Shown here: piece by piece, positions 1 through 33,552 of the stretch
How positions within the stretch are numbered: the stretch's first letter is position 1
How the letters are laid out: the number at the start of each line of letters is the position of its first letter
Assembly: GCA_947311765.1 (NCBI GenBank)
Contig: CAMZLS010000030.1
Location: forward strand, 1-33,552
Reading direction: 5' to 3'
Source: an uncultured Helicobacteraceae bacterium
GTDB lineage: Bacteria > Campylobacterota > Campylobacteria > Campylobacterales > Sulfurimonadaceae
Length of the DNA: 33,552 nt
Made by a program: the position numbers and the translations under genes
Notes under the pieces: model-generated
Databases searched by the model: none
Told to the model about the DNA's origin: nothing
What the model saw: the letters and a program-made list of their open reading frames with translations, nothing else

Positions 1-1070
1 CTAGCAAAATCATAATCTCTATCATCATGCGCAGGCACAGCCATAACTGCCCCACTTCCATAATCCATAAGCACAAAGTTTGCCACCCATACAGGAATGC
101 TTTTCCCACTCAAAGGATGCACAACAGAGATATTTAGTGCTACTCCTGACTTCTCTTTTTGTCTGTCAATGGCGTTGGCATTTTTCATTGCTTTAATAGC
201 ATTAGCGGTTTCATCATCTAAAAGATTATTTTCAAGCATGTATGAAACTATCTCATGTTCTGGTGCCAAGGCGGAGTATGTCACTCCACAAATCGTATCA
301 GGGCGAGTTGTAAAGACACTAAAAGATTTAAAAGAACTCCTCAGCTTCTCTTGCGATTGTTTATCAAATCTTAAATCAAATTCTAAACCATTTGATTTTC
401 CTATCCAATTCTCTTGCATAGTTAAAACTTGTTTAGGCCACCCTTTTTCAAGCTTATTCAAATCATCTAAAAGCTCGTCAGTATAATCAGAAATTTTCAA
501 ATAATACTGAAACATCTCTTTTTGAACCACATCAGTATCACAACGCCAACAGCGCCCATCAACGACTTGCTCATTTGCCAAAACAGTCATATCGTGCGGG
601 CACCAGTTTAAAAAACCTTGCTTACGATAAAGCAGACCTTTTTCAAACATATCAATGATAAAGCCCTGCTCAAATTTTGTGTAAAGTTCATCAGAAGTAG
701 CAAACTCTCGCTCTTTTGAAAAAGAGAGTCCTAAAGTAGCAAGCTCTTTGCGCATATAATCAATGTTATCGTAGGTCCATTTTTTCGGATGCGCCCCATT
801 TTTGATAGCCGCATTTTCAGCAGGCATGCCAAAACTATCCCAGCCGATTGGATGTAAGACATTATAATTTTGCTGACGGTAATAACGCGCAAAAGCATCG
901 CCAATACTATAATTACGCACATGCCCCATATGCAGACGCCCACTAGGAAACGGGAACATACTTAAAATATATTTTTTCTTTTTGCTATAATCTTCTTGAG
1001 GCTCAAAAGAGCGATTTTCTGCCCAAAATTTTTGCCATTTTTTTTCGATTTTTAAGGGATTGTATTCCAC
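1..1070 (-). CDS. leuS: Leucyl-tRNA synthetase, N-terminal part (runs off left edge)
   Basis: Charges tRNA-Leu with leucine in the cytoplasm. The sequence gives about 356 residues and continues past the window edge. The class-I signature HMGH is at residues 47-50, preceded by the typical FPFPSGRL stretch. The last visible part, [22 protein letters not shown]-like, belongs to the editing (CP1) domain of LeuRS. The start is a GTG at 1068-1070, chosen because GGAGA (1076-1080) lies just upstream and the protein then begins [13 protein letters not shown], as LeuRS proteins do. It is the last visible gene of the yajC-secD-secF-DUF6394 run. A TTACATGTAA palindrome and a small hairpin sit in the 55-base gap upstream. 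Confidence 0.95.
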
Positions 1071-1082
1071 TAGATTCTCCTG

Positions 1083-1092
1083 TTACATGTAA
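1083..1092. repeat. TTACATGTAA palindrome, copy 1 (intergenic)
   Basis: Perfect 10-bp palindrome in the leader of leuS, 12 bases upstream of its GTG start. One of 17 exact copies in the window, and one of only three outside genes. Confidence 0.9.
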
Positions 1093-1100
1093 GGGAATTG

Positions 1101-1120
1101 TTTAAGCCGAGTGGCTTAAA
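1101..1120. terminator. Small hairpin between DUF6394-like gene and leuS
   Basis: TTTAAGCC-GAGT-GGCTTAAA forms a perfect 8-bp stem with a 4-base loop, 6 bases after the stop of the upstream gene. On the minus strand the T-run precedes rather than follows the stem, so it is not a canonical intrinsic terminator. It could be an mRNA 3'-end or processing hairpin. A near-identical stem (TTAAGCC/GGCTTAA) occurs at 12132-12151. Confidence 0.4.
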
Positions 1121-1125
1121 AAAAA

Positions 1126-1464
1126 TTAATACTCTTCTCGAACCTTAGAGCTTTCAATAAAGACTAAAATAATAGAGAAAATATTTGCGATAAGCGCACC
1201 AATAGCAAGTGCTATTGCCCACTCCATATTGCCAATAATTTCATAATAGATAAAAGCAGGAATAAGGTGAATATCTGCTACAAGTGAACTTGCGAAAAGT
1301 TCTGCTGAGAGTAGATTTCGCACACCTATTTTTAATATTGTTGAGACAAGATTGAGACTAGCTGCAACAAACAAGATCATCGAATTATGCTCGTATAAAA
1401 AGCCCGCTGTTGATGTTAAACTCATTAATGTGAAAAACACATAAATTACTTTTCCCCAATCCAT
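1126..1464 (-). CDS. Small integral membrane protein, DUF6394-like
   Basis: A 112-residue protein made almost entirely of hydrophobic segments: about residues 5-22, 28-45, 55-75 and 82-105, so three or four membrane spans. It ends in a charged ESSKVREEY tail. I associate this length and location, between secF and leuS in Campylobacterota, with the DUF6394 family; that assignment is from memory, and no function is known to me. The start ATG is preceded by AGGAGAG at good spacing. It lies 30 bases after secF on the same strand, so it is probably co-transcribed with yajC-secD-secF. No catalytic motif is visible. Confidence 0.7.
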   Translation of the reverse strand: MDWGKVIYVFFTLMSLTSTAGFLYEHNSMILFVAASLNLVSTILKIGVRNLLSAELFASSLVADIHLIPAFIYYEIIGNMEWAIALAIGALIANIFSIILVFIESSKVREEY

Positions 1465-1494
1465 ATCTCTCTCCTAAATTATTTTATAAAACTG

Positions 1495-2466
1495 CTACAC
1501 AGTTCCTTGTTCATATTGCGCACGCATTTTCTCTTTTTCAGCCTCACGCTTTGCTTTTTCAGCTAAACGAGCACGATACCCTTTGATATCAAAACCAAAG
1601 AGTAAAAGAACTGGTGATGCAACAAAGATAGAACTATATGTTCCCACAATGATACCCACTAATAGTGTAAATGCAAAAGCATTAATAATTTCACCACCAA
1701 AGAAGTAGAGCGTCAATACAACAAAAAATGTTGTTAATGATGTCAAGGTAGTACGCGATAGTGTACGCGTAACTGACTCATTGATAACATCACTAAGAAT
1801 GGCAGATTTAATTTTTACAACACCCTCACGAATACGGTCAAAAACGATAATCGTATCATTAAGCGAATACCCCAATATTGTAAGCAGAGCAGCTAAAACA
1901 TCAAGGTTTACAGGAATTTGAAAAAGTGCCAAAGCCCCAATAGCAATAGAGATATCATGTACTAAAGCGATAATAGATGCTACAGCAAAACGCCATTCAA
2001 ATCGAAAAGCAACATAAATTAAAATACCAATTGTAGCTAAAATAAGTGACATTAAACCCTGCTCACGCAGTTCATTTCCAACTTTTGGACCAACCATATC
2101 AACACGACGAATCTCAAAATTTCCTGTTCCTGCTAAGGCTTTTGTAGTGGCATCACCTACATCATTTGAGATACTCTGAGAGCTTCCAGAGAGACGAATA
2201 ATAATCTCCTCAGGTGAGCCAAACTCAGTAATACTTGCACCCTTAAAAAGAGGATCTCCTTTTAATGTTTCGCGTATCTCTTTTATATTCGCAGGAGAGT
2301 CATATTTTACTTGAACAATTGTTCCACCCGCAAAATCAACACCATAATTGAGACCATCAACAAAAAGAAGTATATAAGAGGTCAAGACCATAACGATAGA
2401 GATAAAAATTGTCTTTTTAGACATCTTCATAAAGTCATATGTTTTTGTATATTTAAAAAATTCCAT
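1495..2466 (-). CDS. secF: Protein translocase subunit SecF
   Basis: Inner-membrane subunit of the SecDF complex, which uses the proton-motive force to help pull preproteins through SecYEG. The 323 residues match normal SecF length. Visible features are an N-terminal span near 18-36, the DFAGG motif at 44-48, a periplasmic region to about 130, and a five-span C-terminal block with ALVHDISIAIG and LGYSLNDTIIVFDRIREG, which are SecF hallmarks. The C-terminus is charged (KAKREAEKEKMRAQ). The start ATG directly abuts the secD TAG with GGGGG just upstream, indicating translational coupling with secD. Confidence 0.97.
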   Translation of the reverse strand: MEFFKYTKTYDFMKMSKKTIFISIVMVLTSYILLFVDGLNYGVDFAGGTIVQVKYDSPANIKEIRETLKGDPLFKGASITEFGSPEEIIIRLSGSSQSISNDVGDATTKALAGTGNFEIRRVDMVGPKVGNELREQGLMSLILATIGILIYVAFRFEWRFAVASIIALVHDISIAIGALALFQIPVNLDVLAALLTILGYSLNDTIIVFDRIREGVVKIKSAILSDVINESVTRTLSRTTLTSLTTFFVVLTLYFFGGEIINAFAFTLLVGIIVGTYSSIFVASPVLLLFGFDIKGYRARLAEKAKREAEKEKMRAQYEQGTV

Positions 2467-4038
2467 CTACGCCCCCTTCTTTACGCCAAACCAAAAATTA
2501 AGGTCTTTGGATTTTTGGATTTTAGACTCTAGCATCTCATAGATACCGTGTGTTCCTAAAATAGCAGTAAGCATAGAAGCTAAAATACCTATACTTATAG
2601 TAATAGCAAAACCTTTTACAGCTCCACTTCCGTAAGCATATAAAACAATCGCTGCAATAAGTGTTGTAATATTTGCATCTACGATAGCACTCATTGCATT
2701 ATCATAGCCCTCTTCGATAGCTTTATGTATGGACATTCCCTGATAGAGAAATTCTCGAATACGCTCAGAGATAATAACATTGGCATCAACGGCCATCCCG
2801 ACCGTCAAAACAATTCCTGCCATACCTGGTAAGGTTAAAGTCGCTCCAAAGAGCGCCATCACCGCTAGGATAATAAAGAGGTTTGCAACAAGAGCAATAT
2901 TTGCAATCACACCAGCCGCACGGTAATACACAATCATAAAGAGTATAACCATAACAAAACCGCCCACCAAGGCAACTAAACTCGCCTTGATACTATCTGC
3001 TCCTAAACTAGGACCAACAGAGCGTTTTTCCATTAAAAATATTGGCGCAAGGAGTGCTCCTGAACGCAAGGCAATAGCTAAGTCATTCGCACTAGAGACA
3101 GTGTATTGCCCACTAATTTGCCCTGAACCACCACCAATACGCTCATTGATAACAGGATCAGACATCACCTTACCATCAAGAACAACTGCAAGGCGTTTAC
3201 CTACATTTTTACCTGTAAAGTCACCAAAGATTTGTGCACCTTCAGAATCTAATGAAAAGTTGATAAGTGGCTTATTATTTTGATTAAAACCGACGGATGC
3301 ATCTGTAAGCATCCCACCATCTAAGATAGGGATTTCACGAACCAAGTATTTTACACCAGGACGCTCAGCATCTTCAAGAATAACATCACCATACTCAGCA
3401 GCTTCGGCATCACTCATTTGATACACACGCATTGCGCGCTCTTCATCAACAGCCATCAGTTCAAGCTTTGCCGCACGCGAGATAAGCTCACGAGCACGCT
3501 TTTCATCTTCAGCAGTTTTGATACCAGGAAGCTCTACTAGGATTTTTTCTTCACCTTGACGAGCAACGGTCGGTTCTGCAAGTCCAAACTGATCAAGACG
3601 ATTTCGAATTGTCTCAATCGCTTGCTCGATAGCTTGTGCTTGAATTTTTAAAACGGCTTTATCCGAAAAACTTAGATGATAAAGCTCTCCCTCTCTGTTT
3701 ACAGTTAAATCATCAATCCCTTTAAGCATTGCATCGATTGCGGGAGCATCATCACTATCAAGTACAACAAAACTCACTTCATCCTCAGTAGCACTAAGCT
3801 CATCAAGCAAAATGTCCTCACGATTTGAGAAGTGTTTCACACTTGATGCAACTGATTTCAGACGAGAAACGATTGCCTCTTCAGTCTTAACACCAAGAAG
3901 CATGTGAAGTCCACCTTGAAGATCAAGCCCTAAAGTAATCTTTGCACCTTTTTCAAGCTGAAGCAGTGAAGGAGCAGAGAAGAAAAGCCCAAAGGCTATC
4001 GCAAGAGCGAAAATTACAATACGATAATTAAGCTTCAT
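2467..4038 (-). CDS. secD: Protein translocase subunit SecD
   Basis: Partner of SecF. An N-terminal span (residues 7-23) is followed by the LGLDLQGGLHMLLGV motif (37-51), a large periplasmic domain, and a six-span C-terminal block with the GMAVDANVIISERIRE motif. Length is about 523 residues, as expected. The reading frame is open to a TTG at 4056. I chose the ATG at 4036-4038 because it gives the usual MKLNYR start and overlaps the yajC stop (ATGAAGCTTAA). An ATG two codons upstream (4042-4044) is also possible. It is coupled to yajC upstream and secF downstream. Confidence 0.96.
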   Translation of the reverse strand: MKLNYRIVIFALAIAFGLFFSAPSLLQLEKGAKITLGLDLQGGLHMLLGVKTEEAIVSRLKSVASSVKHFSNREDILLDELSATEDEVSFVVLDSDDAPAIDAMLKGIDDLTVNREGELYHLSFSDKAVLKIQAQAIEQAIETIRNRLDQFGLAEPTVARQGEEKILVELPGIKTAEDEKRARELISRAAKLELMAVDEERAMRVYQMSDAEAAEYGDVILEDAERPGVKYLVREIPILDGGMLTDASVGFNQNNKPLINFSLDSEGAQIFGDFTGKNVGKRLAVVLDGKVMSDPVINERIGGGSGQISGQYTVSSANDLAIALRSGALLAPIFLMEKRSVGPSLGADSIKASLVALVGGFVMVILFMIVYYRAAGVIANIALVANLFIILAVMALFGATLTLPGMAGIVLTVGMAVDANVIISERIREFLYQGMSIHKAIEEGYDNAMSAIVDANITTLIAAIVLYAYGSGAVKGFAITISIGILASMLTAILGTHGIYEMLESKIQKSKDLNFWFGVKKGA

Positions 4039-4294
4039 CCCCATACTTTCGTGCAACAGATTGCTTATCTAATTTCACAACAACATCGTTGTTGAGTTTA
4101 ACAGAAAAAAAGTCATTTTCAACTTTTTTCACTTCAACAATCAAGCCACCAGTAGTAACAATCTTGTCGCCTTTTTCTAAGGCTTCAATCATCTCTTTAT
4201 GCTTTTTAGCCTGTTGGTTTTGTGGGCGAATAATAATAAAATACATAATCGCAATTAAAAATACAAATGGTAATAGCTGTGCTAATATCTCCAT
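4028..4294 (-). CDS. yajC: Preprotein translocase subunit YajC
   Basis: Small single-span membrane protein that associates with SecDF. The 88 residues show one hydrophobic segment (about 7-22) followed by the family motif IIRPQNQQAKKHKEMIEALEKGDKIV, then a short beta-rich cytoplasmic domain with TTGGLIVEV. It is the first gene of the yajC-secD-secF cluster and overlaps secD by 11 bases. AAAGGA lies about 10 bases before the ATG, and a TATAAT box is present at 4325-4330 on the same strand. Confidence 0.95.
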   Translation of the reverse strand: MEILAQLLPFVFLIAIMYFIIIRPQNQQAKKHKEMIEALEKGDKIVTTGGLIVEVKKVENDFFSVKLNNDVVVKLDKQSVARKYGDEA

Positions 4295-4324
4295 AATCTC
4301 ATAGTCCTTTTAAAAAATTTGTGC

Positions 4325-4330
4325 ATTATA
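4325..4330 (-). promoter_or_regulatory. Probable -10 box for yajC-secD-secF
   Basis: Read on the minus strand this is TATAAT, inside AGTATAATGC, about 30 bases before the yajC start and downstream of the neighbouring ABC gene's stop. There is no clear -35, which is usual for sigma-70 promoters of Campylobacterota. Confidence 0.55.
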
Positions 4331-4365
4331 CTATTTTAAGGCTAAGAAACTGTTTTATAAAGCAT

Positions 4366-5055
4366 TTAAAATTTTGAAAGATTTTCAGTCACTGAAACTA
4401 TTTTTGCATCTTTCATCTCAATAATCGTATCAGCAATAGCAGAAACATTCATATCATGTGTTGCTATAAGAATACATTTTGCACTCTGTTTGAGATATTT
4501 TTGCAACTTAGCTAAGATAAGTTGAGCCGTTTTTGAATCTACATTTCCTGTTGGTTCATCTGCTAAGATAACTTTAGGATTGTTTACCAAGGCTCTTGCT
4601 ATCGCTCCACGCTGTCGTTCACCACCAGAAACTTCTGAAGCAAAGGAGTCTAAACGAAACTCTAAACCCATCTCTTTTAAAAGGGAGCTTGCTCTCTCTT
4701 TTCTCTGTATATTTGAGATACTTTTATCTGATAAAAGAGCTGATTGTACATTTTCACTCAGCGTTAGAACTGGAATAAGATGATGAAACTGAAATACATA
4801 TCCAATAAAATCACGTCTAAATAAATCTAAGTTTCCAACTTCATCTAAAGCTTTTCCATAATAAAGAACGCTTCCTTTCGTAGGGACATCCAAGCCTCCT
4901 ATAAGATTTAAAAGCGTACTTTTCCCGCATCCAGAAGCTCCTGTAAGAGCATATATTTTCCCCTCTTGTAATGTTAAATTTATATCTTTTAAGGCACTAA
5001 TGAGACCATTATCATACTCTTTGTAGAGATTTTTCACTTCTATAATATTACTCAT
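4366..5055 (-). CDS. ABC transporter ATP-binding protein, LolD/MacB type
   Basis: Cytoplasmic ATPase of a type VII (MacB/LolCDE-like) ABC system. With the start at MSNIIEVKNL it has 229 residues: Walker A GASGCGKST (39-47), Q-loop Gln89, signature VSGGERQ (142-148), Walker B VILADE (162-167) and switch His200. This short single-domain form is typical of LolD and of separate MacB-type ATPases. The start was chosen because the ATG lies in ATGAGTAA, overlapping the permease stop by 8 bases, a coupling arrangement; the open frame extends six codons further. It is the third gene after the lipoprotein and permease. Whether it moves lipoproteins, a peptide or a small molecule cannot be told from the sequence. 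Confidence 0.9.
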   Translation of the reverse strand: MSNIIEVKNLYKEYDNGLISALKDINLTLQEGKIYALTGASGCGKSTLLNLIGGLDVPTKGSVLYYGKALDEVGNLDLFRRDFIGYVFQFHHLIPVLTLSENVQSALLSDKSISNIQRKERASSLLKEMGLEFRLDSFASEVSGGERQRGAIARALVNNPKVILADEPTGNVDSKTAQLILAKLQKYLKQSAKCILIATHDMNVSAIADTIIEMKDAKIVSVTENLSKF

Positions 5056-6175
5056 GACGCAATGCTTTAGCAATCTGAATTTTTCTTATGTAAAGTATTG
5101 GGAATATAATACTAAAAATAGCCGTAACTAAAGAGATTAACATTACATTTATAAAAATATTCATATCTAAAGATGAGGGGAAATACATAGACATTTCAGG
5201 AAAATTATTTTGAAGCATCTGCATAATTGGGTAAGATAAAAAATAACCAATAAAACCTCCCGAGTACGCCAACAAAAGAGCCTCAGTTAAAAACACACCC
5301 ATAATCATCATTTTAGACCAACCTATTGCGCTTAATATCCCTATCTCTTTTACTCGCTCACTCAGTGCCATAATAAAAATATTTAACAACACTGCAACTG
5401 CAATTATGAGTGTTACAACAGAGACAATTTTTGAAAAATAAAAGACACTTTTAATAGGCCCTAAATGATTAGGTAACTGCATACTCTCTACAGCGCGAAG
5501 GTCTGAAAAATTTTTATTGATTTGCTCTAATACCTCTTGTGTCTTTGTGCTGTCTTTTAGTTTAAGAAGAAGAAGGCTAATTTTCTCTTTTTTATCCATA
5601 AGATATTGAGCACTTTGCAAATCTGTAATAATTCCTGTGTTTAAAAAATTGAGCCAACTAGAAAAAATTCCAACTATTTTATAGGATTTCCCTTTTGAAA
5701 GTTTTAAAGTGTCATTTACATGTAAGTTAAATATTTTGGACATCTTTTCCCCTATTACCACCTCATTTTTAGCTTTTGTAATCTTACGCCCTTTTATAAT
5801 ATTAAATCCTAAACGAATAGAAAAGGTATTAAAATTTGATACTCCAAGTAAAAATGCAGGTGAATCTCCCCTAATCCTTGTACGATTAATAAGAAGTGCA
5901 TCATAAGTATCAACTAGATCAATTTTAATCAGTGCGTCTGTAATATTTTTATCAATAATGGAAGTTATAGGCGAAGAAGCATACTTAGCCTGAACGGCTA
6001 TATCTATACTTTGATCTCCAAGAAGAGTTGAAATTTGCTTAGTAAAAGAGTGGCTTATAGTTGCAAGAGAACTGTAAAGTAAAATAATCAAACTGACTGA
6101 AAAAAGTGCAAAAAAAGACCGTAAGCGAGTACGAAAAATATTTCGTACCGCGTACATTACAATAATCCTAAACAT
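5048..6175 (-). CDS. ABC transporter permease, FtsX/MacB/LolE type
   Basis: A 375-residue membrane protein with the MacB topology: one N-terminal span (about 22-42), a 190-residue extracytoplasmic domain, and three C-terminal spans (about 240-265, 285-310 and 340-365). RNIFRTRLRSFF and ALSERVKEIGILSAIGWSK are characteristic of FtsX-domain permeases. It follows the lipoprotein gene by 14 bases and overlaps the ATPase gene. An internal ATG at residue 7 (6155-6157) has AGGA at better spacing and may be the true start. A TTACATGTAA palindrome lies inside, encoding Leu-His-Val of NLHVND. Confidence 0.88.
   Translation of the reverse strand: MFRIIVMYAVRNIFRTRLRSFFALFSVSLIILLYSSLATISHSFTKQISTLLGDQSIDIAVQAKYASSPITSIIDKNITDALIKIDLVDTYDALLINRTRIRGDSPAFLLGVSNFNTFSIRLGFNIIKGRKITKAKNEVVIGEKMSKIFNLHVNDTLKLSKGKSYKIVGIFSSWLNFLNTGIITDLQSAQYLMDKKEKISLLLLKLKDSTKTQEVLEQINKNFSDLRAVESMQLPNHLGPIKSVFYFSKIVSVVTLIIAVAVLLNIFIMALSERVKEIGILSAIGWSKMMIMGVFLTEALLLAYSGGFIGYFLSYPIMQMLQNNFPEMSMYFPSSLDMNIFINVMLISLVTAIFSIIFPILYIRKIQIAKALRHE
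5716..5725. repeat. TTACATGTAA palindrome, copy 2 (in permease gene)
   Basis: Exact copy inside the FtsX-type permease gene. In the gene's frame it reads Leu-His-Val (context NLHVND). Confidence 0.9.
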
Positions 6176-6190
6176 TTAGTTACTTACTAG

Positions 6191-7135
6191 CTATAATGTT
6201 GTAGATACCGTTGAACAATCCATTGTGCCTAACCTACTGCCACCTGATGTAACATTGAAAACACCTTCTGTAGTACCACTTGTGATGAGAGCTTTATTCC
6301 CTCCTGCGCCTGAAATAGTAATGGTACCATTTTTACTATTTAAATCGCCACTACTACTAGAGATAGTAACAACTCCCAAATCTGGATCAGCATAAGAAGC
6401 CGTGAATGTTGTTGATGAACCATTCATATTTACGCTTACATTTCTGAAACTGTAGCTTTCATGAGAAGCATTATCTTTTATACTAACAGAACCGATACTT
6501 AAAGTTTTTGTACCCTTACTAGATGTGGCATCTGTTAAGCCATCACTTGAGTAAAATTTACCATTAGCAACATTCAAGACAACATCAACATTTTTCCCTG
6601 TATTAGGATTTTGAGAAACCACATGCAGTGGAGTTGGTGTTGAAAAATTTATTGTCATGGCTGAACCACTACTACTTGTTGATAAATCTAGTTTACCATC
6701 TATTGTACTTCTTGTTCCATTATCTGTTGTACTACAATAATTATTAAAAATATAAGAACCACTTTTTTCATCAGCACTACTATTAAGTGTCATAGTACCA
6801 CCACAAGCACCCTGAACAACTTTACTTTCTCGTAGTGCTACGCGTAAATTACTACTATAAATACCTCTATCTTTTAAGGCAGTTGATAATTCCATAACAA
6901 CTGTTTTTATAGGAAAGTAACTATCTACAGATCTTAGTTGCGCTGCGTTTTGAGATTGTGTGTATGTGCATCCTACCTCATCTGAAACACTCTTAACAAA
7001 TTTATTGACATTTGTTGGACTGAGTTGTGCTGTTGGAGTACCATCGCTACTGCCACCTCCTCCCCCACAACCTACTAACAAACCTATTGACAAACTCGTT
7101 GCCACCAAACTAATTATAAAGTTTGAACTTTTCAT
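6191..7135 (-). CDS. Putative secreted lipoprotein, unrecognised family
   Basis: A 314-residue protein beginning MKSSNFIISL with a hydrophobic signal and lipobox LLVGC, giving lipidated Cys23, followed by a Gly5-Ser-Ser linker. The mature part is rich in Ser, Thr, Gly and Asn, looks beta-rich, and has four further cysteines (in GCTYTQ, GACGG, NNYCST and MDCSTV). I recognise no domain. The start was chosen for AAAGGAGTC at proper spacing upstream of 7135; the frame is open 14 codons further. It is the first gene of the lipoprotein-permease-ATPase operon, so it may be a periplasmic partner or a substrate of that ABC system. That link rests only on position. Confidence 0.75.
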   Translation of the reverse strand: MKSSNFIISLVATSLSIGLLVGCGGGGGSSDGTPTAQLSPTNVNKFVKSVSDEVGCTYTQSQNAAQLRSVDSYFPIKTVVMELSTALKDRGIYSSNLRVALRESKVVQGACGGTMTLNSSADEKSGSYIFNNYCSTTDNGTRSTIDGKLDLSTSSSGSAMTINFSTPTPLHVVSQNPNTGKNVDVVLNVANGKFYSSDGLTDATSSKGTKTLSIGSVSIKDNASHESYSFRNVSVNMNGSSTTFTASYADPDLGVVTISSSSGDLNSKNGTITISGAGGNKALITSGTTEGVFNVTSGGSRLGTMDCSTVSTTL

Positions 7136-7165
7136 AATAGACTCCTTTTCTTGTCTTCTACTAAT

Positions 7166-7171
7166 ACTATA
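7166..7171 (-). promoter_or_regulatory. Possible -10 box for the lipoprotein-ABC operon
   Basis: TATAGT on the minus strand, about 31 bases upstream of the lipoprotein start, in a very AT-rich stretch. No -35 is recognisable. Confidence 0.35.
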
Positions 7172-7248
7172 CATCAAATATAATTAAAAAAAATAATAAT
7201 CTTTATTAAAAAGGTATATTTTTATATATTAATGGGTAAAATCACAAT

Positions 7249-7254
7249 TATAAT
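7249..7254 (+). promoter_or_regulatory. Possible -10 box for the YiiX-like gene
   Basis: TATAAT ending 12 bases before the ATG at 7267. This would give a leader of only about 6 bases. The weak AAGAG at 7256-7260 may or may not be transcribed. Confidence 0.35.
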
Positions 7255-7266
7255 TAAGAGCAATCA

Positions 7267-7508
7267 ATGAGAAAAAAATATTTTTATTTACTTTTACAAC
7301 TATTTTAGCATCTCTACTATATATCTATTATTTTAGTAAAATTGACACTAAAAATAGTTCAAATTTTCATTTTATTGAAAAATTAAAAGATGAAACTTAC
7401 TATTTTCCAGCAAAAAAATTCACTTACTCAAAGAGAATTTATCAGCCTCTTAAACAATTTGACCTTATTTTTGCAGGACATGATATTAACTCTAAAAAGT
7501 TATCTTTA
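7267..7508 (+). other. Out-of-frame 5' part of the YiiX-like gene with slippery A7 tract
   Basis: No gene is open here in one frame, but the region clearly codes. An ATG at 7267 reads MRKK and then meets a stop at 7306-7308. The -1 frame entered at the A7 run (7272-7278) has no stop down to the downstream ORF. It reads IFLFTFTTILASLLYIYYF, a membrane anchor or signal, then a stretch ending FDLIFAGHDINSKKLSLVHHMS, which joins the 7509 ORF without a break. A AAA AAA at 7272-7278, in the ATG frame, is a classic -1 slippery heptamer. The alternatives are a one-base deletion in the tract or a sequencing error. Confidence 0.65.
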
Positions 7509-8207
7509 GTGCATCATATGTCAGCTATTATTCCTGGAAAATACACACATGTACTTGCGTATATTGGTAAGGACGACGGTGGTTATGCCTACGCGATAGA
7601 GATAAACATTGATAAAAATCAAACATTTTCACTAAACCATAAAGGTCTCAATATTGGTGGGAAACTCCATCTTTTTTGTTTAGGAGCTGATTTCAGCACC
7701 ACTTCATGTCCAAATGACACTTATGCTTACGGTATAAAAGCATACGACTATATGTGGGCGAAGAGATTAAATCCAAAATTAAAGAAGCAACTACTAGAAC
7801 ATAAAGGTGAGCTTATTGCAACAATTAAAAAAGACTTAACAAATAGATACCCCTTTAAATTACCTTTTAATTTTAATGCAGAAACATCTCTGAGTAAAAC
7901 ATTGCCTTTTATTGTTGATACTCATCAAAATGGTTCAGATTGCGTCTCATACTTTGTTTCACTATTTGAAAAGGTAGCAAAAATACATTTTGATGATATT
8001 ACGATGAGCTCTTCGGAACTCATCTCTTATTATCTTTATGACCCAATCGGGAAAGAAGCCATCCTTCCTAAAAAATACAATCCAATCACAGATAAAGATA
8101 CTTATATTAAAGACCTGATTGAAAATTTAGGATACACATTTATTGATGAGACAGGCAAAGGGGCATTGCTACACCTGATTTACTTTTTAATAGTTCAAGT
8201 CTGCTAG
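7509..8207 (+). CDS. YiiX/YebB-like permuted papain-fold protein, frame disrupted at both ends
   Basis: The open frame gives 232 residues from a GTG, but the real gene probably spans 7267-8221 (about 318 residues). Visible hallmarks of permuted NlpC/P60 (YiiX-like) cysteine hydrolases are IPGKYTHVLAYIG with the putative catalytic His, and later NGSDCVSYFVSLFEKV with the putative catalytic Cys. The C-terminal end in this frame (LLHLIYFLIVQVC) looks wrong. From the G4 run at 8160-8163, the -1 frame instead reads GIATPDLLFNSSSLLEISN and stops at 8221, resembling the TPDDL...SPL end of YiiX proteins. N-terminally a membrane anchor lies in another frame. Substrate unknown; relatives are thought to act on cell-wall or amide bonds. 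It may be a decayed gene, phase-variable, or affected by homopolymer errors. Confidence 0.65.
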   Translation: MHHMSAIIPGKYTHVLAYIGKDDGGYAYAIEINIDKNQTFSLNHKGLNIGGKLHLFCLGADFSTTSCPNDTYAYGIKAYDYMWAKRLNPKLKKQLLEHKGELIATIKKDLTNRYPFKLPFNFNAETSLSKTLPFIVDTHQNGSDCVSYFVSLFEKVAKIHFDDITMSSSELISYYLYDPIGKEAILPKKYNPITDKDTYIKDLIENLGYTFIDETGKGALLHLIYFLIVQVC

Positions 8208-8824
8208 AAATTAGTAATTAATCTTTCGTGATACTTTCCAAACACACAAATAGCTACAAGCGCGCCCAAAAGTGCAAAAAATATATCTGATTGCGCATCC
8301 CAAATATAGCCCTGTGTACCTAAGAAATTTGAAGCTGGCTCTTTTGAACCAAAATAGATAAGAATTACAACCATAATCCACTCAAGTATCTCCCAAGAAG
8401 CACTCAAAGCAGTTGTAAAGCTAATAGCGAAAAAATCTGCCCATTTATTTGAGTTAAAAATATTTTTTCTAAGAGAGACCTCTTTTGTCAATGAAGTGGT
8501 AATAAAACCTTGAAAGAAATGACCCAATTTATCATAATTATTTCTCTCAAAACCAAAAATATCTTTCGCCCATTCCCCTAATGGTACATAAGAATAACCA
8601 TAATGCGCTCCTATCAACATCAATGAAGCACCTATAAAAATTATTATATAGCTAAATGGAGTTAAGGGAAATTTTTTATATGTTTTTATTAAAATAATTA
8701 AGCCTATGAAAAGAGGAAGCGTTTCTGCTATCCACAGCGCCCTTTCTTTAGCGCCAATAAACGAGACTATAGATGCGAGAGATATGGCAACTAGCAAAAT
8801 AAAAAAATTAGTAATCTTGTACAT
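8204..8824 (-). CDS. DUF2238 (YjdF-like) inner membrane protein
   Basis: A 206-residue polytopic membrane protein with about six spans. It contains the family pattern HYGYSYVPLGEWAKD, then NNYDKLGHFFQGF, SWEILEWI, and LGTQGYIWDAQSDIFFALLGA. I recognise this as DUF2238/YjdF; its function is not established. The start at MYKITNFF was chosen as the usual N-terminus; the frame is open to an ATG at 8893, but that would overlap lnt. It converges on the YiiX-like gene, with overlapping 3' ends, and diverges from lnt with only 40 bases between the starts, so the two promoters must be interleaved. Confidence 0.82.
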   Translation of the reverse strand: MYKITNFFILLVAISLASIVSFIGAKERALWIAETLPLFIGLIILIKTYKKFPLTPFSYIIIFIGASLMLIGAHYGYSYVPLGEWAKDIFGFERNNYDKLGHFFQGFITTSLTKEVSLRKNIFNSNKWADFFAISFTTALSASWEILEWIMVVILIYFGSKEPASNFLGTQGYIWDAQSDIFFALLGALVAICVFGKYHERLITNF

Positions 8825-8851
8825 CTTAAGAAGATGTATCACATGTTTTGT

Positions 8852-8857
8852 TATACT
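8852..8857 (+). promoter_or_regulatory. lnt: Extended -10 box for lnt, probably leaderless
   Basis: TG-T-TATACT is an extended -10 element. Its last base is 7 bases before the lnt ATG at 8865, so transcription should begin at or within a base or two of the start codon. No ribosome binding site is visible. Confidence 0.45.
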
Positions 8858-8864
8858 TTCGGTT

Positions 8865-10085
8865 ATGACTTCTAAAAAAAAATATTCACTCATTTATGAT
8901 GTATCTCTTGCACTCTTTATCGCGGTAAACTTTTCCGCCTTTATCTATTTTGAACATTATGGGCTTACATGTAAAATTATCAATAGTGTAACTGCCTTAG
9001 TTGCTTATGCTTTACTCTTACATGTAAGAGCTCGGGTTATTTTAATTTCAGGTTTTATTATTGGTCTGTTCTGGTTTCATTGGATTGGATATAGCTTTGA
9101 ATATTATCATGTGAGCTATATGATTCCTATAGTTATTATTGGTTTTGGTTTTGTCTATGCACTCTTTTTTGGTGTTTTAGCACTAACGCAAAAAGCTTGG
9201 ATTCGGGCTATTTTACTCTTTGGACTCAGTTTCGTCGAACCTTTTGATTATAACTGGATGGTACTAGAGCTTCCTTTTGTTGAGAGTTATTTTGGAGTTG
9301 CTAAGTGGCAATTTGCACTTATTTTAGTTGCACTTGCATTTTTTCTTACATGTAAACAAAAATGGCGTTATGGGGCTATTATACTTCTCTTGGCCGCTAT
9401 TAACTTTTCCACTGCACAAAAAGCTATGCCTGACTTGAAGATTAAGCTTGTCTCTATGGATATTCCTCAAGAGCTAAAATGGAAACCATTTATGCAAAAT
9501 AAAATCAATAGTTTTAATTTCAAGGCTATTGATACAGCGATAAAAGAGGGCTATGATCTCGTTATTTTACCTGAATCTGCTTTTGCGCTTTTTTTAAATA
9601 TGCATCCTGATTTAGTAAAAATATTAAAAGAAAAATCTATGCATATCAGTATTATTACAGGTGCTCTCTATTATGAAAAGCATAATAACTATAATGTTAC
9701 TTATCTTTTTCAAGATGGTAAAAAAAGCATTGCAAAAAAGATGACTTTAGTACCTTTTGGAGAGTATATACCCCTTCCAAAATTGATACGTGAATATGTC
9801 AATAAAACCTTTTTTGATGGAGCTTCTGATTATATTAGCGCAGATGCACCCACAGACTTTATCATTAAGGGTGTAAAATTTCGCAATGCCATCTGTTATG
9901 AAGCTACCTGTGAAGAGCTTTACAGGGGTGAGCCAAAATATATGATTGCCATAAGCAATAATGCTTGGTTTATGCCCTCTATTGAGCCAACTCTGCAAAA
10001 TCTTTTGATGCGTTACTTTGCTCAAAGACATGCAACTATTATCTTTCATGCTGCAAATGCTGCTGGAACCGCTATAGTTGAGTAG
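8865..10085 (+). CDS. lnt: Apolipoprotein N-acyltransferase
   Basis: Inner-membrane enzyme that adds the third acyl chain to the N-terminal Cys of lipoproteins. Length is 406 residues, shorter than the roughly 510 of E. coli but normal for Campylobacterota. About seven hydrophobic segments occupy residues 10-185, followed by the nitrilase-like domain. The catalytic triad is visible as Glu237 (LPESAF), Lys292 (KKMTLVPFGEY) and Cys344 (ICYEA). The start MTSKKKYSL was chosen over the frame open to 8706, which overlaps yjdF. Three TTACATGTAA copies lie in the membrane part, two encoding LTCK and one LHV. It provides the final maturation step for lipoproteins such as the one at 6191-7135. Confidence 0.93.
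   Translation: MTSKKKYSLIYDVSLALFIAVNFSAFIYFEHYGLTCKIINSVTALVAYALLLHVRARVILISGFIIGLFWFHWIGYSFEYYHVSYMIPIVIIGFGFVYALFFGVLALTQKAWIRAILLFGLSFVEPFDYNWMVLELPFVESYFGVAKWQFALILVALAFFLTCKQKWRYGAIILLLAAINFSTAQKAMPDLKIKLVSMDIPQELKWKPFMQNKINSFNFKAIDTAIKEGYDLVILPESAFALFLNMHPDLVKILKEKSMHISIITGALYYEKHNNYNVTYLFQDGKKSIAKKMTLVPFGEYIPLPKLIREYVNKTFFDGASDYISADAPTDFIIKGVKFRNAICYEATCEELYRGEPKYMIAISNNAWFMPSIEPTLQNLLMRYFAQRHATIIFHAANAAGTAIVE
8965..8974. repeat. TTACATGTAA palindrome, copy 3 (in lnt)
   Basis: Exact copy in lnt, encoding Thr-Cys-Lys of YGLTCKI. Confidence 0.9.
9018..9027. repeat. TTACATGTAA palindrome, copy 4 (in lnt)
   Basis: Exact copy, 53 bases after copy 3 but in the other frame, encoding Leu-His-Val of LLHVRA. 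Flanks give the 12-base form CTTACATGTAAG. Confidence 0.9.
9346..9355. repeat. TTACATGTAA palindrome, copy 5 (in lnt)
   Basis: Exact copy encoding Thr-Cys-Lys of FLTCKQ, at the end of a membrane span of Lnt. Confidence 0.9.
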
Positions 10086-10116
10086 GTTTAGTTAGAACTT
10101 AAACTTAAGGGTTTAT

Positions 10117-10126
10117 TTACATGTAA
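10117..10126. repeat. TTACATGTAA palindrome, copy 6 (lnt-cysK gap)
   Basis: Exact copy between lnt and cysK, 27 bases before the cysK start. Because it also occurs inside genes, its position here need not mean an operator. Confidence 0.9.
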
Positions 10127-10153
10127 GCTACTATTATTCACAAAAGGTTATTT

Positions 10154-11080
10154 ATGAATATCGCAGAAAATATCACTGAACTCATCGGAAACACTCCTCT
10201 CGTTAAACTTTGCACTCCCTCTAATCGCAGTGGCGCAACAATTTTAGGTAAATGCGAATTTATGAACCCTACAAGTTCTGTCAAAGATCGCATTGGCTTC
10301 AATATGATACGCCGTGCCTTGCAAGAAGGTAGCATTAATCAAGAGAGCACTATTATAGAGCCCACTAGTGGAAACACGGGAATTGCTCTCGCTTCTATCT
10401 GTGCGGCTTTAAAATTAAAACTCATCTTAACTATGCCTGAATCTATGAGCACGGAGCGTCGAAATCTTTTGAAAGCTTTAGGCGCAGAACTTGTTTTAAC
10501 ACCTGCTGCTACGGGTATGCAAGGGGCTATTGATAAGGCGGAAGAGCTTCAAGCTGATATAGAAAACTCAAAAGTTTTACAACAGTTTCAAAATCCTCAC
10601 AACCCTGAAATTCATAGAGAAACCACCGCTAAAGAGATTTTGCGTGACACTGATGAATGTGTAGATATTTTTGTTGCAGCGGTAGGCACTGGTGGAACCC
10701 TAACAGGAACAGGCTCGGCATTAAAAGAAGTTTTGCCTGATATTTCGCTTATAGCAGTTGAGCCTCAAGACTCCCCTATTCTCTCAGGAGGCAAGCCAGG
10801 CCCTCATAAAATCCAAGGAATTGGTGCAGGTTTTATCCCTGAAATTCTTAATACGGAGCTTTATGGGGAGGTTGTTAGAGTTAGCAATGAAGATGCTGTC
10901 GCTACTGCAAAGATGTTAGCACGCGAAGAGGGTTTACTCGTAGGTATCTCAGCAGGCGCAAATGTATATGCAGCGATGCAAGTAGGCTCACGAGAAGAAA
11001 ATAAAGGGAAAACTATCGTAACTATCCTCTGTGATACAGGAGAGCGTTATATTTCCACTGCACTTTTTAATGAAGAGTAA
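10154..11080 (+). CDS. cysK: Cysteine synthase (O-acetylserine sulfhydrylase)
   Basis: PLP enzyme that makes cysteine from O-acetylserine and sulfide. Its 308 residues match CysK/CysM length. The PLP lysine is Lys44 in SSVKDRIG, the phosphate loop is GTGGTLTGTG, the substrate loop is PTSGNTGIAL, and the C-terminal GPHKIQGIGAGFIP and ILCDTGERY are conserved. These favour CysK over CysM, though the two are hard to separate by eye. AAAGG lies 7 bases before the ATG. It is followed with no gap by the class-IV aminotransferase gene, so the two are co-transcribed. Confidence 0.94.
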   Translation: MNIAENITELIGNTPLVKLCTPSNRSGATILGKCEFMNPTSSVKDRIGFNMIRRALQEGSINQESTIIEPTSGNTGIALASICAALKLKLILTMPESMSTERRNLLKALGAELVLTPAATGMQGAIDKAEELQADIENSKVLQQFQNPHNPEIHRETTAKEILRDTDECVDIFVAAVGTGGTLTGTGSALKEVLPDISLIAVEPQDSPILSGGKPGPHKIQGIGAGFIPEILNTELYGEVVRVSNEDAVATAKMLAREEGLLVGISAGANVYAAMQVGSREENKGKTIVTILCDTGERYISTALFNEE

Positions 11081-11650
11081 ATGCGGTTTTTAGAAACAAT
11101 TGCCTCTATAGATGGTGAAATTTTGCACTTAGACTATCACCAAAAAAGAGTTAATAAAACACTAGGAGCTTCTAGTTTTGTTTTATCTGAACTCTTGAAT
11201 CCTCCGCAAGATGGGTATTTTCGTTGTCGTGTTATTTATGATAAAAACACCTCAATAACTAGCTATCATCCCTACACGCTTAAGCTAGCAAAAAGTTTTA
11301 AACTTGTTCATGCTGATAGACTTAATTATCACTTAAAATATGAAAACAGGCAAGAGCTCAATCAGTTAAAAACCCAATACGCAAAATACGATGAGATAAT
11401 TATTGTAAAAAATAATCTTCTTACAGATACAAGCATAGCCAACCTTGCTTTTTTTAAAAATGGAAGTTGGTTTACCCCAAAAACCCCCTTATTAGAAGGA
11501 ACAACACGAGCACGTCTCATAGATGAAGGTTTCTTACATGTAAGCGATATTGCTATAAAAGATTTGGATAATTTTCAAGGTTTTGCTCTTATGAATGCGA
11601 TGATTGACTTTGAAATCATTCAAGATGGTATAATGGCAATAAAAAAATAA
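11081..11650 (+). CDS. Short aminotransferase class IV family protein (PabC-like)
   Basis: A 189-residue protein of the fold shared by branched-chain aminotransferases and 4-amino-4-deoxychorismate lyase (PabC). The family pattern is present: HLDYHQKRV near the N-terminus, a possible PLP Lys in YHLKYENR (around residue 86), then LLTDTSIANLAF, WFTPKTPLLEGTTRARL, and FALMNAMI at the end. It is clearly shorter than usual (about 250-290 residues), with a reduced small domain. A role in p-aminobenzoate/folate synthesis is plausible because compact forms of this kind occur in Campylobacterota, but the sequence does not prove it. It starts directly after the cysK stop. One TTACATGTAA lies inside (FLHVSD). 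Confidence 0.75.
   Translation: MRFLETIASIDGEILHLDYHQKRVNKTLGASSFVLSELLNPPQDGYFRCRVIYDKNTSITSYHPYTLKLAKSFKLVHADRLNYHLKYENRQELNQLKTQYAKYDEIIIVKNNLLTDTSIANLAFFKNGSWFTPKTPLLEGTTRARLIDEGFLHVSDIAIKDLDNFQGFALMNAMIDFEIIQDGIMAIKK
11534..11543. repeat. TTACATGTAA palindrome, copy 7 (in class-IV aminotransferase gene)
   Basis: Exact copy with the 12-base form CTTACATGTAAG, encoding Leu-His-Val of FLHVSD. Confidence 0.9.
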
Positions 11651-11659
11651 GGCAGCACC

Positions 11660-12124
11660 ATGTTGAGCGATGTTATAAAAAACCCTGAGTATGCTAAAAT
11701 AATGCAAAGCAATATTCGAGATATTCTATTTTTTCTCTTTGAGCAGGAACAAAATTTTGGTATTTTGTGTAAAATCGAAGAGGTTGATTTCGATCCTCCC
11801 TTGCCTCCAAATATTCATGCTGAATTTCGTCCGATGACCCTCTTTTTTTTAGCAGGCTATACCTTTGAAAGTTCTATCGTTGAAGATGAATATCTAAGTT
11901 TCGAGGCGGGATTTGGAGCTGAAAATATTGGTAGTTTTGTACATGTACCGCTCTTAAGCATTATGCAAATTATTATTGATGAAAACCCTATTTTTATAAA
12001 TTTATCACAGGTAAAAAATATAAATGGAGTAGAAAAAAATGAGATAAAACCTGAGGGTGTTAAAAATTCGATGAGTGCTTTTTTATCGAACCCTGAAAAT
12101 CAAAAGTTTCTAAAGAAAAAATAA
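11660..12124 (+). CDS. Conserved hypothetical protein, weak SspB-like pattern
   Basis: A 154-residue soluble protein with no signal or membrane span. I do not recognise it with certainty. The pattern PPNIHAEFRPMTLFFLAGY, then LSFEAGFGAEN, then FVHVPLLSIMQIIIDENP resembles the Sm-like fold of SspB ClpXP adaptors (their LNISPSAV, SFSARFGG and VYVPVAAVLAIYARENG elements appear in the same order and spacing), and a flexible charged C-terminal tail follows. That is an inference from pattern only. AAGG lies 9 bases before the ATG, and the gene starts 9 bases after the aminotransferase stop, so it is the third gene of the cysK run. Confidence 0.65.
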   Translation: MLSDVIKNPEYAKIMQSNIRDILFFLFEQEQNFGILCKIEEVDFDPPLPPNIHAEFRPMTLFFLAGYTFESSIVEDEYLSFEAGFGAENIGSFVHVPLLSIMQIIIDENPIFINLSQVKNINGVEKNEIKPEGVKNSMSAFLSNPENQKFLKKK

Positions 12125-12131
12125 AAACGCT

Positions 12132-12151
12132 CTTAAGCCCTATGGCTTAAG
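12132..12151. terminator. Hairpin between convergent genes, likely terminator
   Basis: CTTAAGCC-CTAT-GGCTTAAG is a perfect 8-bp stem between the ends of the convergent gene at 11660-12124 and the LysR gene. On the minus strand it is followed, after AGCG, by TTTTT, so it best serves as the LysR terminator. On the plus strand no T-run follows. The stem core matches the one at 1101-1120. Confidence 0.5.
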
Positions 12152-12167
12152 CTCAGTTAAAAAATTA

Positions 12168-13064
12168 CTAGATTCGTATTGAAGAGAGAAAATTAACAAC
12201 ATTATCAACAAAGGCGTCATGTTTGCGTTCTTTTGAATACGCAATAAAAAATTTACGATAAATTTTATAATTTTTAACACGGGCTTCAAAAAGTTTTCCC
12301 TCTTGAACTTCATCTGCAATAACATGACGAGAAATCACAGAAACAACAGGACGACCGTCACGCGAAGAGCGCAAAACAGATTCTTTAATCGCTGTTGGAG
12401 TTGCAACAACTCCAATGATATTAAAAGTCGAGCAATCAACACCAAGATCATCAAACATTTCAGCAGTCAATTTTCGTGTATGTGAATTTTCATTACGACA
12501 TATCCAGTCACAATCAAAAAAATCTTCTACTCGCATCTGCTTTGGTATAGCTTGGTTTGAAAACAATACCAATTCATCCTCTAGCCATTCACGATACATA
12601 ATTCCATCACGAAAAATAGGTGATTCGATTAAGGCGATATCTATTTTTTTATCTTCTAATTGATCAATTACATTCATTGAAAGCTCAATACGAGTATAAA
12701 CCTCATTATTGATTAACTCTTTAATTTTTCCCAAATGCTTTGGTAAAATATAATTTCCAATAGAGTTAGAAGCACCAATAATAAAAGTGAACTCTTTATT
12801 AATAATCTTTAGTAGATCTTTTTCACTGCTATTGATATATTTTTCCAAACGAGTTGCTATGCGGTGAAGGTCTTCGCCCTCTTTTGTCAATTTAATACCA
12901 TTCTTCTTGCGCTCTAACACCCTTGTATCAAGATAGTCTTCTATAAACTTAATCTGTTGCGTGACAGCTGGCTGAGATATTCCTAATTTTGCTGACGCTT
13001 TAGAGAAACTCTTCTCTTTAACTACAGTCAAAAATGTATGAAGTTTTGCAAAATCTTTTAACAT
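12168..13064 (-). CDS. LysR-family transcriptional regulator
   Basis: A 298-residue DNA-binding regulator. The N-terminal winged helix-turn-helix is typical: LHTFLTVVKEKSFSKASAKLGISQPAVTQQIKFIE (about residues 6-40). A linker helix and a periplasmic-binding-like effector domain follow (about 90-295), with VDIALIES-like and WICRNENSHTR segments. The start is the ATG at 13062-13064, with AGGA upstream; a TTG two codons earlier is less likely. It faces away from the uvrD-type gene; LysR proteins often control themselves or a divergent neighbour, but no operator (T-N11-A type) stands out. The effector is unknown. Confidence 0.9.
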   Translation of the reverse strand: MLKDFAKLHTFLTVVKEKSFSKASAKLGISQPAVTQQIKFIEDYLDTRVLERKKNGIKLTKEGEDLHRIATRLEKYINSSEKDLLKIINKEFTFIIGASNSIGNYILPKHLGKIKELINNEVYTRIELSMNVIDQLEDKKIDIALIESPIFRDGIMYREWLEDELVLFSNQAIPKQMRVEDFFDCDWICRNENSHTRKLTAEMFDDLGVDCSTFNIIGVVATPTAIKESVLRSSRDGRPVVSVISRHVIADEVQEGKLFEARVKNYKIYRKFFIAYSKERKHDAFVDNVVNFLSSIRI

Positions 13065-13195
13065 AATCAATCCTATAAGCAGAAAGTATGATAAAAGTAT
13101 AACTAATAATTATATTTATTGCAAGCGCACATTATATTTAAGCAAACTATCTCGAAAAATTTATCAAATTTTAGCTTTAAAAAGAGAGCTTATGC

Positions 13196-13201
13196 TATAA
13201 T
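13196..13201 (+). promoter_or_regulatory. Probable -10 box for the uvrD-type helicase gene
   Basis: TATAAT within TATGCTATAATGAAC, about 35 bases before the chosen start at 13236. This placement supports that start over the longer open frame from 13119. Confidence 0.5.
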
Positions 13202-13235
13202 GAACTCAATAATGAACTTTAATTTTGGAATAGGT

Positions 13236-15284
13236 ATGGAAAAAATACTAGAGTCTCTCAACGAAGAACAGTCTGTAGCTGTTCGACAAGTAGATGGTCC
13301 TATTTTAATTCTTGCAGGTGCAGGAAGTGGTAAGACTACAACTATTACATCACGCTTGGCCTATCTTATTGATATCATAGGAATACCTGCTTCACAAACA
13401 TTAACTCTGACTTTTACAAATAAAGCAGCTAAAGAGATGCGAGAACGGGCACTTTCAATGATTACTTCAGCAACTTATCCACCTCTATTGTGTACTTTTC
13501 ATAAATTTGGTCTTCTCTTTTTAAAATTTAATATTCATCTTTTAGGTCGTAAAAACAACTTTGTTGTCATAGATAGTGATGACAAGAAACGCATTATTAA
13601 AAAAATCAATTCTGAATTACCCTTGCCACTTATGGCGAGTGAAATTTCTCGTTACAAAAATTCACTGCTAACACCTGCTGATGCGTATTCTCAAGCTGAA
13701 ATGCCAAACTACAAACAGATTGCAAAAGTCTATGAAGAGTATGAAAACTACTTACAAGAAAACAACCTTGTAGATTTTGACGATCTACTCTCTTTAGCAT
13801 TTAAGCTCCTAGATGAGAATGAAGAACTAGCCAAGCAAACAAGTCAAAAATACCAATATATTATGATTGATGAGTATCAAGATACGAATGAACTTCAAGT
13901 TCGTCTTCTTCAAAAGCTCTGTCACACACACAACAATATATGTGTTGTAGGTGATGACGATCAGAGTATTTACGGTTGGCGTGGTGCACATATTCGTAAT
14001 ATTTTAGAATTTGACCAAGATTTTTCTGGGGTTTGTACCATCAAGCTTGAAAATAATTATCGCTCTACTAAGCAGATCTTAAATGTTGCCAATTCATTAA
14101 TTGAACATAATCGAACCCGTCATGGAAAAAAACTTCTTGCAACCAAAGGTGATGGTAAAAATGTTATCACGCTCAGCAGCGAAGATGAAAATGAAGAAGC
14201 ACGCAAAATTGCTACAAAAATTCGCTCCCTTATGGATGAGGGTGTTTGCGCGAATGAGATTGCAGTTCTTTATCGCATTAATGCTCTTTCACGCTCCCTT
14301 GAAGAGGGTCTTAATCGTGCAGGTATTGCTTATAAGCTTGTAGGTGGTCTGCGTTTTTATGATCGTGCAGAGATTAAAGATCTCATCAGTTATCTGCGAG
14401 TTGTTACTAATGTTCATGATAATTTTTCGCTTAAACGTATCATAAATAAACCCAAGCGTGGTCTCGGCAAAGCAACAATAGATAAGCTAGAATTCGCTTC
14501 ACTACAAGAAGAGATATCCATATTTGATTACATAGATCGTCATAGCTTAAGTGACTTAGAAGCGCTTGTTCGTAAGAAAAATTCTAATACACTCAAGCAG
14601 TTCGTAAAAGACATAAAAGAGATTATAGCAGTTGCAAAAGATTCAACTTATACCTTAATTGACGCCCTAGAAGAGAATTTTAAGATCAAAAGTATTTATG
14701 AAAATACTCCTGATGCTTATGATAGAATTTCAAATATTGACGAATTTTATGGACTCTTTCGCGATTTTATCATTCAGTTTCCAGAAGCTAGCTTAGATGA
14801 ATTTTTAAATGAACTTACCTTGCAAAGCGAACAAGACCAAATAGAAGGTGAGAGTATTTATATTATGAGTATTCATGCGGCTAAAGGTTTAGAATTTGCT
14901 CACCTTTTTACTATTGGCATGGAAGAGGGATTTTTACCTCTTGTTGGTGATAGCACCGATATAGAAGAGGAGCGTCGTTTAGGTTATGTTGCTATCACGA
15001 GAGCAAAAGAGACTTTGACACTTTCACATGTCAAGAGTCGTTACTATAAAGGTCGCCGTACAGAGCTTGAAAAAAGTCGTTTTTTTAATGAGGCAGGACT
15101 TTGTAAAGGCTCACTTAAACTAGAGAAAAATACTGCTTTTAAAAAAGGGGACTTAGTTCGTCATAAAATTTTTGGAGCAGGACGCGTAATAGGTGTAAGC
15201 AGAGCAGGTCGTGAGTTCAAACTCTCTATAAATTTTGGAGGTGCAAAACGCGATATTTTAGCCTCCTTTGTCGAAAAACTCTAA
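13236..15284 (+). CDS. uvrD: UvrD/Rep/PcrA-family ATP-dependent DNA helicase
   Basis: Superfamily-1 3'-5' helicase, 682 residues from MEKILESLNEEQ, acting in DNA repair and replication restart. Motifs in order: LNEEQ (Q-motif), AGAGSGKTT (27-35, Walker A), LTFTNKAAKEMRER (Ia), IMIDEYQDTN (II), VVGDDDQSIYGWRGA (III), LENNYRS (IV), MSIHAAKGLEFAHLF (V) and YVAITRAKETL (VI). The C-terminus has the FKKGDLVRHKIFGAGRVIG Tudor-like element seen in PcrA. The frame is open to 13119, but the upstream part is unlike helicases and a TATAAT lies within it. Whether to call it UvrD, PcrA or Rep cannot be settled from the sequence. Confidence 0.93.
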   Translation: MEKILESLNEEQSVAVRQVDGPILILAGAGSGKTTTITSRLAYLIDIIGIPASQTLTLTFTNKAAKEMRERALSMITSATYPPLLCTFHKFGLLFLKFNIHLLGRKNNFVVIDSDDKKRIIKKINSELPLPLMASEISRYKNSLLTPADAYSQAEMPNYKQIAKVYEEYENYLQENNLVDFDDLLSLAFKLLDENEELAKQTSQKYQYIMIDEYQDTNELQVRLLQKLCHTHNNICVVGDDDQSIYGWRGAHIRNILEFDQDFSGVCTIKLENNYRSTKQILNVANSLIEHNRTRHGKKLLATKGDGKNVITLSSEDENEEARKIATKIRSLMDEGVCANEIAVLYRINALSRSLEEGLNRAGIAYKLVGGLRFYDRAEIKDLISYLRVVTNVHDNFSLKRIINKPKRGLGKATIDKLEFASLQEEISIFDYIDRHSLSDLEALVRKKNSNTLKQFVKDIKEIIAVAKDSTYTLIDALEENFKIKSIYENTPDAYDRISNIDEFYGLFRDFIIQFPEASLDEFLNELTLQSEQDQIEGESIYIMSIHAAKGLEFAHLFTIGMEEGFLPLVGDSTDIEEERRLGYVAITRAKETLTLSHVKSRYYKGRRTELEKSRFFNEAGLCKGSLKLEKNTAFKKGDLVRHKIFGAGRVIGVSRAGREFKLSINFGGAKRDILASFVEKL

Positions 15285-15294
15285 AGCTAAGCTT

Positions 15295-15411
15295 ATGTCT
15301 GTAACAACGCATCCTGATATTTTTAATCAATTCAAAGTCAAAATTGCTCATTTTGAAACTACGCCGATACAAGCCTATATTCAGGCAAATCATGCCCTTG
15401 GAGACTACTGA
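15295..15411 (+). CDS. Possible 38-residue protein between uvrD and truB
   Basis: An ATG ORF exactly filling the gap between the helicase stop (10 bases upstream) and the truB start (3 bases downstream). The peptide begins MSVTTHPDIFNQFK and ends QAYIQANHALGDY; it is soluble, with mixed acidic and hydrophobic residues. I recognise no family. For it: the tight fit, and the truB ribosome site GGAG lying inside its end. Against it: no Shine-Dalgarno of its own and very short length. It could be translated by coupling from the helicase gene. Confidence 0.45.
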   Translation: MSVTTHPDIFNQFKVKIAHFETTPIQAYIQANHALGDY

Positions 15412-15413
15412 TA

Positions 15414-16250
15414 TTGAAAAAAACAATAAACAAACTTTTTGTAGCTTACAAGCCTACTGGGCTAAGCTCTAATCAGTTTTTAGGGCAACTTAAGCGTCAA
15501 TACAGTCCCAAAAAAGCTGGCTACTCTGGTACACTTGACCCCTTTGCCAAAGGTGCGCTTATTGTCGCCTTTGGTGGACATACAAGACTTTTTCGTTTTT
15601 TAAGCAAAACGCCTAAACGATACCGTGCAACTCTGTGGCTGGGGGCTCATTCTGATACCCTTGATATTGAAGCTGTAAGACAGATTGACACGATAGAACC
15701 CTTGCATGTAAAGAAGATAAGAGAGGCAGTTGAAAGTCTGCGAGGCTCACTAAGCTATGAGCCTCCCCATTTTTGTGCTAAGAAAGTTGATGGCAAGCGT
15801 GCCTATGACTTAGCCCGAGCAGGCAAAGAGATACAACTAGAGCCCATTACTTCTGAAATCCATGATATCACCCTCCTACACTACTGCCACCCCTTTGTCA
15901 CCTTTGAGGCATCTGTCTCTGAGGGAACATACATACGCTCTCTTGGCGCTATCATAGCTTCACGCTTAGGTCTTAGTGGAGGAATATTAAGTGCTTTAGA
16001 GCGACTCGAAGAGGGAATTTTTCGCTATAATAATGAAAATGCACTAGATATCAAAAAGTCACTTAATATCGCTCAAAATTATTTCAGTGGTGATGCTGAG
16101 ACACTTTTTTATGGTCGAAAAATAGATATCAGTGATATTCAAATTCAAGATGATGGGCAGTATTGGCTTGACTGTGGTGATACTATCGCTATTATCGAGA
16201 TTCAAGATTTCACAGTAACCTATCTTCTCAATAAGGTTGAAGCATGCTAA
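15414..16250 (+). CDS. truB: tRNA pseudouridine(55) synthase TruB
   Basis: Converts U55 to pseudouridine in the T-loop of tRNAs. It has 278 residues. The catalytic Asp42 is in GYSGTLDPFAKGAL, and RYRATLWLGAHSDTLD and EGTYIRSLGAIIA are family motifs. The start is a TTG (MKKTINKLFVAYKPTG), with GGAG about 10 bases upstream at the end of the small preceding ORF; no ATG fits. It overlaps csrA by 7 bases (ATGCTAA), so the truB-csrA-ispE-smpB genes are coupled. A degenerate palindrome copy, TTGCATGTAA (15712-15721), encodes LHV here. Confidence 0.93.
   Translation: MKKTINKLFVAYKPTGLSSNQFLGQLKRQYSPKKAGYSGTLDPFAKGALIVAFGGHTRLFRFLSKTPKRYRATLWLGAHSDTLDIEAVRQIDTIEPLHVKKIREAVESLRGSLSYEPPHFCAKKVDGKRAYDLARAGKEIQLEPITSEIHDITLLHYCHPFVTFEASVSEGTYIRSLGAIIASRLGLSGGILSALERLEEGIFRYNNENALDIKKSLNIAQNYFSGDAETLFYGRKIDISDIQIQDDGQYWLDCGDTIAIIEIQDFTVTYLLNKVEAC
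15712..15721. repeat. Degenerate palindrome TTGCATGTAA (in truB)
   Basis: One mismatch from TTACATGTAA, in the same frame as the Leu-His-Val copies (PLHVKK). Confidence 0.55.
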
Positions 16251-16474
16251 TTCTCTCACGCAAGGCAGAAGAATCTATTGTTATAAATGAAAATATCACG
16301 GTAAAAGTCGTCGCTATTGAAAAAGGTGTAGTAAAAATTGGTATCGATGCTCCATCTGAAATCTCTATCTTGCGTTCAGAACTTACCGAAGAAGTGGCAC
16401 ACTCAAACAAAGAGTCGTCATTTCATATTGACTCTTCAGTACTGAAAAAACTCAGTGAAAGTTTAAAATTATAG
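16244..16474 (+). CDS. csrA: Carbon storage regulator CsrA
   Basis: Small dimeric RNA-binding protein that represses translation by covering ribosome sites containing GGA; in Campylobacterota it is linked to flagellin control. The 76 residues begin MLILSRKAEESIVI, the canonical CsrA start, and include VKIGIDAPSEISILRSEL with the RNA-contacting Arg. The C-terminus is extended by about 15 residues relative to E. coli. It overlaps the end of truB and sits 7 bases before ispE, an order typical of this phylum. Confidence 0.95.
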   Translation: MLILSRKAEESIVINENITVKVVAIEKGVVKIGIDAPSEISILRSELTEEVAHSNKESSFHIDSSVLKKLSESLKL

Positions 16475-16481
16475 ATCTCGC

Positions 16482-17261
16482 ATGAAGACATATATTTCAC
16501 CTGCAAAAGTCAATATCTTTTTAAAAATCACTGGCGCTCGTGGCAGTTATCATGAGATTATCTCACGCTTTATGCGTATCGATACGCTCTATGATACACT
16601 AACTTTGAAGCCAAAAAAAAGTGCGCAATTTCTTATAGAGGGAAGCTTTACATGTAAGAGTTCTGACAATACCATCTATAAAGCCTATAAAGAGTTATAC
16701 CAATACACAAAATCTCCTCAATTAAAAAATCTCTTGCAAGAGTTTGGTATCCATGTGGAGAAAAACATCCCTGCCTTTGCTGGCTTAGGTGGCGGTAGCT
16801 CAAACGCTGCCACTTTTTTACATATCTGCAATGATTTAGCCGATTTAAAGCTCTCTGTGGATGAGTTAAGTCATATAGGGGCAAAAGTTGGTGCAGATCT
16901 TCCTTTTTTTATTTATGGGCACTCTAGCGCAAATGTTTCTGGTGTGGGTGAGATAGTAGAAGCCTTCGACGAAGAAGCACTAGATATTGAGATAACAACG
17001 CCAAAGATAGAGATATCAACCCCTGCCGTCTATCAAGAGTATCGCCGTAACTTTTTCAAGCCAATAGATAGCCTTACATGTAAAAAGATGGCAAAAGAGT
17101 CTTCTTTAAATATTTTAGAAAATTTGAGCATCTCTGAGGCGAATGATCTCTTCGCATCTGCTCTTGCACTCTATCCAGAATTAGCCTTACATGTAAAGAA
17201 AAACAACTTCTTTTCAGGAAGCGGAAGTAGCTTCTTCACACTAAAGGATTCCCATGGGTGA
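16482..17261 (+). CDS. ispE: 4-diphosphocytidyl-2-C-methyl-D-erythritol kinase
   Basis: GHMP kinase of the MEP (non-mevalonate) isoprenoid pathway. It has 259 residues. Lys9 is in SPAKVNIFL, the ATP loop is [14 protein letters not shown] (around 97-110), and the catalytic Asp139 is in VGADLPFF; the C-terminal motif is FSGSGSSFF. Length is slightly short for the family but complete. It overlaps smpB by 8 bases. Three TTACATGTAA copies lie inside (SFTCKS, SLTCKK and ALHVKK), the same number as in lnt and the joint highest for any gene here. All three are outside the catalytic motifs. Confidence 0.95.
16648..16657. repeat. TTACATGTAA palindrome, copy 8 (in ispE)
   Basis: Exact copy encoding Thr-Cys-Lys of SFTCKS. 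Confidence 0.9.
17074..17083. repeat. TTACATGTAA palindrome, copy 9 (in ispE)
   Basis: Exact copy encoding Thr-Cys-Lys of SLTCKK. Confidence 0.9.
17187..17196. repeat. TTACATGTAA palindrome, copy 10 (in ispE)
   Basis: Exact copy 113 bases after copy 9 and in the other frame, encoding Leu-His-Val of ALHVKK. Confidence 0.9.
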
Positions 17262-17706
17262 GACCATAGCAAGAAATAAAAAAGCCTATCATGATTATGA
17301 GATATTAGAAAAATTTGAGGCAGGAATAGTGCTTGTTGGTAGTGAGATAAAAGGGATTCGTGCAAAACGTGTCAATCTTAAAGATAGTTTTATCAAGATA
17401 GTTCGCAATGAGGCTATACTATTTAACGCTCATATTGGACTTTTAAGCACTACGCATCACTATTATCGTCATGAAGAGAGAGGCAGTCGTAAACTATTGC
17501 TGCATCGCAAACAGATAACAAAACTGCAAATTGCCATAGAAAAAGAGGGGCATACTGTTGTGCCTCTATCGCTCTATTTTAATAACAAAAACTATGCTAA
17601 ACTCCAAATCGCAATTGCGCGAGGGAAGAAACTCTATGACAAGCGTGCTGACTTAAAGGCAAAAGATCAAAAAAGAGATATTGCAAGAGCAATGAAAGAG
17701 TATTAG
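17254..17706 (+). CDS. smpB: SsrA-binding protein SmpB
   Basis: Binds tmRNA and delivers it to stalled ribosomes (trans-translation). The 150 residues carry all family marks: [29 protein letters not shown] at the N-terminus, [10 protein letters not shown] in the middle, and a basic C-terminal tail with [25 protein letters not shown]. The start ATG overlaps the ispE end. It shares one base of its TAG stop with the GTG start of the next small gene. Confidence 0.97.
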
Positions 17707-17891
17707 TGAAAGATATCTACGGAACTCTCATAATTTTTTTCTATTTTCTCAAGTATCCTCTTGTTGTCTTTTTACCCATTGGCTACATCTATTTAGACTA
17801 TAACAATAATTATATTATGAATATATTATGGATAATTTCAGCTCTTTTAATCTTAAAAGATTGGTTTTTACCGCAGAAAAAGGAGAGCTAA
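17706..17891 (+). CDS. Small two-span membrane protein
   Basis: A 61-residue protein starting at a GTG that overlaps the smpB stop. It has two hydrophobic segments (about residues 7-29 and 35-52), a short polar loop (DYNNNY) and a basic tail (PQKKES). No family recognised. Codon usage is like the neighbours, and the tight join to smpB supports expression. Its last codons hold the AGGAG that probably serves the cytochrome gene. Confidence 0.6.
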   Translation: MKDIYGTLIIFFYFLKYPLVVFLPIGYIYLDYNNNYIMNILWIISALLILKDWFLPQKKES

Positions 17892-18265
17892 TCGTACCTC
17901 TTACTTTAGCTCTAAGCTTCGCTACGCTCACTTATGCAAGCGAAATGGCATCTTTGCTTTTTCATGGAAATTGTACTATGTGTCATATAGAAGATAGAAG
18001 AGTTTCTGCACCCTCTATCATTGAAGTCAAAGCCCATTACAAAAGTGCTTTTAGTAAAAAAGAAGATTTTATAAAATATATGTCACAGTTTGTTCTGCAT
18101 CCAAAAGCCAAACTCTCCATCATGCACTCAGCAATTGAGAAACATGGACTTATGCCAGAACTTGGCTATAATATGGAGACCTTAGAAGAGATTACTGAGT
18201 ATATTTATGAGACTGACTTTACGAAAGTGCCTAACCCTGAAGTGCCTGAAAAATTGAAACACTAA
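17828..18265 (+). CDS. Monoheme c-type cytochrome
   Basis: Periplasmic electron carrier. The heme site is CTMCH at residues 49-53 of the longest frame, a likely distal Met is in GLMPELGY, and a hydrophobic signal-like segment (PLTLALSFATLTYAS) precedes the mature part. The total is 145 residues if it starts at the ATG at 17828. That start overlaps the upstream gene by 64 bases and gives an odd, long n-region. A strong AGGAG (17881-17885) lies 5 bases before an ATC codon at 17891, where a start would be expected, but no ATG/GTG/TTG is there. It may be a c553-like or sensor-type cytochrome; the partner is unknown. The 3' end converges with the next gene. Confidence 0.8.
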   Translation: MDNFSSFNLKRLVFTAEKGELIVPLTLALSFATLTYASEMASLLFHGNCTMCHIEDRRVSAPSIIEVKAHYKSAFSKKEDFIKYMSQFVLHPKAKLSIMHSAIEKHGLMPELGYNMETLEEITEYIYETDFTKVPNPEVPEKLKH

Positions 18266-18560
18266 AAAAGCTTATAAAAAAAGCTATACCTAGCTTCTCT
18301 AAAAATACAATCTTTTTATACTCTGCCTCAAGAACATCATCTTGAAGCTCTCTAAAACTCTTTTTGCGTATGAAATTCATAGCATTTCTATAACGAGTAT
18401 CTCCAAACTGAAAATTCAGCTTAGGCATTCCCATAGAAAGCCATAACTCTTTATGATGTGACTCTATACGATTTAAAAAGCTTTTTACATGGAAGAGATA
18501 TCTCAAAGTTCCAATAACAAATAGTACAACCAATAAAAAAAGTGTTATGTTAAAAATCAT
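18231..18560 (-). CDS. Small membrane protein with UspB-like architecture
   Basis: A 109-residue protein with spans at about residues 3-22 and 86-105, and a basic amphipathic cytoplasmic stretch between them (RNAMNFIRKKSFRELQDDVL...KK). Length and layout recall universal stress protein B of enterobacteria, but the sequence similarity I can see is faint, so it should be read as unknown. It follows rplS by 33 bases on the same strand. Its last 35 bases overlap the convergent cytochrome gene. Confidence 0.6.
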   Translation of the reverse strand: MIFNITLFLLVVLFVIGTLRYLFHVKSFLNRIESHHKELWLSMGMPKLNFQFGDTRYRNAMNFIRKKSFRELQDDVLEAEYKKIVFLEKLGIAFFISFFSVSIFQALQG

Positions 18561-18593
18561 AAAAGAGTAAGTGAAAGGAGAGGGCTTAGAAGA

Positions 18594-18950
18594 CTAGCTT
18601 CTAAGTTCTTTAATACGAGCTTTCTTACCTGCGAGATCACGAAGATAGAAAAGTTTTGCACGACGCACACGACCGCGACGAATAACTTTGATATCATTAA
18701 TACTATCACTGTATATTGGGAAAATACGCTCAATACCAACTGCATTAGCACCAATTTTACGCACTGTCATTGTAGCACCAGTACCTTCACCATGAAGCGC
18801 AATACATACACCCTCATAATTTTGAATACGACTCTTACTACCTTCTTTAATAGTAACTGCTAAACGAAGTGTATCACCTGCACGAAAAGCAGGAATATTT
18901 TTCTCAGCCGTTTGTGCTTTTTCAAAGTTTTCTATATACTTATTTCTCAT
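18594..18950 (-). CDS. rplS: 50S ribosomal protein L19
   Basis: Protein at the interface of the two ribosomal subunits. The 118 residues contain the L19 pattern [55 protein letters not shown] and [30 protein letters not shown] precedes the ATG, and a TATAAT lies at 18972-18977 on the same strand, so it can be transcribed separately from trmD. Confidence 0.97.
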
Positions 18951-18971
18951 AAGTTGTCCTTTTGCTTAATT

Positions 18972-18977
18972 ATTATA
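18972..18977 (-). promoter_or_regulatory. Probable -10 box for rplS
   Basis: TATAAT on the minus strand, in TGTATAATAATT, 21 bases before the rplS start. It sits just after a near-palindrome (AATGGGC-TTT-GCTCATT). Confidence 0.5.
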
Positions 18978-19038
18978 CATAAAATGAGCAAAGCCCATTT
19001 TACTACGCTAACACTGAGTTTTACTCAGCGCAAGGCTC

Positions 19039-19059
19039 ATGCGCAGATTAACTGCGCAT
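19039..19059. terminator. Hairpin overlapping the trmD stop codon
   Basis: ATGCGCAG-ATTAA-CTGCGCAT is a perfect 8-bp stem whose 5-base loop carries most of the trmD stop codon. A second stem, CTGAG-TTTTA-CTCAG, follows close by (about 19014-19028). No T-run follows on the minus strand, so this may mark an mRNA end or a processing site between trmD and rplS rather than a strong terminator. Confidence 0.4.
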
Positions 19060-19734
19060 ATTAATTTTATACTTTAATAACTGCCCAGGTCGAAAGTATT
19101 TTGTCTTTGCGATTGATAGGGCATTTTTTAGTGTCGCAATTTTACTGTGATTTCCCTTTAAGAATTCTGATGGGGTCGTTAAATTTTTAAAATTTGCAGG
19201 TTTTGTGAAAGATGGTGCTTCCAAAAGGAGAGTTTCAAAGCTTTCTGTATCTAAAGAGGTGCTATTTCCTAGCACTCCCTCTATATTTCGAGCAATGGCA
19301 TCGCTCATCACCAACGAAGGCAATTCGCCTCCCGTTAGTATATAATCTCCAATACTAAAAAGCTCATCTGCATACCTCTCTATCACACGCTCATCTATTC
19401 CCTCATAACGTCCACTCACAAAGATTATATGCTCTTTTTTAGCAAGCCGTTTTGCATCATTTTGAACAAAAGGTTTTCCTACGGGTGTTGTGAAGATAAC
19501 ATAGGCATTTGGAAATTGATTAAGTGCATCAAAAAGAGGTTGTGGGTTCATCAGCATCCCTGCACCACCACCCGCAGCCGTATCATCTACCTTAGAGTGC
19601 CTTGAAGATGAGAAATCCCTAGGGTTGCAAAAATCAAAAGAAAAAATCCCTTTATCTATTGCACGCTTTAAGATAGAATCTTGAAAATAGCCCTCAATAA
19701 GCTGAGGGAAGAGAGTCATATAGGTAAAACGCAT
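19048..19734 (-). CDS. trmD: tRNA (guanine(37)-N1)-methyltransferase
   Basis: Methylates G37 next to the anticodon using S-adenosylmethionine through a trefoil-knot fold. It has 228 residues from [17 protein letters not shown]. Motifs: [29 protein letters not shown] and [14 protein letters not shown]. The start was chosen because its ATG shares one base with the rimM stop (TAATG); the longer frame to 19761 lies inside rimM. A stem-loop covers its stop codon. Confidence 0.96.
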
Positions 19735-20273
19735 TAAGAAGCTTGTAAAATATCCAAACAACCCTCTACGAAAATTGTTTTTGCTTTTATATCAGTTTCA
19801 ATAAGAAAAGGAGTATGATAAGGAATGAGAAAGTTTTTACTTTCGCCTTTTGCCACTAACTCAGAAGAAGTTACAACGCTGAGATAGTTAACAATACCAA
19901 TGCGTTCAACTTCTTGAACAATGCCAAGTTCAAGAGGGCCCTCAAAAACCTTGCTTCCCATAATATCAAACCAAAAAAATTCACCCTCTTGGAGTTGTAT
20001 ATTTTCTCTTGTAGCCTCGTAGGTAGTAAAAAGGTCTTGATTGATATAGGCTTTTGTATCTTGAGGATTATAAATACCTTTGAGACGAACAGTGCCACGC
20101 GCAGGATTGACAGCATCTAAAATAATTTTTTTGGAATCTTTGCTCAAAAATTCTGCACCAGCACAAAATTGTTCAGGAAAGTCACTTTTGATATGAAGTT
20201 TCATATCGCCTCTTAAACCTACAGTTTTACCCAAGGTGGCGACATGAAGAAGATGTTTATGTGGATTCGACAT
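19734..20273 (-). CDS. rimM: Ribosome maturation factor RimM
   Basis: Helps assemble the 30S head. It has 179 residues from [27 protein letters not shown], the classical RimM start, with a C-terminal PRC-barrel ([12 protein letters not shown]...[17 protein letters not shown]...[10 protein letters not shown]). The ATG at 20273 overlaps khpA by 17 bases; the frame stays open seven codons upstream, but the sequence there is unlike RimM. Order rpsP-khpA-rimM-trmD-rplS is conserved in many bacteria. Confidence 0.94.
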
Positions 20274-20493
20274 TGATTCGATAACTGATACCATCTTTGG
20301 CTTTACAGCCAGAAATTACAGTCTTAATCGCTCCAATCATCTTTCCCTCTTTACCAATCAGTTTGCCAACATCGGCTTGATTAGCATAGAGAGAAATCTC
20401 TGTGATTTCGCCGCCTTCAAATGTACTCACTGAGACATCATCAGGATAGGTAGCGATAAGGCGTGCGTATGCTGCGACGAAATCTTCAATCAC
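20257..20493 (-). CDS. khpA: KH-domain RNA-binding protein KhpA
   Basis: A 78-residue single KH domain with the GKEGKMIGAIKTVISG nucleic-acid loop (GxxG type) and an N-terminal EDFVAAYARLIATYPDDVSV helix region. It is thought to act with KhpB/Jag on RNA. The start is GTG, two bases after the rpsP stop. Always found between rpsP and rimM in this type of cluster. Confidence 0.93.
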   Translation of the reverse strand: MIEDFVAAYARLIATYPDDVSVSTFEGGEITEISLYANQADVGKLIGKEGKMIGAIKTVISGCKAKDGISYRINVEST

Positions 20494-20495
20494 GA

Positions 20496-20726
20496 CTAAC
20501 GACCTGTAATCTTTTTAACACGATCACTCATTTTAGCACCAACACTTAACCAGTAATCAAGTCTTTCATTATCTACTTTAAGTACTTTCTCTTCGCCCAT
20601 TGGATTGTAATGACCGATAAGTTCAATCCAACCTCCATCACGACGTTTACGAGAATCTGTTACCGCTATTCGGTAAAATGGTTGCTTTTTGCGACCCATA
20701 CGAGTTAATCTAATGACTGTTGCCAT
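20496..20726 (-). CDS. rpsP: 30S ribosomal protein S16
   Basis: Small ribosomal protein with 76 residues from [20 protein letters not shown], the canonical S16 start, and [27 protein letters not shown] lies 4 bases before this ATG; the frame is open another 21 codons upstream, but that part is not S16-like. A strong hairpin lies between it and ffh. Confidence 0.97.
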
Positions 20727-20797
20727 GTTTATCCTTTTCTTTCTCTGCGCATGTTCTATTTCAACATGCTGAATTTGTTTGTTTTGCATAAAAATGC

Positions 20798-20828
20798 AAG
20801 CGTATCTGCTCTAAAAGCAGATACGCTT
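20798..20828 (-). terminator. Strong hairpin between ffh and rpsP
   Basis: AAGCGTATCTGCT pairs perfectly with AGCAGATACGCTT over 13 bp with a 5-base loop. On the minus strand it is followed by GCATTTTTATG, so it fits an intrinsic terminator or attenuator after ffh and before rpsP. No clear new promoter for rpsP is seen downstream of it. Confidence 0.65.
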
Positions 20829-20834
20829 ACACTC

Positions 20835-20844
20835 TTACATGTAA
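20835..20844. repeat. TTACATGTAA palindrome, copy 11 (ffh-rpsP gap)
   Basis: Exact copy with 12-base form CTTACATGTAAG, 3 bases beyond the ffh stop codon and next to the strong hairpin at 20798-20828. Confidence 0.9.
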
Positions 20845-20847
20845 GCC

Positions 20848-22194
20848 TTAACGAGGAATCCCTTCAGGACTTTGTGCTTGAGACATCATATTTTGAAGAT
20901 CTTTCATTCCGTTTTTGCCAGAGAATTTTTTTGCCATCTTTGCGGCATTTTTAAACTGCTTAAGCATACGATTAACTTCAACTTGTGATAGACCACAACC
21001 CTTTGCGATACGTGTTTTACGAGAGTTGTTCAAGAGGTCTGGGTTTTCTCTCTCTTTTGGAGTCATTGAGCTTACCATTGACTTAATCACAGTAATTTCA
21101 CGAGAATTTTCTAAATCAACATTTTTGAGTGCATCTGACATCTTGCCCATCCCAGGTATCATACCCATAATAGACTTCATGCTTCCTAGCTTTTTGATAG
21201 ACTCCATCTGTTCAAGAAAGTCATTAAAATTAAATTTCCCTTTCTTGATTTTTTGGGTCATTCTTTTAACAGCTTTTTCATCAATAACTGCTGCGGTTTT
21301 TTCAGCAAGTCCCTCAACATCGCCCAAGCCCATAAGACGATTGACGATACGCTCTGGTAAGAAAACCTCTAAATCTTGCATCTTTTCACCAGAACCGATA
21401 AAACGAAGTGGCACTTGCACTTGAGAAGCAATACCTAAGGCTACACCACCTTTAGAGTCACCATCATATTTGCTAAGGATAACACCATCTATGCCTATCT
21501 TATCATGGAAACTCTGCGCGGTTCGGACTGAATCTTGCCCTGTCATAGAGTCCGCAACATAAAAAATCTCATCAGGCTTAGCAGTATCACGAACGGCTGA
21601 GAGTTCATTCATTAACTCATCATCTATTGCTAAACGCCCTGCTGTATCGATCAAAACCACATCATAAAGCGATTTATTTGCCTTATCCATTGCAGCTGTG
21701 ACAACTTCAACAGGATTTTTTGAAGTGTCGTCTGCATAGAGTTCTACTTCAATGCCAGCACACACTTGACGCAACTGCTCCACCGCTGCTAGACGCTGTA
21801 AATCTGCTGCAACAACAAGCACTTTTTTCTTACGATTTTTTAGATAAAGGGCTAACTTTCCCGTAGTCGTTGTTTTTCCAGACCCTTGAAGACCTGTCAT
21901 TAATATCACAGTTGGAGGATTAGGGGCAAAAACAAAGCCCTGATTTCCTTTTGTTTGAAGAAGCTCATAGAGGCTTGAGCGCAAGGCATTAAGAAATTGA
22001 TCTTTACCAATCCCTGATTTCTTTGTCTCTATCTCAACTGAAGTAATAAGCGTTTTGACAACTTTATGATTAACATCTGCTTTTAAAAGTGCTTTTTTTA
22101 ATTCGCCAAGCGCCTTAGTTAAGGCCTTTTCATCATCATGAAAACGAATTTTTTTAATAGCGCTAGTAAACGATTCTGTTAATGTACCAAACAC
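20848..22194 (-). CDS. ffh: Signal recognition particle protein Ffh
   Basis: GTPase that, with 4.5S RNA, targets nascent membrane proteins to the translocon. It has 448 residues: N domain to about 90, G domain with GLQGSGKTTTTGKLA (101-115), VLVVAADLQRLAAVEQL, VLIDTAGRLAID, and LSKYDGDSKGG, then the Met-rich M domain with GMIPGM and SRKTRIAKGCGLSQVEVNRMLKQF. The start is GTG (22192-22194) with AGGAGA 6 bases upstream; a TATAAT lies at 22239-22244. It leads the ribosomal cluster and works with the Sec machinery encoded at 1495-4294. Confidence 0.97.
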   Translation of the reverse strand: MFGTLTESFTSAIKKIRFHDDEKALTKALGELKKALLKADVNHKVVKTLITSVEIETKKSGIGKDQFLNALRSSLYELLQTKGNQGFVFAPNPPTVILMTGLQGSGKTTTTGKLALYLKNRKKKVLVVAADLQRLAAVEQLRQVCAGIEVELYADDTSKNPVEVVTAAMDKANKSLYDVVLIDTAGRLAIDDELMNELSAVRDTAKPDEIFYVADSMTGQDSVRTAQSFHDKIGIDGVILSKYDGDSKGGVALGIASQVQVPLRFIGSGEKMQDLEVFLPERIVNRLMGLGDVEGLAEKTAAVIDEKAVKRMTQKIKKGKFNFNDFLEQMESIKKLGSMKSIMGMIPGMGKMSDALKNVDLENSREITVIKSMVSSMTPKERENPDLLNNSRKTRIAKGCGLSQVEVNRMLKQFKNAAKMAKKFSGKNGMKDLQNMMSQAQSPEGIPR

Positions 22195-22238
22195 GTCTTA
22201 TCTCCTAATATAATTTTTATGGGTGAAAAAAGTAGCGA

Positions 22239-22244
22239 ATTATA
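22239..22244 (-). promoter_or_regulatory. Probable -10 box for ffh
   Basis: TATAAT on the minus strand, 44 bases before the ffh GTG, in the short gap after the histidine kinase gene. Confidence 0.45.
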
Positions 22245-22264
22245 TCGAAAACTAGCTTTAAAAA

Positions 22265-24646
22265 CTATGATAGATATTTTTCAGCTTCATATTTCACTTC
22301 TCTAAAACCTCCAACCAACTCAAAGATAAGCTGAGAATTTACCTCTTTCGCTCTACATGCAAATTCTAAGGTTTGTGAAATATCATAGAGTTTTTTTGCA
22401 CCTATAGTTCCCGAAACACCCTTGAGGTCATGCATCAAGTCTTCACCTTTTTTAAAATCTTTCTTTTTATAATAAGTCGCTAAATCAAAACCTACATTCT
22501 TAAATTTTTCTATAAAATCGTGTAAAACTTTACGATATAACTCTTCATTTGCACCCATATATTCAATGCCTACTGCTATGTCAAGGGTCTCCAAAGGGCT
22601 CTCTTCATTCTCTATAATCTCCTCTTCTGTCTTGTGCTTATTGTCAATATTTGACTCTTTATCGGAAACAAGATACTTTAATAATAGCGCTTTAAATTCC
22701 TCGACATCAATTGGTTTTGCTAAGTGTTCTTGCATACCTGCTTTTTTTGTATTATCAATATCACTCTGCATAGCATTTGCTGTCAATGCTATTATCGGCA
22801 AGGAGTCGTATCCCAGCTCTTCGCGAATAATCCTTGTAGCTTCATAACCACCCATTACTGGCATATTAATATCCATCAATACTAAAGCTATCTTAGGGTT
22901 TTTTGGAAGCATATCTACTGCTTCTTCTCCATTATTGGCAATGATAATATTAATGCCAGTATCTGCGAGCAATCCCGAAATAACAACTTGATTAATTGCA
23001 TTGTCCTCAGCCAATAAAAGTGTTGATCCTCGAATTGCATCTAAACCATCATCTGTTGATGTTAGAGTCTCCGTCTCTTCTTGAGAATTTTCAAGAGAAA
23101 ATAGATTTAGTATAGTATTAAATACCATCTCTTGATTAAATGGCTTTTCTAAGTATCCATCAACACTTACTCCATTATAAGATTCACCACTTTCAATATA
23201 GATACCACTTTCAAGTATAACAACTTTTGTCTCTTTGCGTAAGTGAAGTACATCAGAGTATGTATGTAGCAATATCTCTTTTTCAATAAAGATAATATCA
23301 AACTTATTATTTTCAATATAAAGCTGTGCATCTTCAATACTAGAAGCGATCAGAGATTCATAACGAAAATATTCTAGCATCTCACTAAGCACTTTTGATG
23401 TATTTGTATTTGTATTGATTATAAGTACTTTTTTATTCATTAAAGTATGTGATGGCAGACGAAATTTGCGCCCTTCTCTACTGTGCATAGCTTCAAATTC
23501 TATAGTAAATGTAAAGTGACTTCCTATACCATAAGTACTCTCAACACTTATAGACCCACCCATCAATTCAACAAGTTGTTTGGAGATAGCGAGCCCAAGA
23601 CCTGTTCCGCCATACTCTCTGCTTGTTGAACTATCTGCTTGGCTAAAAGATTTAAAAAGCTTTTCTAAATGCTTTTGTGTCATACCAATTCCTGTATCTA
23701 TTACTTCAAATTGAACACATTCTCTCTTCTCATTCATCTCAATTGGGCTTATTTTTAGACTTATTTCACCATTTTGAGTAAACTTAACAGCATTATTCAT
23801 AAGGTTGATAATTATCTGCCCCAATCGAATCGGATCTCCACGAAACATCATAGGAAGTTTTGGATTAATGTCATAAATCAACTCTAAGCTTTTCTCTTTA
23901 GCTTTAGCACTTACGATATTAGAGATATTGCTTAAGACTGTGTTGAGATTAAAATCTATGCATTCGATATCAAGCTTACCAGCCTCAATTTTTGAAAAAT
24001 CTAAAATATCATTGATAATTCCTAGAAGTAGGTTCCCCGAAGTGTGAATTTTTTCTACATATTCACTCTGCTTTTTATTCAAATCACCTTTTAAAAGTAT
24101 ATAGCTAAATCCAATAATAGCATTCATTGGTGTACGAATTTCATGAGACATATTGGCTAAAAACTCATCTTTTGCTTTAGTAGCAGCTTGAAGTTTTAAA
24201 TTTGTACGCTCAATCTCTTTTTCATAATGCTCACGCTCAATTTCTAATAAAAGTTTTGAAACTGTCTTATCAATCATATAATCAAACTGATCGATTTCAA
24301 TTGGTTTAAGTAGATATCCCTCAATGCCTAAATGGATTGTCTCCATAAAGTAAAAAGGATCACTGTGTGCAGAAAGAATAAGAATAGGAATTTTTGTATC
24401 AATTTCACGAATGGCTTTAAGCATATCAATACCATTTAATTTAGGCATATTAATATCGCTTAAAATTAAAGAAAAACCCTCTTGGGATTGAAATTTTTCT
24501 AAACCATCTTGTCCATTAACAGCAACATCTACCTCCCCAAAAGTATCTTCAAGAATCATCATCATCGCATTACGCGTCTCTTCATGATCTTCTACATAAA
24601 GTACTTTCAAGCTACTGGCAAATTTGAGTATCTTATCACTTAGCAT
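22265..24646 (-). CDS. Soluble hybrid sensor histidine kinase (REC-HisKA-HATPase-pseudoREC-REC-HPt)
   Basis: A 793-residue phosphorelay protein without membrane spans. Domains: an N-terminal receiver (12-125, Asp64 in ILSDINMP); HisKA with His168 in SHEIRTPMNAIIGFS; HATPase with NLMNNAVKFT, DTGIGM and GGTGLGLAIS (about 270-390); a degenerate receiver (about 405-520) with Glu/Lys (FIEKEILL) where the Asp is expected; a second true receiver (about 540-660, Asp592 in LVLMDINMPVMGG); and a C-terminal HPt (His739 in LMHDLKGVSGTIGA). Input probably comes by phosphorylation of the first receiver from another kinase. The output partner is unknown; no response-regulator gene adjoins. It lies 51 bases downstream of the RluA-type gene. 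Confidence 0.92.
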   Translation of the reverse strand: MLSDKILKFASSLKVLYVEDHEETRNAMMMILEDTFGEVDVAVNGQDGLEKFQSQEGFSLILSDINMPKLNGIDMLKAIREIDTKIPILILSAHSDPFYFMETIHLGIEGYLLKPIEIDQFDYMIDKTVSKLLLEIEREHYEKEIERTNLKLQAATKAKDEFLANMSHEIRTPMNAIIGFSYILLKGDLNKKQSEYVEKIHTSGNLLLGIINDILDFSKIEAGKLDIECIDFNLNTVLSNISNIVSAKAKEKSLELIYDINPKLPMMFRGDPIRLGQIIINLMNNAVKFTQNGEISLKISPIEMNEKRECVQFEVIDTGIGMTQKHLEKLFKSFSQADSSTSREYGGTGLGLAISKQLVELMGGSISVESTYGIGSHFTFTIEFEAMHSREGRKFRLPSHTLMNKKVLIINTNTNTSKVLSEMLEYFRYESLIASSIEDAQLYIENNKFDIIFIEKEILLHTYSDVLHLRKETKVVILESGIYIESGESYNGVSVDGYLEKPFNQEMVFNTILNLFSLENSQEETETLTSTDDGLDAIRGSTLLLAEDNAINQVVISGLLADTGINIIIANNGEEAVDMLPKNPKIALVLMDINMPVMGGYEATRIIREELGYDSLPIIALTANAMQSDIDNTKKAGMQEHLAKPIDVEEFKALLLKYLVSDKESNIDNKHKTEEEIIENEESPLETLDIAVGIEYMGANEELYRKVLHDFIEKFKNVGFDLATYYKKKDFKKGEDLMHDLKGVSGTIGAKKLYDISQTLEFACRAKEVNSQLIFELVGGFREVKYEAEKYLS

Positions 24647-24697
24647 CTATTTATCTTTTTCTTGATATTGTATCAACAAATTGTATCAGATTTGTAT

Positions 24698-25435
24698 CTA
24701 TGAGGCAAAGTGCGCAAAAAGCTTCGGCTCAGGTGCTTCAAATTCGTAGCCCAATAATTTTACCTTTTTAGCATGAAGCATAACACGCTGATAGCTACGC
24801 CCACCGTACTGTTCATCACCAATAATAGAGAGATTTTCTGAACGAAGATGTGTACGAATTTGGTGTGTTCGTCCATGATGAATTATAATTTTCAATTTAC
24901 TTTTTCTTCCACTTACAAGATCAGGATAGACTTCAGTAAGTGCCGGTTTTCCCTGTTTAGAAATTTTTGAATGGGCTCTATTTTGACGTTTTTGTGTCAA
25001 AATAGGTTTATCAATGATAATCTCTTCAGTAACCATACCCTCAACCCACGCGCTATACTCTTTATAAACACGATCTGCTTTAAACTCTTTAATCGCTTTT
25101 TGACGAAACTCTTCATTTTTCACGAGCATTAAAACACCACTCGTTTCACGATCAAGACGGTGTAAAAGTTGAGCATCTTTATAAAGACGCTCAATCTCAT
25201 CAGAATTTACAAAGGCAGGTTTATTAATAACTATCAGATCTTTATTCTCAAAGATAGGCTTCACCTTTTCAACTGTATGTATCTTAAAACTCGTCTTTGC
25301 CTCAATCTCTCCACGGGCAATCATCACTTTTTTATTGCCAACATAAACCAAACCACGATCAATCAAAGATTTTGCTTGATTGTTTGATATATTTTCTTGA
25401 AGTGCTAATAATTTATATGCTTTTTCTTTACTCAT
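24698..25435 (-). CDS. RluA-family RNA pseudouridine synthase
   Basis: Makes pseudouridine in rRNA or tRNA. It has 245 residues: an N-terminal S4-like RNA-binding region (about 5-55, SNNQAKSLIDRGLVYVGNKKV), then the catalytic signature LLHRLDRETSGVLML with the catalytic Asp, and HHGRTHQIRTHL and IIGDEQYGG motifs near the C-terminus. Which base it modifies (RluC-, RluD- or TruC-like) cannot be said. It overlaps waaA by 4 bases, so it is co-translated with that gene. Confidence 0.9.
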   Translation of the reverse strand: MSKEKAYKLLALQENISNNQAKSLIDRGLVYVGNKKVMIARGEIEAKTSFKIHTVEKVKPIFENKDLIVINKPAFVNSDEIERLYKDAQLLHRLDRETSGVLMLVKNEEFRQKAIKEFKADRVYKEYSAWVEGMVTEEIIIDKPILTQKRQNRAHSKISKQGKPALTEVYPDLVSGRKSKLKIIIHHGRTHQIRTHLRSENLSIIGDEQYGGRSYQRVMLHAKKVKLLGYEFEAPEPKLFAHFAS

Positions 25436-26592
25436 TTTCTTATCTCTTTAATTATTGTTTCTAAGTCAATTTTTTCATCAACTTGAGAAGGTGGCATATT
25501 TTTTGCCACTTCTAATGCTTCGCCTATATCTTCAGGCTTTACAAACTGTACATGATGGACATATTTAAAAAGCTCACGCTGATTAAATATATGCTTCCCT
25601 GTAATTATCTTACATCCAAAATGGCTCGGTTCCAAGGGATTATGCCCACCCACATCTTCTTTAAAAGCGCCACCTAGTATAACTATATCACTTATTGCGT
25701 AGATATTATTTAACTCACCCATCATATCTACTAAAATAATATCTGCATCTAAAACCTTATCTTCACTATAACGCTTACATGTAAGGCTATTCTCCTTGCT
25801 TACAAGCACTATCTCTTGGAACACTTTTTCAAAACGCTCAGGATGTCTTGGCACTATAATTAAACTTGCATTAGAAGTTTTTTTATATGCAACAAAGGCA
25901 CTTAAGATACTACTCTCTTCGCCCTCATGCGTACTTCCTGCAGTAATAATCTCCCAAGAAGGCTTTAAAAGAGTTCGGTGTGCTTCAATTTTTTGTGCTA
26001 ATTTGATATTTCCCAAAACCTTTACATGCAAGACTCCAAGTGCTACAAAACGATTTTTATCTGCTTCGCTTTGGACATAAATATAATCACAATAATTTAA
26101 GAGTTTGCGATAAAACCATCCTAAACGCATATATTTTGGAAAACTTCGCTCCGAAATACGCGCATTTAATAAAATAAGCTTAGAACCTCTTGCCTTTACA
26201 ACCGTAAAAAGCAAGTGCCAAAACTCTGCCTCTAAAACAACTAAGACCTTGGGGCTCTTTATCCAAAGAGGCAAAAATATCTCAAAAGGCAGATAGCGAA
26301 CCTCAGCTTGATATTTTTGTGCCTCTTTGTAGCCTGTATGTGTAATTGTTGTTATGTTTATGTGTGCCCCGTTCAACTCTTGCAATAAAGGCGCTAACGC
26401 TCTTACTTCACCAAGAGAACAGACATGAAACCAGATACCATTTTTTTCAAATTTACGATTTTTATAAAGAAAAAAACGAGAAGGGATAGACTCACGATAC
26501 TTGAATTTAAAAGATAAAAGAGCGAGAAGTGGCAAAGCTACTGTATATAACAGCAGAGCCAAAAAATAATAGATAAGTGTAAAAAATCTCAC
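25432..26592 (-). CDS. waaA: 3-deoxy-D-manno-octulosonic acid (Kdo) transferase
   Basis: Inner-membrane GT30 glycosyltransferase that adds Kdo to lipid A precursor. The 386 residues show an N-terminal membrane anchor (residues 5-27), the GT30 pattern WFHVCSLGEVRALAPL with the catalytic Glu, TTITHTGYKEA, LVVLEAEFWH, LLNARISERSF, GSTHEGEE, and GGAFKEDVGGHNPLEPSHFG. The start is a GTG without a clear ribosome site, 16 bases after the zinc-ribbon gene stop. The neighbours zinc-ribbon and Nif3-like upstream reproduce the HP0957-HP0959 order. Confidence 0.94.
   Translation of the reverse strand: MRFFTLIYYFLALLLYTVALPLLALLSFKFKYRESIPSRFFLYKNRKFEKNGIWFHVCSLGEVRALAPLLQELNGAHINITTITHTGYKEAQKYQAEVRYLPFEIFLPLWIKSPKVLVVLEAEFWHLLFTVVKARGSKLILLNARISERSFPKYMRLGWFYRKLLNYCDYIYVQSEADKNRFVALGVLHVKVLGNIKLAQKIEAHRTLLKPSWEIITAGSTHEGEESSILSAFVAYKKTSNASLIIVPRHPERFEKVFQEIVLVSKENSLTCKRYSEDKVLDADIILVDMMGELNNIYAISDIVILGGAFKEDVGGHNPLEPSHFGCKIITGKHIFNQRELFKYVHHVQFVKPEDIGEALEVAKNMPPSQVDEKIDLETIIKEIRK
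25775..25784. repeat. TTACATGTAA palindrome, copy 12 (in waaA)
   Basis: Exact copy with 12-base form CTTACATGTAAG, encoding Thr-Cys-Lys of SLTCKR. Confidence 0.9.
26022..26031. repeat. Degenerate palindrome TTACATGCAA (in waaA)
   Basis: One mismatch from TTACATGTAA. In the gene's frame it still reads Leu-His-Val (VLHVKV). Confidence 0.55.
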
Positions 26593-26608
26593 TTATGCTA
26601 AAGCGTTT

Positions 26609-27337
26609 TTAAGCGCTTGCCTCATCTTCAGTTACAGGCTCTATATATAAAAGACGACCGCAGTGAGGACAATTTGTAATCTCTTCACCCTTAATCACTT
26701 CTGAATATGTCTTATCATTAATAGCCATATAACATCCCATACATGCTTGATGTTTTACTGGTACTGCTGTTGTATTTTTAGCCCAACGTCGAATTTTCTG
26801 ATAAAAGGCTAGACCTTTTTGATTCATTTGAGCGACAAGCTGCTCTTTTTTAGCAAAAACTTTTTGGCGCTCACCGTCAATAACTGCTAGCTTTTTATCT
26901 ACTTCTGCTTTGATTGTCTCTAAATTTGCATTAATTTCGGCCATTTCAGATTCAAGTTCAGCAACTTTTTCTTCTTTAGCAGAGATAAGCTTATCTAAGC
27001 GTTCAATCTCTTCATTTGCAAAAGTTACTTGCTCTTTTGCAATCTCTTCTTCAAGTTGTAGTGATTTCATCTCACGTTCTGTTTTAACATCAGCACTTTT
27101 TTTACTATTTTCTTCAAGTTTTGCTGAAAGCTCTGCAAGATGTAACTCATTTTTAGATTTTTTAACCTGTTCATCTTTTATTTCATTTTGAAGTAGCTCA
27201 ATTTGAGTGATTAAACTCGCTTGAGTTGCCAAAATGGTTTCTAATTTATAGTTTGCTTCTTCGATTTGTGGTTCAAATGCATCTATTTCTTTATCAACAG
27301 TTGAGAGGTCAATAAGCTGCTCTAAGTGTTTATTCAT
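26609..27337 (-). CDS. C4-type zinc-ribbon coiled-coil protein (HP0958/CT398 family)
   Basis: A 242-residue protein with a long antiparallel coiled coil (about 5-175, rich in Glu/Lys/Leu) followed by a zinc ribbon with CMGC and CPHC pairs near the C-terminus. In Helicobacter the homologue HP0958 stabilises RpoN and binds flagellin mRNA, so it is a flagellar regulator there; transfer of that role to this organism is inference. AAAGGA lies just before the ATG. A 115-base gap with a long inverted repeat separates it from the Nif3-like gene upstream. Confidence 0.88.
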   Translation of the reverse strand: MNKHLEQLIDLSTVDKEIDAFEPQIEEANYKLETILATQASLITQIELLQNEIKDEQVKKSKNELHLAELSAKLEENSKKSADVKTEREMKSLQLEEEIAKEQVTFANEEIERLDKLISAKEEKVAELESEMAEINANLETIKAEVDKKLAVIDGERQKVFAKKEQLVAQMNQKGLAFYQKIRRWAKNTTAVPVKHQACMGCYMAINDKTYSEVIKGEEITNCPHCGRLLYIEPVTEDEASA

Positions 27338-27399
27338 TGGGTTCCTTTAAGGAGTTTAGGGATAATTTTCACAAGCGTTATTCGGCGCTTTACTACTAA

Positions 27400-27454
27400 A
27401 ACTGGCCTTACGCACCATAAGACTCAGGGTATCTTATGGTGTGTAAGGTCAGTT
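27400..27454. repeat. Long imperfect inverted repeat at the Nif3 stop codon
   Basis: Two 23-base arms (27400-27422 and 27432-27454) with a 9-base loop. They differ at only two positions, both of which are G-U pairs in plus-strand RNA but A-C mismatches in minus-strand RNA. The distal arm covers part of the Nif3-like stop codon. On the minus strand TTTT closes the stem, which is compatible with a weak terminator. Confidence 0.75.
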
Positions 27455-28175
27455 ACAAATACGTGAAAGGGTTTTTCGATTTTGAAATTATAACCTCTAA
27501 TCCTAAATTTATCAAATATTTTTCCAAAATTTCACCAAAAAAGCACTCACTTTCATAATGTCCTATATCAATCATACTTAAACCAATGCTTTGAGCTTCC
27601 ATCGCGTCATGGTATTTTATATCACCAGTTAAAAAACAATCTGCATCAATTTGACGCATCAATGAGGCACCAGAGCCTGTGCACAAAGCTACACGCTTTA
27701 TCTTTGTATGAGATTCAACCATGCGTAAATATTTTACTCCAAAAGCTTTCTGTACTTTTTGTGCAAATTCACGAAAATCTTCATCAATATCCATATAGGC
27801 AATAAAACCATCACGCTCACTTATGCGTAAACCAAGAATTTCCGTAGAAACATAAGCGTTAAGGTGTGTTTGATCAAAATTGGTATGCATGGCAATATTT
27901 GAGATATTTTTTTGAATCATCTTGCGAAGATGTAATGCTGGGTACTGATTAAATTGCAACTGTTTTAAACCACCAAAAATAAGTGGGTGATGTGTAATAA
28001 CAAGTGTGCCTTCATCAAGAGTATCAATCATATCTTCATCTAAATCAATACTGAGGACAATTTTTGTAACCTCTTGAGTAAAATCGCCTACAATAAGACC
28101 TGAGTTGTCCCATGACTCTTGAAGTTCAAAGGGTGAAATTTCATCTAAAAGAGCATAAATGTCAGCTAGCTTCAC
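27453..28175 (-). CDS. Nif3-like dinuclear metal-centre protein
   Basis: A 240-residue member of the Nif3/YbgI (DUF34) family, a toroidal hexamer with two metal ions per subunit. Metal-ligand motifs are present: LVITHHPLIFGG (His62, His63), NIAMHTNFD (His97, Asp101), then FLTGDIKYHDAMEA and IDIGHYESE. Some members are annotated as GTP cyclohydrolase I type 2, but the true reaction is uncertain. It overlaps the TPR gene by 4 bases upstream and precedes the zinc-ribbon gene, as HP0959 and HP0958 do. Confidence 0.9.
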   Translation of the reverse strand: MKLADIYALLDEISPFELQESWDNSGLIVGDFTQEVTKIVLSIDLDEDMIDTLDEGTLVITHHPLIFGGLKQLQFNQYPALHLRKMIQKNISNIAMHTNFDQTHLNAYVSTEILGLRISERDGFIAYMDIDEDFREFAQKVQKAFGVKYLRMVESHTKIKRVALCTGSGASLMRQIDADCFLTGDIKYHDAMEAQSIGLSMIDIGHYESECFFGEILEKYLINLGLEVIISKSKNPFTYL

Positions 28176-28756
28176 TTGAGTTTTTCCAATTCAAACTTCG
28201 CTTGTGCAAATTCTGGATCTAAGTCTATCGCTTTTTGATACATCTCTTTGGCTTTTTCAAGTTCTTGTAAATCAACAAGAAGATTAGCAAAGTTAAAATA
28301 TGTAATAGCATACTCGTCATCAATACGAAGCGCTTCTTCATAATGCTTACGAGAAGCATCTGTGTCACCAAGATTACGATATACTGAAGCGATAGCATTA
28401 TGAACTGTGTCATCTTCGCTATTACGCTCTAAAGAGTCTAAATAAGCAGAAACTGCTTCTTCTAACTCACCCTCTTTTGCGAGTACAAATCCCAGTTTAT
28501 TTAAGATATCTGTATTTTCAGAATCTTTTGCATGTGCCTCACGCAGCAGACGCAGTGCTTCGGCAGTATTGCCTGCTTCATACGCTTCATCAGCGCGATT
28601 AACGAGATATTCTGGATCAACAATAGAGAGAGGTTTTTTTATTTTTTCTTTCTCGCTATCCTTTTGTGGAAAATCTTCTAAATTAGTTACATGTAAGTAA
28701 ACTTGATATGCAAAATATAAGCTTATCCCTAACATTAAAATTTGAAATATATTCAT
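28172..28756 (-). CDS. Membrane-anchored TPR protein
   Basis: A 194-residue protein with one N-terminal hydrophobic segment (about 4-21), a charged linker, and then about four tetratricopeptide repeats from residue 48 onward (pattern A..AY..GN..EAL..L..A....D). It ends EFAQAKFELEKLK. TPR units mediate protein-protein contact; the partner is not known. It is first in the run TPR-Nif3-zinc ribbon-waaA-rluA-kinase and has its own TATAAT box (28786-28791). One TTACATGTAA falls just after the anchor (YLHVTN). Confidence 0.82.
   Translation of the reverse strand: MNIFQILMLGISLYFAYQVYLHVTNLEDFPQKDSEKEKIKKPLSIVDPEYLVNRADEAYEAGNTAEALRLLREAHAKDSENTDILNKLGFVLAKEGELEEAVSAYLDSLERNSEDDTVHNAIASVYRNLGDTDASRKHYEEALRIDDEYAITYFNFANLLVDLQELEKAKEMYQKAIDLDPEFAQAKFELEKLK
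28687..28696. repeat. TTACATGTAA palindrome, copy 13 (in TPR gene)
   Basis: Exact copy encoding Leu-His-Val of YLHVTN, directly after the membrane anchor. Confidence 0.9.
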
Positions 28757-28785
28757 TGAAACATCCTAGTTTGATTTTATGCATC

Positions 28786-28791
28786 ATTATA
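28786..28791 (-). promoter_or_regulatory. Probable -10 box for the TPR-Nif3-waaA run
   Basis: TATAAT on the minus strand, about 30 bases before the TPR gene start, in the 101-base divergent gap with ppk1. Confidence 0.5.
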
Positions 28792-28825
28792 AGATATTTT
28801 TTCAAATAGTTTACCAATTATTCGC

Positions 28826-28831
28826 TATAAT
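28826..28831 (+). promoter_or_regulatory. Probable -10 box for ppk1
   Basis: TATAAT in CGCTATAATCGCG, 26 bases before the ppk1 ATG; AGAGGT follows as ribosome site. It lies about 35 bases from the divergent -10 box at 28786-28791. Confidence 0.55.
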
Positions 28832-28857
28832 CGCGTAATTTCATAGAGGTTTAATTC

Positions 28858-30957
28858 ATGGACATCAATCTTAAAGACCCACAATTTTATAACAACCGTG
28901 AACTTTCATGGCTACAATTTAACACCCGAGTGCTCAAACAAGCACAAGACGAGTCTCTACCTCTCTTAGAGCGCTTAAAATTTCTTGCAATTTATGGAAC
29001 AAATCTTGATGAGTTTTATATGATTCGTGTTGCTGGTTTAAAAAAACTTTTTAGCGCAGGAGTTATTGTATCGGGTGCTGATCGCTTAACACCTCTGCAA
29101 CAACTAAGAGAAATTCGACAATATTTACATCAAGAACTGCAAGTTCTTGAACGTTGCATGAGTGAGATTTTTGATAAACTTAAAAATGAAGGTATCCTTG
29201 TTAAAGAGTACCCAGAAGTGACACCCACGCAACAAAAAGAGCTTCACAAGTATTTTTTTCAGCATATTTATCATGTTATTGTACCTATTGCTGTTGATGC
29301 AATGCATCCGTTTCCCCAGCTTAATAATCTCTCTTTTGGTCTTTTGGTAAAGCTTATAGATATAGATGACGAAAATATTTTTCGATACGGGATCGTTCGA
29401 ATTCCACGAGCTTTACCTCGTTTTATAGAACTCGGGCATGGTCATTATGTTCCTATAGAGAGTATTGTTGCGGAACATATTCATGATCTTTTTCCTGGAT
29501 ACAAACTTCTTGATTATACATCATTTCGAGTTACAAGAAATGCTGATATAGCGATACAAGAGGAGGAAGCTGATGACTTTATGGAGATCCTCGAAGAGGG
29601 CTTAAAGTTACGAAAAAAAGGAGAACTAGTTCGCTTAGAACTTGGCAGACGCGCCAATAATGAACTAATAGAATTTTTTAACCGTCATGCCAATATCTTT
29701 CATGATGATATCTACTCATTTCACACCTTTTTAAATCTCGGAAGTCTATGGCAAATTGTAGGCAATAAAGAGTTTGCACACCTCACCCTCCCCTCATTCA
29801 AACCTCGAACGCTACCCCCCTTAAGTGATAGTGAAAGCCTTTATACAATTTTAGATAAGCAAGATATTTTACTCTATCACCCTTATGAGAGCTTTGATCC
29901 CGTAGTGAAACTTATTCAAATTGCCTCTAAAGATCCAGATGTTGTTGCTATCAAAATGACTCTATATCGTTCTGGCACAAATTCACCTATTGTTCATGCG
30001 CTTATGAATGCTGCTGAGTCAGGAAAACAAGTGACTGTCATGGTTGAGTTAAAAGCTCGTTTTGACGAAGAAAATAATCTTATCTGGGCAAAGGCATTAG
30101 AAAATGCGGGTGCGCATGTTATTTATGGAATTCGTGGATTTAAAGTACATGCAAAAGCTGCTCTAGTAACAAGGCGTGTAGGTGAAGATCTTAAACAGTA
30201 TGCTCATCTAGGAACAGGAAATTATAATCCAATCACATCTAAAATCTACACAGATATAAGCTTTATGACAACGAATGAAAAAATCACTAACGACATGACA
30301 CGATTTTTTCACTTTCTTACTGGATTTAGTAAAAAAGGTTCTCTTAATGAGCTCTTTATGTCGCCAACACAAATAAAACCTAAAATAATATCTATGATAA
30401 ACACTGAAGCGAATATGGGCAAAGAAGGACATATTATCGTGAAAGTAAATTCTTTGGTTGATGAGGGAGTGATTCGCGCTTTATATAGAGCATCGCAAGC
30501 CGGAGTAAAAATAGAGCTGATTGTTCGTGGTATCTGTGCGTTGAAACCTGCAATACAGGGAGTTAGTGAAAATATTCGAGTTATCTCTATCGTCGGTAAG
30601 TATCTTGAACATGCACGTATTTTTTATTTTAAACATTCATCACCACAACTCTATATCTCAAGCGCTGATTGGATGACACGAAATCTAGCACGTCGTATTG
30701 AATTGCTAACCGCAATTGAAAGCAAAGAACTTTCAAATCATCTTCTACAGATTCTTCAACTACAATGTGCTGATACTGTTCTTGCGCATGAGCTGCAAAG
30801 TGATGGAAGCTATATCAAAGTTAAAGGTGATATATCTAAACCTATAAACAATCAAGCTCTCATAGAAACCTATGTCTCAAAAGTAGAAAAAGCAATAAAG
30901 AAGCAGAAGCCCACTCAAGCACAGCAATTATCAAATCGCCTCTTTAAGGATAGCTAA
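28858..30957 (+). CDS. ppk1: Polyphosphate kinase 1
   Basis: Makes long-chain polyphosphate from ATP, reversibly, at the membrane. It has 699 residues, the normal length. The start FYNNRELSWLQFNTRVL is canonical. The phosphohistidine is His431 in GFKVHAKAAL and the second essential His450 is in YAHLGTGNYN, matching His435/His454 of E. coli. SADWMTRNLARRIE near the end is also conserved. AGAGGT precedes the ATG. It leads a three-gene plus-strand run with only one base between it and the next gene. Confidence 0.97.
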   Translation: MDINLKDPQFYNNRELSWLQFNTRVLKQAQDESLPLLERLKFLAIYGTNLDEFYMIRVAGLKKLFSAGVIVSGADRLTPLQQLREIRQYLHQELQVLERCMSEIFDKLKNEGILVKEYPEVTPTQQKELHKYFFQHIYHVIVPIAVDAMHPFPQLNNLSFGLLVKLIDIDDENIFRYGIVRIPRALPRFIELGHGHYVPIESIVAEHIHDLFPGYKLLDYTSFRVTRNADIAIQEEEADDFMEILEEGLKLRKKGELVRLELGRRANNELIEFFNRHANIFHDDIYSFHTFLNLGSLWQIVGNKEFAHLTLPSFKPRTLPPLSDSESLYTILDKQDILLYHPYESFDPVVKLIQIASKDPDVVAIKMTLYRSGTNSPIVHALMNAAESGKQVTVMVELKARFDEENNLIWAKALENAGAHVIYGIRGFKVHAKAALVTRRVGEDLKQYAHLGTGNYNPITSKIYTDISFMTTNEKITNDMTRFFHFLTGFSKKGSLNELFMSPTQIKPKIISMINTEANMGKEGHIIVKVNSLVDEGVIRALYRASQAGVKIELIVRGICALKPAIQGVSENIRVISIVGKYLEHARIFYFKHSSPQLYISSADWMTRNLARRIELLTAIESKELSNHLLQILQLQCADTVLAHELQSDGSYIKVKGDISKPINNQALIETYVSKVEKAIKKQKPTQAQQLSNRLFKDS

Positions 30958-30958
30958 C

Positions 30959-31489
30959 ATGTTACATTCATTTAAAAAATGGACGCCCAAACCTCCAAAA
31001 AGCACATGGGTTGCAGATTCTGCTGATGTTATTGGCAATGTTAGTCTTGGAGAAGATGTCTCCATCTGGTTTGGTTGCGTAATTCGCGGTGATGTTCATC
31101 GCATTGTTATTGGTAACAGAAGCAACATCCAAGATTTAAGTATGTTACATGTAACGCACTATAAAAAAGAGGATATGAGTGATGGAAATCCAACAATCAT
31201 TGGGAATGATGTCACTGTTGGGCATCGTGTTATGTTACATGGATGTACTATTGAAGATGCCTGTCTTATTGGAATGAGTGCTACTATTTTAGATGGTGCA
31301 GTTATAGGCAAGGAGTCTATCATTGGCGCTGGCTCTCTTGTTACAAAAAATAAAAAGTTTCCGCCACGATCTTTGATTATGGGAAGTCCAGCCAAAGTTG
31401 TTAGAGAACTCACCGATACAGAAGTTCAAGAACTTTACAACTCAGCAACTCGATATGTAAAGTTCAAAAACGAATACCACAAAGCATAA
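30959..31489 (+). CDS. Gamma-carbonic-anhydrase-like left-handed beta-helix protein (YrdA type)
   Basis: A 176-residue hexapeptide-repeat protein. Repeats of the type [IV]G..[VS].[LI] run from about residue 25 to 150. Likely metal ligands are His67 (MLHVTH), His89 (VTVGH) and His94 (VMLHGC), as in the Cam/YrdA family. Many such proteins have no proven carbonic anhydrase activity, so the name gives the fold, not the reaction. AAGGA at the ppk1 end acts as ribosome site, and its TAA overlaps the ATG of the next gene. A TTACATGTAA lies exactly over the first ligand region (LHVTH). Confidence 0.88.
   Translation: MLHSFKKWTPKPPKSTWVADSADVIGNVSLGEDVSIWFGCVIRGDVHRIVIGNRSNIQDLSMLHVTHYKKEDMSDGNPTIIGNDVTVGHRVMLHGCTIEDACLIGMSATILDGAVIGKESIIGAGSLVTKNKKFPPRSLIMGSPAKVVRELTDTEVQELYNSATRYVKFKNEYHKA
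31145..31154. repeat. TTACATGTAA palindrome, copy 14 (in gamma-CA-like gene)
   Basis: Exact copy encoding Leu-His-Val of MLHVTH, next to the presumed metal ligand His67. The LHVTH peptide is a family motif here, so this copy may be partly explained by protein conservation. Confidence 0.85.
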
Positions 31490-32100
31490 TGCACAATTTC
31501 TTTGTTATTGCTGATATTATAGGAATTATCGCTTTTACAATCAGCGGTTTTCTAGTGGGCATTCGTCATAAATTAGACCTCTTGGGTGTAGGCATTTCAG
31601 CTGTCTTAACCGCCTTGGGTGGCGGTATCGTCCGAGATACTATTTTAGGACGCACACCTTTTGCCTTTAGTGAGTACTATCCCGTTATGACACTTATTTT
31701 TGTCTTATTTTTTGCCTCACTTTTTAAACTTTTACGACATGACAGCGTAGAGAAAAAAGGGATTTTTGTCTTTAGTGACACTATTGGACTTGTCGCTTTC
31801 AGTGTGACAGGAGCCCTACTTGGCATTGACGCTAATTATAATTTTTTTGGAGTAATATCACTTAGTTTTATTACTGCTATTGGAGGAAGTATGCTTCGTG
31901 ATATCCTCATCAATCAAGTTCCAATCATCTTAATTAGTGACTTTTATGGCTCTATTGCACTCATTGTTTCACTCTTGCTCTATCTCTTACATGTAAGCGC
32001 TATATTAAATAGTAGCTCTCTCATAGCAGTCTCATTTTTTGCTATAATACTACGACTCGTTGCATACTATAAACAGTGGCATCTGCCTAACATTAAATAG
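31489..32100 (+). CDS. TRIC-family (YicG/UPF0126) membrane channel
   Basis: A 203-residue protein with about seven membrane spans and an internal duplication: each half carries a glycine-rich motif, GGGIVRDTILG (first half) and GGSMLRDILI (second half). This is the signature of bacterial trimeric intracellular cation (TRIC) channels, formerly UPF0126. Ion choice (K+ in studied homologues) is inferred. Its ATG shares a base with the upstream stop (TAATG). One palindrome copy is near the end (LLHVSA). Confidence 0.88.
   Translation: MHNFFVIADIIGIIAFTISGFLVGIRHKLDLLGVGISAVLTALGGGIVRDTILGRTPFAFSEYYPVMTLIFVLFFASLFKLLRHDSVEKKGIFVFSDTIGLVAFSVTGALLGIDANYNFFGVISLSFITAIGGSMLRDILINQVPIILISDFYGSIALIVSLLLYLLHVSAILNSSSLIAVSFFAIILRLVAYYKQWHLPNIK
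31987..31996. repeat. TTACATGTAA palindrome, copy 15 (in TRIC gene)
   Basis: Exact copy with 12-base form CTTACATGTAAG, encoding Leu-His-Val of LLHVSA. Confidence 0.9.
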
Positions 32101-32146
32101 ACTTGTTACGAAATTTTATAAATATTTCATTATCGTTCTTGCTTAA

Positions 32147-32686
32147 CTACCAAATCTTAGAAAAATCAAACTCTAAACGGCAATCTTCTATCTCAAAAGT
32201 ATATTTTTGTTTATCAAAATCACCCTCTTTGATATATTTTCCTGCTGAAAGTTTATAGAGTTTTACCATGGAGTCCTCACTGTTTACGATGATGTAGTAT
32301 TTGACTCCCTCTTGTTGGTATATCTCATATTTTAGATTCATATCTCTCATAGCGGTACTTTTTGAGAGGATTTCAAATATAATCAAAGGGGCTTTTGTGA
32401 TGTAAGAGGCATCAGAAGCATCATCACAAAGAACAGAGTTGTCAGGCTGCAGTACTGTCGTTTCACTTATCTTATAATCAATAGGAAGATACGCCTCGCA
32501 TCTCTCGCAATCTTGTAGCATCTCTTCTAATACCCAACTAATTTTACTTGAGACCTTTTGATGTTTTTTCATAGGTGCTGGGCTCATGGCAAAAGCGACG
32601 CCATCAATAAGCTCCCATTTTCCCTCAAAATGAAGATAATCGTCGTATGTATAATTTGGCAGATATTTATAATCTAAAGCACCCAC
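32147..32686 (-). CDS. Uma2-family (DUF820) putative nuclease-fold protein
   Basis: A 179-residue PD-(D/E)xK-fold protein. The family pattern is intact: YTYDDYLHFEGKWELIDGVAFAMSPAP, then LQPDNSVLC (Pro81-Asp82), LIIFEILSKST (Glu105) and MNLKYEIYQQEGVKYYIIV (with Lys119). The biological substrate is not known for the family. The start is GTG with AAGGAG 5 bases upstream. It lies 20 bases downstream of magIII on the same strand. Uma2 genes are usually multi-copy in cyanobacteria and patchy elsewhere, so this may be an accessory gene. Confidence 0.85.
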   Translation of the reverse strand: MGALDYKYLPNYTYDDYLHFEGKWELIDGVAFAMSPAPMKKHQKVSSKISWVLEEMLQDCERCEAYLPIDYKISETTVLQPDNSVLCDDASDASYITKAPLIIFEILSKSTAMRDMNLKYEIYQQEGVKYYIIVNSEDSMVKLYKLSAGKYIKEGDFDKQKYTFEIEDCRLEFDFSKIW

Positions 32687-32706
32687 AAAAACTCCTTTTT
32701 TTGAGA

Positions 32707-33321
32707 TTATAGCATAAGGCTAATATCTACAACTTTTTTATGAGAGTTATTTTTAACATACTCCACTATCATACCATGAAAAAGAGCGGTCATATGAGCA
32801 TCATCAACTCTAAAAAAATCTTGCAAATCATCATAACTTTCAAACTCATAGCCCAAGGCTTGTAAAAGTCTGTTTGTATAAGCATCAACAACCATCACAG
32901 CACGCTTACAGGCATAACAGAGGATAGAATCAGCACTCTCTTTACCTATCCCTTTTTGCGAGAGTAGCCATCTTCTATCTACCTTACATGTAAAGCTTTC
33001 AAAGTCTCCAAATTCCTCTTTTATCGCTTGAAAAAGAAGCAAAATATATCTTGATTTGTTCTTATACATTCCGCTTGGACGTATATATTCCATAAGAACT
33101 TCTTGCTTACATGCAAGGATATTTTCTAGTGATAAAAGATTGGCATCTTTTAGGTTTTGCAGAGATATTTCCACCTTTTTCCACTGAGAATTTTGTGTAA
33201 GAATGACACCAAATACGACTTCAATCGTCCCATACCCTGGCCACCAATACTCAGGAGAGTTTTCTAAAAGCTTACATGTAAGCAGAGCATTATAGAGCTC
33301 ATCAGAGTCTGATACTAGCAT
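32707..33321 (-). CDS. magIII: 3-methyladenine DNA glycosylase, MagIII type
   Basis: Base-excision repair enzyme of the endonuclease III/HhH-GPD superfamily that removes alkylated adenine. The 204 residues align by eye with Helicobacter MagIII: EYWWPGYGTIEVVFGVILTQN, YIRPSGMYKNKSRYI, the helix-hairpin-helix SQKGIGKESADSILCYA (121-137), and the catalytic Asp146 in VMVVDAYTN. No Cys cluster for an iron-sulfur centre is present, as expected for MagIII. AGGAG precedes the ATG. Two exact palindrome copies (SFTCKV and LLTCKL) and one degenerate copy lie inside. Confidence 0.87.
   Translation of the reverse strand: MLVSDSDELYNALLTCKLLENSPEYWWPGYGTIEVVFGVILTQNSQWKKVEISLQNLKDANLLSLENILACKQEVLMEYIRPSGMYKNKSRYILLLFQAIKEEFGDFESFTCKVDRRWLLSQKGIGKESADSILCYACKRAVMVVDAYTNRLLQALGYEFESYDDLQDFFRVDDAHMTALFHGMIVEYVKNNSHKKVVDISLML
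32984..32993. repeat. TTACATGTAA palindrome, copy 16 (in magIII)
   Basis: Exact copy encoding Thr-Cys-Lys of SFTCKV. Confidence 0.9.
33107..33116. repeat. Degenerate palindrome TTACATGCAA (in magIII)
   Basis: One mismatch from TTACATGTAA, encoding Ala-Cys-Lys of ILACKQ, the same frame as the Thr-Cys-Lys copies. Confidence 0.55.
33272..33281. repeat. TTACATGTAA palindrome, copy 17 (in magIII)
   Basis: Exact copy with the longest symmetric flanks, GCTTACATGTAAGC (33270-33283), encoding Thr-Cys-Lys of LLTCKL. Confidence 0.9.
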
Positions 33322-33552
33322 ATAACTCCTCTTTTAAATGAAAAAATGCCACACTCATAGCAAAATTATCGCTATTGAGCAGCTTCAGTGTCTGATGTGT
33401 GGCTTTAAGGTTTTTGAGGTATTCGTAGGTCACACTCTGTGGCTACTCTCTTTCCACGCCTCGGTGATAAACTCTCGTCCATCATCAAAGGTTTTAATCT
33501 TATAGGCATTGATACATCTGCCCTCTTCTAGCTCCATGACTGCCATCTGTAA
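33302..33552 (-). pseudogene. Frameshifted ORF at right edge, unknown product
   Basis: Two minus-strand reading frames continue each other. From the edge, one frame reads MELEEGRCINAYKIKTFDDG... and ends at a TGA near 33432 after AWKESSHRV. A second frame, beginning about 33442, reads PQSVTYEYLKNLKATHQTLK... to a TGA at 33302-33304, overlapping the magIII start by 20 bases. Joining them in the region 33435-33450 needs a net one-base gain or two-base loss. The result would be a soluble protein. I recognise no family. The coupling to magIII suggests the second frame was once translated. It is either a decayed gene or a sequencing indel; the 5' end is outside the window. Confidence 0.5.

Follow-up and report, generated by a model that had tools for sequence, protein, structure and literature searches.

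Described counterparts of the gene and its neighbors

The closest described counterparts of the gene examined here are the YaeF/YiiX permuted papain-like enzymes (PF05708, Peptidase_C92; PDB 2IF6). This family has a conserved catalytic tyrosine, and the pocket of YiiX binds a fatty acid (PMC3142127). The Staphylococcus protein LnsA, a PPNE that participates in lipoprotein N-acylation (PMC7387801), may serve by analogy as a model for a YiiX-like enzyme placed beside lipoprotein machinery. The neighboring genes resemble LolCDE, and the damage to the gene resembles that of ordinary pseudogenes in AT-rich bacteria, where an accessory gene loses its frame at poly(A) and sustains a small deletion. 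We noted no notable difference from these.

The window, meaning the whole stretch of 33,552 nucleotides that we analyzed, is contig C30 of a draft genome of 1.98 Mb in 148 contigs, from an uncultured Campylobacterota bacterium of the family Sulfurimonadaceae. Its YiiX-like gene lies on the forward strand and encodes FDLIF...YTH...E...YPF...DC.SYF, which can be compared with GDIIF...YSH...E...YD...YCSEL in Campylobacterales proteins of PF05708. Three candidate catalytic residues are invariant and occur in the permuted order: H91 (7548..7550), E108 (7599..7601), and the candidate nucleophile C222 (7941..7943), numbered in the frame from 7278. Unlike YiiX, the protein is larger, contains insertions and additional conserved cysteines, and carries a C-terminal motif. 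Pfam and NCBIfam models did not match it, and the PF05708 cut-off was not reached. An hhalign comparison with the Campylobacterales PF05708 proteins was collinear with an E-value of 0.007, but the probability was only 5%. The order of the invariant residues and this faint profile match together suggest a permuted papain-like enzyme. Hence, the label YiiX-like given in the initial annotation finds weak backing in residue order and profile alignment and none in the curated models. The candidate for the conserved tyrosine, Y191, is replaced by Leu or Phe in some of the relatives. Two AlphaFold models of the family reached pLDDT values of only 51 and 32. A fold search of the PDB gave no usable match, and searching solved structures by sequence and by profile returned no real one either.

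The gene's associated cassette comprises a LolD-type ABC ATPase (4366..5073), an FtsX/MacB/LolCE-type permease (5048..6175), and a lipoprotein (6191..7177), all on the reverse strand, as is a DUF2238 membrane protein (8204..8893) that is convergent with the YiiX-like gene. The ATPase has TIGR02211 LolD as its best match and the permease matches lolCE/FtsX models. In contrast to LolCDE, these scores fall below the curated cut-offs, there is a single permease, and the operon type includes a dedicated lipoprotein and the YiiX-like gene. The setting also differs from that of LnsA: the genes nearby encode a Lol-type ABC pair together with a canonical Lnt. Since the operon partners are a lipoprotein and a LolD/LolCE-type ABC pair, the intact gene would probably have acted on lipoprotein acyl chains beside a Lol-type transporter. 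A more speculative extension, to which we give well under even odds, is that the gene represents an undescribed family of anchored enzymes of the permuted-papain type. Its members would travel in a rare cassette with a lipoprotein and a Lol-like ABC pair and edit lipoprotein acyl chains, and the window would show the gene being lost.

Reading frames of the YiiX-like gene

The main open frame extends from stop to stop over 7254..8207 and has no ATG, GTG, or TTG at its 5' end. It contains one stop, its own, whereas the two other frames contain 21 and 38. A hidden Markov model based on a three-periodic Markov codon model and trained on the same genome called 7256-8165 coding in this frame. Given the single stop and the coding call, the YiiX-like frame is a real gene.

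Two breaks interrupt it. At the 5' end, as the initial annotation had described, an ATG (7267-7269) leads into a run of seven adenines (A7; 7272..7278) and a dead-end frame of 13 codons, MRKKYFYLLLQLF, that stops at TAG 7306-7308 (7267..7308). The main frame is -1 relative to this ATG. It encodes an N-terminal membrane anchor (7278..7343; helix 2-22 in a structure model) and remains open to its stop, which confirms the continuous -1 frame proposed earlier. At the 3' end, the break spans 8136..8163 and includes a run of four guanines (G4; 8160-8163). Past it, a frame starting at 8162 and stopping at 8219-8221 encodes GIATPDLLFNSSSLLEISN (8162..8221), which aligns with the conserved C-terminus of relatives, such as GIPTPDRLFASPSLIDIE in one of them (L003). 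The suspicion that the true C-terminus lies in another frame past G4 was therefore correct.

Comparison with relatives

We searched genomes of the family, genomes of the order, and GTDB contigs for relatives. A first scan of the genome collection with the window protein alone as query found no match, and a scan with the alignment as query found five loci. The gene is rare: with its own genome included each time, it occurred in 3 of 228 Sulfurimonadaceae genomes and in 4 of 399 genomes sampled across the order. Intact or partial relatives were found at L003/L028, L004/L032, L030, L031, L033, and L034, and relics at L029 and L035. In the intact relatives the C-terminus lies in one continuous frame. 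The comparison with orthologs that had been recommended thus shows both joins to be departures from an intact gene, and the frame in the window is disrupted in the manner of a pseudogene.

We consider a recently broken pseudogene to be the best explanation of the locus, with a probability of roughly 80%. Decay was one of several options raised initially, and it is supported by the intact frames of relatives, by a loss of about 31 nucleotides (nt) at the 3' break, and by an empty site in a congener. The evidence pulling the other way is that about 290 codons are open, the coding score is normal, and the candidate His, Glu, and Cys are kept.

Substitutions at conserved positions were consistent with weakened constraint. 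Of 74 sites that are otherwise invariant, the window protein was altered at 10, compared with 16 of 388 in six relatives together (Fisher p = 0.004). Dropping the close pair L033/L034 from the background gave 10 of 74 versus 12 of 256 (p = 0.014). Relative-rate tests against L031 were mostly not significant (p = 0.04 to 0.74). We read this pattern across the alignment as recent relaxation rather than long decay, and retention of the candidate catalytic residues likewise implies that any decay is recent. Taken with the open codons and normal coding score, the weak rate tests mean that the gene was very recently broken or is still used somehow.

Continued use would most simply take the form of a truncated but working protein that begins at a non-standard start (AUU, AUC, or AUA) and ends in the altered tail ALLHLIYFLIVQVC. 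Such a protein would need the frame to be open, as it is from 7254, and the candidate catalytic residues to persist, as they do. Against it, relatives conserve the C-terminal motif GI/VPxPxxLFxSPS, and a standard start is missing from just this gene and three fragments out of 538 coding segments, making a working truncated product very improbable. A caspase-like gene fragment with no start lies at a contig end (L009, G000:C5, 1-396).

The 5' break

The initial annotation had singled out the A7 heptamer, in A.AAA.AAA register with the ATG frame, as the most suggestive feature of the gene. On one reading, a low level of protein would come from a shift at the heptamer, either programmed -1 frameshifting by the ribosome or slippage during transcription. 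The register is indeed right, but this AT-rich genome makes such heptamers common: 75 of 169 A7 tracts in its coding DNA share the register, and they are distributed over 58 of 270 genes. A second in-register A7 even occurs in the same gene (7412..7418), with the frame kept across it. The heptamer at 7272 is therefore no more than expected by chance. It is conserved in none of the relatives aligned. RNA structure scores were modest (z = -0.9 and -1.8), and in E. coli A_AAA_AAA is reported to shift far less readily than A_AAA_AAG (PMC5009743). The codons at the 3' site, AAA GGG GCA, permit no -1 re-pairing. Programmed frameshifting is accordingly the least probable of the explanations we weighed, and one candidate for the phenomenon can be removed.

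The A7 tract codes for Lys-Lys in the n-region of the signal anchor. The neighboring lnt gene has an in-frame A9 (8874-8882) in the corresponding place, its own n-region. Its probable start is ATG 8863 (MTSKKKYSL) rather than ATG 8706, and the longer frame from 8706 overlaps the divergent DUF2238 gene.

Contingency loci are well known in Campylobacterota, and this gene would be one more if slipped-strand replication changed the tract length and so switched expression. The position of A7 directly after an ATG, itself preceded at 6 nt by a plausible ribosome site (AAGAG), fits such phase variation. Weighing against this reading, A7 is short, ordinary in this genome, and absent from all relatives, and switching at A7 would leave the 3' end broken. 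We regard phase variation as improbable, if marginally less so than a working truncated protein.

Because an inverted block of genes ends just upstream, it is possible that the old start was lost with a rearrangement and that ATG 7267 is there by chance. Elsewhere in the genome, an N6-adenine methylase-like remnant (L086, G000:C29, 200-900) has A9 right after its ATG and A8 inside, both out of frame. It resembled a second instance of a poly(A) break close to the start, but we rejected it because the remnant is broken further downstream as well.

The 3' break

In every relative covering the 3' site, 18 or 19 residues (54-57 nt) separate LGY from GIxTP, compared with 26 nt in the window. At 31 (or 28) nt, the shortfall equals a multiple of three plus one, and the missing segment carries a conserved cysteine in every relative that covers it. 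A single deletion of about 31 (or 28) nt accounts for both the loss of the segment and the change of frame. The run of four G at this site is absent from all relatives compared. The initial annotation had linked the break to this tract, but a deletion explains it better than a missing G. Comparison with relatives can in this way unmask an apparent homopolymer break as a plain deletion. A second cysteine, invariant among relatives, is His in the window (residue 237), and the substitution may reflect a lost disulfide.

The remaining alternative is that the gene is intact and that sequencing or assembly dropped one base from each tract. The assembly is a draft, and each break falls at or next to a homopolymer, the setting in which undercalls of one base typically arise. 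We surveyed 549 kb of the same assembly, containing 538 coding segments. Coding DNA lies on either side of 1,574 of its homopolymers, and the frame changes at only 26 of these, a result that holds mainly for internal breaks and is weak for breaks in the first few codons if another start follows. The doubtful cases among the 26, checked singly, proved to be ordinary gene-gene junctions, and in nearly all the rest a stop and a start lie close together. Coding segments also contained 88 A8 and A9 tracts, which likewise speaks against undercalling. Moreover, an undercall at the 3' site leaves the missing conserved cysteine segment unexplained. With other genes of the assembly almost free of frame breaks, base-calling error is unlikely, although we rate it above the other alternatives.

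History of the cassette

A recently broken pseudogene also fits the arrangement of the locus. In L030, L031, L033, and L034 the YiiX-like gene directly follows the ATPase, itself after the permease, and the lipoprotein also precedes wherever the contig stretch reaches. As in the window, the gene in L030 converges on a DUF2238-like gene. The window has the lipoprotein-permease-ATPase block on the strand opposite to the YiiX-like gene. The only congener compared (G001) has the order SecF-SecD-ATPase-permease-lipoprotein-DUF2238-Lnt followed by cysK, as in the window, but the YiiX-like gene is cleanly absent: only about 30 bp separate the lipoprotein from DUF2238, and no copy was found elsewhere in that genome. 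Flanking repeats marking an insertion were looked for at the locus and none were found.

In relatives, the gene closes an operon whose earlier members are a lipoprotein, a LolCE/MacB-type permease, and a LolD-type ATPase. Its product there is a periplasmic cysteine enzyme, anchored by lipid or helix and probably of the permuted papain (YiiX-like) type. The window's genus has the three-gene block on the opposite strand, which would have taken the gene from its co-translated operon. We infer this order of events, together with the absence of function in the window copy and the role of the ancestor. The copy would then have lost its start frame at or near A7 and, close to its end, about 31 (or 28) nt, removing the cysteine segment and putting the C-terminus out of frame.

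Elsewhere the cassette is eroded. In L029 and L035 the permease and ATPase are fused and the YiiX relic has no His segment. In G027 the lipoprotein alone remains, beside a PhoD-like gene that flanks the YiiX-like gene in L003. Together with the absence in the congener, these relics imply that loss has been repeated. As a rare cassette with intact copies elsewhere, it is a possible unclassified lipoprotein-handling system that could merit a look.

The rare cassette of the window (4366-8893; lipoprotein, permease, ATPase, YiiX-like, and DUF2238 genes) sits between yajC-secD-secF and lnt-cysK, and it occupies different genomic places in other Campylobacterota. The badly decayed cassette of L029 (2345-4938) and L035, in which a deletion fused permease and ATPase, lies beside the S10 ribosomal operon.
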